Source: Propioniciclava flava (lineage in GTDB: Bacteria > Actinomycetota > Actinomycetes > Propionibacteriales > Propionibacteriaceae). Taken from it: a DNA stretch of 64,000 bases. The position numbers and the translations under genes were made by a program. Shown in pieces: positions 1 through 64,000 of the stretch (position 1 is the stretch's first letter; the number at the start of each line of letters is the position of its first letter). The notes under the pieces were generated by a model, which was not told the DNA's origin, ran no database searches, and saw only the letters and a program-made list of their open reading frames with translations. The stretch is taken from assembly GCF_004126535.1 (NCBI RefSeq), contig NZ_PPCV01000003.1, positions 1 through 64,000 on the forward strand, given 5' to 3'.

Positions 1-44
1 CGGACGACCTGCTCCGGGGTGTGACGCTTCCTGCTGTTCGTCAT
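1..44 (-). CDS. IS3-family transposase OrfA, N-terminal 14 codons (partial)
   Basis: The ATG at 42-44 opens a frame reading MTNSRKRHTPEQVV to the window edge. This is the typical opening of IS3-family OrfA proteins, whose HTH_Tnp_1 domain binds the element ends. Only the start is present, so nothing can be said about OrfB or about whether the element is intact. An alternative is a stand-alone HTH protein, but the adjacent element-end signature argues for a transposase. Confidence 0.55.
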   Translation of the reverse strand, partial: MTNSRKRHTPEQVV

Positions 45-122
45 GATCTGACCAGTCTCCCTGCCCGCGACCGCGGGCAACAGGACGACTCTCATAACGA
101 CTGGACCTACGAAACGGGGTCA
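1..122 (-). mobile_element. IS3-family insertion sequence, one end only (partial)
   Basis: On the minus strand a short IS3-type OrfA start lies at the window edge, preceded by about 78 bases of leader ending at a TGACCCCGTTTCG sequence near 110-122, which is the likely terminal inverted repeat. The upstream serine recombinase frame loses its family sequence exactly here, so 122/123 is taken as the element boundary. The rest of the element lies beyond base 1, so neither the other end nor a target duplication can be seen. The family assignment rests on the OrfA start and is an inference. Confidence 0.6.
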
Positions 123-441
123 GCCCACCCGCGCTGCGCTGCTGCAGGGTCTCGTCGGCGTGGAGGAAGTCGAGCACTCGGCGGGCAAGCCGGTCGACCT
201 TCCAGATGATCACCGCGTCAAAGTCGCGGGCGGCAAGTAATGACTTCCAACCGAGACGCTCCTCAGGGCGGTTCGCCGTCGCCGACACTCCATCGTCAAC
301 AAACTCACCGACGACCTCCCAGCCACGAGCTTCCGCATAGCGACGACACGACTGAAGCTGTCTGGCGATCGAGACGGATTCTTCCTTGGTGACACTGAGG
401 CGGGCATAGAGAACGCATCGACGCACTTGCTTGAGGTTCAT
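123..441 (-). pseudogene. Serine recombinase (resolvase family), truncated by IS insertion
   Basis: From the ATG at 439-441 the minus strand reads MNLKQVRRCVLYARLSVTK, with the Y-A-R-x-S of the catalytic serine loop. It continues through SIARQLQSC, VGEFVDDGVSA, and WKVDRLARRVLDFL near residues 85-98, all landmarks of the serine recombinase catalytic domain. After about 105 codons the sequence leaves the family where the IS3 end begins, so the rest of the catalytic domain and any DNA-binding domain are missing here. A functional recombinase is unlikely. Its start lies only tens of bases from the inverted methyltransferase remnant on the plus strand, which suggests it once served this island. 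Confidence 0.8.
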
Positions 442-1093
442 TCCCTCAGTCCATCGGCTCTCGTTGACCTCGCGCCACATCGCTCGTGTCAGCAAGACTG
501 TGATGCCTCTTCGCGTGCGGACTGGACAGATTGCTAGCGAGGCATGTGTGGTCTTCGCCACTGATGCCTATGGCGACCAAGCCGTGCTCTCATCAAGCTT
601 CCATCAACTCTGGGCAATTACGTATGGGTCGGGGATGCGGAATGATCCTCGCTATACGCCGACCGACGTGTTCGAAACGTTCCCGAGGCCATCGCTCACA
701 TCGAGTCTGGATCGCATTGGCCGTCAGCTAGACCACGATCGGCGGGAGATAATGCTCCGCCGAAACCTCGGCCTCACACGCCTGTACAATCTGGTTAACG
801 ATCCGACGCTTCGCGCCTCGTTAGACGACGACATCGCCAGGCTTCGTGCTCTCCATGCTGAACTTGATGAGGCAGTACTCGATGCGTACGGCTGGTCAGA
901 TCTTGAAATTGAGCACGGGTTTCATACCTATCGGAAGACGGGGCGGTGGACGCTCAGTCCATCGGCTCGCGCCGAGGTACTCGACCGCCTACTCGAAGAG
1001 AACCACTCCCGGTCTAGGCCGGAGCCGGACCCCAATGTCAACGCAAGGCCACTCCGACCTGGTGAGACGCAGGCGCAAACGCTGTTCGAGTAA
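431..1093 (+). pseudogene. C-terminal remnant of a second DNA methyltransferase, inverted to the full-length gene
   Basis: About 200 codons match the C-terminal end of the methyltransferase at 1115-5170, which lies tail to tail with it. Shared blocks in order are VVFA, the SGMRND/SGAMKND region, RREIMLRRNLGLT, YGW, GFHTYR and DRLLEEN. Similarity begins near 470; codons before that do not align. The two are clearly related but diverged, so this is not a recent duplication. No N-terminus, SAM-binding motif or NPPF motif is present. It could be the debris of an older gene or a silent cassette for swapping the methyltransferase 3' end. The open frame runs to a normal stop, so the piece has not been scrambled by frameshifts. 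Confidence 0.75.
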
Positions 1094-1447
1094 GGGGGCC
1101 ACCGCCGATCTGAACTAATCGAAAAGCCTGCCTCCGCTATCTTGCTTCACCCCTCGCGGCGAATCAATTCCTGCCTGATTCACGGATCCGGCGCGCCTGA
1201 AGTTCTCTTCGAGGAGTCGATCCACGATCTCGATTCGTGCGGCAGCGCCGACAGTCCATCGCTCGTTCTGGCGATAGGTGTGGAAGCCGTAATCGAGCGG
1301 AATATCGTCCCAGCCGTATGCCGCGACTGTGGCATCGTCGATCTCAACGTGAATCGTGCGAAGGCGTTCGATGTCCTTGTCGTCCACGATGCGGGAGTCG
1401 TGGACAAGGTTGTAGATCTTGGTGAGCCCGAGGTTTCGGCGGAGCAT
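752..1447. repeat. 20-bp perfect inverted repeat between the two methyltransferase 3' ends
   Basis: ATGCTCCGCCGAAACCTCGG occurs at 752-771 on the plus strand and at 1428-1447 on the minus strand. Both copies encode MLRRNLG in the two oppositely oriented methyltransferase sequences. It may reflect strong protein conservation, or be a recombination site for an inversion of about 0.7 kb. The interval given spans both arms. Confidence 0.6.
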
Positions 1448-4400
1448 GATCTCTCGACGCTCTTCATCGAGCACAGTACCCACCTGCTCCATCCGTCGCG
1501 TCGTTGTCGGTCGAGGAAGTGTCAAGAACACGTCGGATGGCGAGTAGCTGAGGTCGTTCTTCATCGCTCCGGAGTACTTTCGTGCCCAGACGTAGTGTAC
1601 GGAAGAGGCTAAGCATGCCAAAAGGGCTCGGCTGTCAGATGCAAAGACGACCACCTTGTGACTCGGGACCGACGCATTTGGGATGAACACTGGCTGAGCA
1701 GTGTTGCTGACCTGAGCGAGGACCAGCACTTCAGACAAATCTGCAGTCGCCTTACGGAGCGACGGCGCCCACGCCGCGAAGCGCCACCAGTAGTCCCGGC
1801 GGTGGGTGATCTTGAGTTTGGCTCGTTCGGGCTTCACCATCGTCAACACCCGCTCGTAGGGAAGTGGGTAGGTCGCCGCCTCATCCTGTTCTCTCGTCCC
1901 AAAGTCGATCACCCAACGAGAGGGAGAGTTGTCCGGGCGCGAGTTGAGATCCTCGCCGTTGAGGTACGGGAACAGCACCTCAGCGTTGCGTGCATCGGCG
2001 GCAATCCACTCTTGCGCCTCGTCTGGCTCCACGACGAAACCCATGCCCAGGACGTAGCAGCCGATGAAGGCCAGTCCAGCGTTCCCTACGAGACGCTCCG
2101 GTATCCCGTTGACTCGCCCAGTGGCCTCAAGGAGGGTACTGATCCGTCGAACGCTGACGTCATCCGCAACGCGAGGCAGTTCGTCGCTCACAGCGCCGCG
2201 GGTGCCCCACACTGCCGCGTACTCGAGGTTGGCGCTTGCCGCGGGCCACGACCGGCTCTGGATTGCGCGGGTGATGGTGAACCCGGCCGCAACCATTGCA
2301 TCGAGGCCGATCTCACGAGAGTCGCCCTGCGCGACTGTATTCGTCGCGATGAGCCCGAGCGTGCCCTTCGCCTGCAAGAGCGAGGTCGCGCGCAAGAAGA
2401 AGTAGGCGACCAGGTCGGCACTTCCGCGGCGACCGCCCGCAATGACGTTTACAAACCAGTCGCGGACGTTGGTTCCCATCGCACCGGTCAGCTTTTGCCC
2501 GCCAAGGAACGGCGGATTGCCGATGATGGCGTCGAAGCCTCCGTGATCGACCATGACATCGGCTGCCTCGATGATCCAGTGGAGCGGCTTCCATCGGGTG
2601 TAGTCGGTCTCGACGGTCGGGGTGAGTCCCTCGTCGATCTTTGAGTCGAGCCAGATAGAGTCAGCTTCGCCACGAGCACCGGGGTATGCCCTGCGTGCCG
2701 CTTCGCGCAGATCTTCGTAGGCGGAATCGAGTGCACGTCCGGGCTTGCCGCCGAGCGCGATTCCGGTGGCGACGACGCCGTCGGCGAGCTTGCGAAGGTC
2801 GGCCGTGACCGCATGGAGCTGCGCGAGTTGCCGCCGCTTGGCAGCTGCGGATCTGGCCGGGCTGTCGTCCGGCTCGACCGGGGACGCCAGGCTCTCCCGA
2901 AGCTCGACAGCACGCTTGATGATCGAGTCGGTGTCGACCTCGAAGATGTCGAGCATGCCCTGCTGGCGGTTGGCCTTGTCCGGGTCGATGTGCATGGCCC
3001 GGAGCTGCCTGAGGTCAGTGAGTCCTAGCAGGGAGTTGCCGAGGAACACCTTGTCGTCAACGAAGGAAAACGGCAGGGCGCGGTCGAGGGAGACGAGCCA
3101 GAGCGAGAGCTTGCACATCTCGATGGCCATGGCGTTGATGTCGGCCCCGTAGAGGCATGTGGCAACCACCTCGCGGACCGCAAGGGTCCGCAGATCCTTG
3201 CGACTGACCCAGGAGGGGTTGTCGGAAACCCACGCCTCAACGAGCCGATCGGCGAGGAACCGAGCAGCAGCCACGAGGAACGCTCCGGAACCGCAGGCGA
3301 TGTCGGCGACCTTGAGGTTGAGGATGTCAGCGGGCGACTTAAGCTCCCACTCGTCACGGCTCGCCGTCTGATGCGGCCCCGGGGCGTACACAAGCGGCTC
3401 GAGCGTGTACTTGACGACGTCTTCTGCGAGCGACTTTGGTGTGTAGTGAGCTCCGGCGTTCTTTCTCGATGGCGTCTCCCTGACTAGAAGCGCACCTTCG
3501 AGAACGACGAAAGGTCGCTTGCGCAGGTCGAGTCGTACGAGACCGAGCCAGGGCTTGACGCGTTCACGCAAGTCAAGGTCGTCGCCCACGGCCTGAGTGA
3601 GGGCACTGACAATGCCGGGGTCGACTGCCGCGTCGATGGCCTTGGCAATGGCTGCCTCGGAGGAGGGCTTCGCAGAGGGCTGGTCGGTGACAATCCAGGC
3701 GCGGATCGCCTTGGCAAGCTTCTTGCGGTCGCTGTTGTTCGCGGCGAGTTCCTCGAGCGTCACCAGCGGGATTTCTGGCTCCTCCCCCCGTGTGCCGAGA
3801 ATGCCGAGCATCACGTCGGGAGCGACCGTCGCGGTGTAGCCGAGCAGACCCTCGTACATGTAGCCGATCTGTTCGACGTCGATGTCGCGGAACGAGATGC
3901 GTCGGGCCTCGCCCTTGATCTCGGCGATCTGCACGGCACGCAGCACGTGCAGCATGACACGGTCTGAGACGGTCACGCCGAGGGTGCCAACGTCGCTCGT
4001 CGCGGTCAGGAACGGGAATCGGGCCGGGTCGAACAGCGAGCCGCCGTAGGCTGGCATGCGCAGGTTCTCGAAGGTTGCGCCGCGGTAGAGAGCGTTGCTG
4101 GTGGCCAGCAGCCGGTGCCAGGTGAGGGAGGTGGCGTCGAGGGCTTCTTCACTCTCGGCCGACTCGCGGGCGACGAGCTGGTCGAGTTCGCCGGCGATGC
4201 CGTAGCCCTGGTCGAACAGCTCACCCTGCGGCAGCAGCCCGCGCTCTTCCGCGAACAGCAGAAAGACGACGCGCATCATCACGGTGACGGCGGCCTCGTA
4301 GCTGTCGTGCGGTCTGACCGGGAGCGGGTCAGGCAGACTGCGCCGCTTCGCATCGGCCGCAGACTCAGAGAAGGACTGGATGAGTAACTCGACCGCGCGG

Positions 4401-5170
4401 CGCACCTGGGCGCCCAGGGCCTCCGTGATCTCCTCGGCGGCAGCGACGGACTCCTCGAAGAGCACGGGGAGCCGTTCACTGGGATCGCCGCCGATGAGGT
4501 GTTGGCGTCCGATCAGAGCCAAGAACGCGTCACGAGTGCGAGGTTCCTCGGTCCAGGTGAGTGCGTCGACGACGCCGGAGGCGGCCATCGCGTTCTCGCG
4601 TGCGCACACGATCCCCCACCATCGGCCGTCGGTGACGACCCCGATCGGCACCCTGCTTTCGCGCAGCATCGCCTCGACCCGGTCGATGGGGTTCGCCGCC
4701 CACAGATCGCTCGGCACCTCGCGGAGGGAGTCGACCGGGTCGATGACGTGAACGATTGCGCCGATCCCTGTGGCTCCGTCGAGGGAAGCTTGCGCGCGGA
4801 CGGTTACCGCACGGTTGGGCGACTGCGCAGTAACACCGGGGACATCACCCCAGGTAAGCGACTCCGCCCAACCTGCAACGTCGCGCAGCACCGTCTGGAC
4901 CCACGTGTCGCGGACCGCACGGTAGTTGTCCAATGCGGCGTCGGCCCCTGGGCTGCGGTCATAGCCCTCCCAAGCAGACTCGAAATCCCTGCGAGCGTCG
5001 GACAGGGCCGCCTTGCGTGCCTCGGTGAGCTGCGGCATCCCTTCCGGCCAGACGCGCTTCAACGGCGGGATCGCAAGGAAGGGCCCCTCGGTATCCACGA
5101 GTTCGAGCCAGGTGCGGTGCAGGTCGGAGGCGCTTGTCGCGGGGCGTCCGCGTGCAGGTCGGCGTGCCAT
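1115..5170 (-). CDS. Large class I SAM-dependent DNA methyltransferase (Eco57I/DrmMI-like)
   Basis: This 1351-residue protein is a predicted adenine-type DNA methyltransferase. Motif I is seen as ADIACGSGAF near residue 620 and motif IV as IIGNPPF near 885, followed by a long target-recognition and C-terminal region. The N-terminal 500 or so residues resemble the extended front of type IIG and BREX/DISARM methylases; no clear D-EXK nuclease triad was seen there. The ATG follows the helicase stop codon with no gap, so the two are cotranscribed and probably coupled. The pairing resembles DrmD-DrmMI of class 1 DISARM phage defence, but drmA, drmB and drmC are not in view. The methylated site is unknown. 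A diverged, inverted copy of its 3' end lies just downstream. Confidence 0.85.
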   Translation of the reverse strand: MARRPARGRPATSASDLHRTWLELVDTEGPFLAIPPLKRVWPEGMPQLTEARKAALSDARRDFESAWEGYDRSPGADAALDNYRAVRDTWVQTVLRDVAGWAESLTWGDVPGVTAQSPNRAVTVRAQASLDGATGIGAIVHVIDPVDSLREVPSDLWAANPIDRVEAMLRESRVPIGVVTDGRWWGIVCARENAMAASGVVDALTWTEEPRTRDAFLALIGRQHLIGGDPSERLPVLFEESVAAAEEITEALGAQVRRAVELLIQSFSESAADAKRRSLPDPLPVRPHDSYEAAVTVMMRVVFLLFAEERGLLPQGELFDQGYGIAGELDQLVARESAESEEALDATSLTWHRLLATSNALYRGATFENLRMPAYGGSLFDPARFPFLTATSDVGTLGVTVSDRVMLHVLRAVQIAEIKGEARRISFRDIDVEQIGYMYEGLLGYTATVAPDVMLGILGTRGEEPEIPLVTLEELAANNSDRKKLAKAIRAWIVTDQPSAKPSSEAAIAKAIDAAVDPGIVSALTQAVGDDLDLRERVKPWLGLVRLDLRKRPFVVLEGALLVRETPSRKNAGAHYTPKSLAEDVVKYTLEPLVYAPGPHQTASRDEWELKSPADILNLKVADIACGSGAFLVAAARFLADRLVEAWVSDNPSWVSRKDLRTLAVREVVATCLYGADINAMAIEMCKLSLWLVSLDRALPFSFVDDKVFLGNSLLGLTDLRQLRAMHIDPDKANRQQGMLDIFEVDTDSIIKRAVELRESLASPVEPDDSPARSAAAKRRQLAQLHAVTADLRKLADGVVATGIALGGKPGRALDSAYEDLREAARRAYPGARGEADSIWLDSKIDEGLTPTVETDYTRWKPLHWIIEAADVMVDHGGFDAIIGNPPFLGGQKLTGAMGTNVRDWFVNVIAGGRRGSADLVAYFFLRATSLLQAKGTLGLIATNTVAQGDSREIGLDAMVAAGFTITRAIQSRSWPAASANLEYAAVWGTRGAVSDELPRVADDVSVRRISTLLEATGRVNGIPERLVGNAGLAFIGCYVLGMGFVVEPDEAQEWIAADARNAEVLFPYLNGEDLNSRPDNSPSRWVIDFGTREQDEAATYPLPYERVLTMVKPERAKLKITHRRDYWWRFAAWAPSLRKATADLSEVLVLAQVSNTAQPVFIPNASVPSHKVVVFASDSRALLACLASSVHYVWARKYSGAMKNDLSYSPSDVFLTLPRPTTTRRMEQVGTVLDEERREIMLRRNLGLTKIYNLVHDSRIVDDKDIERLRTIHVEIDDATVAAYGWDDIPLDYGFHTYRQNERWTVGAAARIEIVDRLLEENFRRAGSVNQAGIDSPRGVKQDSGGRLFD

Positions 5171-8100
5171 CTAGTCGAGCCACCCGTCTGCATCGTTGCG
5201 GGTGAGCGCGAAGACTACAGCGGCGGCAGTCGTGTGCGGTTTCACTTCGGCGTACCTATCTTTGATTGCGGCAATTTCGCGTGCCTCTTCATCACCGAGC
5301 TCGTCCAGACGGCGCTGCATCCCCTCACGGTCGCGTCGCCACTGACGTTCCTGGTCTGTGTCGGTGAACAGTTGGCCCTGCGCTTCGTCCTCCTCGGCGC
5401 GTAGCCGCGTGAGGGAATCGCGGAGGTTCGCGCGGAAGGCGGAGAAGATCTCCTGAGCGCGTTGCACGTCGGCGGCCTCGCGACGCTGAAGCTGCTCGGT
5501 CACCTCGGCCTGTTTACGTTCCGCCCGCGCCCGCATGGACTCCTCCAAACGGAGACGAAGCGGCGAGTCAGGAACGTTCCATAGGTCGCAGAGTTGATCC
5601 CGCACGCGGCCGTCGGCGAGGGCCAAGTCGTCATGGTCGAGCGCGGCGTCAAGTGCGGCCTCCGCCCGTTCCTCAGCCATGGCGCGTCGACCACGGAGTC
5701 GGACACCTGCCAGGAACACCTCTTCGTGGAGGCGGACGCCGCCTCGTCCGACGAGCACCATGCGCGTAACCGCCGCGACGAAGGACTCCTCAAGGTTATC
5801 GACGACGACCGCGCTCACTCGGCGCAGCGTGGAATCGATGCTCCACAGCGAGCGTCGAAGCAGGCGCTGCGCCTTCTGGACGATCGGGTGCCCGAGGTGC
5901 ACGTACACGAGGTCGGGGCGGCCGTCGGCGAAGGCCGGGTCGAAGGTGATCGGCCGAAGCACACCCGGGTCGAGCCGGGTGTCGAGGCCGCGCAGTGTGT
6001 CACGCCAGCCGGCAGTGAGGCTCGGCACGGTGAAAACTTCAGCGTCGGAATCCTGCGCGAAGTCGTAGTTGGGGACGAGCGGCGACTGGTGGTTGATCCG
6101 CAGGGCGGTATCGACGACCCGACGCAGATTCGCCGGATCGAGGTGCATCTCCGTTCGAGACGTGGCGTACCCCTGTTCCAATTGAGTCAAGCGCGCGTTG
6201 AGTTCCATACCGCCCGCAAGCGCCTGGGTGATCACCTCATTGGTGTCCACCCTCTTCGGCTTCCCTATCGTCGCGGTGCGCCCGCCGAAGTGACCTTGGA
6301 TCTCCGCGCCCACGACCTGATTGGCCGAGCCCAGGTCGTACTCCACCTGCGCGATCTTGCGAGCGATGATCTCCATGAACCGCAAGTCCGAGCCATACGT
6401 CGAAGACGCCCGCCCAGGCACGAAATGGTAGACCTCAGGCTGCTGAGTCTGGCCGTACCGGTCAATACGCCCGATGCGCTGCTCAAGGCGCGACGGGTTG
6501 AACGGGATGTCGAAGTTCACCAGCCGATGGCAGTAGGTCTGAAGGTCGATGCCTTCACCCGCAGCGTCAGTGGCGAGAAGCACCCGAACCGGCTCCTTGG
6601 ACGGGTCGGCGGTGAACTGGGACCGGATGTATTCGCGCTCCTCAGGGGGTGTCGAACCCTGAATGACCGCTAGGCGTTCATCGTTGTATCCCTTCTGCCT
6701 CAGCACGCGAGTCAGCCACTCGACGGTATGCGCGTACTCAGTGAACACAACAACGCGCTCGTTCGACCAGAGCTTGCCGTCGGGGCGGCAGACGGCGTCA
6801 AGGAACCGGATCAGCTGATCGAGCCGGGAGTCAGCGCGGCTCTCGAAGCCCAAGCCCCAGTTCGCCAAGGTCTCAAGCTGACTCGGCTCGGCAGCGCTGA
6901 GGGGATCGGATCCCTTGGACTCGCGGAGCCTCTCCGACTCGTCCTGCTCCCACAACCCTTCCTCCTCGTCAGACTGTCCCTCTCCGAAGATGTCGTCGTA
7001 CTCATCCTCCGACAATCCGCGACCCGCCTTCGAGGCGAGGTAGTTGGCCAAAGTCATCCCGAACGCGAAGGGACTGGACATAAAGCGCTTCTTCAGCAGC
7101 AACGTCACGATGTCGCCGGTCGGCTTGGTGCCGTTGAGCTTTGCGCTCTTCGCGACGACCTGATCCAGCAGAGCGAACATTCTCTGCTCATCATCAGCCG
7201 GATCGAAGGGGATGACGCTCACCTTGCGCTTCTTGAAGCCCTTGCCTTCCAAGTCTGTCTTCAGCCGGCGGACGGTCACGTCCCTCAGTGCGGCCGAGTC
7301 GAGGTTCGCTCCACGGGCGAAGCGGCGAGGGTCAATCATCTCCATCAGCGCAGTAAACGACTCTGGGTGCCCATTGTGGGGAGTCGCGCTTAGAAACAAG
7401 CGATGCTCGCACTTCTCGGCCAGCTGACGCACAGCGACCGTTCGCTGGGTGTCAACGGCGTACCCGCGCCCACCAGCGATCGCCGACGGGCTGGAGGGTG
7501 CGACGTGGTGTGCCTCGTCGACAACCAAAACGTCGAACGCGTACCGACTGCCGGTTTTCGGATTGCTCGCCTGCGCATAGACGTCGCGGAGTAGGCGCTG
7601 AGCACGCACCTGCGGCAACCAAGCCATGCTCACAATCACTCGCGGGTAGATCTGGAAAGGGTTGGCGTGGAGCCCACGGGTGCGGCGGACCTCAGCCATC
7701 AACTCAGAGTTCACAATCGTGAACTCCAGGCCGAACTTCTCGCGCATCTCGTCCTGCCACTTCAAAGACAGGCTAGGCGGGCAAACGATCACAGCTGTGC
7801 GGGCGCGATGCCGGAGGAACAACTCCTGGATGACAAGGCCCGCCTCGATCGTCTTACCGAGGCCAACATCGTCAGCGAGTAGCAGGTTCGCGCGCGGCGC
7901 TCCGAGCGCACGGCGGAGCGGTTCAAGCTGGTACGCCTCGACACTGGCGCCCGACCAGAATGGAGCCTGGTAGCGATTCGGATCCGCGCTAGTCACAGCC
8001 CCCCACCGCATCGCGTCGATGAAGCCTGCAAGGGTCTCCGGGTCATCGAATCCGTCCGCGTGGATCACTTCGGGAAGGCCCTGTGCCGGGGTGAGACTGT

Positions 8101-8428
8101 GCCCGACCTCGAGTTCCCACACGACACTAAGCTGGGCACCGAGGCTGCCTTCATCGAGCGACTGCAGGTCAACAACATGGCTGAGCTGGGCGACCGACTC
8201 GTCGGCCGGGCTCCGGGGCAGCCCCTGGGCCTGGACGTTTGACACCGCCCAGGTCGAACCCCGCACTTCCACAACCTGGCCCGGCTCCGGCAGAGACGGC
8301 AGTTCGGGGCGGACTGTCGAGGTGATCCCGACAGGAGGCATGGCCTGATCAACCTGAGTCACGACTCTGACCTTAGCCACAGTAGGCGTCACAACAGCGG
8401 GAATGCTCCCGAACTCCAGCGTCTGCAC
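5171..8428 (-). CDS. SNF2-family DEAD/DEAH helicase (DrmD-like)
   Basis: A 1085-residue superfamily 2 ATPase of the SNF2/RapA type. Motif I is LLADDVGLGKTIEAG near residue 190, motif II VVDEAHH near 305, motif III LSATPHNG, then the C-terminal helicase lobe with TDAAGEGIDLQ and RLEQRIGRIDRYGQ near 655. A charged coiled-coil-like tail rich in E and R follows. It is immediately upstream of, and abuts, the methyltransferase gene. Helicase plus methylase of this type is the DrmD-DrmMI signature of class 1 DISARM, so a role in restricting foreign DNA is inferred. The GTG at 8428 is the longest start; an internal GTG or ATG within the first 30 codons is possible because no strong ribosome-binding site was seen. 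Confidence 0.85.
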   Translation of the reverse strand: MQTLEFGSIPAVVTPTVAKVRVVTQVDQAMPPVGITSTVRPELPSLPEPGQVVEVRGSTWAVSNVQAQGLPRSPADESVAQLSHVVDLQSLDEGSLGAQLSVVWELEVGHSLTPAQGLPEVIHADGFDDPETLAGFIDAMRWGAVTSADPNRYQAPFWSGASVEAYQLEPLRRALGAPRANLLLADDVGLGKTIEAGLVIQELFLRHRARTAVIVCPPSLSLKWQDEMREKFGLEFTIVNSELMAEVRRTRGLHANPFQIYPRVIVSMAWLPQVRAQRLLRDVYAQASNPKTGSRYAFDVLVVDEAHHVAPSSPSAIAGGRGYAVDTQRTVAVRQLAEKCEHRLFLSATPHNGHPESFTALMEMIDPRRFARGANLDSAALRDVTVRRLKTDLEGKGFKKRKVSVIPFDPADDEQRMFALLDQVVAKSAKLNGTKPTGDIVTLLLKKRFMSSPFAFGMTLANYLASKAGRGLSEDEYDDIFGEGQSDEEEGLWEQDESERLRESKGSDPLSAAEPSQLETLANWGLGFESRADSRLDQLIRFLDAVCRPDGKLWSNERVVVFTEYAHTVEWLTRVLRQKGYNDERLAVIQGSTPPEEREYIRSQFTADPSKEPVRVLLATDAAGEGIDLQTYCHRLVNFDIPFNPSRLEQRIGRIDRYGQTQQPEVYHFVPGRASSTYGSDLRFMEIIARKIAQVEYDLGSANQVVGAEIQGHFGGRTATIGKPKRVDTNEVITQALAGGMELNARLTQLEQGYATSRTEMHLDPANLRRVVDTALRINHQSPLVPNYDFAQDSDAEVFTVPSLTAGWRDTLRGLDTRLDPGVLRPITFDPAFADGRPDLVYVHLGHPIVQKAQRLLRRSLWSIDSTLRRVSAVVVDNLEESFVAAVTRMVLVGRGGVRLHEEVFLAGVRLRGRRAMAEERAEAALDAALDHDDLALADGRVRDQLCDLWNVPDSPLRLRLEESMRARAERKQAEVTEQLQRREAADVQRAQEIFSAFRANLRDSLTRLRAEEDEAQGQLFTDTDQERQWRRDREGMQRRLDELGDEEAREIAAIKDRYAEVKPHTTAAAVVFALTRNDADGWLD

Positions 8429-8527
8429 CTAGCCCCGGGTTCGCATACGCACAAGCCTTCGATCGTTATCGACGTGTGGGAGCCAAGCCCCTCGACGCCA
8501 GTCGACTCGACGGAGAACCGTCGACTA

Positions 8528-9583
8528 TCAGTCGCCGTAGTTGAAGTGGGCTTCCAGCAGCCGCAGGGTGAACTCTTGGCGGAGTTTGCTGACGCCGCGC
8601 TGGCTGGTGAACATGCCCTTGCGCCAGAACGCTTCGTCTTCGGGGAGGGCGTCGAGCCAGGTGACCGGGGCGACCCATTCGGCGTCATCACCGTCGATTT
8701 CGCTGCGTCGGAAGCCGCCGCTGCGGGGCTGGTCCGCCAGCGGGACCCACGCTCCGCCGACCAGCACCTTGGCCTCGTCGGCGGGGGACGCCTCGGCAAG
8801 GGTGGTGCCGACGGCGACGTAGCCGCTGCCGGGGATGTTGACCCACACCCGGGCTCCCACGGGCAGTGACCTCAGGGCCGCCGCGGCGGACGCCCCTGCG
8901 CCCGCGGAGACGAACTGATGGGTTCGGGCGTCCTCCCAGGGGCGGTCGCCGCCGAAGGAGACGTACCAGTCGCGGCCGTTCCAGGGAGCGCGCCTGCCTG
9001 TACGACCAGGCTCGGCGGGGTCGTCGTCGTCGCCGAGCCACGACCGGGTGAGGTAGCGGCGCCCGTCGTCCTCGAAGGAGGACAGGAACACCACGGTCAC
9101 CGGCACGCCGAACGGACGCAGGTAGCGCACGATGCGGTCCAGGTGCGCCTCGGGCTCCCCCGCGACCACGGTCAGGTGGACGTCATGGTTGAGTTCGTCG
9201 GGAGGCGTGCCGCCGAAGACGTCCTCGAATGCCGCCTCGAACGGCTGCGCGAGGTGCCGGGTGGCGAGGGCCAGCACGTCCTCGCGCGATAGGCCCGCCG
9301 CCCACGCCCCGTGATCCAGTGCCCGCGCCACCGCCTCATGCCCGTCCGATTGGTCGACGAGTTCCACCACATGCAGGCCACCGTCGGCATCCACGGCCAA
9401 TACGTCCAACGGGACGCCGGACGCGGTGGCGACCTGGCTGCCGATCACCAGCAACCGCTCCCCCAGCAGCGAGGGATCGCGGCGCAGCAAAGCCTGCAGT
9501 TCCGTAGCCGCGGGGGCGGTGGCGGTGGACACCGCACGGGGTTCGTCCCCGTCGATGCGCCACATTCTCTTCTCGACGTGCAT
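8528..9583 (-). CDS. Nuclease-fold protein with C-terminal EVE/PUA-like region, catalytic Lys missing
   Basis: The first half looks like the NucS/DUF91 branch of the PD-(D/E)XK fold: VIGSQV, then LDVLAVDADG (D60) and HVVELV (E74). The motif should end in E-x-K, but V76 replaces the lysine, so nuclease activity is doubtful unless another residue substitutes. The second half, from about residue 200, has WYVSFG, WEDAR, ARVWVNIPGSGYVAVG and a conserved end QRGVSKLRQEFT; the spacing recalls EVE/PUA-like folds that read modified bases. An AAGGAG sits before the ATG. It is on the same strand as the helicase, 99 bases upstream, so it may belong to that operon, but related proteins may also stand alone. 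Confidence 0.55.
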   Translation of the reverse strand: MHVEKRMWRIDGDEPRAVSTATAPAATELQALLRRDPSLLGERLLVIGSQVATASGVPLDVLAVDADGGLHVVELVDQSDGHEAVARALDHGAWAAGLSREDVLALATRHLAQPFEAAFEDVFGGTPPDELNHDVHLTVVAGEPEAHLDRIVRYLRPFGVPVTVVFLSSFEDDGRRYLTRSWLGDDDDPAEPGRTGRRAPWNGRDWYVSFGGDRPWEDARTHQFVSAGAGASAAAALRSLPVGARVWVNIPGSGYVAVGTTLAEASPADEAKVLVGGAWVPLADQPRSGGFRRSEIDGDDAEWVAPVTWLDALPEDEAFWRKGMFTSQRGVSKLRQEFTLRLLEAHFNYGD

Positions 9584-9861
9584 GAGTGAAGCTCCTTGGA
9601 ACCTGGGGGTGATTCCTCGTCAGCGGCGAGTGAAGACGAGGGGTCGTGCGAGTGATCCCCAGCCTAAATGACAGGGCGCGGGACGCCGACCCGCGGACAA
9701 GGACGTGGGAGCGAGTCCGGCCCGAACCGGACCTGATCCGGGTCTTGATGGCGCCCAGCAGCGCGCGGCACCACGCGGTGACCTCGGCCACCAGATCATC
9801 GCGGGTAAGTGCCTCGTGACGAACAGTGCCCGAGAAACCAGATAGCCACGAGGCACCAGCG

Positions 9862-10476
9862 CTACAGCCACCCTTGCGCCAAGGCGATCCGTACGGCCTC
9901 GGCACGATTGCTGGCGCCCGTCTTCCCGATCGCGGAGGACAACCTGTTTCGGATTGTTCCCTCCGACAGGTAGAGACGGTGGGCCAACGTCGCAACCGGG
10001 GCGCCATCCCGGGCGGCGCGCAGCACATCGGCTTCCCGCTCCGTCAGCGGAGAGCGTCCGGCGATCATGCTCTCCACCGCCAACTCGGGGTCAATCACGC
10101 GCAGACCGGTATGGACGCGACGGACGGCATCAGCGAGTTGGCGCGCCGGGGCGTCCTTGACGACGAACCCGTCCGCTCCGGCCTCCAGAGCCCGACGGAC
10201 GTAGCCCGGCCTACTGAAGGTGGTCACCATGAGGATGCGCGTCCCCGGCGACGTCTGACGGATGTCTGCTGCGGCGGCGATCCCATCCATGTCGGGCATC
10301 TCGACGTCGAGCAGTGCGACATCCGGGTGCAGACGGCGGACAGCAGCGATCGCTTCCTGTCCGGTCGCGGCCTCGGCAACCACTTCCAGGTCGGGCTCCA
10401 GCGACAGCAGTGCTGCCAGTGCGCCTCGGACAAGCGCCTGGTCATCGGCCAGCAGCAGGCGAAGGGGATCGGTCAT
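9862..10476 (-). CDS. NarL/LuxR-family response regulator
   Basis: The protein has an N-terminal receiver domain (LLLADDQALVRG start, phosphoacceptor D in VALLDVEMPDMDG, K in FVVKDAP) and a C-terminal LuxR helix-turn-helix beginning LTEREADVLRAA. The ATG at 10476 overlaps the stop of the sensor kinase gene as ATGA, so the pair is translationally coupled; the longer upstream frame has no family similarity. The kinase is of the DesK type, and the divergent HXXEE membrane protein is the most obvious local target, but the signal and regulon are unknown. Confidence 0.9.
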   Translation of the reverse strand: MTDPLRLLLADDQALVRGALAALLSLEPDLEVVAEAATGQEAIAAVRRLHPDVALLDVEMPDMDGIAAAADIRQTSPGTRILMVTTFSRPGYVRRALEAGADGFVVKDAPARQLADAVRRVHTGLRVIDPELAVESMIAGRSPLTEREADVLRAARDGAPVATLAHRLYLSEGTIRNRLSSAIGKTGASNRAEAVRIALAQGWL

Positions 10477-11588
10477 GCGAACTCCACAGTGAGGAGGCAT
10501 CCGGGGTTCAGCGCGGACACGATGACGCGGGCGCCGTGGGTGTGCGCACGTTCCCGTAGGCCCATCAGGCCGTTGCCTTCGGGCGCTTCCTGGGTGCCGA
10601 CACCGTCGTCTGCGATCTGGACGCGCCGGGCATCGAGGCTGATCCGACAGGTCATCGCGTGTGCGTGCCGCACGACGTTGGTGACGCCTTCGCGTACCGC
10701 CCACGCGAACACCTCGTGCCGATCAGCCGGGATCAGCGGCACCGAGTCGGGGGCGTGCAGGGCCACACCTGCCGCGTCCAACGCGATCTGAGCGCGGCCA
10801 AGTTCCGTAGCCAGATCGATACCGCGGTATCCGCCGACGGCATGCCGCACCTCGGCCAAGGCGTCCCGGGCCAGGGACTCCAGGTCGGCCAGCTCCGCTT
10901 CCGCACGGGCGGGATCGTGACGCACAACCTTGCCGGCCAGTTCGGCTTTGATGGCGATGACGGTCAGGGAATGCCCCAAAATGTCGTGCAGGTCGCGCGA
11001 AAACCGTTCACGTTCCTCGACGACGGCCAAGCGTGCCAACTCTTCGCGCGCTTCGTGCAGGTCATGGTTGCGCGCGACGAGGTGACGCCACCCGAGTAGC
11101 ACGCTGACTACCGCCGCGATCCCGAAAGACACGGACGCGTCCGAGGTCCACCCTCCGAAAGCACGCGCCGCCTCGTTGCCGACAACCAGTAGAACGCCGA
11201 CGCCCAGCGCCTGTCCCGGCGGCAGCACCTCCACGGCGGTGGCCGCCGTGAAGATCGCCACCGCACCAGCGGAGGGCCCCACCCACGCGAGGACGGCCAC
11301 ACCAAGCCCCGCCACCGTCGCCCAGCACAGCCAGGCGACCCCCACCCGAACGCTGTCGCCTCGGCGTCGGAGTTCGGCTGATCCCGCCAGCGTCCCGACA
11401 TAGGCAAGGGAGAAGGCGATCAGGGCCAGGCAACCGCCCCAGCCGCCGCCCGCGACGCCAGTCGCCCACGCTCGCCCAAACGCTGGGACGAGGAAGACCA
11501 GCCACACCACGATCAACACCAAGCCGAACCGTGCCGACCACCCCGCGCTGCCGACTGCCCGCTGCTGGGTGGTCGTGTCCGTCGTCAC
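10473..11588 (-). CDS. DesK-type sensor histidine kinase (HisKA_3)
   Basis: About five hydrophobic segments fill the N-terminal half, followed by the HisKA_3 dimerisation and phosphoacceptor helix (ERERFSRDLHDILGHSLTVI) and a HATPase region (AVREGVTNVVRHAHA, then ADDGVGT and GLMGLRERA). This is the NarL-partner kinase class, with membrane-embedded sensing and no large extracellular domain. It overlaps the response regulator by four bases. The start is uncertain: GTG at 11588 has an AGGGG upstream and is chosen, while ATG at 11627 would add 13 residues. Confidence 0.85.
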   Translation of the reverse strand: MTTDTTTQQRAVGSAGWSARFGLVLIVVWLVFLVPAFGRAWATGVAGGGWGGCLALIAFSLAYVGTLAGSAELRRRGDSVRVGVAWLCWATVAGLGVAVLAWVGPSAGAVAIFTAATAVEVLPPGQALGVGVLLVVGNEAARAFGGWTSDASVSFGIAAVVSVLLGWRHLVARNHDLHEAREELARLAVVEERERFSRDLHDILGHSLTVIAIKAELAGKVVRHDPARAEAELADLESLARDALAEVRHAVGGYRGIDLATELGRAQIALDAAGVALHAPDSVPLIPADRHEVFAWAVREGVTNVVRHAHAMTCRISLDARRVQIADDGVGTQEAPEGNGLMGLRERAHTHGARVIVSALNPGCLLTVEFA

Positions 11589-11681
11589 GTCGTGAACGCT
11601 AGCCCCTGACAGGCGCGGAAGGCTCATCCGTGAGCGGCGCACACGGCGTCGCCCCGCCACGTTCCCGCCAGGAGGACCTTC

Positions 11682-12158
11682 ATGATCGCTGTGATGCCGC
11701 TACTCATCTGGGCAGTGCCGGTGTGCTTCGCCCTGCACGTCGTCGAGGAGTTTTTCCTCCCCGGCGGCTTCATGCCCTGGTATCACCAGTTCCGCCCATG
11801 GCGTGCGCAGGCGACGCCCCGCTACTACCTGAAGGTCAACGGGATCGTCTTGTTGATCGCGATCGTCGTGGCCGCGACGGCTGGCACTGACGGCACGGGC
11901 AACGAGGGGGTCCTCATCGTGACCGGCGCGTTGACGAGCAACGTCCTGCTCACCCATGTGTGGGGTGCCCTCGCGACCCGGCGATACTCCCCCGGCATGG
12001 TCACCGGGCTTGTCCTCATTCTTCCGCTGACCATCGGCGTGTGGGCCCTCACCATCGGGGTCGGTCGAACGGAACCGATCGCTTTCCTGGTGGCCGCGGT
12101 CGTGAGCCCGCTGAAGGAGATTCACGCCGCCCGTCCCCCGGCGAAAGATCGCAGCTAA
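11682..12158 (+). CDS. HXXEE domain-containing membrane protein
   Basis: A 158-residue polytopic protein of four to five hydrophobic segments with the family motif HVVEE at residues 19-23 and a conserved PGGFMPWY loop after it. AGGAGG precedes the ATG at good spacing. The function of the HXXEE family is not established; the conserved His and Glu residues in the membrane suggest metal binding or an enzymatic role. It is transcribed divergently from the two-component system, with the shared promoter space in about 11589-11681. Confidence 0.75.
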   Translation: MIAVMPLLIWAVPVCFALHVVEEFFLPGGFMPWYHQFRPWRAQATPRYYLKVNGIVLLIAIVVAATAGTDGTGNEGVLIVTGALTSNVLLTHVWGALATRRYSPGMVTGLVLILPLTIGVWALTIGVGRTEPIAFLVAAVVSPLKEIHAARPPAKDRS

Positions 12159-12206
12159 AGGGTGAGCGCCGCCCGCTCCGCGGACAGCACCCCGTCCTGG
12201 TCGGTT

Positions 12207-14193
12207 TCAGGAGGTGAGGACGACCAGATGCTGGGTCGTGCGCGTCATCGCCACATACCGCTCCACCGCACCAGCCACCGGATCACCCAAGCCGAACCGC
12301 TCAGGATCCACGAGCACCACCAGATCGAACTCCAGGCCTGCCACCTGGTCAGGGGCCAAGGATCGGACCCGTGGCGTGGACGCGAAGCCTGGGGCTCCGA
12401 TCACGCATGCGGTCCCCTGCGCATGCTCCCCCAGCCAGCCCTCCACGATGGCCGCCAGATCCTTCGTGTTCCCGTGCTGGACGGGCCGCCCGCTCCTGCG
12501 GATGGATTGCGGCACGGACGCGTCTGGCAGGACGGCCCGGATCACCGGTTCGGCCTCGGCCATGACCTCGGCGGGCGTGCGGTAGTTGACGGTGAGCGTG
12601 GCGTGACGGAGGCGACCCACTCCGACGCGTGCGAGCCGTTGGGACCAGGACTCGGTGAACCCGGCCCGCGCCTGGGCGCGGTCCCCCACAACGGTCATGC
12701 TTCGGCTTGGGCAGCGGCGCAGCAGCATCTGCCACTGGGCATCGGTGAGCTCTTGAGCTTCATCGACGACCAGGTGGGCGAACGGCCCCGCGAGCCGATC
12801 GCCGCCTCGTGTCGCGACGGCGTCCTCGTCGACCAGGTCCTCGCGGATGCTGGCGCGCCGCAGCAGTTGCAGCCCGCTGGCAGGATCGTCGTCCGTAGCC
12901 AGCAGGTAATCGACGAGATCGTCCATGTAGGCGCGTTGCGCGGCGAGCCCCGACTCCCGGTGGCGGCGGCGTCCCGGCTCAGCGGGATCCCCCACGCGAT
13001 GTCGCATGGCGTCCAGCAGCGGCAGGTCGGCCCCTGTCCACGCGGAGCCTTCCGGACGCGCCAAGGCGTGCCGCTCGGACGCCGTGAGCCAGGGTGCGCA
13101 CCGCTTCAAGTAGGCGGGCACATCCCACAGGTCCGAGACGAGGTCAGCGGCGTCCAGGATCGGCCACGCCCTGGAGAAGGTGCGCGCGAACTCCAGGTTG
13201 CCCGTTATCGCGCTGCGGATCTCGTCCTCGCTCGCGTCGGTCTGATCGTGGCGGTCCAGCACGATCTCCATGAGCGCCTCCCACACGTCATCGCGTGCCT
13301 CGTTGTGGGGCACCCCGGCAGGCGCAGCGGTGAAGGCGTCCGCCCAGTCCTGCGGGGTGATCCTCACCTCGTCCCAGGCGGTCGCGACATCGAAGGGCTC
13401 GGTGGGCGGCTCCTCGTACAGTGACACCGCCGGTTCGACCGCGGACGCCATGCGCGCATCGTTCTTCAGCCGCGCGATCTGGGGATCCGGTTCCTCGCCT
13501 GCCGTGGCTCCCTCCGGCACGAGGTCCGCGAGGGTGCAGGTCGCGACGCCCTCCTCACCGAGCGCGGGTAAGACGTCGGCGATGTAGTTGAGGTAGGGCC
13601 GGTGGGGGCCCACGACGAGCAGGTCGCCGCGTCCACCCTGGAGTCGCGCGTCGGCATACAGAAGGTAGGCGGCACGGTGCAGGCCGACGACCGTCTTTCC
13701 CGTTCCGGGGCCGCCATCGACCACCACGACACCTTCTGAGGACGCCCGGATGATCGCGTCCTGGTCGGCCTGGATCGTCCCCACAACGTCGCGCATGTGA
13801 CCGGTCCGGCTCGCCCCGAGGCTGAGGAGGAAGGCCGAGTCTTCATCCAAGGCCACCGCGTCCGCGTCCTGCAGGGTCGGTGAGCCCGATCCTGCCCAGA
13901 TAGGTGGGCTCGGATCGTCCTTCCTCGGTCATGCGTCCGATGCAGATGTCGTTGCCGTAGCGCTGCAAAGTGGCGCGTCGGGCGCTGACCCGGTGAATCT
14001 CTTCGTCGCGGTCCATCGCCCCGCGTCCACGGCGCCCGGGGGCGCGGCGAAGCTCATCGATGCGATCGCTGAGCGTGACGATCTGCTGATCGAGGCAGGC
14101 CGTGATGGACGCGAACCGAGCACGATCTCCGTCGATCAGTGCGGCGGAGGTCTTGGCTGACAGGTGGGCGGGAAGGGCGAAAACGTCGGGCAC
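12207..14193 (-). pseudogene. helR: HelR/HelD-like RNA polymerase-associated helicase, broken by internal deletion and frameshift
   Basis: Two overlapping frames carry one gene. The first (GTG at 14193 to TGA at 13843) has the HelR N-terminus: LPAHLSAK, AMDRDEEIHR, then YLGRIGLTDPAG. The second (from 13856 to 12207) resumes at ALDEDSAFLLSLG and contains Walker A DGGPGTGKTVVGLHR, VVDEAQELTD and the UvrD-type C-terminal motifs through YVAMTRT. HelR relatives have about 55 residues between these points, including the DWRSPAAEPF segment; that block is gone and the frame shifts at the join. HelR-type motors recycle stalled RNA polymerase and can protect it from rifamycins. A GTG near the overlap could let the helicase half be made separately, but full function is doubtful. 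Confidence 0.75.
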
Positions 14194-14307
14194 GAGGCGA
14201 GATTCTGCGCCCGAAGGGGGGCCTTGCGGCAAGCCCCCCACCCGGCTATAGATTGAAAGTGCAGAGAGGCACTCCGGGCGAGATCGTTCCCCCGGCACAA
14301 TGTCCTT

Positions 14308-14694
14308 GTGGATCCTCAGCAAACTCCCATCGACGTCGGAACCGTGCTGCTGTACCTCGCGATTGCCGCCGGGTGCTGGCTGGTGTTCTGGCTCGTGCGG
14401 GGATGGTTGCGTGCGCGCATCCACCGGCCCGTGCCGCCATCGGTTACCGACGACCTCGCTCACGCGACCTTCCCCATCTCCCGACCCGGTTACTCCATGC
14501 GCGACGTCGACGAGCTTCTGGATCGAGCCCAGGCGTGGCTGCTACCGCAGCTGTCGGACGCCGACCGTGCGGCAGCGCTGGATCAGGTGTCGAACGCCCG
14601 ATTCACGACGGCACGCTCCGGATATGACCCGCGCGCCGTCGACACCCACCTCGACGCGCTCATCGCCCGACTCTCGGGAGCCCACCCAGGCTAG
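14308..14694 (+). CDS. DivIVA-domain membrane protein
   Basis: A 128-residue protein with one N-terminal transmembrane helix (LLYLAIAAGCWLVFWLV), then two copies of a DivIVA-like pattern: FPISRPGYSMRDVDELLDRA near residues 52-71 and FTTARSGYDPRAVDTHLDAL near 98-117. Such repeats occur in small actinobacterial proteins linked to polar growth or septal proteins, though the full coiled coil of DivIVA/Wag31 is absent. The GTG start is inferred from frame; no good Shine-Dalgarno is visible. It is divergent from the broken helicase. Confidence 0.65.
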   Translation: MDPQQTPIDVGTVLLYLAIAAGCWLVFWLVRGWLRARIHRPVPPSVTDDLAHATFPISRPGYSMRDVDELLDRAQAWLLPQLSDADRAAALDQVSNARFTTARSGYDPRAVDTHLDALIARLSGAHPG

Positions 14695-14717
14695 ACGGGA
14701 GGCCTGCGCGAGCATTA

Positions 14718-15266
14718 CTAGGGCCTACGGAAGGCATCCATGACCGTCGGCGCCCCTGCCGGCACCGACACCACCGTGATCGCATCCCCCGCACCGATGG
14801 TGCCGTTACGTAGCACACGCAAATACGGGCCGAGACGCCCCGAATCGGCAAACCGCTTCACCCAGCCACGCTCCAAATCAGGACCCATCCAACGAGCGAA
14901 CGTAGCGCAGGGACGCCGCGGCTTAGTCACCTCGACCTCGACCGTCTCCCCGATCCGCCACACCTCACCGATGCGGGCCGCATTCACATCGATGCCGGAG
15001 GTTCGCAGGTTTTCCCCGAAGGCGCCCGGCGGGAGATCGCGTCCCAGTTCGGCCTGCCAGTAGGCGGCGTCCTCCTCGGCATACACGTACAGCGCCTGCT
15101 CCAGGCCGCCGTGATGTTTTCGGTCGGCCTGCACATCGGCGTACACGCCATAGGGGCCGACCTTCACGCGTCCGGCGACCGGACGCTTGTCGATGGCCGT
15201 CGTACCGATCGTTCCCGCGTCGTCGTGGAGCTGGTGGACGACGCAGACGGCGAGGAGTTCGGGCAT
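14718..15266 (-). CDS. MOSC domain-containing protein (YiiM-like)
   Basis: The 182-residue product matches the stand-alone MOSC fold: DKRPV early on, the HHGGLEQALYVYA block, LPPGAFGENL, and the conserved cysteine in KPRRPCATFARW, which in molybdenum cofactor sulfurases marks the sulfur- or cofactor-handling site. YiiM-type proteins take part in molybdenum-dependent detoxification of N-hydroxylated compounds; that role is assumed from the family. The gene stands alone, convergent with the DivIVA-like gene and divergent from galK. Confidence 0.85.
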   Translation of the reverse strand: MPELLAVCVVHQLHDDAGTIGTTAIDKRPVAGRVKVGPYGVYADVQADRKHHGGLEQALYVYAEEDAAYWQAELGRDLPPGAFGENLRTSGIDVNAARIGEVWRIGETVEVEVTKPRRPCATFARWMGPDLERGWVKRFADSGRLGPYLRVLRNGTIGAGDAITVVSVPAGAPTVMDAFRRP

Positions 15267-15373
15267 AGAGGCCAGACTAGGGGGCGTCCGGACAACGCGT
15301 GAGGCCCGCTCGCACCCTGCTGCTGACGCGTGGCGTCGCCGTTGCGATGGGGGGGCGCATTAGGCTGCGGGTC

Positions 15374-16579
15374 ATGTCGAACCACCTTTCGCTCCTGCCC
15401 GCCTGGGACGACGCGGAGGGCGTCCGGAGGGCCTCGGAACTCTTCCTCGCCACGTACGGCGGCCGGCCCGACGGCGTGTGGGCCGCACCCGGCCGGGTGA
15501 ACCTGATCGGCGAGCACCTCGACTACAACGGCGGCTTCAGCCTGCCGTTCGCGCTGCCCCACCGCACGTTCGTGGCGCTGGCGCGCCGCGACGACGAGTT
15601 CGTCCGGCTGGTCTCGGACCTCGGCGCGGGCGAGCCGTGGACCGGCTCTCTGGACGACCTCGGCCCGGGCCGGGCGGCCGGCTGGATCGCGTACGCGGGC
15701 GGGCCCGCCTGGGTCCTGCGCGACGAGGGCCTCCCCGTGGGCGGGTTCGACGCGGCGATCGCCTCCTGCGTGCCCCTGGGCGCCGGGCTCTCCTCCTCCG
15801 CGGCCCTCGAGACCGCGGTCGCCCTGGCCCTCGACGAGCTCTTCCACGACGGGACCCTCGGCGCCGACGACGCGGGCCGCACCCGGCTCGCGGCCGCCTG
15901 CGTGCGCGCCGAGAACGAGGTGGCCGGGGCCGCGACCGGCGGCATGGACCAGGCCGCAGCGCTCCGCACCACCGCCGGGCACGCCCTGCTCATCGACAGC
16001 CATGACGCCTCCGTCCGGCAGGTCCCGCTCGACCTGGACGCCGCGGGCCTCGCCGTGCTGGTGATCGACACCCGCGCCCCCCATGCCCTCGCCGACGGCC
16101 AGTACGCGAGCCGGCGGGCCGCGTGCGAGCGGGCGGCCGCGCGCCTCGCCGTCCCGACGCTGTGCGCGGTGGCCGACCCGGAGGCCGCCCTCGCGCGGCT
16201 GGACGACCCGGAGGAGGTTCGCCGCGCGCGGCACGTCTTCACGGAGCAGGAGCGCGTGCGCCGCGTGATCGACCTCGTGTCGGCCTCGCGGCTGTCCGAG
16301 ATCGGGCCCGATCTGGACGGCTCCCACGCCTCGCTGGCGGGCGACTACGAGGTCAGCTGCCGCGAGCTCGACGTCGCGGTGTCGGCCGCCCGCGACGCCG
16401 GGGCCCGGGGTGCCCGGATGACCGGCGGCGGGTTCGGGGGCTCGGCCATCGCGCTCGTCGAGCGGGGGGCCGAGTCGCGGGTGGCGGACGCCGTGGCTTC
16501 GGCCTTCGCCGAGCACGGGTTCACCCCCCCGGCGTTCCTCGTTGCCCGCGCGTCCGCGCCCGGCGGCCGGGTGGCCTGA
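15374..16579 (+). CDS. galK: Galactokinase
   Basis: The 401-residue GHMP kinase phosphorylates galactose to galactose-1-phosphate. It shows the galactokinase signature GRVNLIGEHLDYNGG near residue 39, the GHMP ATP-binding loop PLGAGLSSSAALE near 135, and the C-terminal ARMTGGGFGGSAIAL. The ATG at 15374 is chosen over an upstream in-frame start because the family begins here. It opens the galactoside locus and supplies the first step for galactose released by the three downstream glycosidases. No galT or galE is in the window, so later Leloir steps must be encoded elsewhere. Confidence 0.93.
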   Translation: MSNHLSLLPAWDDAEGVRRASELFLATYGGRPDGVWAAPGRVNLIGEHLDYNGGFSLPFALPHRTFVALARRDDEFVRLVSDLGAGEPWTGSLDDLGPGRAAGWIAYAGGPAWVLRDEGLPVGGFDAAIASCVPLGAGLSSSAALETAVALALDELFHDGTLGADDAGRTRLAAACVRAENEVAGAATGGMDQAAALRTTAGHALLIDSHDASVRQVPLDLDAAGLAVLVIDTRAPHALADGQYASRRAACERAAARLAVPTLCAVADPEAALARLDDPEEVRRARHVFTEQERVRRVIDLVSASRLSEIGPDLDGSHASLAGDYEVSCRELDVAVSAARDAGARGARMTGGGFGGSAIALVERGAESRVADAVASAFAEHGFTPPAFLVARASAPGGRVA

Positions 16580-16586
16580 GCCCGTG

Positions 16587-16602
16587 CGTTACCGCTAACG
16601 TT
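16587..16602. promoter_or_regulatory. LacI-family operator upstream of lacI
   Basis: CGTTACCGCTAACGTT, with perfect CGTTA/TAACG half sites around a four-base centre, lies between galK and the LacI gene. It matches the operator before the GH42 gene, so autoregulation is inferred. Confidence 0.7.
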
Positions 16603-16643
16603 CCGGGTGGGCTGCGGGCGCCCGTGAGGAGGTGACGGCGAGC

Positions 16644-17687
16644 ATGGCGATCGAGGCCTCCGCTCCGGAGGGCGGCCCGCCCGGCCGACCCGCCACGATC
16701 TACACCGTCGCGGAGGCGGCGGGCGTGAGCCACCAGACGGTGTCCCGCTACCTCAAGGGCGATTCCCTGCGACCCGGCAACCGCGAGCGGGTGGAGCAGG
16801 CGGTGAAGGCCCTGGACTACCAGGTCAACGACGTCGCGCAGGCCCTCTCCACGAAGAAGTCGCACCGGATCGGTGCGTTCGTGTTCGACATCGACGACTG
16901 GGCGCCGCAGCGCATCCTGGCCGGGGCGGCCAAGGCCGCGCGCTCCGCGGGCTACATCCTCGACATCCTCCGCGTCGACCCGGAGGACAACGTGTCGTTG
17001 CGGAACGCCGTCCGCCTGATGAACCGCACCATGCTGGCGGGGGTCGTGGTCATCTCGCCCTCCGACCCGATCCTGCGGCTGCTGCAGCTCGAACGGCTGA
17101 GGGTCCCGTGGGTCGTGGAGGCCGAGCCCGTCCTGGGCCCGGACGACGACCGCGCCCTCCAACACCCCTTCGCCCGAGTCGTGAGCCACCTCGCCGACCT
17201 GGGCCACGAACGCTTCTTCCACATCGGGGGCCCAGTCTCCTGGCTGGCGGAACGGAACCGCCGCGAGGCCTACCGGCAGACGCTCGCCCGCCGGGGCCTG
17301 ACGAACTGCGGCGAGACCCAGGGGCTGTGGGGCGCCGCCGCCGGCTACGAGGCCATGGCGTCCTACCCCCACGCGGACGCCCCCACCGCGATCGTCGCGG
17401 CGAGCGACCAACTGGCTCTGGGGGCGCTGTTCTGGCTGCAGGAGCACGGCGTCCGGGTCCCGGACGACGTCAGCGTGTCGGGCTACGACGGCATCGCGGA
17501 CACGGAGTACTACTGGCCGCCGCTCACCACGGTGGCCGTCGACTTCCCCCGTATGGGATGCAACACGGTGCAGGCGCTCTTGGCGCTGGAGGGCGGCGGC
17601 GGGCCGCCCGACTTGGGGATGCCGGTCGGGGAGCTCGTCCCGCGCGCGTCCACGGGCCGCCCGGGCGGGGGCATCCCCGCACCCTGA
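16644..17687 (+). CDS. LacI-family transcriptional repressor of the galactoside locus
   Basis: The N-terminus carries a LacI helix-turn-helix (YTVAEAAGVSHQTVSRYL), then a periplasmic-binding-protein-like effector domain ending around SGYDGIADTEYYWPPLTTV. ATG at 16644 is preferred because GAGGAGG at 16626-16632 is well placed for it and overlaps the earlier GTG. Matching palindromes lie just upstream of this gene and in the promoter of the next gene, so it probably represses itself and the GH42-ABC-GH2-GH36 operon until a galactoside binds. The inducer is inferred from gene content only. Confidence 0.9.
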   Translation: MAIEASAPEGGPPGRPATIYTVAEAAGVSHQTVSRYLKGDSLRPGNRERVEQAVKALDYQVNDVAQALSTKKSHRIGAFVFDIDDWAPQRILAGAAKAARSAGYILDILRVDPEDNVSLRNAVRLMNRTMLAGVVVISPSDPILRLLQLERLRVPWVVEAEPVLGPDDDRALQHPFARVVSHLADLGHERFFHIGGPVSWLAERNRREAYRQTLARRGLTNCGETQGLWGAAAGYEAMASYPHADAPTAIVAASDQLALGALFWLQEHGVRVPDDVSVSGYDGIADTEYYWPPLTTVAVDFPRMGCNTVQALLALEGGGGPPDLGMPVGELVPRASTGRPGGGIPAP

Positions 17688-17715
17688 AAGCCACGGAGCG
17701 ACTTTTCCGGAACCC

Positions 17716-17746
17716 TTGCACGTGCGAAATGTTACCGGTAACGTTT
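17716..17746 (+). promoter_or_regulatory. Promoter with LacI operator for the galactoside operon
   Basis: TTGCAC at 17716-17721 and TAACGT at 17739-17744 are 17 bases apart. The perfect palindrome GTTACCGGTAAC at 17731-17742, extended by AA and TT flanks, covers the spacer and -10 box, so bound repressor would block RNA polymerase. It shares its half site with the operator before lacI. Confidence 0.75.
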
Positions 17747-17780
17747 GGTCCGTCTCGTAGGCCAGCTCCCGGGAAGTCCC

Positions 17781-19913
17781 ATGACGATCACAGCCCAGCA
17801 CCCGCACCCCCTGCGGTTCGGCGCTGCCTACTACCCGGAGTACCAGCCGAGCCTCGACCTCGAGCGCGACCTCGACCTGATGCGCGCGGCTCACTTCAAC
17901 GTGATCCGCGTCGGCGAGTCTGTGTGGTCCACCTGGGAGCCCCGGAACGGGGAGTTCGACCTCGAGTGGCTGCAGCCCGTGCTCGACGGCGCCCACGCCC
18001 GGGGAATCGGCGTGATCCTGGGGACGCCCACCTATGCGGTTCCGCCGTGGCTGTGGCGGACCTACCCCGAGATCGCGGGCGACGTCGCCACGGGCCGGCC
18101 CCAGGGCTGGGGACGGCGGCAGGAGGTCGACATCACCCACGCCGCCTTCCGGTTCCACGCCGAGCGCGTCATCCGCGCCGTGATGGCCCGGTACGCGGCA
18201 CACCCGGCCGTCATCGGGGTCCAGGTCGACAACGAGCCGGGCGCGATGCTGCTGCACAACCACAACACCTTCGTCGGGTTCCTCGACTGGCTGCGCGAGC
18301 GCTACGGCGACGTCGAGACCCTCAACCGCGCCTGGGGACTCGTGTACTGGTCGCACCGAATCGGCGACTGGTCGGAGCTGTGGTGTCCGGACGGCAACCT
18401 GCAACCGCAGTACGCCCTGGCCTGGCGGCGCTACCAGGACGAGCTGGTCACCGGCTTCATCGGCTGGCAGGCCGACCTCGTCCGGCAGTACATGCGCGAC
18501 GACCAGTTCGTCACCACGTGCGTCGCGCTCGACCGCCCGGCCGTGCACGAGGAGCAGGTGGTCCGCCGTCTCGACGTGCCGGCCCTCAACGCGTACCACG
18601 GCGTCGAGGAGCACCTCGACCTGGCCCGGCAGCTGACGCGTCCGGACCACTGGATCCGCACGGGGGTGGCCGGCCTGCTCGAGCTGGGCGACCGCGGCTA
18701 TGCCCTGCGACAGGAACGGTTCCTCGTGACGGAGACCAACCTGCAGTCGATCAACTGGTGGTGGCAGCACTTCCCGCCCTACCCGGGCCAGATCCGCCAG
18801 AGCGCGCTAGCCCTTATCGCCCGCGGCGCCTCCATGATCGAGTACTGGCACTGGCACACCCTGCACTTCGGCACCGAAACCTACTGGGGCGGCGTCCTGC
18901 CCCACAGCCAGGTGCCGGGCCGCATCTACGCCGAGGTCTCAGCGCTCGGCGACGTGCTCGCCGGGCTGGGGGACCGCCTCGACGGCTACACCCCGGACGC
19001 CGACGTCGCCCTGCTCTACTCCACCGACAGCAAGCAGTCGTTCGAGGACTTCCCGCCGCTCTGCAACGCCGACGGTTCGCCGCGCGCCAGTGCCTACCAC
19101 GACATCGTGGACGCCTTCCACGCCGCCGTGCTGCACGCCGGCGCCCAGGCACGCTTCCTGCACGCCGAGCAGTGGGACGAACTCACCGCGTCGGACGCCG
19201 CGCGCCGGTTCCCCGTCCTCGTGGCCGCCGCCTTCTACGTGGCCACGACCGGGCAACTCGGGAAGCTCCGCGCCTATGCGGCCGCCGGTGGTCACCTCGT
19301 CGTCGGTCCGCGCACCGGATACGGCGACGAGGAGTCCCGGGCACGGTTCGCGATCGCGCCCGACGTGGTAGGCCCTGCGGGCGGCGTCCACTACGAGGAA
19401 TTCACCTCGCTGCGGTCGCCCGTTGCGGTTGTCGGCGAGGGCATGGCGGTGTCCGGGGGCGCCGCCGGGCAGTGGTGGGCCGACCACCTCCTCGTGGACG
19501 ACGCCGACGTGCTCGCCCGCTACGACCACCCCCAGCTGGGCCGGTTCCCCGCGGTGACCACTCGCGCCCACGGGCGCGGCCGCGTCACGTACGTGGGCAC
19601 CGTGCCCGACAGGACCCTCGGCGCCGACCTCGTGCGGCACCTGGTCCCCACCCCCGTCGCGGCCGCCTGGCGCCGAGACACCCCGGTCACCGTCCTGTCG
19701 GGCGTGGCCAACGGGACGAGGGTCCACTTCGTCCACAACTGGAGCAGGAGTGTCGCGCACGCGGTCACCCCTCATGGCGTCGACGACCTCGTCGGCGGCG
19801 TCCCCCTGCCTGCAGGGCACCGGCTCACCCTCGACCCGTGGGACAGCCTGGTCCTCGCCGACACCACACCACCCACCGACCCCGTCCGTCAGTCAGCCAC
19901 CCAAGGAAAGTAG
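17781..19913 (+). CDS. GH42 beta-galactosidase
   Basis: A 710-residue glycoside hydrolase of family 42: YYPEYQP start, TIM barrel, acid/base Glu in VDNEPGAM near residue 154, and nucleophile Glu in VTETNLQSINWWW near 317, then the trimerisation and C-terminal beta domains. There is no signal peptide, so it acts in the cytoplasm on imported beta-galactosides, often short galacto-oligosaccharides. ATG at 17781 is chosen; an earlier TTG would fall inside the operator. It is the first gene after the LacI-controlled promoter and lies 7 bases from the binding-protein gene. Confidence 0.92.
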   Translation: MTITAQHPHPLRFGAAYYPEYQPSLDLERDLDLMRAAHFNVIRVGESVWSTWEPRNGEFDLEWLQPVLDGAHARGIGVILGTPTYAVPPWLWRTYPEIAGDVATGRPQGWGRRQEVDITHAAFRFHAERVIRAVMARYAAHPAVIGVQVDNEPGAMLLHNHNTFVGFLDWLRERYGDVETLNRAWGLVYWSHRIGDWSELWCPDGNLQPQYALAWRRYQDELVTGFIGWQADLVRQYMRDDQFVTTCVALDRPAVHEEQVVRRLDVPALNAYHGVEEHLDLARQLTRPDHWIRTGVAGLLELGDRGYALRQERFLVTETNLQSINWWWQHFPPYPGQIRQSALALIARGASMIEYWHWHTLHFGTETYWGGVLPHSQVPGRIYAEVSALGDVLAGLGDRLDGYTPDADVALLYSTDSKQSFEDFPPLCNADGSPRASAYHDIVDAFHAAVLHAGAQARFLHAEQWDELTASDAARRFPVLVAAAFYVATTGQLGKLRAYAAAGGHLVVGPRTGYGDEESRARFAIAPDVVGPAGGVHYEEFTSLRSPVAVVGEGMAVSGGAAGQWWADHLLVDDADVLARYDHPQLGRFPAVTTRAHGRGRVTYVGTVPDRTLGADLVRHLVPTPVAAAWRRDTPVTVLSGVANGTRVHFVHNWSRSVAHAVTPHGVDDLVGGVPLPAGHRLTLDPWDSLVLADTTPPTDPVRQSATQGK

Positions 19914-19920
19914 GCCATAG

Positions 19921-21255
19921 ATGTCCCGTCCGCAGACCGAAGCCGAGTACCTCGCACGCTTCCCCTCCGCCCCCGTGAGCGGTTTCTCCCGTCGCACCCT
20001 GCTCGGCGGCGCCCTCGCCCTCGGCGCCCTGGGCCTGTCCGCCTGCGCAAGCGGTGGCACCTCGACCACCCCCGGCGCCGCGGCGTCCGGGGCGGTCACG
20101 TTCGGCAACAACCAGGCCGATCCGGTCCCGAAGGCCGCGATCGAGGCCGTGGCCAAGGCGTTCCAGGACGCGAACGCGGGGCTGACCGTCAAGATGAACA
20201 CCGTTGCCCACACCACGTTCCAGGAGAACATCAACAACTACCTGCAGGGCTCGCCGGACGACGCCTTCGGCTGGTTCGCCGGCTACCGCGCCCGCTTCTT
20301 CGCCTCCAAGAACCTCGTCGGCGACCTCTCCGACGTGTACAACGGCATCCAGGGCATTCCCGAGGGCCTGAAGAAGGCGTGCTCCACCGAAGACGGCAAG
20401 CAGATCGTCATCCCCGCCACCTACTACCCGTGGGTCGTCCTGTACCGGAAGAGCGTGTGGCAGGAGAACGGCTACACCGTCCCCAAGACCATCGACGAGT
20501 TCAAGGCGCTCGGCGACAAGATGAAGGGCAAGGGCCTCGCCCCCCTCGCGTTCGCCGACAAGGACGGCTGGGAGGCGATGGGCACCTTCGACATCCTCAA
20601 CCTGCGCGTCAACGGGTACGACTACCACATCAACTTGATGGCCGGGAAGGAGGACTGGACCTCCGACAAGGTGGCCAAGGTGTTCGACCTGTGGAAGGGG
20701 CTGCTCCCCTACCACCAGGCGGACGCGCTGGGACGCAGCTGGCAGGAGGCCGCCCAGGCCCTGCAGAAGGGCCAGGCGGGCATGTACTACCTCGGCACCT
20801 TCGCGGCGCAGCAGTTCGCCAAGGGCGCCGAGCAGGACGACCTCGACTTCTTCGTGTTCCCCGAGGTCGACTCCACCATCGGCACCGGCGCCATCGAGGC
20901 ACCGACCGACGGCTACATGATGTCCCGGCGGCCCAAGAACGAGGCCGGTGCCAAGAAGTGGCTGGGCTACCTGGGCACCGCCGACGCGCAGAACATCCTG
21001 GTGCAGGCCGACCCGTCGGTGATCGCCACGAGCCAGGGGGCGGACGTCACGAAGTACACCGACCTCCAGAAGAAGATGCTGGCCGTGCTGAAGGACGCCA
21101 AGGAGGTGGCGCTGTTCCTCGACCGCGACTCGCGGCCCGACTTCGCCTCCACCGTCATGGGGCCGGCGATCCAGAGCTTCATCAAGAACCCTGACGACAT
21201 CACCTCGATTCTCAAGAACGTCGAGGCCCAGAAGAAGTCGATCTTCGCGTCATGA
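19921..21255 (+). CDS. Carbohydrate ABC transporter substrate-binding lipoprotein
   Basis: A 444-residue family 1 solute-binding protein. The N-terminus has a twin arginine before the hydrophobic stretch (SRRTLLGGALALGALGLSAC), ending in a lipobox cysteine at 42, so export by Tat and lipid anchoring are likely. The mature part has the fold and the Trp/Tyr-rich sites of sugar binders (YYPWVVLYRKSVW, and ETPxDGYMM-like text late on). Its place between GH42 and two permeases makes a galactoside or galacto-oligosaccharide the likely ligand. Its stop overlaps the next gene as ATGA. Confidence 0.9.
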   Translation: MSRPQTEAEYLARFPSAPVSGFSRRTLLGGALALGALGLSACASGGTSTTPGAAASGAVTFGNNQADPVPKAAIEAVAKAFQDANAGLTVKMNTVAHTTFQENINNYLQGSPDDAFGWFAGYRARFFASKNLVGDLSDVYNGIQGIPEGLKKACSTEDGKQIVIPATYYPWVVLYRKSVWQENGYTVPKTIDEFKALGDKMKGKGLAPLAFADKDGWEAMGTFDILNLRVNGYDYHINLMAGKEDWTSDKVAKVFDLWKGLLPYHQADALGRSWQEAAQALQKGQAGMYYLGTFAAQQFAKGAEQDDLDFFVFPEVDSTIGTGAIEAPTDGYMMSRRPKNEAGAKKWLGYLGTADAQNILVQADPSVIATSQGADVTKYTDLQKKMLAVLKDAKEVALFLDRDSRPDFASTVMGPAIQSFIKNPDDITSILKNVEAQKKSIFAS

Positions 21256-22159
21256 CGGCGGCCACCAAAGCGCCGGTCACGGGCAGGCACCGGAAGGCCC
21301 GGCTGTCGACCCGTGACCGAGTCACCGTCGCGCTGATGATCCTCATCCCGACGGCGGTGGCGGCCACGCTGGTGTGGGTGCCGGCCATGGCCACGATCGT
21401 GATGTCGTTCTTCGACTGGGACGGGTTCAGCCCGTTCAGCGAAGCCAAGTTCGTCGGCACCCGGTGGTACACCGAGGCGGCGACGATCTACCCCGCGTTC
21501 TGGCCGGCCATCCAGCACAACGTGATCTGGCTGCTGGTGCTCTTCGGCATCGCCACGCCGATCGGCCTGCTACTCGCGGTGCTGCTCGATCGCGAGGCCT
21601 CGCACACGAAGTTCTACCAGACGTCGCTCTACCTGCCCGTGGTGCTGTCGATGGCCCTCATCGGCTTCATCTGGCAGCTGATGTTCAGCCGCGACCAGGG
21701 CCTGCTGAATGCCCTCCTGGGCACGACGATCGACTGGTACGGCGATCCCAACATCAACCTGTGGTCGGCCCTCATCGCCACCTCGTGGCGGCACGTGGGC
21801 TACGTCATGCTCCTCTACCTCGCCGGCCTCAAGGGGGTCGACGTGGCCCTGAAGGAGGCCGCGCGGATCGACGGTGCCTCCGAGGTGCAGACGTTCTTCC
21901 GGGTGGTGTTCCCGGTCATGTTCCCGATCAACGTGGTCGTGCTCGTCATCACATTCATCGACTCGCTCCGCGCGTTCGACCTCGTGTGGGTCATCAACCG
22001 GGGACGCAACGGCCTGGAACTCCTCGCTACCGAGGTCACCCGCAACATCGTGGGCGAGGCGCAACGCATCGGCTTCGGCTCGGCGCTGGCGACGATCATG
22101 CTCGTGATCTCGACCGTGTTCATCATCATCTACCTGCGCATCGTCATGAAGGAGGACCG

Positions 22160-22163
<4 letters not shown>
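21252..22163 (+). CDS. Sugar ABC transporter permease (MalF/UgpA type)
   Basis: Six transmembrane helices and the EAA loop LKEAARIDGASEVQTFFRVV near residues 200-219, which docks the ATPase, identify a binding-protein-dependent permease. It overlaps the binding-protein gene by four bases and the second permease in the same way, so the three are expressed as a unit. No ATPase gene follows; a shared MsmK-like ATPase encoded elsewhere is presumably used, as in many actinobacterial sugar importers. Confidence 0.92.
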
Positions 22164-26150
<3,987 letters not shown>

Positions 26151-26175
26151 CCACCCCCGCCCACCGGAGGACCCG

Positions 26176-28410
26176 ATGACCACGCCCCCCGTCCACGCCT
26201 TCGTCCACCTGCGCTCCGAGGGCGTGAGCGTGCTGCTGGACTGCACCCGGGGCCGGCTGCCGGCTCTCGCCCACTGGGGTGCCGACCTCGGGGAGGTGTC
26301 CGCCGCGGACGCCCTCCGCCTCGTCGAGGGCGGCGTCCACCCCATCCCCCACAACATCGTGGACGAGCCGGTCCGCGTGGCGCTGCTCCCCGAGTCGTGG
26401 ACCGGCTGGGCCGGTCGCCCGGGTCTCAGCGGTTCGCGGGGCGGGCGGGACTGGTCACCGAGGTTCACCACCACGGCCCTCACCGTGGCCGGCCGGGCGG
26501 TCGAGTCGCCGGGCGGCGACGCGACCGTCGTCGCCGGGGGGTGCGCGCTCGTCGAGGTCGCCGCCGTCGACGACGTGGCCCGCCTGGGGCTGCTGCTGCT
26601 TGTCGAACTGCTGCCGGGTGGCGTGCTGCGCTCCCGGGCCCGGGTCACCAACCTGGCCGCCACGGCCTACCAGCTGGACGATCTGGTGCTGGCCTACCCC
26701 GTCCCCCCGGTGACGCGGGAGCTCCTCGACCTCTCCGGCCGCTGGGGCCGGGAACGCTCGCCCCAACGGCGCGGCTTCACGGTCGGCGTCCACCTCCGGG
26801 AGGGACGCCGCGGCCGGACGGGCGCCGACGCGGCCACCGTGCTGCACGCCGGGACGCCGGGGTTCGGCTTCGCCCACGGGGAGGTGTGGGGGGTGCACAC
26901 CGGATGGAGCGGCAACCACACCCACTACGCCGAACGCTTGGCCACGGGCGAGCAGGTCGTCGGCGGCGGGGAGCTGCTGCTCCCCGGTGAGGTGGTGCTC
27001 ACCGAGGGTGAGAGCTACACCTCGCCGTGGGTGTACGGCTCGTACGGGACGGGGCTGGACGCCGTCGCCCGGCGCTTCCACCGCTACCTGCGCTCACGGC
27101 CGCAGCACCCCGCCACGCCCCGGCCGGTGACCCTCAACACGTGGGAGGCCGTGTACTTCGACCACCGGCTGGAGCCGCTGGTGGAACTGGCCGAGAAGGC
27201 GGCCGCGATCGGCGTCGAACGGTTCGTCCTGGATGACGGCTGGTTCGGATCGCGCCGCGACGACCACGCCGGGCTGGGCGACTGGTGGGTCTCGCCCGAG
27301 GTGTGGCCGCAAGGGCTGCACCCGCTGGTCGACAGGGTCACGCAGTTGGGGATGCAGTTCGGCCTGTGGGTCGAGCCGGAGATGGTCAACCTGGACTCCG
27401 ACATCGCCCGCGCCCATCCGGAGTGGGTCATGGCGACCGGAGGGCGGACCCCCGTCCCGTCGCGCCACCAGCAGGTGCTGAACCTGGGCATTCCGGAGTG
27501 CTACGCCCACATCCGCGACGCCCTGTTCGCGATCCTCGCGCAGTACGACATCGCCTACCTGAAATGGGACCACAACCGCGACCTCGTCGACGCGGGCAGC
27601 CACCCCGACGGGCGTCCCGGCGTCCACGCGCAGACCCTGGCCGTCTACCGGCTGCTGGACGAGCTCCGCGCGGCCCACCCACGGTTGGAGATCGAGTCGT
27701 GTTCCTCGGGCGGGGGGCGGGTGGACCTCGGCATCCTCCAGCGCACCGACCGGGTGTGGGTGTCGGACTGCATCGACCCCCACGAACGCCAGATGATGCA
27801 GCGCTGGACGGCGCAACTCCTCCCCCCCGAGTTGCTGGGCTCCCACGTCGCCTCACCCACCTCGCACACCACGGGCCGCACCCACGACCTCGGCTTCCGC
27901 GCGGCCACCGCGCTCTTCGGCCACTTCGGGATTGAGTGGGACCTGCGTCGGGCCTCCGAGCGTGACCTGGCCGAGCTGTCCGCGTGGGTCGCGTTCCACA
28001 AGCAGCAGCGCGACCTGCTCCACCGTGGCGACCTGGTGCGGCTGGACTTCCCCGACGGCTCGATGACGGCGACCGCCGTCATCGCGCCGGACCGGTCGCG
28101 GGCGCTCTACTCCTTCGCCAGCGTGGACCGTGCGGACGTCGTGCTGCTGGGCCGGCTGCGCTTCGCGGGCCTCGACCCCGACCGCCGGTACCGGGCGCGC
28201 CCCCTGATGGTGGGCACCCCTCCGTCCGGCCTGTTCCCGCCTCCGTGGTGGGGCGTGGGGACGGCCGTGGGCCAGGCGTCCGGCGGCGGCCCCGAGGGGG
28301 CGCACGCCGGGGTCGAGCTCCCCGGAAGGATCCTGACCGAGGTGGGGCTGGCCCACGCGCCGGTCGACCCCGACCATGTGGTGATCTTCGCCGTGGACGC
28401 CGTCGGCTGA
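26176..28410 (+). CDS. GH36 alpha-galactosidase
   Basis: A 744-residue family 36 enzyme: N-terminal beta-supersandwich, then a barrel with FVLDDGWFGSRRDD, the nucleophile Asp in YLKWDHNRDL near residue 470, the ESCSSGGGRVD loop, and acid/base Asp in SDCIDPHERQMM near 535. It cleaves terminal alpha-galactose from melibiose, raffinose and related sugars. ATG at 26176 has GGAGG nine bases upstream. As last gene of the operon it extends the locus to alpha-galactosides, feeding galactose to GalK. Confidence 0.93.
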   Translation: MTTPPVHAFVHLRSEGVSVLLDCTRGRLPALAHWGADLGEVSAADALRLVEGGVHPIPHNIVDEPVRVALLPESWTGWAGRPGLSGSRGGRDWSPRFTTTALTVAGRAVESPGGDATVVAGGCALVEVAAVDDVARLGLLLLVELLPGGVLRSRARVTNLAATAYQLDDLVLAYPVPPVTRELLDLSGRWGRERSPQRRGFTVGVHLREGRRGRTGADAATVLHAGTPGFGFAHGEVWGVHTGWSGNHTHYAERLATGEQVVGGGELLLPGEVVLTEGESYTSPWVYGSYGTGLDAVARRFHRYLRSRPQHPATPRPVTLNTWEAVYFDHRLEPLVELAEKAAAIGVERFVLDDGWFGSRRDDHAGLGDWWVSPEVWPQGLHPLVDRVTQLGMQFGLWVEPEMVNLDSDIARAHPEWVMATGGRTPVPSRHQQVLNLGIPECYAHIRDALFAILAQYDIAYLKWDHNRDLVDAGSHPDGRPGVHAQTLAVYRLLDELRAAHPRLEIESCSSGGGRVDLGILQRTDRVWVSDCIDPHERQMMQRWTAQLLPPELLGSHVASPTSHTTGRTHDLGFRAATALFGHFGIEWDLRRASERDLAELSAWVAFHKQQRDLLHRGDLVRLDFPDGSMTATAVIAPDRSRALYSFASVDRADVVLLGRLRFAGLDPDRRYRARPLMVGTPPSGLFPPPWWGVGTAVGQASGGGPEGAHAGVELPGRILTEVGLAHAPVDPDHVVIFAVDAVG

Positions 28411-28453
28411 CCGACGGGCCGGCGTCCGCGGAGCCGCCGGGGTCGACGACCTG

Positions 28454-28630
28454 CCGGCCCCACCGGTCGTGGTGTCGGTGGTGGGCGTCCGGGTCGTGCT
28501 CGTGGGTGTGCTCGAAGGGCGGGTGCCGATGCCGATGCCGGGTCCCCGTCGGCACGGCCGTGCCGTGCTCGTGCTGGTGGTGTTCGTCGTGCGTGTGCCA
28601 GGGGTCGTGGCTGATCGGCTCGTGCCGATG
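28454..28630 (-). pseudogene. Histidine-rich coding remnant, possibly frameshifted at a C8 tract
   Basis: One minus-strand frame encodes 59 codons with 19 histidines in HxH and HHxH patterns (DEHHQHEHG, FEHTHEHDPDAHHRHH), like small His-rich, presumably metal-binding proteins found in many bacteria. The frame has no start and an in-frame stop lies just upstream. A run of eight G (28630-28637; C8 on the coding strand) separates it from an upstream frame with a GTG (LNVGVPP). Its downstream end runs antisense into the GH36 3' end. It may be decayed, or the repeat-like pattern may be chance in GC-rich DNA. Confidence 0.3.
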
Positions 28631-28677
28631 GGGGGGGAACTCCCACGTTCAGTGGGAGTGCAGGAACAAGGGAGGAA

Positions 28678-28881
28678 CTAGTCGTCGGTCTCTGGTGAGG
28701 TGAAGATCTCCTCGATGGCGCGGTCGAAGACGCGGGCGAGCCTGAACGCGAGAGGGAGCGAGGGATCGAACCGCCCGCGCTCGATGGAGATAATTGTCTG
28801 CCGAGAAACGCCGACTTGATCCGCAAGGCGCTGTTGCGACCATCCTTTCTGTCGACGTAGCTCGGGCAGCACGTTCTGCAT
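28678..28881 (-). CDS. Small XRE-family transcriptional regulator
   Basis: The 67-residue product is nearly all a Cro/CI helix-turn-helix: LRRQKGWSQQRLADQVGVS, then RQTIISIERGRFDPSLPLAFRLARVF. It starts 3 bases after the stop of a small membrane-protein gene on the same strand. This two-gene arrangement of a minimal HTH protein with a DUF2178-like membrane protein is common in Gram-positive genomes, and the regulator probably controls its own operon. Ligand and function are unknown. Confidence 0.85.
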   Translation of the reverse strand: MQNVLPELRRQKGWSQQRLADQVGVSRQTIISIERGRFDPSLPLAFRLARVFDRAIEEIFTSPETDD

Positions 28882-28884
28882 CGC

Positions 28885-29232
28885 TCAGCCTTGGCGTTGC
28901 TGGATGACGTACCGAACAGCACACGATGCCATCGCGATCAGGATGACAGCAGAGAGAGCAACTGTTGCTGAGATGTCGATCCGCGCAAACACGATGGCCG
29001 CAGTCCCGAGCCCTGTCGTCATCAAGGTGTCAGAGAAAGCGCCGCTGGCAGCTCGGTCAAACCAGACCGACTCAACCGATTGTTCTGGGTTTTTCATTGC
29101 TCCTCGAACGGTGTCGCGGTCAACGATCAGCGCCCAGGCCAGGCCTGTGCACACCCAGACCATCGTGATGGCAATGGCGATGCCACCCACAAGGCTGGGA
29201 GTCTCCCGCCGCCAAACCTCACGCGCCCCCAC
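28885..29232 (-). CDS. Small membrane protein paired with the XRE regulator
   Basis: About 115 residues with four hydrophobic segments (GGIAIAITMVWVCTGLAWAL, GLGTAAIVFARI, ATVALSAVILIAMASCAV) and a short RQG tail. The start is unclear. GTG at 29232 is the first sensible start in this frame; an ATG at 29280-29282 with a good upstream GAGAGGGC begins MNEEIGNAALA in another frame and would join this one if a run of five G near 29232 were six. That suggests a frameshift or a sequencing slip. It sits directly before the XRE gene and no function can be assigned. Confidence 0.6.
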   Translation of the reverse strand: MGAREVWRRETPSLVGGIAIAITMVWVCTGLAWALIVDRDTVRGAMKNPEQSVESVWFDRAASGAFSDTLMTTGLGTAAIVFARIDISATVALSAVILIAMASCAVRYVIQQRQG

Positions 29233-29469
29233 CTGGTTCGAGCATCCGGTGCTAGCGCCGCGTTGCCGATTTCCTCGTTCATGCCCTCTCCTAAGCGTAA
29301 AGCGTGCTCGACTCTTCACTCAGCATGGCGCGTCAAGCACGCCTGACGCAGGCATGGGCCAGCCATCGCCATCTAGGCTCCCTGAGGGCTGCACGCCAGA
29401 TGGTCAAGATGAAGGCCGCGAGGATGCGCCACCGTCTCCCACGACGAATACCTCTGCCCAGGACGACGA

Positions 29470-29499
29470 ACGGCCCGCCCCCGAAGGGACGGGCCGTTT
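29470..29499 (-). terminator. Terminator of the fru-ptsH operon
   Basis: AACGGCCCG and CGGGCCGTT form a 9-bp stem around a 12-base loop about 10 bases after the ptsH stop. Confidence 0.65.
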
Positions 29500-29509
29500 G
29501 GTGCGTGGC

Positions 29510-29776
29510 TCAGGCGTCGAGATCCTTCTCGATGAGCGCGGCGATCGCCTCGACGGCGTCCGCGTTATCGGAGGTCACGACGACCTCCGCGCCCTTCTCA
29601 GCGCCGAGCGTCATGATCATCAGGCTGGACGCCGCATCGACGCCGTCCTCGTCGTCCCCACCCACCAGGGTCAGGGTGATCTCGTCGTCGTAGCCGTCGG
29701 CGGCTTCGGCGATGATGGCGGCGGGGCGGGCATGGAGGCCGACGGAGGACCCGACGGTGACGGTCTTGCTTGCCAT
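29510..29776 (-). CDS. ptsH: Phosphocarrier protein HPr
   Basis: The 88-residue protein accepts phosphate from enzyme I on His15 (VGLHARPAA) and passes it to EIIA domains. The SSLMIMTLGA segment near residue 50 holds the position used by HPr kinase in Firmicutes; most actinobacteria do not use that site. It is the last gene of fruR-fruK-fruA-ptsH, and the divergent ptsI supplies enzyme I, so the whole phosphorelay is encoded together. GGAG precedes the ATG. Confidence 0.93.
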   Translation of the reverse strand: MASKTVTVGSSVGLHARPAAIIAEAADGYDDEITLTLVGGDDEDGVDAASSLMIMTLGAEKGAEVVVTSDNADAVEAIAALIEKDLDA

Positions 29777-29821
29777 GTTTTTCTCCTTAAGTCACAACGT
29801 GGTTGGGGATCAGGCTACTGA

Positions 29822-31870
29822 TCAAGCGGCCTGGATGGGGGTCTTCTTCTGGGTGAACTGCTTCAGCGCGATAACCAAAGCGGCGCTGACCACAACCCCG
29901 ATCGCAATGGCGATGAGGAAGCCCAGGAAGTTCTGGATGGCGAAGAACACGAACACGCCACCGTGAGGGGCGTAGCTGCCGACACCCAGTGCCATCGTGA
30001 GGGCACCGGTGACCGCGCCGCCGACCATCATCGACGGGATGACGCGCAGCGGGTCCGCTGCCGCGAACGGGATGGCACCCTCGGAAATGAAGGCCAGACC
30101 CAGCAGCCACGACGACTGACCGTTCTCCCGTTCGGCCTTGTTGAACAGAGCCTTGCGGACGAACGTCGCGACGGACATCGCGATGGGGGGCACCATGCCT
30201 GCCGCCATGACGGCCGCCATGATCTGCAGCGAAGCGGGATCATCCGGCATCAGACCGGCAGTAGCGAACAGGTAGGCGGCCTTGTTGACCGGACCGCCCA
30301 GGTCGAAGCACATCATCAGACCAAGAACGATGCCCAAGACGATCTTGGAACCACCCGACATGCCCGTGAGCCCAGTCTTCATCGCCAGCGTCAGCGAAGC
30401 CAGGGGCGCGCCGATCAGGAAGTACATCAACCCGCCCACGATCAACGTGGTCACCAGAGGAATCACCACCACCGGCATCAACCCGGCGAGCCAGCGAGGC
30501 ACCTTGCGGTTGGACAGCCACAGCGCCACGACGCCTGCCAGGAGGCCGGTAAAGATGCCACCGAGGAAGCCTGCGCCCAGCGTCGCGGAGATCGCGCCAC
30601 CGACGAAGCCGGGAGCGATACCCGGGCGTCCGGCGATGCCGTAGGCGATGTAGCCCGACAACGCCGGGACGAGGAAGCCGAACGCAGCCCCACCGATCGT
30701 GAACAGCACCGCGCCCAGGTAGTCGACCCCGGCACCCCAGCCGGTATCGATAGCCAGCTTGGCGATGCTCGTCGCCTTGGCGCAGGCGCCGGGATCGGCC
30801 CACGTCAACGCCGCACAGGTGCGGGCCGCGGAACTGGAGCCGGGGGCCAACGCGATGTCGAAGCCACCGAACAGGAACCCGAGGGCGATCAGGAGGCCGC
30901 CCGCAGCCACGAACGGCAGCATGTAGGAGACGCCCGTCATCAGGGCCTGCATGACCTTCTTGCCGACGCTGAGCTGGGCGCCCTCCCCCGCGGACTCCTC
31001 GCTGGCGGCGCCTCCGGCAGCCACCTTCCGGGCCTGCGGGTTGTCCGCAGCGGCCAGCGCTTCGGTGATCATGACGCCAGGCTCATTGATGGCGCGCTTG
31101 ACGCCCGACTCGATGACCGGCAGCCCCGCGAAGCGCGACATGTCCTTGACGCCGACGTCGGTGGCGAAGATGGCGGCACGAGCGCGGGCGATGGTGGCGG
31201 CGGGAAGCGGCGTCACACCGCCGGAGCCCTGGGTCTCCACCTGGACGTCGACGCCCGCCTCTTTTCCTGCCGCGACGAGGGAATCGGCTGCCATGTAGGT
31301 GTGCGCGATCCCGGTCGGGCACGCCGTCACCGCGACGATGAGCGGGCGCTCGCTGGCCTGCGCTGCGGCTGGCGCGACCGAGGATGCTACAGGTGCGGCC
31401 GGCGCGTCGTCGGCGGGCCGCTCGGGGGGATTCACCACCCCGTCCACGAGGGCGACGATCTCCGCCGGGCTGCTCGCTGCCCGCAGGGAGGCCAAGAAGT
31501 CCTTCTTGACCAGGGCACGCGCCAGCTTGGTCAGCAGCTTGAGGTGATCCGCATCCCCGTCTGCTGCCGCGGCGATGAGGAAGACGAGGTCGGCGGGGCC
31601 ATCTTTGGCCCCGAAGTCGACCGGATGGGACAGGCGAGCGAACGCAAGGGAGGCCTCCTTGACCGCCGCGGAGCGGCAGTGCGGGATGGCGAAGCCTCCG
31701 GGCAACCCGGTGGCGGCCTTCGACTCTCGTTCCAGCGCGTCGGCGGTCAGGCCTGCGGCGTCAGCGCGTCCGGCGGCCTGGACGAGCCCGGCCAGGGACG
31801 CGATCACGTCTTGTTTGGTGGCGCCCAAGTCGGTATCGAGCGCGACGAGGGATTCGGTGATGAGGGGCAC
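29822..31870 (-). CDS. fruA: Fructose-specific PTS enzyme IIABC
   Basis: A 682-residue fusion. EIIA covers about residues 1-150 with the phosphorylated His in FAIPHCRSA; EIIB starts near 175 with Cys in VTACPTGIAHT; EIIC from about 290 has eight or more membrane helices ending LKQFTQKK. It imports fructose as fructose-1-phosphate. The GTG at 31870, with AAGGGA upstream, is chosen as the family begins VPLITESLV; earlier starts run through noncoding leader. The substrate is supported by the adjacent 1-phosphofructokinase. Confidence 0.93.
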   Translation of the reverse strand: MPLITESLVALDTDLGATKQDVIASLAGLVQAAGRADAAGLTADALERESKAATGLPGGFAIPHCRSAAVKEASLAFARLSHPVDFGAKDGPADLVFLIAAAADGDADHLKLLTKLARALVKKDFLASLRAASSPAEIVALVDGVVNPPERPADDAPAAPVASSVAPAAAQASERPLIVAVTACPTGIAHTYMAADSLVAAGKEAGVDVQVETQGSGGVTPLPAATIARARAAIFATDVGVKDMSRFAGLPVIESGVKRAINEPGVMITEALAAADNPQARKVAAGGAASEESAGEGAQLSVGKKVMQALMTGVSYMLPFVAAGGLLIALGFLFGGFDIALAPGSSSAARTCAALTWADPGACAKATSIAKLAIDTGWGAGVDYLGAVLFTIGGAAFGFLVPALSGYIAYGIAGRPGIAPGFVGGAISATLGAGFLGGIFTGLLAGVVALWLSNRKVPRWLAGLMPVVVIPLVTTLIVGGLMYFLIGAPLASLTLAMKTGLTGMSGGSKIVLGIVLGLMMCFDLGGPVNKAAYLFATAGLMPDDPASLQIMAAVMAAGMVPPIAMSVATFVRKALFNKAERENGQSSWLLGLAFISEGAIPFAAADPLRVIPSMMVGGAVTGALTMALGVGSYAPHGGVFVFFAIQNFLGFLIAIAIGVVVSAALVIALKQFTQKKTPIQAA

Positions 31871-31983
31871 AGCTTGTCCCTTCCAACAGGTGGTGTGCGG
31901 ATAGTGAGGGATCTGCACCAGCAGACCTTGAGTGCTCACCGAGGCCCGGAAGGGCCGCGAAGGGCGAAAGGAAGCAGCCCGGG

Positions 31984-33003
31984 TCAGACCCGGTGCGGAA
32001 GCGTGACGGCCGTGACGACGGGGGCGCCGGGCAGGTCGGAACGGGTGGGAAGCGTGGTTCCGGGCAGCGAGGCTGCGGCGGTTCCATACGCGATGGCAGA
32101 AGCCAGGCAAGCAGGAGCGGACTCTCCCGCCACCTCGGCGAGGATGAAACCCGCAACCGAAGAGTCGCCCGCCCCGACGGTGCTGGCCACGTCGATGCGG
32201 GGAGCCTGGCCGTACCAGGCGCCCTCGGCGTTGACGAGGACGGCCCCCGAGCCACCCAAGGTGACCAGGACGTTCGCGATCCCGCGATCCCGCAGGGTCG
32301 CAGCCGCGGCGACGATCCCCGACAGGTCACCCTCGGCTGCGGCGCGCTCGAAGGCCGCCGCGTCACCGCCGGTGAGCTGTGCGAGTTCTTCGGAGTTGGG
32401 TTTGATGAGGTCGAAGGGCGCATGCGGCAGGGCCGCCAGCACGGCGTCTAAAGCCGCTCCGGAGGTGTCGATCGCCACCAGGGTGTCGTCGGTGCGAACG
32501 GCGGCAGCGAGCGTGGCGTACCAGTCGACGGGGGCGCCGGGTGGCAGCGACCCCGACAACACGACCCAGGAGGCGCCGCGGGCCACGTCGGTGAGCGCCT
32601 CGGCGGCCAGCGCGACCTGCGCGGAGGTCAGTTCCGGGCCTGCCTCGTTGATCTTCGTCGTGGTGCCGTCCGGCTCGGTGATGGTGGTGTTGACGCGGAC
32701 GCGCTGCGGCGCCTTGAGGGGGACGCCGACGACGGTGAGCGGCGTCTGGGCTCGATCACTCAACGCGCGATACGGGGCATCGATCGCTGCGGCGACGACG
32801 GCGACCGCGACTCCGGCGTTGAACAAGACCTGGGCCACGTTGACGCCCTTGCCCGCGGCCTGCTCGAACACGCCGGTGGCTCGTTGCACTTCGCCGCGTT
32901 CCAGGGCCTGCCCCAGGGCGATCGTCCGGTCGATGCTGGGGTTGGCGGTGAAGGTGACGACGGCAGGCGTCGTGGCTTCCCGCGCGAAGCTGCTGTTACC
33001 CAT
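31984..33003 (-). CDS. fruK: 1-Phosphofructokinase
   Basis: A PfkB-family kinase converting fructose-1-phosphate to fructose-1,6-bisphosphate. Landmarks are TFTANPSIDRTI at the start, KGVNVAQVL near residue 55, and the ATP/catalytic loop STVGAGDSSVAGF near 255. ATG at 33003 is preferred, as GGGAG lies five bases upstream and crowds the alternative GTG at 33009. The gene follows fruR and precedes fruA on one strand. Confidence 0.93.
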   Translation of the reverse strand: MGNSSFAREATTPAVVTFTANPSIDRTIALGQALERGEVQRATGVFEQAAGKGVNVAQVLFNAGVAVAVVAAAIDAPYRALSDRAQTPLTVVGVPLKAPQRVRVNTTITEPDGTTTKINEAGPELTSAQVALAAEALTDVARGASWVVLSGSLPPGAPVDWYATLAAAVRTDDTLVAIDTSGAALDAVLAALPHAPFDLIKPNSEELAQLTGGDAAAFERAAAEGDLSGIVAAAATLRDRGIANVLVTLGGSGAVLVNAEGAWYGQAPRIDVASTVGAGDSSVAGFILAEVAGESAPACLASAIAYGTAAASLPGTTLPTRSDLPGAPVVTAVTLPHRV

Positions 33004-33036
33004 GTCCACTCCCTTGGGGCAATGTTGGTATGTCTG

Positions 33037-33075
33037 TTTCTATCTTGGTTTTGACCGCTTGGCAAGACCAAAACC
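33037..33075 (-). promoter_or_regulatory. fruK promoter with inverted-repeat operator
   Basis: On the minus strand TTGCCA (33060-33065) and TAGAAA (33037-33042) are 17 bases apart. An inverted repeat GGTTTTG/CAAAACC (33047-33053 and 33069-33075) brackets the -35 box, a likely FruR site. Confidence 0.55.
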
Positions 33076-33114
33076 CAAAAAAGGGTGTGGGATCGCGTGG
33101 ATTTCGCGTCAGGT

Positions 33115-33882
33115 TCAGGCGATCTCCACCGTGAGCCCCGCCACGCGCAGTTCCTCAGCTCGCTCCTGCGGGAGACGCGCGTCGGTCACCAGCGCGTCCA
33201 CCTCATCAACCTCGGCGAACCGGACGAGGTACTCGTTGTCCATCTTGGACGCGTCCCCCAGGACGAAGACCTGCGCCGCACAGCGCGCCATGGCCCGCTT
33301 GACCGCACCTTCGTGAGGGTCGGGAGTCGAGAAGCCGTGCTCGGCCGAAATCCCATTCGTGCCCAGGAACGCCACATCCACCCGCAACTGCCGCAAGACA
33401 CTCAGCGCGGGTTCCCCGACGGTCGCCTGGGTGAGGTTACGCACCTGCCCGCCCAGCATCATGACCTCCAGGTCACCCCGAGCGGCGAGCATCTCCGCGG
33501 CCGATACCGAGTTCGTGACCACGAGCGACACCCATTCCGGCAGCAACGAGCACAGGCGTCCCGTCGTCGTACCCGCGTCGATGATGACGGTCAAACCCTC
33601 GCGGCGGGGCAACAGACCCATCGCCGCCCGGGCGATGGCCAGCTTCTCCTCAGGGAAGCTGGTCTGCCTACTGTCGAGGGACGCCTCCGCCAAGCGCAGC
33701 TTCTCCGCGGGAACCGCACCGCCGTGAACCCTGCTCAGGAGCCCGCGCCCCGAAAGCGCGTCCAGGTCGCGGCGGATCGTTTCGGGAGTGACGTCGAAAC
33801 GCGTCGCCAGTTCCGCCACCGACACCCGGCCCAGCCCGCGGGCGCGCGTCACGATCTCGTGCTGGCGTTCTTCTGCGTACAT
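33115..33882 (-). CDS. fruR: DeoR-family fructose operon repressor
   Basis: The 255-residue protein has the DeoR helix-turn-helix (RQHEIVTRARGLGRVSVAEL, then VTPETIRRDLDAL) and the DeoRC sugar-phosphate sensor domain with IIDAGTTTG near residue 100 and LGTNGIS near 175. Fructose-1-phosphate is the usual inducer of this type, inferred here from position. GAAGGGG lies five bases before ATG 33882. The gene lies upstream of fruK on the same strand, with an inverted repeat in the fruK promoter as its likely target. Confidence 0.9.
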   Translation of the reverse strand: MYAEERQHEIVTRARGLGRVSVAELATRFDVTPETIRRDLDALSGRGLLSRVHGGAVPAEKLRLAEASLDSRQTSFPEEKLAIARAAMGLLPRREGLTVIIDAGTTTGRLCSLLPEWVSLVVTNSVSAAEMLAARGDLEVMMLGGQVRNLTQATVGEPALSVLRQLRVDVAFLGTNGISAEHGFSTPDPHEGAVKRAMARCAAQVFVLGDASKMDNEYLVRFAEVDEVDALVTDARLPQERAEELRVAGLTVEIA

Positions 33883-33939
33883 CGAGACCCCTTCGTCAAC
33901 CGACCAAGAGCAGACTCGATCGGACATGATGAACGGTCC

Positions 33940-33949
33940 CGGTATACCG
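33940..33949. promoter_or_regulatory. Palindrome in the fruR/ptsI divergent intergenic region
   Basis: CGGTATACCG is a perfect 10-bp palindrome between the divergent fruR and ptsI genes. A TTGACC at 33959-33964 with GATGAT 17 bases on could serve ptsI. The regulator is not known. Confidence 0.35.
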
Positions 33950-34022
33950 ACTTTATGTTGACCCGGCAAGCCCGGGGCGGGATGATCGGAGGGTTAACGC
34001 CCCGCAACGCAGAGGAAAAACA

Positions 34023-35687
34023 ATGGAGAAAAAGACTGTGCGTGGCACCGGAGTGGTCGGCGGGTACGCGTACGCCCCCGCAGCATGGACACGACCGGCC
34101 TATGTACCGCCCGCCACGGCATCGCACGTCGCCGAAGACGCCCGACCCGCCGAGGTGGAACGCTTCAAGGCAGCCGCAGACGCCGTAGCCAGCCGCTTCA
34201 CCGAACGCGCCAGCGCCGCCACCGGCGTCGCCACCGAAGTCCTCGGCGCAACCGCAGCCCTCGCCCGGGATCGTGGCTGGATCCGTGCGGCCACCAAGCT
34301 CATCAACGGCGGCGAGCAGGCCGAGCAGGCGACCGCGAAAGCAATTGACCAGTTCGTCGTCCAATTCGAAAAGGTCGGCGGGCTCATGGCCGAGCGCACC
34401 ACCGACCTGAAGGACATCCGCGATCGCGTCGTGGCCGAACTCATGGGGCTGCCCGAGCCGGGCGTCCCGAAGCCCACCAGCCCCGTCGTGCTGTGCGCCC
34501 AGGACTTGGCGCCCGCCGACACCGCCGGGCTCGATCCCACCATGATCAAGGCCCTCGTCACCCGCTTCGGTGGTCCGACGAGCCACACCGCGATCATCGC
34601 CCGCCAGCTCGGCATCCCCTGCATCGTGGCCGCGTCCGACCTGGAGAGCGTCGTGGAAGGCGCCCCCATCTTGGTGGATGGCACCAGCGGCATCATCACG
34701 CTGTCGCCGGATCCGGCCCAGGCTCAGGAACTCGTGAAGCAGGACGCCGCGCTGCGCGAGGAGATCCGCGGCTGGGCGGGCCCCGCCCAGACCGCCGACG
34801 GCGTCCACGTGCAATTGCTCGCGAACGTGTCCGATGGTGCAGCCGCGCGCAAGGCCAGCACGTCCCCCGCCGAAGGTGTGGGCCTCTACCGCACCGAGCT
34901 GAGCTTCCTCACCGCCCAAACGGAACCGTCTGTGGCCGAGCAGGCCGCGATCTACAGCGAGGTGTTCTCCGCGTTCCCCGGCCAGAAGGTCGTGGTGCGG
35001 ACGCTGGACGCCGGTTCCGATAAGCCGGTCCCCTTCGCGAACCACGAAGAGGAGGAGAACCCGGCCCTCGGCGTCCGCGGTATCCGCCTGGGCTGGAAGA
35101 ACCCGGGCCTGGTGGAGCGCCAACTCGACGCGATCGCCCAGGCCGCCGAAGACAACGGCGTGGAGAAGCCGTGGGTGATGGCGCCCATGGTCGCCACCGT
35201 CGATGAGGCGTTCGAGTTCGCGCAGAAGTGCCGTGAGCGCGATCTGACCCCCGGCATCATGGTCGAGGTTCCGGCGGTGGGCATCATGCCGGACGCCTTC
35301 CTCAAAGAGGTCGACTTCTTCTCGATCGGCACCAACGACCTGACGCAGTACACGATGGCGTCAGACCGGATGGCCAGCAGCCTCGCGATGCTGACCGACC
35401 CCTGGCAGCCCGCCGTGCTGCGGCTGGTGCAAAACGCCGCCGCCGCCGGTCAGCGCGTCAACAAGCCGGTCGGCGTGTGTGGTGAAGCGGCGGCCGATCC
35501 GCTGCTGGCCTGCGTCCTGATCGGGTTGGGCATCACGTCCCTGTCGATGGCCGTCAACGCCATCCCGGCGGTCGGCGTCCAACTCGGCAAGGTGAGCCTG
35601 CAAAAGTGCCAGCAGGTCGCCGCGCAGGTGGTGGAGTCCCGCAACTCCCGTGACGCCAAGGAGTTGGCGGCGGCACTGCTGAGGTGA
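34023..35687 (+). CDS. ptsI: PTS enzyme I (phosphoenolpyruvate-protein phosphotransferase)
   Basis: The 554-residue protein autophosphorylates from PEP and hands phosphate to HPr. The active His is in GGPTSHTAIIARQLGIPC near residue 187; the PEP-binding barrel shows LYRTELSFL, DAGSDKPVPF, MVEVPAVG, FFSIGTNDLTQY and VCGEAA. Length is slightly short for the family but all domains are present. GAGGAAAAACA leads into ATG 34023. It is divergent from fruR-K-A-ptsH, so the general PTS proteins are split around one intergenic control region. Confidence 0.95.
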   Translation: MEKKTVRGTGVVGGYAYAPAAWTRPAYVPPATASHVAEDARPAEVERFKAAADAVASRFTERASAATGVATEVLGATAALARDRGWIRAATKLINGGEQAEQATAKAIDQFVVQFEKVGGLMAERTTDLKDIRDRVVAELMGLPEPGVPKPTSPVVLCAQDLAPADTAGLDPTMIKALVTRFGGPTSHTAIIARQLGIPCIVAASDLESVVEGAPILVDGTSGIITLSPDPAQAQELVKQDAALREEIRGWAGPAQTADGVHVQLLANVSDGAAARKASTSPAEGVGLYRTELSFLTAQTEPSVAEQAAIYSEVFSAFPGQKVVVRTLDAGSDKPVPFANHEEEENPALGVRGIRLGWKNPGLVERQLDAIAQAAEDNGVEKPWVMAPMVATVDEAFEFAQKCRERDLTPGIMVEVPAVGIMPDAFLKEVDFFSIGTNDLTQYTMASDRMASSLAMLTDPWQPAVLRLVQNAAAAGQRVNKPVGVCGEAAADPLLACVLIGLGITSLSMAVNAIPAVGVQLGKVSLQKCQQVAAQVVESRNSRDAKELAAALLR

Positions 35688-35706
35688 GCCCCACCTCGGA
35701 GCAACA

Positions 35707-35744
35707 CGAAGGCGGGCGTCCCGGAATCGGGGCGCCCGCCTTCG
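35707..35744. terminator. Bidirectional terminator between ptsI and the dehydrogenase gene
   Basis: CGAAGGCGGGC and GCCCGCCTTCG pair perfectly around a GC-rich inner part, 20 bases after ptsI and 16 bases after the convergent dehydrogenase stop. Confidence 0.8.
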
Positions 35745-35759
35745 CGGTCCGGGGACGGG

Positions 35760-36806
35760 TTACGGCTCGACAGTCACCTTGATGGCCTCACCACGAGCGA
35801 CAATGTCGAACGCCTCCAAGGCATCCGCCAACGGCACGTGCCGGGTGATGAGGTCCTTCACGGGGATCTGACCGCTCGCGATGTAAGCCAGGGCCCGCTT
35901 GTGATGCTCGGGCGCAGAACCGTTGGCCCCATGGATGTGGAGCTGACGGTAGTGGACGAGGTTGCTGTCCAGCGCGATGGTCGGGTTGTTCTTGGGAAGG
36001 CCCCCGAAGAACGAGATGCGTCCGTTGCGGGCCGCCATGGCGACGGCCTGCTCCTGGGTGATGTTCGCGGGGGTGGCCGTGATGATCACATCGGCGCCCC
36101 GCCCCTTCGTGAGCTTGAGCACCTCTTCGACCACGTTGACGCTCGACCCGTCGATCGTGATGTCGGGGTGCACCGCGTCGGCGGTCATCTTCAGCCGTTC
36201 GGCGTTGATGTCGATCAGGATGATCGTGCCCGCCTTGTGGACGCCGCGCGCAATGCGCACGTGCATCGCGCCGATCGGGCCCGCACCGAAGACGACGACG
36301 ACGTCGCCCTCCTCGATGCCGATCTGCTCCTGGGCGTTGATCGCGCACGCGAAGGGCTCCGCAGCCGAAGCCTCGTCAAAACCCACCCCGTCGGGGATGT
36401 GGTTGAGGCCGTCGACCTTGAGCACCGCAGCCGGGACGATCATGTACTCGGCGAAACCGCCGTCGTACTGGTACCCGATGGACGTCTGGTTCTCACAGAC
36501 CTCCATCCAGCCCTTGCGACACTCGTGGCATTCCCCGCAGGGCACGGCCGCGATGACTTGAACGCGGTCACCGACCTGGAACCCGCCCAGCGCGTCCGCA
36601 CCCACCTCGACGACCTCACCGGCAATTTCGTGACCCATCGTGGTCACCCGCGTGATGTTGGGGTGGCCGTTGTTGCGAATCTTGACGTCAGTGCCGCAGG
36701 TGGAACAGTTCCGGACGCGGATCTTCACCTCGTCGGGGCCCGCCACGGGTTCGGGGACGTCCTCGAGCCGCACGTCACCGGGTGCATAGAACCTCAGTGC
36801 CTTCAT
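35760..36806 (-). CDS. Zinc-dependent medium-chain alcohol dehydrogenase, probably polyol-phosphate
   Basis: A 348-residue member of the sorbitol/threonine/galactitol-1-phosphate dehydrogenase group. Catalytic zinc ligands are C37 (NCSTCGTD region), MGHEIAGEV and a later Glu; the four-Cys structural zinc site is CGECHECRKGWMEVC near 90-104. The nucleotide fold shows VVVFGAGPIGAMH near 168. It starts 9 bases after mtlA and no separate mannitol-1-phosphate 5-dehydrogenase (MtlD) is present, so it likely oxidises the polyol phosphate delivered by that PTS. Whether this is mannitol, sorbitol or galactitol phosphate cannot be told from sequence. Confidence 0.85.
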   Translation of the reverse strand: MKALRFYAPGDVRLEDVPEPVAGPDEVKIRVRNCSTCGTDVKIRNNGHPNITRVTTMGHEIAGEVVEVGADALGGFQVGDRVQVIAAVPCGECHECRKGWMEVCENQTSIGYQYDGGFAEYMIVPAAVLKVDGLNHIPDGVGFDEASAAEPFACAINAQEQIGIEEGDVVVVFGAGPIGAMHVRIARGVHKAGTIILIDINAERLKMTADAVHPDITIDGSSVNVVEEVLKLTKGRGADVIITATPANITQEQAVAMAARNGRISFFGGLPKNNPTIALDSNLVHYRQLHIHGANGSAPEHHKRALAYIASGQIPVKDLITRHVPLADALEAFDIVARGEAIKVTVEP

Positions 36807-36815
36807 GGTGATGAA

Positions 36816-38819
36816 TCACTCCTCTTCTTCGGGTGTCAGCAGGTCGAGAACCTCGTCCACGCTCGTGACGGTGCGCAGCTTCGCAGACTTGGTCTTGTCG
36901 GCCAGGGTAGACGCGAGAGCGGACAAGACGCCGATGTGCTCGTCGCTGTTAGATGCGATCGGGATGATGACGTAGGCCGTCTGACCGTCCCAATCGATGC
37001 CGTCGGGGAACTGCAAGAACCCCAGGGCTGCGGACTTGATGTGCGCACGGGCCTCGTTCGTCCCGTGCGGAATCGCGACACCGGCGCCCAGGAACGTCGA
37101 CGTCTGCAGCTCACGCGCCAGCATGCCGTCGATGTATCCCGGATCCGCCGCCCCGCCGGAGACCAGCACCGCACCGGCCTGCCGGATCGCGTCCTCCTTA
37201 TCGCGTGCCGTCAGACCCAGCCGGACGTTGCCCTTCGGCAGGACGCCCGCGTCCAGGGTCTTCTTGCGCTTCTTCGGGGCGGCGGACGCCTCCGGGTCCG
37301 CGGAGGTATGGGGGGCGCCGGTAAGTTCGCCGAGGCCGGTCGGCGAGAGCAGTCGGCGCTCCTTGACGGCCTTCTCGACGCGGTCGAAGGCCGGGTCGCC
37401 CATGTAGTTGGCGAACGGGACGACGACGGCGTGCGGGGCTGTGGCGACGGCCCGGTTGACGAGGCCGTCCTGGGTGAGGACCACTTGCGCGTCTGCGGGG
37501 ATCGAGTCGACGGGGGTGTGCGTGACCTCGACACCGTAGGGCGCGAGCCGCTTCTTCATCTGGGATGCAACCATGACGGAGGAGCCCATGCCCGCGTCGC
37601 AGGCGATGACCAGGCGCTTCACGTCGCCGCCGTTGATGGTGCGCACACCCGCGGCTGCGGAGGCTCCGGGGGCGGCGAGCAGATCGTTCCCCATGGTCGT
37701 CACGGTGTCGTCGGCCACCTCGGTATCGGCATCGTCTTGACCGCGTCCGAACTTCAGCAACGCGGAGGCCACGACGAAGGAGACGACCGTCGCCGTGGTG
37801 ACCGTGGCGATCATGGCGAGGTGACCGCCGGGAGGCGTCACGAGGAAGTAGGCGATGATCGAGCCCGGCGAGGCGGCCGCGACGAGACCTGCATGGAGCC
37901 ATGTGGCCACGAACAGACCCGACATGGAGCCCGCAATCGTGGCCAGGATCATGACGGGCTTCATCAGCACATAGGGGAAGTAGATCTCGTGGATACCGCC
38001 CAGGAAGTGAATGATGATCGCCCCGGGTGTCGCGGGGCGGAGCTTCTTCGGGCCGAAGAACATGAAGGCGAGCAGCAGGCCCAGCCCGGCTCCAGGGTTC
38101 GACTCGACCATGAACAAGATGGACTCGCCGGTGGCCTGAACGTCGATCGCGGCCAACGGGGTGAAGATGCCGTGATTGATGGCGTTGTTGAGGAACAGGA
38201 CCTTCGCGGGCTCCACGAACAGGGAGGCCAGCGGCAATAACCCGGCCTTGACAAGGAAGTCGACCCCCGCGGCCAGCACCCCGATCAGCACTGACAACAC
38301 GGGCCCCACACCCAGGACGCCGAGAATGGCGAACAGCAGGCCGAGGATGCCCAAGGAGAAGTTGTCCACCAGCATCTCGAAGCCGGAGGGGATCTTGCCG
38401 TCGATGGCCTTGTCCAGCAGCCGCAGCACGAACGCGGCGAGCGGCCCCAGGATCATGGCCCCGAGGAACATGGGCGTGCCGCCGTCAAACGTGGGCAGTT
38501 GCGGCAGGCCGCCGACGATGACCCCGGCGGTGGCGATGGCGCCGATGACGGCACCTCGCTGTCCGTGCACCATCCGGCCGCCGGTGTAGCCGATCAGGAC
38601 CGGCAGCAGGTAGTACAGCATCGGGGCGACGAGTTGAGCCAAGACGGGGTTCGGCAACCAGCCCGTCTTGATGAACAGTGCGGCGATCAGGCCCCAGGCG
38701 ATGAAAGCGCCGATGTTCGGCATGATCATGCCGGCCAGATACCCGCCGACTCGTTGGACCTGGGCCCGGACGCCGGGGCCCTGCAAATTCTTGTTGACGC
38801 GTGCGTCAGGAAGAGTCAT
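36816..38819 (-). CDS. mtlA: Mannitol-type PTS enzyme IICBA
   Basis: A 667-residue fusion in IIC-IIB-IIA order. The IIC part has the MtlA helices and NNAINHGIFTPL and GGIHEIYFPY blocks; IIB has Cys in IACDAGMGSSVMVA near residue 390; IIA has the His of VAIPHGTNEARAH near 585. It imports and phosphorylates a hexitol. ATG 38819 is supported by GGAGG six bases upstream; the long frame before it covers the promoter. It forms an operon with the zinc dehydrogenase. No mtlR regulator is adjacent. Confidence 0.92.
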   Translation of the reverse strand: MTLPDARVNKNLQGPGVRAQVQRVGGYLAGMIMPNIGAFIAWGLIAALFIKTGWLPNPVLAQLVAPMLYYLLPVLIGYTGGRMVHGQRGAVIGAIATAGVIVGGLPQLPTFDGGTPMFLGAMILGPLAAFVLRLLDKAIDGKIPSGFEMLVDNFSLGILGLLFAILGVLGVGPVLSVLIGVLAAGVDFLVKAGLLPLASLFVEPAKVLFLNNAINHGIFTPLAAIDVQATGESILFMVESNPGAGLGLLLAFMFFGPKKLRPATPGAIIIHFLGGIHEIYFPYVLMKPVMILATIAGSMSGLFVATWLHAGLVAAASPGSIIAYFLVTPPGGHLAMIATVTTATVVSFVVASALLKFGRGQDDADTEVADDTVTTMGNDLLAAPGASAAAGVRTINGGDVKRLVIACDAGMGSSVMVASQMKKRLAPYGVEVTHTPVDSIPADAQVVLTQDGLVNRAVATAPHAVVVPFANYMGDPAFDRVEKAVKERRLLSPTGLGELTGAPHTSADPEASAAPKKRKKTLDAGVLPKGNVRLGLTARDKEDAIRQAGAVLVSGGAADPGYIDGMLARELQTSTFLGAGVAIPHGTNEARAHIKSAALGFLQFPDGIDWDGQTAYVIIPIASNSDEHIGVLSALASTLADKTKSAKLRTVTSVDEVLDLLTPEEEE

Positions 38820-38885
38820 CGGTGACCTCCATGTGTGACCGATCGCGGCTCTGCGAGTCGGGCGGGGTGTCACACCCACAGCCGT

Positions 38886-38914
38886 ATATTTCCGGCAAAC
38901 ACAGGAGAAGTCAA
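38886..38914 (-). promoter_or_regulatory. Candidate mtlA promoter
   Basis: TTGACT (minus strand, 38909-38914) lies 17 bases from AAATAT (38886-38891), with TATACG an alternative -10. It stands about 70 bases before the mtlA start in an unusually AT-rich stretch. Confidence 0.4.
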
Positions 38915-38979
38915 GAGATAAACGTATGACCAAAGAGCAATAGTGTGGGATCGTGTTGCTTTATCGCGTCGAAGCGTTT

Positions 38980-39645
38980 CTACTCCTGGAGCAGAATGCC
39001 GAGATGCGCGGCGAGCACCGGGGCCAGTTCGGCGGCCTGCTCCGGGGTGACCACCACCCCAGCCATGGAGGCGACACCACCGATGACCGAGAGGTGCGCA
39101 CCGCGAAGATCGACCGCCCGCATCCGCGCCCCATCGAAGCGAATGTCGCCCAGGGTGCACCCTGCGAAGCTGACCCGTTCGACCCGCGACTGCCCCAGGT
39201 CGATCTCCCCGATGACGCAGTCCTCGAAGGTGACGTCGCGAATCTTCGCCGACCGCAGGTTGACGAAGTCGAGCTTGCTGCGCACGATCCGCACCGAGGC
39301 GACGTCAGACTCATACATCTCGGCCGCACCCACCCTCGACCCCTCGATCACGACGTCACGCCAGGACGACCGCGCCACGCGCAGCACGGCGGCATCCAGG
39401 CGCTCGATCCTCACCTCGACGAAGCGGGAGCCTCGCATGTTGGCCTCACCCGCGGCTAGCCCGACGAACTCACACCCGTGGAACTCGACGCCGCCGAGGT
39501 CACGGTCGCCCAACTGGGCCGCTCTGTAGCGCTGACCCCAGTAATCCAGGCGTGGCTCGATGCTGTCGGCCTCGGCGGCCTCCAGGTCGCCCAAGCGCAG
39601 TGGAGCGATCACGGGCGCCGTGTTGACCCTGCGTCGCCCAGCCAT
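38980..39645 (-). CDS. Pentapeptide-repeat protein
   Basis: A 221-residue protein. From about residue 45 to 190 it repeats A(D/N)LxG-like pentads: LGGVEFHGCEF, ANMRGSRFVEV, SKLDFVNLRSA, AHLSVIG and others, building a right-handed quadrilateral beta helix. A short N-terminal and C-terminal cap flank it. Some family members mimic DNA and protect gyrase, but most have unknown roles. ATG 39645 follows GGGGAGGGG; the longer frame upstream overlaps the PadR promoter. It is divergent from padR. Confidence 0.85.
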   Translation of the reverse strand: MAGRRRVNTAPVIAPLRLGDLEAAEADSIEPRLDYWGQRYRAAQLGDRDLGGVEFHGCEFVGLAAGEANMRGSRFVEVRIERLDAAVLRVARSSWRDVVIEGSRVGAAEMYESDVASVRIVRSKLDFVNLRSAKIRDVTFEDCVIGEIDLGQSRVERVSFAGCTLGDIRFDGARMRAVDLRGAHLSVIGGVASMAGVVVTPEQAAELAPVLAAHLGILLQE

Positions 39646-39716
39646 CGAGTCCCCTCCCCCACAGGCACCTGTGCGCCCGTTCGCACGGACACCGTAACGC
39701 CCACCTGCGACGACCC

Positions 39717-39745
39717 TTGCGTCTCGACACATTACGATATATCGT
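39717..39745 (+). promoter_or_regulatory. padR promoter with operator palindrome on the -10 box
   Basis: TTGCGT (39717-39722) and TATCGT (39740-39745) are 17 bases apart. The perfect 12-bp palindrome ACGATATATCGT (39734-39745) covers the -10 element, so the adjacent PadR protein probably represses its own gene. Confidence 0.7.
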
Positions 39746-39781
39746 TACTGTCATGGTGAGCGACACACGAAAGGAACCACC

Positions 39782-40501
39782 ATGACTCACAACCACGATC
39801 ATCACTCTTTCCGCAACGAGGACGCCGACCCTCGCTCCCAGCGCGGCCCCCGCGGACGCCGTGGCCCCCGTTTCGACGGCCCCGGCTTCGATCCCGGCAT
39901 GAGCCGCGAACCGTACGGCGACCCGCGCTCACGCTCCTTCGACGGGCATCCAGGCTTCCCCGGTGACGGCGACGGACCTTTCCGCGGCCCTGAAGGCCCC
40001 GGCCCGCGCGGCTCGCGTCACGGTGGCCACCGTGGCCCCCGCGGCGGTCGCGCCGCCCGCGGCGACGTCCGCACCACGATCCTGCGTCTGCTGAGCGAGG
40101 AGCCCATGCACGGCTACCAGCTCATGCAGACGATCACCGAACGCTCCGGGGGGCGCTGGACGCCCAGCCCGGGCGCGATCTACCCCACGTTGTCGGCACT
40201 GGCCGACGAGGGCCTCATCACTCTCGGGCATGCCGATGGGCGCAAGCTCGCCACGCTCACCGAGGCGGGTGCCGCCTACGTGACCGAACACCAGGCCACC
40301 TGGAGCGATCCCTTCGTGGACGCCGACGCGTCCGGGGTTGAACTCCCGGCCTTGATGCATGACCTCCACGGCGCGGTGCGTCACGCTGCCCGGGCAGCCA
40401 CGCCCGCCCAGTTGCAGCGGATCGCCGCGATCCTCACCCAGGCGCGCAGCGACCTCTACTCGGCGCTCGCCGAGCAGAACCCGGGCCAGGAAACCTCGTA
40501 G
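39782..40501 (+). CDS. PadR-family transcriptional regulator with Gly/Arg/Pro-rich N-terminus
   Basis: The C-terminal 145 residues are a PadR winged helix: ARGDVRTTILRLLSEEPMHGYQLM, then WTPSPGAIYPTLSALADEGLI, followed by the dimerisation helices. The first 95 residues are an extended low-complexity stretch with His (THNHDHH) and many RG/GP repeats, which is longer than in most PadR proteins and may help bind nucleic acid or metal. A palindrome overlaps its own -10 box. The other target is not adjacent in any obvious way; the divergent pentapeptide-repeat gene is a candidate. Confidence 0.88.
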   Translation: MTHNHDHHSFRNEDADPRSQRGPRGRRGPRFDGPGFDPGMSREPYGDPRSRSFDGHPGFPGDGDGPFRGPEGPGPRGSRHGGHRGPRGGRAARGDVRTTILRLLSEEPMHGYQLMQTITERSGGRWTPSPGAIYPTLSALADEGLITLGHADGRKLATLTEAGAAYVTEHQATWSDPFVDADASGVELPALMHDLHGAVRHAARAATPAQLQRIAAILTQARSDLYSALAEQNPGQETS

Positions 40502-40541
40502 GCCGCCAGACATCACCCTTATAGGCCACCAGACACAAAGG

Positions 40542-40575
40542 AGCCCGGCTCGACGTCACGACGTCGAGCCGGGCT
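40542..40575. terminator. Shared terminator of padR and the ABC operon
   Basis: A perfect 15-bp stem (40542-40556 with 40561-40575) around CACG is followed by TGTTC on the plus strand, between the convergent padR and ABC ATPase genes. Confidence 0.85.
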
Positions 40576-40612
40576 TGTTCCCCCCCGTGCTGGCTGGCCC
40601 AGAGCACCGCGC

Positions 40613-41734
40613 TCAAGCGGGCAGCAGCCACCCGCGATCCCGCGGGAAGTCCACCTCCACCAGGTCGTCCTCAGCGAGGATCGCGTCCGGATCGGGATCG
40701 GACACCACGGCGATGATGGTGCCGGCGTCCGTGTCAATCTCGTATTCCACGACCGAGCCATAGAACACGGCCCGCAGGACGCGTCCGCGCCCGCCCAGGA
40801 CCGACTCGCCCTCGGCGACCTCGGCCGCGCTGGGCCGCAGTTGCACCGACTCGGGACGCACCAAGACAACGTGGGCGCTGGCCTCCGCCGCCCCAGGAGC
40901 CGCCTTGAGCTCTCGCTGGCTACCCAAGACGTCCACGCGAGCGTGATCGCCCAGCACGGTGACCCCAGTCGGGTCAAGGAAGTTGGCCGACCCGATGAAG
41001 TCGGCGACGAACACGGTGGCCGGTCGACGGTAGATCTCATCCGGCGTCCCGACCTGCTCGATCTTGCCCTTGTTCATGACGACGATCCGGTCCGAGAGCG
41101 ACATCGCCTCGTCCTGATCGTGGGTGACGTAGAGCGCCGTGATGCCCAGCTTCTGCTGCAGGTTGCGAATCTCGGTACGCATCTGGACACGCAGCTTGGC
41201 GTCCAGGTTGGACAACGGCTCATCGAACAGCAAGACCTTGGGACGCATGACCATGGCACGAGCCAAGGCGACACGCTGCTGCTGCCCACCGGACAACTGG
41301 TTGGGGGCCCGGTTGGCGAGCTTGACCAGATCCATCGAGGTGAGCGCGCTGTCGACGGCGTCGTTGATGGCCTCCTTGCCGAGCTTTTGCAGCTTGAGCC
41401 CATAGGCGACGTTGTCGCGCACCGACAGGTGCGGGAACAGTGCGTAGCTTTGGAACACCATCGACATCGGGCGCTTGTCGGGCGTGAGCCGCGTCATGTC
41501 GGCCCCATCCAGCAAGATCTCCCCCGACGTGGGCGTCTCGAAGCCTGCGACCATGCGCAGCGTGGTGGTCTTGCCGCAGCCGGACGGCCCCAGCAGCGTC
41601 ACGAACTCCCCAGGCTGGGTCTCCAGGTGGATGCCGTCCACGGCACGGGTGGCGCCGTCGCGTCCGGAGAACTCCTTGACCAGGTCGGTCAAGACGATCC
41701 GCCCGGAATCGTGGTGGCGGTCGGTGAGGGTCAT
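40613..41734 (-). CDS. ABC transporter ATP-binding protein (FbpC/PotA type)
   Basis: A 373-residue ATPase with Walker A LLGPSGCGKTTTL near residue 48, signature LSGGQQQRVALARAM near 147, Walker B KVLLFDEPLSNLD, and a C-terminal TOBE domain from about 250. It overlaps the permease gene by four bases. Together with the fused permease and binding protein it makes a complete importer of the ferric iron/polyamine/hexose-phosphate superfamily. Confidence 0.92.
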   Translation of the reverse strand: MTLTDRHHDSGRIVLTDLVKEFSGRDGATRAVDGIHLETQPGEFVTLLGPSGCGKTTTLRMVAGFETPTSGEILLDGADMTRLTPDKRPMSMVFQSYALFPHLSVRDNVAYGLKLQKLGKEAINDAVDSALTSMDLVKLANRAPNQLSGGQQQRVALARAMVMRPKVLLFDEPLSNLDAKLRVQMRTEIRNLQQKLGITALYVTHDQDEAMSLSDRIVVMNKGKIEQVGTPDEIYRRPATVFVADFIGSANFLDPTGVTVLGDHARVDVLGSQRELKAAPGAAEASAHVVLVRPESVQLRPSAAEVAEGESVLGGRGRVLRAVFYGSVVEYEIDTDAGTIIAVVSDPDPDAILAEDDLVEVDFPRDRGWLLPA

Positions 41735-43494
41735 GCTCCAGCTCCATTCTGGGTGCGGACGTCGTTGCGTCCCCGCAACAGCAAGCTCATGGCCCCCATG
41801 ACCGTGACAACGATCAGCAGCAGCAGGACGCAGAAGGCGAACGCGTTACCGAACCGGCCCGCGTCGACCTCGGCGAGGATCTGCTTGGTCATGATCTTGG
41901 TGGAGGGCGTGGTGATGAAGATGATCGGCGACAGGGTCGTCATCGATCGGGCGAACGCGTAGATCAGGCCTGCCAGGAACGCGGGCCGGATCAACGGCAA
42001 GGTGATGGTGCGGAAGGTCGTGAAGCTTTCCGCGCCCAGCGAGGCGGCCGCCTCGTCGATCGACGGGTCGATCTGTTGCAGGGCGGCGATGCCGGAGCGC
42101 TGCCCTGAGGGCAGGGATCGGATGATGTACACCATCACGATGGCCATCGCGCCACCGAAGATGGCAGCGCCACCGCCCAGGGCAGGAAGCAGTTGGATGG
42201 TCGTCCCGCCGATCGTGAACCGCAGCGGCGTGTTGAACGCGATGGCGTAGCCGATGCCGACCACCGTGCCGGGGACGGCCAAGCCGAGCATGCCGAGAAA
42301 GTCCAGGAGGCCCGAGCCTCGCTTGACCTTGCGGACGATCAGCCACGCCATCACCATGCCAAGCACACCGGCGATGGGCGTCGCGATGATCGCCAGCAGG
42401 GTCGTGTCCAGAATCGACTCGTTCCCGATGCCGCTGAGCACGTAGCGGAAGTTGTCGAGGGTGAACTCGTTGTTGACGCCGAGGATCTTGGTGAAGGCGC
42501 CGATGATCACGGTGAGGTAGATGCCCACCACCACCGCGAGGATCGTCACGCCGACGACGAGCAGCGGGATGCGTCCGCGCGGGTCGTGGATCAGGCGTGG
42601 CTTGCCAGCGGGCTTGCCGGTGACCGTGACGGTGCTCGTCCGACTGACCCAGTACTGCTGCACCACGAACACCAACACGGCGGGCATCAGCAGCACCAGC
42701 GAGTAGGCGGCACCCGCCGCCACGTCGTATTCGCCGGTGATCGCGATGTAGGCCCGCGAGGCGAGCACGGTGAAGTCGCCGCCGATGACCAGCGGGTTGG
42801 CCAAGTCGGCGATGGCTTCCACGAACAACAGCAGGAAGGATGCTGCGAAGCCGGGCACCAGCATCGGAAGGGTGACCTTCCAAAACGTCTGCCAGCCGGA
42901 CGCCCCCAGGTTGGCCGACGCGTCGTCCAGGGCCGGATCGAGGTTCTCGAGCATGCCCTTGAAGTTCATGTAGGCCACGGGGAAGAACGACAGCACCAAC
43001 ACCAGCGTCAGGCCGGGAAGGCCGTAAATGCTGGTCTCCAGCCCGAGGAGGCCGTGGGTGATGATGCCGCGGCGCCCCAGCAAGGTGATGATGGCCGTGG
43101 CGACCGCGAACGGCGGCGACACCACGGGCAGCAGGCACAAGATGTGGAACAGGCGCTTGTTCTTGAAAGCCACCTTGACCTGCACGTACGCCAGCAGGAA
43201 GCCCAGCACCGTACCCAAGACGCCGACCAGGACGCCCAGGATGAAGGTGTTCATCACGATCTGACGGTTGACCGCCGACGTGAGGACGGTGGCGATGACC
43301 GACGTGCCTTCAGGGCTGAACGCCTGACCGAAGATGGCTGCCAGGGGATACAGGATCAGGATCGCCAGCAGCACCACGACCACGGCAACCACGACGACCG
43401 TGGATACGTCCAGGGCCTTGCGGCGCCCGCGGGCGCGGGGCGTCTGGGCGGAAGGTACCGCGGCGGCGACGGCCGCCGGGTTGCTCGTGGTCAT
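41731..43494 (-). CDS. ABC transporter fused permease (two permease domains)
   Basis: The 587-residue protein contains two binding-protein-dependent permease units, about 12 membrane helices in all. Each has an EAA loop: LDDASANLGASGWQTFWKV near residue 195 and IDEAAASLGAESFTTFRTI near 485. Such tandem permeases are typical of the FbpB/AfuB/PhnU groups. It starts 4 bases after the binding-protein stop and overlaps the ATPase gene. Confidence 0.92.
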   Translation of the reverse strand: MTTSNPAAVAAAVPSAQTPRARGRRKALDVSTVVVVAVVVVLLAILILYPLAAIFGQAFSPEGTSVIATVLTSAVNRQIVMNTFILGVLVGVLGTVLGFLLAYVQVKVAFKNKRLFHILCLLPVVSPPFAVATAIITLLGRRGIITHGLLGLETSIYGLPGLTLVLVLSFFPVAYMNFKGMLENLDPALDDASANLGASGWQTFWKVTLPMLVPGFAASFLLLFVEAIADLANPLVIGGDFTVLASRAYIAITGEYDVAAGAAYSLVLLMPAVLVFVVQQYWVSRTSTVTVTGKPAGKPRLIHDPRGRIPLLVVGVTILAVVVGIYLTVIIGAFTKILGVNNEFTLDNFRYVLSGIGNESILDTTLLAIIATPIAGVLGMVMAWLIVRKVKRGSGLLDFLGMLGLAVPGTVVGIGYAIAFNTPLRFTIGGTTIQLLPALGGGAAIFGGAMAIVMVYIIRSLPSGQRSGIAALQQIDPSIDEAAASLGAESFTTFRTITLPLIRPAFLAGLIYAFARSMTTLSPIIFITTPSTKIMTKQILAEVDAGRFGNAFAFCVLLLLIVVTVMGAMSLLLRGRNDVRTQNGAGA

Positions 43495-43498
43495 CGGG

Positions 43499-44569
43499 TT
43501 ACGACTTCGGCTGCGCGGCAACCTCGGCGTCGAAGCGAGCGGTGAGCTGCTTCTTGGCCGCGGCCGCCTTCGCGAAGTCGTAGTCGACCAGCTTGATGGA
43601 GTTCAGATCCACCATGCGGGGGTCGTTCTTCGCGTTCGGGTTGGTGTGGAGCTGGTAGGAACCCACCGTCGGGCCGATCTCCTGCGCCTCAGCCGACAGC
43701 GCCCAGTTGGCGTACGCCTTGGCCGCGGCCGTGTTCGGGCCGTTCTTGACGACGGCGACGCCGCCGATCTCGTACCCGGTGCCCTCGGCGGGGAACGACA
43801 CTTCCAGGTCGCTCATGCCCCGCTCCTTGTAGAGCACGCAGTCATGGCTGAACACCAGGCCGACGGCGACCTCGCCGCGGCCCGCGATCTGGCCGGGGGC
43901 CGTCCCGGACTTGGTGTACTGCAGAACGTTGGAGTGAAGCTTCTTCATGTAGTCCAGAGCCTGATCCTCGCCGCCACGCAGGACGACCTGGGTCCACAGC
44001 GTCGTGAACGCGGTGCCCGAGGTGGACGGGTGTGCGGTGGAGATCTGGGACTTCAGCTTGGGGTCGAGCAGCGCGTCCCAGGAGGTCGGGAGTTCAACGC
44101 CCTTCTCCTTCAGGACCTTCGCGTTGGAGCAGAACCCGAGGGCGCCGACGTAGACGCCGTTCCAGTACCCGTTGGGATCCTTGTACTTGTCGGGGATCTG
44201 GGAGGCGTTCTCGGGGGTGTACTTCTCCAGCAGATCCTGGCCCGCGGCGGCGCCGTAGCCGTCGGCGGGGCCGCCATGCCACACGTCGAACTCGGGGGCG
44301 GCCTTCGAGGCGGCCAGACGGGCGACGGTCTCACCGGAGCTGAGCCGGACGAACGAGGTCTGGACGCCGGTCTTGGCGGTGAAGGCCTTGGTCCAGGCGT
44401 CACACACCTCTTCCATGGCACCGCAGGCAACCGTGAGCTTGCCGCTCAACGCGGTGCCCTCCCCGCCGGCGCCCGGGCTGGCGGTGGGGTTGTTGCTCAC
44501 GACACAGCCACCGAGGCTGAGGGCGAGGGCCGCGGCTCCCGCGACGACACCCCATGCACGCTTGATCAT
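43499..44569 (-). CDS. ABC transporter substrate-binding lipoprotein, AfuA/FbpA superfamily
   Basis: A 356-residue protein with a lipoprotein signal (LALSLGGC, lipobox Cys near 22). The two-lobed binder has FVRLSSGETVARL, FDVWHGGPADGY, and a later FSHDCVL. The tandem tyrosines that hold iron in FbpA are not seen, while the SHD followed by a Glu about 20 residues on recalls the phosphate-binding His-Asp-Glu set of the hexose-phosphate binder AfuA. A phosphorylated sugar or phosphonate is therefore the better guess than iron, but not proven. The gene lies just downstream of a two-component system. Confidence 0.75.
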   Translation of the reverse strand: MIKRAWGVVAGAAALALSLGGCVVSNNPTASPGAGGEGTALSGKLTVACGAMEEVCDAWTKAFTAKTGVQTSFVRLSSGETVARLAASKAAPEFDVWHGGPADGYGAAAGQDLLEKYTPENASQIPDKYKDPNGYWNGVYVGALGFCSNAKVLKEKGVELPTSWDALLDPKLKSQISTAHPSTSGTAFTTLWTQVVLRGGEDQALDYMKKLHSNVLQYTKSGTAPGQIAGRGEVAVGLVFSHDCVLYKERGMSDLEVSFPAEGTGYEIGGVAVVKNGPNTAAAKAYANWALSAEAQEIGPTVGSYQLHTNPNAKNDPRMVDLNSIKLVDYDFAKAAAAKKQLTARFDAEVAAQPKS

Positions 44570-44619
44570 GTGTTCGACTCCCTTGACGATAGGGGCCCGA
44601 CACTGGGCCCTGCGGCCTC

Positions 44620-44695
44620 AGTGTAGGAAGCCGGTCAGGGGGGCCACCATGCCTCTGATCAGGGGCAACGTCACGGTTTTGTGATACTCGTCACG
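44620..44695 (-). promoter_or_regulatory. Candidate promoter and response-regulator direct repeat before the binding-protein gene
   Basis: On the minus strand CGTGACG occurs twice with starts 20 bases apart (44689-44695 and 44669-44675), two helical turns, as expected for an OmpR-type dimer. A TACACT -10 (44620-44625) lies downstream with no good -35, consistent with an activated promoter. Confidence 0.45.
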
Positions 44696-45401
44696 CTCCG
44701 CGCCGCGGGGTGACAAAACGATAACCGCGGCCGTGTTCGGTGACGATGCACGGCTCGCCGGGGCCGTCCTCAATCTTGCCGCGCAGCCGGTAGATGGCTG
44801 TCCGGAGCGCGGCACGCCCACCCCAGCGGTCGCTGTCGTGGCCGATCGCCTCCAGGAGTTGCTCGGTGCTCACCAGCGTCCCCACCTCCTCGGTCAGGAG
44901 CCACAGCAGGCGGAACTCCGAGGGGGTCAGGTGGAGGTCGCGTGACCCCCGACGGGCAAGCGTGAGCGCCGCGTCCAGGTTGAGATCGCCGATGGCTCGC
45001 CGCGTCCCGACGACCCGCTGCGGCTGACGCCCTGAGGTGCGACGCAGGATGGCGCCCACGCGCAGGACCAACTCGCGCGGGCTGAACGGCTTCGCCAGGT
45101 AGTCGTCGGCGCCCGCCTCCAGACCTTCGACGCGGTCGGCGGCAGCATCACGGGCGGTGAGCAGGATCACGGGCACGCTGGCGTGCTCGCGGATCCGCTG
45201 GCACAGTTCCAGCCCGCTCACCCCGGGCATCATCACATCCAGCACCACCAGCGCGATGCTCTCCTCTTGCAGCAGCCGCCACGCTGCGGTGGCATCGGGC
45301 GCGGTCCGCACCCCATAGCCCGCAGCGCTCAGCGCAAGATCCAGCATCGTCCGCATGCGGGGCTCGTCGTCGACGACGAGCACGGTGGCGGCCGCAGTCA
45401 T
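44691..45401 (-). CDS. OmpR-family response regulator
   Basis: The 236-residue protein has a receiver domain (VLVVDDEPRMR, phosphoacceptor in LVVLDVMMPGVSGL, K in YLAKPFSPREL) and a winged-helix DNA-binding domain (DLHLTPSEFRLLWLL, then AALRTAIYRLRGKIE). It overlaps the kinase gene as ATGA. Located directly before the ABC binding-protein gene, it most likely activates that importer. The conserved regulatory motifs are intact. Confidence 0.92.
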   Translation of the reverse strand: MTAAATVLVVDDEPRMRTMLDLALSAAGYGVRTAPDATAAWRLLQEESIALVVLDVMMPGVSGLELCQRIREHASVPVILLTARDAAADRVEGLEAGADDYLAKPFSPRELVLRVGAILRRTSGRQPQRVVGTRRAIGDLNLDAALTLARRGSRDLHLTPSEFRLLWLLTEEVGTLVSTEQLLEAIGHDSDRWGGRAALRTAIYRLRGKIEDGPGEPCIVTEHGRGYRFVTPRRGA

Positions 45402-46258
45402 GCGACCGGCTCGGCGGTGAGTTCGTCGCGTTCGGGGCTGTGCCGAGGCAGGCTGCACAAGATCGTCGTGCCGACGTTGACGGCCGAATCCACCAGGCAC
45501 CGGCCCCCATGGAGTTCGACGATGCGCCGCGTGATCAGCATGCCCAGACCATTTCCGGTTTCGCTCTTGCCCGCAAGTCCTCGCCGAAACAGCTCCGAGG
45601 TCTGTTCGGGGCTCATCCCCGTCCCGTCGTCGGAGACGACGATCAGCACGCCGTCCTCATTCGGCCGCACGGTGACGCCGATCCGCGCCTCTTCTCCCGC
45701 ATGCCGGGCCGCGTTGGTAATCAGGTTGGTGAGTGCTTGGCGGATGAGGTCCGGATCACCCGTGATCCGCGGGGACGCTCCCCGCGCCGAGAGCGTGATC
45801 CGGTTGGGATACAGGTGGCGCAGATCGCGCACGATCCCGGTCGTCACTCGCCGCACGTCGACGGTCGTCGCCCGGAACTGGAACAGCGCCGCGTCGATCT
45901 TCGCGTCGGTGAGCAGGTCGGCTGCCAGCGCCAAGACCTCGGACGCCTTGACGTCGATGGTGTCGACGAGGTCGTGCTGCGTGGCGGTCAGGTCACCTGC
46001 CGCGCCGTCGAGCAGCAGTTCGGCGGCCCCACTGATCAACGCGATGGGGGTGCGCAGTTCGTGGCTGACGATCGCCACTCGATCCGCCCGGTCCATGGCG
46101 AGGGCGCGCCAACGGCGATTCTCGGCGGCCAGTTCAGCGGCACGGCGCCGGGCCTGACGCAGCGCCCCGGCGACGAAAGCCACGGCGATGAGCGCCACGA
46201 CGAACGCACCGCACAGCAGCGACTCCTCGACCGCCGTGCCGCCGAACGCCTCCGCCAT
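45398..46258 (-). CDS. Sensor histidine kinase
   Basis: A 286-residue kinase with one N-terminal membrane helix (LLCGAFVVALIAVAFVAGAL), no obvious extracellular sensor domain, HisKA with the phosphoacceptor in VSHELRTPIALISGA, and HATPase boxes NLITNAARHA, VSDDGTGM and GLGMLITRRIVELHGG. Lacking a sensor domain, it may sense through a partner, perhaps the transporter or binding protein it precedes; this is inference. It is coupled to the response regulator. Confidence 0.9.
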   Translation of the reverse strand: MAEAFGGTAVEESLLCGAFVVALIAVAFVAGALRQARRRAAELAAENRRWRALAMDRADRVAIVSHELRTPIALISGAAELLLDGAAGDLTATQHDLVDTIDVKASEVLALAADLLTDAKIDAALFQFRATTVDVRRVTTGIVRDLRHLYPNRITLSARGASPRITGDPDLIRQALTNLITNAARHAGEEARIGVTVRPNEDGVLIVVSDDGTGMSPEQTSELFRRGLAGKSETGNGLGMLITRRIVELHGGRCLVDSAVNVGTTILCSLPRHSPERDELTAEPVA

Positions 46259-46291
46259 GCGGTGAGGGTAGCGTGCCAGGAGGCGTCCGGC

Positions 46292-46858
46292 TCAGTCGTG
46301 AGTGGGCAGGACGGCGAAGCGGCTGCGCTGCAGCAGCGGCAGATCGGGGACGATCACCGCGAGGCGTTCGCAGAGTTCCCCGGCGTCCGGGCCGTAGAAA
46401 TAGAACGCCGTTTCCGCCGGGCCCATCCAGTGCGACCACAACGCCCCGGCATCCCCGGCCGCTTCGGCCAGCGCGTCCGCGGTCGCCTGCAGATCGCCGT
46501 GGGCGTAGGCGTCCTCGCCCAACTGGGTGCCGTTGAGGTAGAGCCCCAGGCCCTGCAGGCGCCCGAACGGCGCGGTGGCACCGTTGATCTCGATCTGGGA
46601 TCCGGCAGGCAGTACCCCGTCGAGATCCAGGATCGCCGCGACGACGCGTTCGGCGTCCTCGGGGAGCACGTCGAGGTGAGCGAGCACGGCGCGCGGTTCG
46701 CGGTGCACCCCGACCACCGGCTCGGACCCGAGCACTCGAGACCCCGGGGAAACCGTCTCCAGGAGTGCGGCGAACAACGCGTCGATGACCTCGGCTCGTT
46801 GCTCATCCTGCAATCGCGCCCAGACCCGCACCGTGACCGGCACCCCACGTTCTGCCAT
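46292..46858 (-). CDS. Protein of unknown function
   Basis: A 188-residue soluble, acidic protein with no signal peptide or membrane helix. Visible traits are VTVRVWARLQDEQRAEVIDALFA at the start, a mid portion with EINGATAPFGRLQGLGLYLNG, and a WSHWMGPAETAFYFYG segment. It has ordinary coding character and a natural start, but I do not recognise the family. It follows the sensor kinase gene's upstream side and is divergent from the TSUP transporter gene. Confidence 0.6.
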   Translation of the reverse strand: MAERGVPVTVRVWARLQDEQRAEVIDALFAALLETVSPGSRVLGSEPVVGVHREPRAVLAHLDVLPEDAERVVAAILDLDGVLPAGSQIEINGATAPFGRLQGLGLYLNGTQLGEDAYAHGDLQATADALAEAAGDAGALWSHWMGPAETAFYFYGPDAGELCERLAVIVPDLPLLQRSRFAVLPTHD

Positions 46859-46918
46859 GCCCCCATCCGACCACATGCCACCGACCGGGTCGAGCCGGGC
46901 GGCCTAGGATGGGAAACC

Positions 46919-47722
46919 GTGAGCCTCATTGAGCCCATTCTCATCGGCCTGCTGGTCGGCCTGGTGGTGGGCGCCCTGGGTGCAGGCGGCGGCATCTTGT
47001 CCGTCCCGATCCTCGTCTATGCGCTCCACCAATCGCCCCACAGCGCGGCGGCTAGTTCCCTCGTCATCGTCGGATTCACCGCGATGACCGGGCTCATCTT
47101 CCCTATCCGGGAGCGACTCGTCCCGTGGGGCAGGGCACTGGCGTTCGGTGCCGTCACCGTCGCCGGATCCCTGCTCGGCTCCCGGCTCTCCCTCCTCGTC
47201 GACGGTGCCTCGCTGATGGGGTCGTTCGGCGTCCTGCTGGCTGTCGTCGCCGCGGCCATGCTGGGCCAAGGCGTCGTCGATCGCCGGGCCGAGGATCGCG
47301 GCGATGCCAGCGACGCCGGTCTGACACTGCCTGCCGCCTCGACGCGCCTGTGGGTCAGCACGGTGGCCGCGGGCCTGCTCACCGGCCTGCTGACCGGTTT
47401 CTTCGGCGTGGGCGGCGGCTTCTTGATGGTGCCCCTGCTGGTGCTGGTCCTGCGCGTCCCCCTGCGGCGGGCGACGGCCATGTCGCTGGTCGCGATGGTG
47501 CTCGCCTCCCTGGCGGGCCTTCTGGGACGCCTGGGCACGGGCCTCACCCTGGACTGGACCGTGACCGTGTTGTTCACCGCAGGCAGTGCGCTCGGGGGCC
47601 TGGCAGGCGGGCCGCTGGCCGCTCGGGTCCGCCCGTCGACGCTGACGTTCCTCTTCGCCGGACTGCTGATCGCGGTCGCCGTCGTGACGCTGGTCAACAC
47701 CGTCAGCGGAGTGAGTGCGTGA
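46919..47722 (+). CDS. TSUP (TauE/SafE) family permease
   Basis: The 267-residue protein has about eight helices in two homologous halves, each opening with a glycine-rich GALGAGGGILSVPIL or GFFGVGGGFLMVPLL block, the TSUP hallmark. The family moves sulfite, sulfoacetate or related organic anions, usually outward; the substrate here is unknown. GTG 46919 has GGATGGGA upstream. Its stop overlaps the glycosylase start as GTGA. Confidence 0.88.
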   Translation: MSLIEPILIGLLVGLVVGALGAGGGILSVPILVYALHQSPHSAAASSLVIVGFTAMTGLIFPIRERLVPWGRALAFGAVTVAGSLLGSRLSLLVDGASLMGSFGVLLAVVAAAMLGQGVVDRRAEDRGDASDAGLTLPAASTRLWVSTVAAGLLTGLLTGFFGVGGGFLMVPLLVLVLRVPLRRATAMSLVAMVLASLAGLLGRLGTGLTLDWTVTVLFTAGSALGGLAGGPLAARVRPSTLTFLFAGLLIAVAVVTLVNTVSGVSA

Positions 47723-48627
47723 GCGCGCAGCGCCGCATATGGCGGGCAGGGCGGCCGGTGAACCTCATGCAGTCCTGGTCGACGTGGCGCCGGGGGACGG
47801 GCGACCCGTCCTATCGCGTCGACGCCGGGGCACACTGGCGCGCGCTGGGGACCCCTACTGGTGCGGCAACCCTGCGCGCTCAGGTCGTCGGGGAGGAGGT
47901 CGTCGCCGACGCCTGGGGGCCGGGCGCGGAGTGGGCCTTGGCGGAGCTACCGCGCATGTTGGGGGCCGAGGACGACCCGAGCGATTTCGCGCCGCAGCAC
48001 CCGGTGCTCGCGGCCGCCTGGCGAGCCCACCAGCATGCGAGGATCGGGCGCGGCGGGGTGGTGTGGGCGGCGGCCGTCCCCGCGGTACTGGAGCAGAAGG
48101 TCACCGGGCAGGAGGCGTTCACCGGCTACCGGCGTCTCCTGCGCCGCTTCGGGGAACCCGCCCCGGGGCCTGGCGCTGACCACGATCTGCGCCTTCCACC
48201 GACCCCTGAACAGATCCGGGCCATCGCCTCGTGGGAGTGGCTGCGCTTGCCCGTGGACGCTGCCCGCTCGGACACCATCCAGCGGATCGCGCGCGTCGCC
48301 CCCTCTCTCGAACGCACGCTCGAGGAGCCTGCCACGACCGCCGATCAGCGGCTTCGCAGCATTCCTGGGGTGGGCGCCTGGACGTCGGCGGAGATCCGTC
48401 AGCGGTCGCACGGCGATCCGGACGCCGTGAGCGTGGGTGACTTCCACGTCGCCCGCTCCATCACCTACGCCCTGATCGGCGAGGAGCGCGACGACGCCGT
48501 CATGCTGGAGATCCTGGCCCCCTATGCGGGACACCGGTATCGCGTCCAGCGACTGCTGGAACTGGCCCGGGTCGGGCACCCGCGTCGCGGCGCTCGCATG
48601 GCGCCGCGACGGCACCTGCCCGGCTAA
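47719..48627 (+). CDS. DNA-3-methyladenine glycosylase II-like protein (HhH-GPD)
   Basis: The 302-residue protein belongs to the AlkA-type helix-hairpin-helix glycosylases: AVPAVLEQKVTGQEAFTGY near residue 115, the hairpin LRSIPGVGAWTSAEI, and the catalytic Asp in SVGDFHVARS near 238. It removes alkylated bases in base excision repair. No iron-sulfur cysteines are seen at the C-terminus. GTG start overlaps the TSUP stop, so the two are cotranscribed although no functional link is apparent. Confidence 0.85.
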   Translation: MSAQRRIWRAGRPVNLMQSWSTWRRGTGDPSYRVDAGAHWRALGTPTGAATLRAQVVGEEVVADAWGPGAEWALAELPRMLGAEDDPSDFAPQHPVLAAAWRAHQHARIGRGGVVWAAAVPAVLEQKVTGQEAFTGYRRLLRRFGEPAPGPGADHDLRLPPTPEQIRAIASWEWLRLPVDAARSDTIQRIARVAPSLERTLEEPATTADQRLRSIPGVGAWTSAEIRQRSHGDPDAVSVGDFHVARSITYALIGEERDDAVMLEILAPYAGHRYRVQRLLELARVGHPRRGARMAPRRHLPG

Positions 48628-48692
48628 CGACGACCCTCCTTCGCGCATCACGCCGGCATGGAACCTCCGCAGCGAAAACACCCGGGAACGGG

Positions 48693-48732
48693 GAGGCGGC
48701 CCGCCGGATCAGGTGATCCGGCGGGCCGCCTC
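48693..48732. terminator. Convergent terminator of the glycosylase and DUF4870 genes
   Basis: A perfect 19-bp stem (48693-48711 with 48714-48732) with a two-base loop lies between the convergent genes. Confidence 0.85.
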
Positions 48733-48748
48733 CGCTCAGGTGAGCGGC

Positions 48749-49303
48749 TCAGCTCAGGATGCGGAACTGCCAGGGGTAGGAGTAGGGGACGCCGTTCCAG
48801 GCCTTCACCGCGCCATAGACGCCCAAGACGATCGCGCCCAGGGCGCCAAGGATCACCATGGGGATACCGATGATGGCGAGCACAACGGTGAAGTTCAAGA
48901 TCCAGCCGACGACGCTGAAGATGGCCATCGTGAGCGAGAAGTTGAAGGCGCCCGCCGCCGCGTTACGCACGAACGGGGAGGAGTCCTTCTTCACCAGCCA
49001 CACGATGAGCGGGCCCAGGAAGGTGAGCCACCCGGCGGACACGATCGCGGCGATCGGGGCCGACAGGTGGGCCAGCATCGCCCAGAGCCGGTCGTCGCCA
49101 TCAGGCGCCTGCGCGTAAGGGCTGCGGCCACTCTGGGAGGCGTACTGGTTGAGCGGGGCCGCGGCGTACGGGTTGGTGTAGGGATTGTCAGAGCGGGAAC
49201 CGACCCCGGCATCGGGGAACGGCGGGGGCGCGTCCATCGGGTTCGCCCATGGAGTGCTGCCCTGCGGAGTGGTGGGCTGGTTGTGGGCATTCGGATCGGT
49301 CAT
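48749..49303 (-). CDS. DUF4870 membrane protein
   Basis: A 184-residue protein: a Pro/Asn/Gln-rich cytoplasmic head of about 75 residues (NPYTNPYAA repeats), then the DUF4870 core with WAMLAHLSAPIA, GPLIVWLVKKDSSPFVRNAA and a final pair of helices ending PYSYPWQFRIL. The head resembles those of many actinobacterial membrane proteins of unknown function. ATG 49303 starts the family sequence; the longer frame has no support. Confidence 0.85.
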   Translation of the reverse strand: MTDPNAHNQPTTPQGSTPWANPMDAPPPFPDAGVGSRSDNPYTNPYAAAPLNQYASQSGRSPYAQAPDGDDRLWAMLAHLSAPIAAIVSAGWLTFLGPLIVWLVKKDSSPFVRNAAAGAFNFSLTMAIFSVVGWILNFTVVLAIIGIPMVILGALGAIVLGVYGAVKAWNGVPYSYPWQFRILS

Positions 49304-49405
49304 GACTCCAGCATGCGTGGTAACCAGGCCGCTGCCTAGGGGATTCGGGGCGATGTCAGGGGACGGTGGGGGCGAACCCGGCGCCCGGCGCACACCCCGT
49401 GAGGG

Positions 49406-50101
<696 letters not shown>

Positions 50102-50263
50102 TCAGGTGACGCACCGCACGTTGCCAGTGATCCTGAGAGGACGTCAAAGGAAACCTGATGAATCCTCATGTAGAACTTGAGACTCTCCGCCTCCGTTGAG
50201 GCTGCGGCGAGACGCCGCGCGAGACCGCTCACAGCCACCGTTGCGGAACCCGGGCCAGACCGC

Positions 50264-50545
50264 TCAGCTCTGGTTGTAGAAGGAGCCCGTCAGATGCTCC
50301 ACGTCATCGATCGCCGTCACGCCAGGGGGCGCGAGGACGAGGACGTAGGCGCTGACCCGGTCGATGTTGCCCTGCAGCCCGAAGACCAACCCGGAGACGA
50401 AGTCGACCAGCCGGTGCATGGGCTCGGCGTCCATCGCGGTCAAGTCCAGCACCACGACGTCACCTGCGCGGAAGTGCTCACCGACCGCCCGGGACTCGCG
50501 ATAGGACGTCGGATGGAACACGACGATGTTGCGGGGCTGCGTCAT
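50264..50545 (-). CDS. sepF: Stand-alone SepF-domain protein
   Basis: The 93-residue product is the SepF core: NIVVFHPTSYRESRAVGEHFRAG, VVVLDLTAMDAEPMHRLVDF, and FGLQGNIDRVSAYVLVLAP. The N-terminal amphipathic helix that tethers SepF to the membrane and the linker are absent, and no ftsZ or dcw genes are near, so it is likely an extra, soluble SepF paralogue that modulates the division ring. ATG 50545 follows GGAGAGGAGG. Confidence 0.85.
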   Translation of the reverse strand: MTQPRNIVVFHPTSYRESRAVGEHFRAGDVVVLDLTAMDAEPMHRLVDFVSGLVFGLQGNIDRVSAYVLVLAPPGVTAIDDVEHLTGSFYNQS

Positions 50546-50673
50546 CACGGGCCTCCTCTCCTGGTGCAGTCTCCCAGATCGGCCACGCCGACGGAGGGTA
50601 ACCACACCCGGCGTGGGGCGCCAACGTCGTGAAATGCGCGCCACTGACGGCCCCGAGGAGGGAAAATGGTCAC

Positions 50674-53600
50674 ATGGAAGCTCCCTCTACGGCCGCCATC
50701 AACCTTCGACTCGCTCTGCTCGGGCAGCCCCTCGTGGATGCCGACGACTTGGCTAACGACCGCACGATCGCGCCGCTGCTAGCGCGCCAACGTGAGATGT
50801 CGCGCCGCCTGTCGGAGCGCCTCAGCCCCGTCGATCAACGGATTCAGTCGTTCCTCGACGACTTCCTGGCGGGCACGTCGGCCTCCCCGCAGCTCCCCCG
50901 CCGCACTCTGGTGCTGGATCAGCCCGGCATGGCCCGCGAACTGTCCCTCCCGGTCCACGGGGACGCCTTCAGTTCCGAACTGCTCTCCAGCTACCGCCTG
51001 CTCAACGGCGTCCTGCACAACCCCGCGAACGACCGGCGCACCACCGCGGGTGTCTTCCACCTCGCCGAGGGTGGCCTCCCGATCCCCGACGAGAAGATCG
51101 CCGTCGACCGCGACGTAGCCGCCCGCATCTTCGCCGCCGCCTTCGAGGCGCCCGCCGACGCGCTGCGCCTGCCGTGGTCCTCCGACGCCGAACACCCCGC
51201 GGAGTGTTTTGTTTCGCTGTTGCTGCGCCCGACCGTCGTTCCCGACGTCGCTGGCGTCACCACGGAGAAGAGCCTGGAGGTCCGCTTCATCGTGCCGGGC
51301 GGCATGGTGGCCAACCTCGACTTCGTCGAGTCGATCTTCGGCAACGCGGGCGACCCGTACCTTCCCGAGAACGACTCCTCGCTGGACCCGGAGCACTGGA
51401 CGGGTCACACCGGCCTGGTCGTCTTGGCCCCGCACCTGACCAAGCTCACCAAGAAGGCGCTGGGCATGCCCCACGTCAGCGAGGCCACCGAGCGGCAGAA
51501 GCGCGACGGGCAGTGCTGGACGACCGAGGACGAGCGCTACAACGGCGGCCAGGCGTTCAAGCTGTGCCTGCGCGACGCCCGGGGCGTCATCGCAACCGTC
51601 ATCGCCGACAACTACTTCGGCTACTGCAAGAAGGAGGTCAAGACCCAGATCTCCTACGCGGCGAACCTGTACGGCAACGCCGAGGAGGAGCACGCCGGTG
51701 GTGCCGTCGTGTTCCCCGCCTACAACCTGGGAACCGATTGGGTCGATGACCGGACGCCGGAGGGCTACGACGTCGCCGACGTGGTGGCGCGCGACCCCGA
51801 GGCCTTCGACCTGCAGCCGCAGGGTCATGCCATCGTGCGCGCCTGGCCGCACATCACGATCGTCCCGCGTGGGGCGTCCTTCTCGATGCGTGAGCAGACC
51901 ATCACCTGGGCGACCACCGAAGGCACCGCCAGCATCACGCTGCTGGCCGACCACACCTACATGCTGCCCAACGGGTACCGCGTCCACGCCAAGCACCGCG
52001 AGACCGACCGCCGCCAGTGGCACCTCATCGGCACCACGCCGACGCCGACGCACTGCCACAAGCCCGCGACGGTGTCCGGCGGCGGCAAGTCCGAGATCAG
52101 CAAGTCGATCCTGGACGCCTTCGTGTTCGGGACGGTCTACACCGCCGACTTCGAGGCGGACATGGATCAGGTCCAGTCCCTCATCGACGGCGACTACTCC
52201 CACCGCTTCGCCAAGGCGGAGCGCAACGGCGTCGACCACCGCGGCATCTTGTCCCCGGAGCGTTCGCTGGGGTCGGTCATCAAGCTGTTCACCCCGTCCA
52301 GCCGCTTCAGCGAAGGCCACAACGCCTACCTGGCGACGCTGCCCGAACACATCAAGGAACTGCTGTTCACCGTGAAGCGGTTCTACAAGCCGGAGTGGGG
52401 CACCCAGTGGCGTGAGCACTTCAGCGTCATGATGCTGAATGGCCGCGAAGGCAACGAGGTGCGCCTCGACGGCGCTGAGATCGTCGCCAACTATCTGCGC
52501 GTCGGGTTCGAGGCCGATGGCTCCTGGCGTCTGTTCAGCCTGCGCCCCGACTTCTCTGCCGCCGCGAAGGTCCAGTCGGAGGACGACATCACTGCGTCCA
52601 CGGTCGTTCCCGGCGGGGATCTGCCCGAGGCGGACGTGCCGCGCGACCTGTCGCGCAAGGTCGTGGCCAACTGCGAACGCCTGCTGTTCCAGCGTCCTGA
52701 CGACGCCATTCACCGCGGCTACGACAAGCAGACCGAGAAGGACATGGCCCGTCCGGGCACGTTCATCTCGAACTTCGAGCCGCTGACGCACGCCGACGCG
52801 CGCGCCATGGTCGAGGACGTGCAGGCCCAGTCGGAGTTCACCGAGCCGATGGCCGACCTCATCGAGCGCGCGGCGTCGCTGCCCGATGGCACCTCCCCGG
52901 AATACTTCGCCTGCTCGGCCGAGCCGCGGATCGTCAACGGCAAGCGGTCGAAGAACCCGCGCTACCTGCAGGTACGCCCCGACCTGTCGAACCCCGAAGC
53001 CACCGCGGCAGCCGACGTCGCCTTGCACCTGCTGCGTCGGGTGCCCCTGTCGGAGCAGTGCCTGGCACCCGTCGACATCGTGGCGGCCGGGCGACGCAAC
53101 AACGCCGCCGAGCCGGGCGTCCCACCGCTGTGCACCTACAACCCGCTGCACTACATGGAACTGCCGGAACTGTTCATGGAGTTCATCAGTTCCATGACCG
53201 GGAAGTCCCCCTCGACGACGGGCGCCGGATCCGAGGGCGCCATGACGAAGGGGCCGTTCAACGCGCTGCCGGCGATCTACGACCTCAACGCCGCGTTCCT
53301 CAGCTTCGCGCTGACCGGCTACGACGGCTGGCTGTCCTCCGCGGGCACCATCGGGCCGACGATGCGGATCGACCACGACTTCTCGTTGCTGGTCCCCGAA
53401 ATCTTCTCCCGCATGTCCCCGGCCGAGCGTGACGCCCGTTCCCTCATCGAGAACGGGTACCTGGAGCGGATGGTCGACTTCGAGCACAACGGTGAAACCG
53501 TGCTGGCCAGCCGGCTCGGCTACCGCATGAACGAGGCCTTCACGACGCAGTTCTTCGGCCGGATCTTCCTCCACCCCGACGTCGTGTTCACCGCGCCGAT

Positions 53601-54066
53601 GCTCAAGCCGGAACTGCAAGACATGGACACGTTCGCCGAGTCGATGGCCGTCATCGTGAAGACTCACCAGCGCGTCGCCCAGGCCTACTTCGACGACGGC
53701 ACCATCTCGGCGGCCATCCCGCCGCTGAAGGGCCTGCTGGAGATCATGGCCACCGGCTCGACTGCCGAGGGGCTCACCCTCGACGACGCCGCGTTCCGTG
53801 ACCAGTTCACGCGCGAATCGGTCCTCGCTTCCGACTGGTATGCCGCCCGCCTCGACGCCAAGCGCGACGAGGATCTGGCCCACCAGGAGCGCAGCGCGCA
53901 CGACCTGCGGCATTTCCTGGGCCAGGACGCCAACTGTGAGGCCGCCAAACGCCTCGGCCTGGCCGAGCGGCTCTCCGAACTGGATGCGTCCATCGAGGCG
54001 TTGGGCAGCCCGGAGTACCGCGCCTCGCTGGTCGGCACGATCGGACGCCAGCCCTTGACACACTGA
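50674..54066 (+). CDS. PPi-type phosphoenolpyruvate carboxykinase
   Basis: This 1130-residue protein matches in size and character the PPi-dependent PEPCK found in Propionibacterium and Entamoeba, which interconverts oxaloacetate plus PPi with PEP plus Pi and CO2. A P-loop-like VSGGGKSEISKSI lies near residue 470 and long conserved Asp/Glu/Lys-rich blocks surround it (DNYFGYCKKEVKTQI, RTRP- free region, then AGRRNNAAEPGVPPLC). Family assignment is from memory of that enzyme, not a search. It fits a PPi-based, propionate-type metabolism. GGAGGG is placed before ATG 50674. A short hairpin (54076-54091) follows the stop. Confidence 0.75.
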   Translation: MEAPSTAAINLRLALLGQPLVDADDLANDRTIAPLLARQREMSRRLSERLSPVDQRIQSFLDDFLAGTSASPQLPRRTLVLDQPGMARELSLPVHGDAFSSELLSSYRLLNGVLHNPANDRRTTAGVFHLAEGGLPIPDEKIAVDRDVAARIFAAAFEAPADALRLPWSSDAEHPAECFVSLLLRPTVVPDVAGVTTEKSLEVRFIVPGGMVANLDFVESIFGNAGDPYLPENDSSLDPEHWTGHTGLVVLAPHLTKLTKKALGMPHVSEATERQKRDGQCWTTEDERYNGGQAFKLCLRDARGVIATVIADNYFGYCKKEVKTQISYAANLYGNAEEEHAGGAVVFPAYNLGTDWVDDRTPEGYDVADVVARDPEAFDLQPQGHAIVRAWPHITIVPRGASFSMREQTITWATTEGTASITLLADHTYMLPNGYRVHAKHRETDRRQWHLIGTTPTPTHCHKPATVSGGGKSEISKSILDAFVFGTVYTADFEADMDQVQSLIDGDYSHRFAKAERNGVDHRGILSPERSLGSVIKLFTPSSRFSEGHNAYLATLPEHIKELLFTVKRFYKPEWGTQWREHFSVMMLNGREGNEVRLDGAEIVANYLRVGFEADGSWRLFSLRPDFSAAAKVQSEDDITASTVVPGGDLPEADVPRDLSRKVVANCERLLFQRPDDAIHRGYDKQTEKDMARPGTFISNFEPLTHADARAMVEDVQAQSEFTEPMADLIERAASLPDGTSPEYFACSAEPRIVNGKRSKNPRYLQVRPDLSNPEATAAADVALHLLRRVPLSEQCLAPVDIVAAGRRNNAAEPGVPPLCTYNPLHYMELPELFMEFISSMTGKSPSTTGAGSEGAMTKGPFNALPAIYDLNAAFLSFALTGYDGWLSSAGTIGPTMRIDHDFSLLVPEIFSRMSPAERDARSLIENGYLERMVDFEHNGETVLASRLGYRMNEAFTTQFFGRIFLHPDVVFTAPMLKPELQDMDTFAESMAVIVKTHQRVAQAYFDDGTISAAIPPLKGLLEIMATGSTAEGLTLDDAAFRDQFTRESVLASDWYAARLDAKRDEDLAHQERSAHDLRHFLGQDANCEAAKRLGLAERLSELDASIEALGSPEYRASLVGTIGRQPLTH

Positions 54067-54322
54067 CGCACGGCGGGGCTCGCACGCGAGCCGTTCCCCC
54101 GCGTCCCGTGTTTCCCCTCGTCGCCCGCGGTGCTGGAGCCTCCCTCCGGCCCGCGGGCGTCGGCGTCCCCGACCCTGCGCCCGCGCTCCTTGGCCGGGCG
54201 GCGGGGCTCGCTGCCCGGATCAGACGTTCCCTGGCCGGGCCCTCCCCCTCCCCTTGACCGCCATGACGGCTGAGTAGGCTGGCCGTGGCGACCCCGGGAT
54301 CTCCCGGGGAGAGGAATGTGGC

Positions 54323-56053
54323 ATGGATCGGTTCGGGAAACGTTCGACGCGAGCACTCGCAGGCGTCATCGTCATCGGTGTGCTGGCCCTCACCGGATGC
54401 GGGTCCGACCCCATCACCACGGGCACGCGACCACACGCGGGAGAAGCCCCCGCAGGGGCCACCTTCGACCGGACACCGATCCCGCTCACCCAGATCCCCG
54501 GCTACACCCCACCGGGACGCACCGACGACGGACGCGCGACGCGTCCGCTGCTGGGCACCTCCGGGGAGATCTCCTGGCAGGTGTTCAACCAGGATTCCAT
54601 CCCTCTCACCGACTACAGCGCCCCGCAGCCCGTCTCATGGGGTGACCCGTCGGATTACACCTCGATCCCCGGCGTCTTGGCGTGGCGCGGCAACAACGCC
54701 CGCACTGCCCCGACCTACGGCCAGGCAAACCTCACCGAGAAGAAGATGAGCATCGCCTGGACGCACGACATCGGCGCGGTGGCAGCCGAGGGCAGCTACT
54801 TCCCCGGTGCCGGGTGGACCGGCCAACCCCTGCTGGTGAACTGGCCCCAGGCCACGAAGGCCGCGATGGGCCTCAGCGCCGCCCAGACCGCCGACCCGTC
54901 CTTCACCGAGGTGATCTACCCGGTATTCGACGGCCACGTCTACCGACTTGATCTGGCGACCGGGCAGGAGACGAAGCCGCCCATGGAGGGCCAGTGGGGG
55001 TTCAAGGGCACCGGCTCGATCGATCCCCGCGGTTATCCGCTGCTGTACGCCGGTCAGGGTCTCAACCAGGACGGCGCCCGCAGCGGCCCCTTCGAGTACC
55101 GGATCTTTGACCTGATCCAGAACAAGCAGGTCGCCCACATCAGCGGCACCGACGAGGTTTCTGGACGCAAGGATCCGACCGGCTGGGGCGCGTTCGACTC
55201 CTCCGCGCTCGTGGACGCCCACACCGACACGCTCGTGGAGCCCGGCGAGAACGGGGTCATCTACCAGGCCAAGCTGAACGCGTCCTTCGACCCGGCTGCA
55301 AAGACGGTGAGCGTCGACCCGTCCATCACCAAGATGACCTACCGGCACCCGTATGCGTTCCAGTACGGCATCGAGAGTTCCACCTCCGCGTGGAAGAACC
55401 TGATGTACGCCGGGGACAACGACGGGAACCTCATCTGCTGGGACGCCACCACCTTGCAGATCGTGTGGGCCCGTCAACTCTCGTTCGGCAACGACTCCGA
55501 CACCACGCCGACCCTCGGCGTCGAGAACGGCCGCCCGTACTTGTACACGGGCACATCCGTGGCGGAGTCCGGCGTCCAGAGGCAAGGGCAAGTCGCGCAC
55601 CTGGTGAAGGTGGACGGCTTGACCGGCGATGTCGTCTGGGACCACACCGTCCCGACCATGTTCGACTTCCACGTCAAGGGCGGCGTGCTGGCCACGTCGT
55701 TGCTCGGCAAGGGCGAGGTCGGCGATCTCGTGTTCTACAACGTTGGCCGCACCACGGCTCCCTCCGAGGGCACGCTGCTGGCCTTGGATCGGGTCACCGG
55801 GGCGGTGGCCTGGTCGCGCAGCCTCAGCAAATACTCGTGGAGTTCACCGGTGCTCGTCTCGGGGACCGATGGCCACCAGTACGGCGTCTTCGGGGATTCC
55901 GACGGGGTGCTGCATCTGTTCAATCCGGTCGACGGGCGCGACTACTCGACGCTGTCGCTGGGCAAGAACATCGAGGCGTCGGTGGCGGTCTACAACAACA
56001 TGCTGGTCGTCGCCTCGTACAACCAGAAGATCTACGGCATCAAGCTGAGCTGA
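54323..56053 (+). CDS. PQQ-like beta-propeller lipoprotein (paralogue 1)
   Basis: A 576-residue lipoprotein: signal with lipobox VLALTGC (Cys 29), then a propeller of YxxDxxTG-like blades (VYRLDLATGQETK near 205, LLALDRVTGAVAW near 490, HLFNPVDGRDYS). It shares PGAGWTGQPLL, GWGAFDSSA and NLMYAGDNDGNL-type blocks with the paralogue at 60375. No catalytic residues for a PQQ enzyme were recognised, so it probably binds or scaffolds at the cell surface. Its stop is one base before the next gene, suggesting an operon with that membrane protein. Confidence 0.85.
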   Translation: MDRFGKRSTRALAGVIVIGVLALTGCGSDPITTGTRPHAGEAPAGATFDRTPIPLTQIPGYTPPGRTDDGRATRPLLGTSGEISWQVFNQDSIPLTDYSAPQPVSWGDPSDYTSIPGVLAWRGNNARTAPTYGQANLTEKKMSIAWTHDIGAVAAEGSYFPGAGWTGQPLLVNWPQATKAAMGLSAAQTADPSFTEVIYPVFDGHVYRLDLATGQETKPPMEGQWGFKGTGSIDPRGYPLLYAGQGLNQDGARSGPFEYRIFDLIQNKQVAHISGTDEVSGRKDPTGWGAFDSSALVDAHTDTLVEPGENGVIYQAKLNASFDPAAKTVSVDPSITKMTYRHPYAFQYGIESSTSAWKNLMYAGDNDGNLICWDATTLQIVWARQLSFGNDSDTTPTLGVENGRPYLYTGTSVAESGVQRQGQVAHLVKVDGLTGDVVWDHTVPTMFDFHVKGGVLATSLLGKGEVGDLVFYNVGRTTAPSEGTLLALDRVTGAVAWSRSLSKYSWSSPVLVSGTDGHQYGVFGDSDGVLHLFNPVDGRDYSTLSLGKNIEASVAVYNNMLVVASYNQKIYGIKLS

Positions 56054-56054
56054 G

Positions 56055-57248
56055 ATGGATACCACGATGATCGGAACGCTCCTGGCTGGCGTCGTCGCGC
56101 TGCTCGTCAGCGCACTGTGCGCCGCGCTGCTCCCCCGCGCTGGGGCCTTCGGGCGGCGCATCGCCGGCGCCTGCCTCCCCCTGGGGCTCGCGTGCGGGCT
56201 CGCGACGCTGGCGGCGTCCGGGGCTGCCACCACCTTGTCGCTGATCCTGCCGGGGCTCACGGTGATCGCCGCGCTCATCGAGATCCTCGGATCGTTGCTG
56301 GGGGTGCACCGCTTCTGGCGGCTGCTGGGCAGCGGCATGGTTCTGGTGGGCGGCATGGTGGCCGAGTGGCGTCGCGGCGACATGTTCGCGACGCAAGCCC
56401 TCTTGGTGGGGGTCACCGCCGTCGCCGCCTTCGCCATCATCGTGTTCGCCACGCGGGCGGGGCAACGCTCCGGCGCCCCTCGGACGCCCTCCGCAGTGGC
56501 CCTGCTCGGCGCTTTCGTCATCCTCGTGATCGCGGCGGGGATCCCCAACCCCGGCCTGAGTTCGCTGACCGTGGTTGCTGCGGCGGCGATCCTTCCGGCC
56601 CTGGTGTGGCCCCCGTCCGACCCTGACGAGCACGTGCTGGCCCCCTCCCTCGCCGCGGTCGCCGTCGCGATCGGGATCTACGGGTGGATCACCAACGCGT
56701 CCCCGGCCATGGTCTTGGCCCCGCTGGCCGTCATCGCCCTGGATGTCATCTGGACTCTGGTCCGGCGCCTCGCTACACCCTCGGGGCGGGCCCGCCTGGG
56801 CGCCGCGGGTAGCCGGTGGCGTGGGGCGGACGCCTGGGGCGTGCCCGCCGACGACCTGGTCGTCCAGCGTGCCGCGGCGGCCACGTCCGGGGTGGAGGCC
56901 ACCGCGTGGCTGCTGGGGGCCAGCGCTGTCGCGAGCATCGTCTCCCTGGCGGCCTGGCGGCTGACGCTGCCATGGGTCATGGCCGCGTTGGCGGTCGGTG
57001 TCGTGGCGGCTGGCTGGCTGGTGTTCCAACTCGCTTTGGCCGGGTTGTCGCGAGGCACCACGATGGCGTGGCTCTGCGGGCTGACCGCGCTGGGGTTGCT
57101 TATCGCGGCCCTCACCCATCTGGTGGATGGACGCCTCATCGCCGTCTCGGTTCCCCTCGGCGCGCTCGCCGCTGTCTGGCTGGCCTCGCTGGGTGTGTGG
57201 TCCCGGTTGCCGCGCACCCCACGCGTTGCGTCCTCGTCGGTGGCCTGA
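56055..57248 (+). CDS. Polytopic membrane protein of unknown function
   Basis: A 397-residue protein with some 11 hydrophobic segments, alanine- and glycine-rich, including a mid-protein soluble loop with AWGVPADDLVVQRAAAAT. No transporter or glycosyltransferase motif is recognised. It follows the lipoprotein gene with one base between, so they are expressed together, which hints that the lipoprotein works with this membrane protein. The genes beyond it are on the other strand. Confidence 0.65.
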   Translation: MDTTMIGTLLAGVVALLVSALCAALLPRAGAFGRRIAGACLPLGLACGLATLAASGAATTLSLILPGLTVIAALIEILGSLLGVHRFWRLLGSGMVLVGGMVAEWRRGDMFATQALLVGVTAVAAFAIIVFATRAGQRSGAPRTPSAVALLGAFVILVIAAGIPNPGLSSLTVVAAAAILPALVWPPSDPDEHVLAPSLAAVAVAIGIYGWITNASPAMVLAPLAVIALDVIWTLVRRLATPSGRARLGAAGSRWRGADAWGVPADDLVVQRAAAATSGVEATAWLLGASAVASIVSLAAWRLTLPWVMAALAVGVVAAGWLVFQLALAGLSRGTTMAWLCGLTALGLLIAALTHLVDGRLIAVSVPLGALAAVWLASLGVWSRLPRTPRVASSSVA

Positions 57249-57297
57249 GGTGGCCGAGGGGTCTGCGGCCTGAACCGGACGGCCCCGCGGCTGCCGT

Positions 57298-57609
57298 CTA
57301 CCAGCCCGCCAGCCGGGTAAGGGCCGCGGCGACCGCCCCCACCAGCACGACGACCACATACGGGGCCTTCAGCCACAGGGCGATCCCGGCGGCGAGCAGG
57401 GCTGCCAGGCGCGCGTCCACCACAAGCGTGGTTCCGGTCACCGCCGTGTTGACCACCACGAGCGAGGTCAGCAGGCCCACGGTCATGCCTGCGCTGACCG
57501 TGCTCACCCACGGCTGCTCCAGCACGGTCTCCGGCACCAGGTGACCCGACAGTTTGGTCAGGTAGGCGATCGCGCAAGCGCCCAGCACCCACAGCCACAT
57601 CTCACTCAT
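57298..57609 (-). CDS. azlD: AzlD-family branched-chain amino acid exporter subunit
   Basis: The 103-residue protein has three to four helices and the AzlD pattern: CAIAYLTKLSGHLVP, then MTVGLLTSLVV and LAAGIALWLKAPYVVVVL. It pairs with the upstream AzlC to form a branched-chain amino acid or related exporter. GGGGAGCG lies before ATG 57609. AzlC and AzlD are usually overlapping; here about 50 bases separate them. Confidence 0.88.
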   Translation of the reverse strand: MSEMWLWVLGACAIAYLTKLSGHLVPETVLEQPWVSTVSAGMTVGLLTSLVVVNTAVTGTTLVVDARLAALLAAGIALWLKAPYVVVVLVGAVAAALTRLAGW

Positions 57610-57660
57610 GGTCGCTCCCCACGGCCTGCAATGGGCGGACGCCGCGCGTCGATGCGGCGC

Positions 57661-58350
57661 TCATCGGGCGCTACGATGCTGGAGGACGGCGAGTGCCCCG
57701 GACACCCCTGCGGCGATGATGATCGGGATACCCGCCGGGACGACGGGGGCCGCGATCAGGGTCACAAAAGCGGAGGCGACGGCAATGGTCCGCGCATCAC
57801 GCCCGACCAGGCGGGGCCACAACAGCCCCAGGAAGGCCGCCACTGCGGCGCCGTCGAGCCCCCAGGCGGTCGGCTCGCCGATCCGTTCTCCCAGCATCGC
57901 GCCGACCAACGTGAACAGGTTCCACAACAGCCACACCCCCACCCCGGCCGTCCAGAACCCGCGACGTTGCTCCTGGGCGTCGGGCTGGGCGAGGGCTGTG
58001 GCGGTGGATTCGTCGATGGTGAGGTGGGCCATCAGCGGGCGAGTTGTCCGCGACGGCCGCAGCAGCGCGGTGATCTGGACCCCGTAGACGGCGTTGCGGA
58101 CGCCGAGCAGGCTGGCCGCCAGGGTCGCCGCGCCCAGCGTCCCGCCGCCGGACATAACCCCGATGAACGCGAACTGTGAGCCGCCGGTGAACATGAGCGC
58201 GCTCAGCGCGCAGGCCTGCCAGACGCTGAGACCGGCAGCAACCCCCAGCGCACCGAACGAGATGCCGTACAGCCCGACGGCGACCGCGATCGAGACGCCC
58301 ATTTTGACCGCAGGCGTCCACCAGGAGCGGTACGCGCGCGGTAAGGACAC
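57661..58350 (-). CDS. azlC: AzlC-family branched-chain amino acid exporter
   Basis: A 229-residue membrane protein with the AzlC core: YGISFGALGVAAGLSVWQAC, MFTGGSQFAFIG, and RNAVYGVQI, followed by helices ending QHRSAR. It exports branched-chain amino acids or analogues with AzlD. It is downstream of tusA on the same strand but separated by a strong hairpin, so it is probably mainly transcribed on its own. Confidence 0.88.
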   Translation of the reverse strand: MSLPRAYRSWWTPAVKMGVSIAVAVGLYGISFGALGVAAGLSVWQACALSALMFTGGSQFAFIGVMSGGGTLGAATLAASLLGVRNAVYGVQITALLRPSRTTRPLMAHLTIDESTATALAQPDAQEQRRGFWTAGVGVWLLWNLFTLVGAMLGERIGEPTAWGLDGAAVAAFLGLLWPRLVGRDARTIAVASAFVTLIAAPVVPAGIPIIIAAGVSGALAVLQHRSAR

Positions 58351-58380
58351 CTGGGGATGCCAGGGGTTACGACGACGAAG

Positions 58381-58414
58381 GGGCGCGCCGGTCCGGGAGG
58401 TGACCGGCGCGCCC
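58381..58414 (-). terminator. Terminator after tusA
   Basis: GGGCGCGCCGGT and ACCGGCGCGCCC pair perfectly around a 10-base loop, eight bases downstream of the tusA stop on the minus strand. Confidence 0.8.
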
Positions 58415-58422
58415 GGGGTGGG

Positions 58423-58746
58423 TCAGGCCTTCTTGACGGTGATCGTCCAGGAGGCGTCCCCCGTCGCGTTGAACTCGGTCACCTCATGCCCAGCGGAGGC
58501 CGCCCAGTTGGGGATCGAGTCCGTGGCCTGGGTGCAGTCGAAGTCGATGACCAGTTCGTCGCCCGAGTCGATCTGGGCGATGGCCTGCTTGGCCTCCACG
58601 AGCGGGAACGGGCACACCTGCCCGAGGGTATCGAGCCGGTAGCGGCGCGGCTCGGCGGTGGCGACGGCGGTCGGAGCCGAGGCGGCGAGGTGCGGCAGGT
58701 CAGGACGGTCGACGAGCGGCTTGATGAAACGGTCAAACAGGGACAT
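58423..58746 (-). CDS. tusA: TusA-like sulfurtransferase with N-terminal extension
   Basis: A 107-residue protein. The C-terminal 75 residues are TusA-like: LDTLGQVCPFPLVEAKQAI with the CPxP cysteine at 45, and the helix/strand core ending TITVKKA. About 35 residues at the front, including MSLFDRFIKPLVDRPDLPH, are extra. Pairing of TusA with a YeeE/TsuA importer is common and thiosulfate sulfur is thought to pass to the cysteine on arrival. It is 41 bases downstream of the transporter. Confidence 0.88.
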   Translation of the reverse strand: MSLFDRFIKPLVDRPDLPHLAASAPTAVATAEPRRYRLDTLGQVCPFPLVEAKQAIAQIDSGDELVIDFDCTQATDSIPNWAASAGHEVTEFNATGDASWTITVKKA

Positions 58747-58787
58747 GAGAGAACTCCTTCGCGGATGGTGTCGCGGGTGGTGAGGGA

Positions 58788-59858
58788 TCAGCGGGCGCCG
58801 ACGAGGTCGTCGTCGCGGGTGAGCAGCACCGGCTGGGCGCCAGCGCGGCGGTGCGTGGTGATGAAGAACCGGGCCCCGACACCGACGCCGAGGAGGGTGA
58901 ACACGAAGGCCACCCACCCCTGGTAGCTGAACAGGGCCGTCTGGACGAGCGAGTTGCCGATGGTGCAGCCGCCCGCCAGTGCCGCGCCGACACCCATCGC
59001 CGTGCCGCCGATGACGGCGCGGACCGCGGTGCGGGCGTCCGGGGCCCGAAGCCGGAACTCCCCTGCCAGCTTCGCGGCGATGTAGGAGCCGGGGATCAGG
59101 CCGAGCACGAAGAACACACCCCAGTCGAGGCTGGCCGGATCCCCGGTCGTCAAGAACTGGACGATGTTCGCGGAGGGTGTCGTGATGCCGAGCCCGGAGT
59201 TGCGCCCGGTGGCGTTCGACAGCGGGTAGGCCGCGGCGGCGAGGACGCCAACGACCACGGCGGTGGCGTTGGGGCTCCATGGGCGGTCGAACAGGAGCTT
59301 GGCCAGCCCGGTGCGGTGCGAGGTGGGGGCGAGGACAGCGACGTGACGGTTGCGCTGGCGGACCAGCGCCCAGGCGACGACGCCCACCAGGAGCGCGACG
59401 AGGAACCACACGCTGATGCCGAGCGAGCCCTGCACCGTGGTGAGGTCGGACTTTTGCGACAAGACCGCATCGTTGAACGGTTTGAGTGCCCCGTACTTCA
59501 TGACGCTGGCGAACAGCGCGTAGAAGATGAGGGCGATCCAGGAGCCGATCAGCCCTTCGCCGGAGCGGTAGTAGGTGCCGGTGGCGCAGCCGCCCGCGAG
59601 CACGATGCCGATCCCGAACAGGAACGATCCACCGATGACGCCCAGCCAGGCGATGTGCGGCACGCTGGCCTTGATCAGCCCGGCGGCGAGCAGCGATTGG
59701 ACGAGGACCGCCTGGACGGCGATCGCGAGCCCAAAAGCGGTCAGCCAGCGGGTCGAGCGGCTGAGCCACACGTCGCGGAAGGCTCCGGTCACACAGAACC
59801 GGCCCCGCTGGAACACGAAGCCCAGCACGACGCCGAGCACCAATCCGGTTGCCACCAT
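58788..59858 (-). CDS. tsuA: YeeE/YedE (TsuA) thiosulfate importer
   Basis: A 356-residue membrane protein with about ten helices in two repeats. Conserved cysteines are in QRGRFCVTGAFRD near residue 22, LAGGCATGTYYR near 90 and LAGGCTIGNSLV near 300, the sites along which TsuA passes thiosulfate. It forms a unit with tusA and is preceded by a long leader with a cysteine-rich short ORF, so sulfur status probably controls it. GAGGAGATG sequence lies upstream of ATG 59858. Selenium compounds are another possible substrate of some family members. Confidence 0.9.
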   Translation of the reverse strand: MVATGLVLGVVLGFVFQRGRFCVTGAFRDVWLSRSTRWLTAFGLAIAVQAVLVQSLLAAGLIKASVPHIAWLGVIGGSFLFGIGIVLAGGCATGTYYRSGEGLIGSWIALIFYALFASVMKYGALKPFNDAVLSQKSDLTTVQGSLGISVWFLVALLVGVVAWALVRQRNRHVAVLAPTSHRTGLAKLLFDRPWSPNATAVVVGVLAAAAYPLSNATGRNSGLGITTPSANIVQFLTTGDPASLDWGVFFVLGLIPGSYIAAKLAGEFRLRAPDARTAVRAVIGGTAMGVGAALAGGCTIGNSLVQTALFSYQGWVAFVFTLLGVGVGARFFITTHRRAGAQPVLLTRDDDLVGAR

Positions 59859-60055
59859 GATTCATCTCCTCAAAGGGTGTGGGTAGTAAAGAATGCGCAC
59901 GCAGGGGTCGCTCATTGCTGTGCGGGCGCGCAAAAGAAAGGGAATAACAATGGGGTGTGGATCAGGCGCAGTGGGGTGTCGCCAGGATCCTCTGCAGGGG
60001 TGAAGGGGTAAGCCAGGGCGCCGTCATGCGGCTCAAAGCCGCAGAGAAGACCTCG

Positions 60056-60136
60056 TCAGGCCTGACAACACGGACACGCAGCCATGCACACGCCGGAGGT
60101 GGCGTGGGGCTGAACGGCGTCCATGGTGTGGAGCAT
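60056..60136 (-). CDS. Cysteine-rich leader peptide of the tsuA-tusA operon (26 codons)
   Basis: On the minus strand an ATG at 60134-60136, with AAAGGA about eight bases upstream, begins MLHTMDAVQPHA and ends GVCMAACPCCQA at a TGA (60056-60058). The four Cys codons crowd the last ten positions, including CPCC. Mycobacterial sulfur genes are known to be controlled by such cysteine-coding uORFs, where ribosome stalling when cysteine is scarce exposes the downstream gene. The ORF lies 197 bases before tsuA, a unit for sulfur import. A second ATG at 60124 would give a 22-codon version. Direct translation is not proven. Confidence 0.65.
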   Translation of the reverse strand: MLHTMDAVQPHATSGVCMAACPCCQA

Positions 60137-60184
60137 GAGGGGATTCCTTTGCTTCAGGCCCGGCATTTGGCCGGTTCGTCACTA

Positions 60185-60214
60185 ACGATAAACGCATCGC
60201 GGCGATTTTGCCAA
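60185..60214 (-). promoter_or_regulatory. Candidate promoter of the cysteine leader and tsuA-tusA
   Basis: TTGGCA (minus strand, 60209-60214) and TATCGT (60185-60190) are 18 bases apart. They stand about 50 bases before the leader ORF, giving a 5' region that contains the ORF and about 200 more bases with a GCGGCT/AGCCGC hairpin near 60028-60042. This accounts for the gap from 59859 to 60374. Confidence 0.5.
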
Positions 60215-60374
60215 GAGTCTCACCGGGCAAGATTCTCTGCACCGCAAACCCCTGCGTTGCTGACACCGGGGCACCCGGCCAGCCTGCGCGACACCGCAGC
60301 CCGTTCCGCGGGCGGGGCGGGAGTAGCCGCGCCGGTAGGCTGGGCGCCAGTGTGACCCGATCGAGGAGACGAAC

Positions 60375-62084
60375 ATGGTGAAGGCCCGGCGCGTGGTCGC
60401 CACGGGGATCGCGTTCGCGACGGCGCTGAGCCTGGCGGCATGCTCGACCGAAACCGTCCAGGTCGGGCAGCGCCCCAACAAGCCGACGTCCACCGCGGCA
60501 CCGACGCCGTCCACCGGCCAACCGTCGGCGATCCGGCTCTCCAGCTTGCCGGGGTGGACCGACCCCACCAAGGACGGCGCCACCTACACGCGTCCGATCA
60601 CCGATTCTGATGGCACGTTCTCCTGGTCGGTGGTGGATGCCAACGGCATCCCGATCTCGTACACCTCCCGCGAGCAGGTCGTCTTTGGCACGCCCGATCG
60701 GTACAACCAGATCCCTGGCGTGCTCACCTTCCGCGGCAACAATCACCGCACGGGCGGCACCTACGGCACGCCCACCGTCACCCAGGAGAAGCTCAGCGTC
60801 GCCTGGACCAAGCGGATCGGCGAGATCCGCGGCGAGGGCTCCTACTGGCCTGGCGCCGGGTGGACGGGGCAGCCGCTGCTGGTGCAGTGGCCGCGCGAGA
60901 CGAAGGTCGCGATGGGTCTGGCGGACAAGTTCGTCAACGACGACAGCTTCGTCGAGGTCATCTACCCCGTCTTCGAGGGCAAGATCTATCGGCTGGATTT
61001 GGCGACCGGGGAGGAGACCAAACCCCCGATCGAGGTCGGCTGGGGGTTCAAGGGCACGGCGTCCATCGACCCGCGCGGCTTCCCGATGCTGTACGCCGGG
61101 CAGGGCCTCAACGACACCAACGGCACCTACGGGCCGTGGCGCTACCGCGCGTTCGACCTGATCCAGAACAAGGAGGTGTGGCACATCTCCGGGCTTGACC
61201 CGGCCGCGCCGCGCCACGAGTGGGGAGCCTTCGACTCCTCGGCGCTCATCGACGCCGAGACCGACACACTCATCGAGCCCGCCGAAAACGGCCTCATCTA
61301 CAAGGTGAAGCTCAACAGCGTCTATGATCCGGCCGCGAAGAAGGTCTCGATCAACCCGCAAGTGACCCGCCTGCGCTACACCGCGCCGGGCAACGTGCGC
61401 TACGGCGTCGAGAACTCGGCGGTCGCCTACCGCAACCTGATGTTCGCCGCCGACAACTCCGGCAAGCTGTTCGGCTGGGACGCCACCTCCTTGCAGATGC
61501 TGTGGATGCGCGACGTTTCCGACGACACCGATGCCTCGTTGGTGCTGTCGGAGGAGGGCGATGGCGTGTTCCTCTACACGGGCAACGAGGTCGACAACCG
61601 CATCGCTGACGGCGGCAAGGACGCGATCACCAACATTCGCAAGATCGATGCGCTGACCGGTAAGCAGGTGTGGCAATACGACATTCCCGCCTATTACACC
61701 GGTATCAACGGCGGCGTCTTGTCGACCCCAGCCCTCGGCACGGGCCCCTCCGCCGACATGGTGTTCTTCAACATCTCCCGGACGACCGCCCCGCGCGAAG
61801 GCGACATGGTGGCCCTGGACAAGAAGACCGGCGGGGTGATCTGGCGTCGTCATTTGGGCAACTACTCGTGGAGTTCCCCCACGATCGTCACCACGTCGTC
61901 GGGTAAGCAGTACGGCATCCTGAGCGACTCCGATGGCGTCATGCACCTGTTCGACCCGCAGACCGGTCAGGACATTCACACGATCAGCCTGGGTAAGAAC
62001 GTCGAGGCGACCCCGTCGATGTTCGGCGACACCTTGGTGGTGGCCTCCTACGATCGCAACATTTACGCGATCAAGCTGAGCTGA
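60375..62084 (+). CDS. PQQ-like beta-propeller lipoprotein (paralogue 2)
   Basis: A 569-residue lipoprotein related to the protein at 54323. The signal ends in lipobox SLAAC (Cys 23). The propeller shows IYRLDLATGEETK, FRGNNHRTGGTYG near residue 120, a blade NLMFAADNSGKLFGWD, and ALDKKTGGVIWRR. The two paralogues share long stretches and the final KLS terminus but differ in their linker. Role unknown; surface binding or envelope maintenance is a guess. GAGGAGACGAAC precedes ATG 60375. It converges on the glycosyltransferase gene. Confidence 0.85.
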   Translation: MVKARRVVATGIAFATALSLAACSTETVQVGQRPNKPTSTAAPTPSTGQPSAIRLSSLPGWTDPTKDGATYTRPITDSDGTFSWSVVDANGIPISYTSREQVVFGTPDRYNQIPGVLTFRGNNHRTGGTYGTPTVTQEKLSVAWTKRIGEIRGEGSYWPGAGWTGQPLLVQWPRETKVAMGLADKFVNDDSFVEVIYPVFEGKIYRLDLATGEETKPPIEVGWGFKGTASIDPRGFPMLYAGQGLNDTNGTYGPWRYRAFDLIQNKEVWHISGLDPAAPRHEWGAFDSSALIDAETDTLIEPAENGLIYKVKLNSVYDPAAKKVSINPQVTRLRYTAPGNVRYGVENSAVAYRNLMFAADNSGKLFGWDATSLQMLWMRDVSDDTDASLVLSEEGDGVFLYTGNEVDNRIADGGKDAITNIRKIDALTGKQVWQYDIPAYYTGINGGVLSTPALGTGPSADMVFFNISRTTAPREGDMVALDKKTGGVIWRRHLGNYSWSSPTIVTTSSGKQYGILSDSDGVMHLFDPQTGQDIHTISLGKNVEATPSMFGDTLVVASYDRNIYAIKLS

Positions 62085-62096
62085 CGCCCGGACGGA

Positions 62097-63317
62097 TCAC
62101 CGCGCTGGGTGGCAGCGGATCGCTGCCGCGTAGGCGTCCAGCAGGCCCGCAAGGTGCCGCCCCTGGGCGGCGGCACCACGCCCGTCCACGAGCACCTGGC
62201 TCATCGCCGTGACTCGCGCGGGGGCGTCCCGTAGCCCGGCGAGCGTCGCGGCGAGCCCGGCAGCATCGGGGGATGCGGTGAGCAGGCCGCCACCCTCGGG
62301 AACCACCTCGGCCAGGTCCGGATCCAGGTGGACGACCGGCAGACCGGACGCGACGGCCTCCAGCATCACCATGGGCTGGTTGTCGAAGTCGTACGAACTG
62401 GACACGAACATATCGTGGGCGCGCATCCCGGCCAGCACGTCAGCCTGCGGGACGCTGCCCCGCAGCACGATCCGCCCGTTCGCGCGCGCCGCGCGCCTGC
62501 GGACGCGGCGTAGCGCCATGCCGTCGCCGTACAGGGTCGCCCTCACCCCGGGCGTCGCCGCGACGGCGTCCACGAACACCTCGGGGCGTTTCTCCGGGGA
62601 CATCCGGCCGCACCACATCACGCGCAGGTCACCGTGCGGAACGCGGGGTGCGGGCGTCCCCACGGCGTCCAGCACGGACGCCTCCAGCCCGTTCGACAGC
62701 ACGCTGACCGGCGTGGTGACGCCTTGGTCGAGGAGCTTCGCGGCGAAGTGGCGCGACGGCACGATGACGCGGTCGGCGGCATTGGCTTGGCTGACCATGA
62801 GGCGCCACATCCGCCGGGCCAACCGGGTGCGGGTGTAGGGAGTCCCGCCGCGGACCGGCGGCCCGTGCGGGAGCCGCTTCGCGTGCAGGGCGGCGAGCAG
62901 CAGGGTGGTCAGCGCGGGCGCGGGGAGCACGTTTCGGGTGTAGACGTCGATGCGGCCGTGCATGGTCTGGACGACGGGCAGGCCTAGCGTCCGTGCCGCC
63001 CCGAAGCCGCCCAGGGCTGCGAACATTTCGCTGTGGACGTGCACCACCTCGACGCGGCGGGCCGCGAACTCGGTGCGCAGCGCGTCCTCCACGGCGCCGG
63101 GCGGCCAGGCGAACGGAAAGCCGTCGGGCCGAAACACCCCAGACACGGGCAGCGCCACCACCCCGGGATCGGCGGACGGCTCGGCGAGCGGGGCAAACAC
63201 GGTCACTTCGTGCCCAGCTTCGGTGAGGGCTTCGCGGTGAGCCTTCACGACCGTTTGTACCCCGCCGAGGGTGGGCAGGTAGTAGTCACTCACCAATGCG
63301 ATCCGCACGCCGGACAC
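62097..63317 (-). CDS. GT4-family glycosyltransferase
   Basis: A 406-residue GT-B enzyme: an N-terminal acceptor half with DYYLPTLGGVQTVV and HVHSEMFAALG, and a C-terminal nucleotide-sugar half with GRMSPEKRPEVFVDA, then SSSYDFDNQPMVMLEAVASGLPVV carrying the E-x7-E type motif. It resembles PimB/PimC-like mannosyltransferases of actinobacterial phosphoinositol mannoside or lipoglycan synthesis, but the sugar and acceptor are not established. GTG at 63317 opens the family sequence. It is convergent with the lipoprotein gene and divergent from the epimerase. Confidence 0.85.
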   Translation of the reverse strand: MSGVRIALVSDYYLPTLGGVQTVVKAHREALTEAGHEVTVFAPLAEPSADPGVVALPVSGVFRPDGFPFAWPPGAVEDALRTEFAARRVEVVHVHSEMFAALGGFGAARTLGLPVVQTMHGRIDVYTRNVLPAPALTTLLLAALHAKRLPHGPPVRGGTPYTRTRLARRMWRLMVSQANAADRVIVPSRHFAAKLLDQGVTTPVSVLSNGLEASVLDAVGTPAPRVPHGDLRVMWCGRMSPEKRPEVFVDAVAATPGVRATLYGDGMALRRVRRRAARANGRIVLRGSVPQADVLAGMRAHDMFVSSSYDFDNQPMVMLEAVASGLPVVHLDPDLAEVVPEGGGLLTASPDAAGLAATLAGLRDAPARVTAMSQVLVDGRGAAAQGRHLAGLLDAYAAAIRCHPAR

Positions 63318-63361
63318 TGTACGGGGAGGGCCGCGACGCGGCTGAGGAGGCGTTGACTAGC

Positions 63362-64000
63362 ATGAGCGGCATGCCCCACCCCTCACGCGTCCTGGTCACC
63401 GGAGCCAGCGGCTTCCTCGGCGGGTACGTGGTCCGCGATCTGGCCGAGCACGGCCACACGGTGGTGGCCACCGGCCGCAACCTGACCGCGCTCCGCGACC
63501 TGGGCGACGCCGCCGCCGACCTCATCGTCGGCGACCTCAGCGTCCTGCCCGAGCACCGCACCGAGGTGGACGCCGTGATCCACGCCGCCGCCCTCTCGAC
63601 GCCCTGGGGCCGTCGAGCAGACTTCGAGCGCGCCAACGTGGCGGGCACCCGGGCGGCGATCGAGTTCGCGCGCCGCAACGGGGCGCGCCGGTTCGTGCTG
63701 GTCTCCTCCCCCAGCGTGTACGCCGCGCCACGGGACCACCTCGGCCTGCGCGAGGGCGACGCGGATCCGCGCAACCGGCTCAACGAGTACATCCGCACCA
63801 AGCTCGCCGCCGAGCGGCTGGTGATCGACGCGCAGGCCCGCGGGGTGGTCCCCGAGGCGGTCATCCTGCGCCCGCGGGGGCTGATCGGCGTCGGCGACCC
63901 GAGTCTGGTACCGCGTCTGCTGCGCGTTTACGAGCGGATCGGCGTCCCTGTGTTCGGTGACGGCTCCCAACTCATCGACGTGACGGCCGTGGAGAACGTC
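63362..64000 (+). CDS. NAD-dependent epimerase/dehydratase family protein (partial)
   Basis: The frame opens at ATG 63362 with GAGGAGG 11 bases before, and runs off the window without a stop (213 codons). Extended SDR features are VLVTGASGFLGGYVVRDL near residue 10, DAVIHAAALSTPWG near 70, LVSSPSVYAAP, and the Tyr-x3-Lys of NEYIRTK near 140. It is typical of sugar epimerases or 3-beta-hydroxysteroid-type reductases; the substrate cannot be set from this part. It is divergent from the GT4 gene. Confidence 0.85.
   Translation, partial: MSGMPHPSRVLVTGASGFLGGYVVRDLAEHGHTVVATGRNLTALRDLGDAAADLIVGDLSVLPEHRTEVDAVIHAAALSTPWGRRADFERANVAGTRAAIEFARRNGARRFVLVSSPSVYAAPRDHLGLREGDADPRNRLNEYIRTKLAAERLVIDAQARGVVPEAVILRPRGLIGVGDPSLVPRLLRVYERIGVPVFGDGSQLIDVTAVENV

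Follow-up and report, generated by a model that had tools for sequence, protein, structure and literature searches.

A short open reading frame that ends in a run of cysteine codons lies in the leader of a thiosulfate import operon, within the 64,000-nucleotide stretch of Propioniciclava flava DNA that was analysed here (the window). Its position raises the question of whether its translation controls thiosulfate uptake according to cysteine supply. The evidence set out below is best explained if this upstream ORF (uORF) acts as a leader peptide gene that senses cysteine and regulates the tsuA-tusA operon by ribosome-mediated attenuation; on the sequence comparisons we regard this reading as very probable.

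The operon order in the window is uORF, tsuA, tusA. The tsuA (yeeE) gene (positions 59858-58788, minus strand) encodes a thiosulfate importer, with a Pfam Sulf_transp match at 1.1e-106 and matches to the solved structures of YeeE and YeeE-YeeD (PDB 6leo and 8j4c), and the tusA gene (58746-58423, minus strand; Pfam TusA, 5.3e-19) encodes a YeeD-like sulfur-carrier partner. YeeD has been described as an essential partner of YeeE for thiosulfate uptake (PMC11073785). The uORF, MLHTMDAVQPHATSGVCMAACPCCQA, comprises 26 codons on the minus strand (60136-60056), from an ATG at 60136 to a stop codon ending at 60056, and has Cys codons at 60088-60086, 60076-60074, 60070-60068 and 60067-60065. Its start codon is preceded, at a distance of 8 nt, by the Shine-Dalgarno (SD) sequence AAGGA (60149-60145, minus strand), and an SD of the AGGA or AAGG type was also present in most relatives; an alternative in-frame ATG at 60166, which would give 36 codons, has no SD. 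A sigma-70-like promoter, TTGGCA-18-TATCGT (60214-60185, minus strand; 9 of 12 matches, with 0.1 expected per shuffled region), was predicted upstream, its -10 box about 50 nt 5' of the uORF ATG. This promoter pair was not seen in the relative G012. Downstream of the uORF, 197 nt separate the stop codon from the tsuA ATG. The preliminary description, which had placed a 26-codon ORF with a good ribosome-binding site and a promoter in the tsuA-tusA leader, followed by some 200 bases of further leader, was borne out in each of these respects. Two similar beta-propeller lipoprotein genes (54323-56053 and 60375-62084, plus strand) flank the AzlC/AzlD-like and tsuA-tusA genes.

An ORF of this kind was seldom produced by chance. 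When the window leader was subjected to dinucleotide shuffling, an SD-led ORF with at least four Cys codons among its last 12 arose in 2 of 1000 shuffles, and the same test gave 0 of 1000 for most of the leaders of relatives. The tsuA uORF was the only SD-led ORF with a Cys tail upstream of the 42 gene-like ORFs in the window. Among 238 gene upstream regions (42 from the window and 196 from fetched loci, with genes called by codon-position composition), eight carried an SD-led uORF with at least three late Cys codons; seven of these, including that of the window, precede tsuA and one precedes a cysH operon, a count in which sulfur genes are over-represented, since possession of tsuA, of cysH or of the Cys pattern had decided which loci were fetched; no other gene in those loci gave a hit. 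The codon pattern CxxxCxCC was also tried as a genome-wide signature and was rejected: it had 16 matches in the genome (15 besides the uORF) against 32 in a reversed control. The three most leader-like of the other matches overlap longer reading frames, and the rest were seen as open-frame lengths only. What is unusual is the short, SD-led, intergenic setting ahead of a sulfur gene, not the CxxxCxCC codon pattern. The uORF is real and conserved, and is probably functional.

TsuA was used to find relatives, both among GTDB genomes and in a set of 198 genomes from the family. Besides the window, 16 genomes of the Propionibacteriaceae and Actinomycetaceae had short uORFs ending in a Cys run ahead of the tsuA operon, and these fell into four peptide classes. 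Class A, from the genus of the window and its neighbours, included MTRHADSRQPHTARLACGMCVAACPCCCRA (G012), MTGHADARQPHTARLACGMCVAACPCCCRA (G001), MTRLADSRRPHTVRSAYGMCVAVACPCCCRA (G013), MIRLADSRRPHSARTARDMCVADACPCCCCA (G122) and MIRLADFRQPSTERLALGACVAACPCCCRA (G007). Class B was represented by MSLIPARARFFGRACSDIRGCRCCCLH (G075), with similar peptides in G088 and G069, and class C by VNTHRVWGHRAGRSVMSSTMMMCSMCRCCC (G113), with similar peptides in G024, G118 and G115; the class D peptides, from the Actinomycetaceae, ended in ...VACMCCSMRCRMI, ...IACMSCGSMHGRMC and ...AMCCSMRSRMC. Each class formed one group in the TsuA tree (A 91/85, B 100/98, C 100/100, D 90/92). The uORF was absent ahead of tsuA in Arthrobacter, Kocuria, Brachybacterium, Corynebacterium and others, so tsuA in general does not need it. 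In G006, where the gene order is tusA-tsuA, the uORF MSRTTVSRQPHAVAGVRMAACPCCPARMA sits before tusA, which indicates that the uORF belongs to the operon and not to tsuA alone.

In five further family members (G062, G084, G083, G095 and G089) the poly-Cys uORF was replaced in situ by a peptide resembling NF042934, a curated model of actinobacterial leader peptides, for example MFLPVTRRHVDLLRVSTATCRG; Kytococcus also lacked the poly-Cys uORF and had an NF042934-like short ORF in its place. In these replacement peptides a single Cys stands at the end. When three of them were scanned with NF042934, that of G062, whose TsuA was sister to classes A plus B, scored 30.8 bits (cut-off 27) and the other two fell below the cut-off, at 24.3 and 24.6. 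Replacement at the same place argues that both kinds of peptide do the same job. The comparison of leaders that had been proposed earlier gave the expected pattern, late Cys codons being kept before tsuA as the remaining peptide changes, and the suggested tie between the uORF and tsuA-tusA control withstood both the altered gene order of G006 and the exchange for an NF042934-type leader.

Upstream of the window uORF is the motif TGAGAC (60222-60217, minus strand), a candidate operator half-site on account of its position upstream of the uORF in relatives. The sequence TGAGA[CT] was found 86-111 nt 5' of the uORF ATG in all seven class A leaders, in one of three of class B and in two of three of class D. 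The leader of the cysH operon in G015 contains a perfect palindrome, TATGAGACAATGTCTCATA (L136, about 1130-1150). Perhaps TGAGA[CT] and this palindrome are operators of a sulfur regulator.

The spacing of the Cys codons varied between leaders (CxxxCPCC, CxxxxCPCC, GCRCC, CSMCRxCC), as expected if codons, and not a folded site, are read. This variation bears on a second explanation, in which copper or sulfane sulfur bound to the Cys residues of the nascent peptide would alter translation arrest and Rho termination, in the manner of CruR. The copper uORF CruR of Bordetella (DUF2946) likewise has a Cys-motif product encoded ahead of a transport operon with a Rho terminator; its nascent product senses copper through CXXC and acts via Rho (PMC9426467), and CxxxCxCC could itself bind a soft metal. 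However, CruR is a longer protein with arrest at RAPP (PMC9426467), whereas the 26-residue window peptide has neither CXXC nor RAPP. Cys spacing was conserved neither between nor within classes, the NF042934-type replacements carry just one terminal Cys, the operon has no copper gene, and the position of the Cys residues close to the C terminus would keep them within the ribosome when the stop codon is reached. Metal or thiol sensing by the nascent peptide is thus very improbable.

Codon usage and RNA structure within the uORF bear on a third explanation, that it encodes a small functional Cys-rich protein with no regulatory role on tsuA. The class A peptide is partly conserved outside the Cys run, as such a protein might be, but the peptides of classes A to D were unlike one another outside the Cys/Met tract. 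The rare codon TGT was favoured: the Cys codons of the uORFs were TGT in 62 cases and TGC in 16 (79% TGT), against 13 and 92 (12% TGT) in the genes of the same loci, a contrast for which the Fisher value of 1e-20 overstates the independence of what are related sequences. Part of this preference may come from pairing inside the uORF. An RNA hairpin, CACGCC-ACCTCC-GGCGTG (60106-60089, minus strand), lies within the uORF and ends at the codon directly before the first Cys codon; the fold of the window uORF had a z of -2.8. A hairpin was present at the same site in class A, where a small sample of five sequences showed two compensated pairs (4 of 500 shuffles were as well paired), and it was therefore kept by compensated changes while residues changed, which also speaks against a conserved protein. 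Of the five class A members tested, three had a uORF that folded more stably than shuffled sequences (z of -2.7 to -3.0), whereas two did not. On this evidence a small protein of independent function is very improbable, and a leader peptide gene read for its Cys codons remains the preferred reading.

The leader RNA was then considered with regard to the switching step. No intrinsic terminator was found in the spacer between the uORF and tsuA, which is at variance with a classical terminator attenuator, and an Rfam search (E up to 1, 14 kb) revealed no known RNA family. The spacer contains a C-rich, G-poor tract (60012-59935, minus strand; 34 C and 11 G in 78 nt) that is a candidate Rho-loading region, and no other among the 42 upstream regions of the window had so high a C/G ratio; class C spacers were less C-rich. 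From this composition, Rho would be the favoured candidate effector, somewhat more likely than masking of the tsuA SD. In the latter scheme, which corresponds to translational attenuation as proposed for M. smegmatis, the stalled ribosome would open a fold that hides the tsuA SD, with no early termination; cysteine sensing would be shared and only the switching step would differ. Translation attenuation is reported for M. smegmatis cysteine genes (Canestrari 2020, as cited in PMC13236596). The leaders are structured, and somewhat more open SDs were obtained with a stalled ribosome in the single cases C_G115, A_G007 and B_G069. However, when a ribosome was modelled on the Cys codons of 15 leaders, the tsuA SD was not consistently released, and in the window it was not released at all; moreover, the spacer ranged from 109 to 502 nt with a poorly conserved sequence. 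The covariation term from RNAalifold was unfavourable for the whole class A leader, so no conserved spacer fold is claimed. Masking of the SD is a possible mechanism, though on this evidence the less likely one.

In the arrangement that we infer for Rho-linked attenuation, the uORF is translated and cysteine acts on it in the following direction. When Cys-tRNA is ample, ribosomes would translate through the late Cys codons and dissociate at the stop codon, and the C-rich spacer, left untranslated, would then let the transcript be lost early, Rho being the most likely agent. When cysteine is short, a ribosome would stall in the TGT tract, altering leader folding or the access of Rho; tsuA-tusA would then be expressed and thiosulfate imported for cysteine synthesis.

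The sulfur metabolism of the host is relevant to such control. The genome (estimated to be 100% complete) had no match to a PAPS reductase or to an NIR/SIR-type sulfite reductase, and in their absence thiosulfate probably serves as a principal source of sulfur. Within the genus, five genomes had a clear tsuA, of which four lacked PAPS reductase, and all seven without tsuA possessed it; PAPS reductase was also missing from one more genome, in which the only tsuA match was divergent. This contrast was weaker across the whole family. Here the import of thiosulfate has probably taken the place of sulfate assimilation, which would make control of tsuA by cysteine sensible. PALP-family genes are present in the genome, and cysteine synthases are expected among them. 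At about position 39335 of C4 in the same genome (minus strand; about 3335 in L135) is a second SD-led, Cys-ending ORF, MSPDQVSRLAASTVVCGCCRMSR, with a short reading frame after it; it adjoins a PALP-family (cysteine synthase-like) gene, apparently frameshifted.

Other sulfur operons of relatives had comparable leaders. In G009 (L139, 1476-1563) and G001 (L140, 1479-1566), leaders of the GRPHVDF...CC type, MRIGQQLNLVGRPHVDFGRVLSSMCCAS and MLNRMPKLVGRPHVDFARVRSSQCCRGC, precede a gene whose sequence suggests a sulfite reductase and which lies upstream of a cysH-like pair; these leaders resemble known HVD-type Cys leaders. The cysH operon leader of G015 ends in TTCMCRMCC. Met codons were frequent in classes C and D, with 3 to 5 among the last 15 codons (binomial P of 0.015 to 1e-4 each; the cases are not independent). 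We tentatively suggest, as a less than likely extension, that the several unlike peptides swapped at one site before a thiosulfate importer, some of them with many Met as well as Cys codons, form with the leaders of the cysH and sulfite reductase operons a ribosome-read sulfur regulon outside the mycobacteria, which in some lineages would sense methionine besides cysteine.

If the cysteine-sensing reading is correct, ribosome-read cysteine control extends from cysteine synthesis operons to the import of inorganic sulfur, in a lineage that has apparently abandoned sulfate reduction and is probably reliant on thiosulfate. The unlike leader peptides at one site would serve as a natural experiment on what such a leader needs: Cys codons placed late, perhaps Met codons too, the use of a rare codon, and a spacer. 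The locus would also provide a concrete case for how actinobacterial Cys leaders that lack terminators switch genes.

No earlier report of tsuA-tusA as the target of a Cys leader was found in the literature searched, and the leader lies outside the curated families. Canestrari et al. are said to have described, in 2020, poly-Cys leaderless uORFs of mycobacteria before sulfur and cysteine genes. The mycobacterial uORFs (NF042933, Ms5788A; NF042936, Ms4527A) likewise are short ORFs with a late Cys run before actinobacterial sulfur or cysteine genes, with the same proposed logic of cysteine-dependent ribosome stalling. In contrast to these leaderless uORFs, that of the window is SD-led with a predicted 5' UTR, its target is a thiosulfate importer, and it matches neither model. 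The NF042934 "putative leader peptide" (cis_reg_atten), of the RRHVDLLRVSTATC type, occupies the same site before tsuA in relatives, but in those cases the peptide differs and contains one Cys. Neither the window peptide nor representatives of classes A to D matched any NCBIfam leader model (NF042933, NF042936 or NF042934, E up to 10), NF042934 gave only a chance-level match in the genome of the window, and a plasmid search gave no match. The proposed extension of mycobacterial-type cysteine control to this lineage therefore stands as far as a conserved Cys uORF before tsuA is concerned, but not as membership of the curated leader families.

Propionibacterium acnes belongs to the same family as the window genome. 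Candidate Cys leaders were described before cys operons of Mycobacterium and P. acnes and before cbs of Bifidobacterium; these had late Cys codons and a polypyrimidine spacer but lacked a terminator hairpin, and Rho was suggested (Seliverstov et al. 2005, PMC1262725). The window leader shares with them the late Cys codons, the absence of a terminator and the pyrimidine-rich spacer. Those leaders precede cys or cbs genes, whereas the target in the window is tsuA-tusA, an arrangement that is conserved across 16 further genomes.
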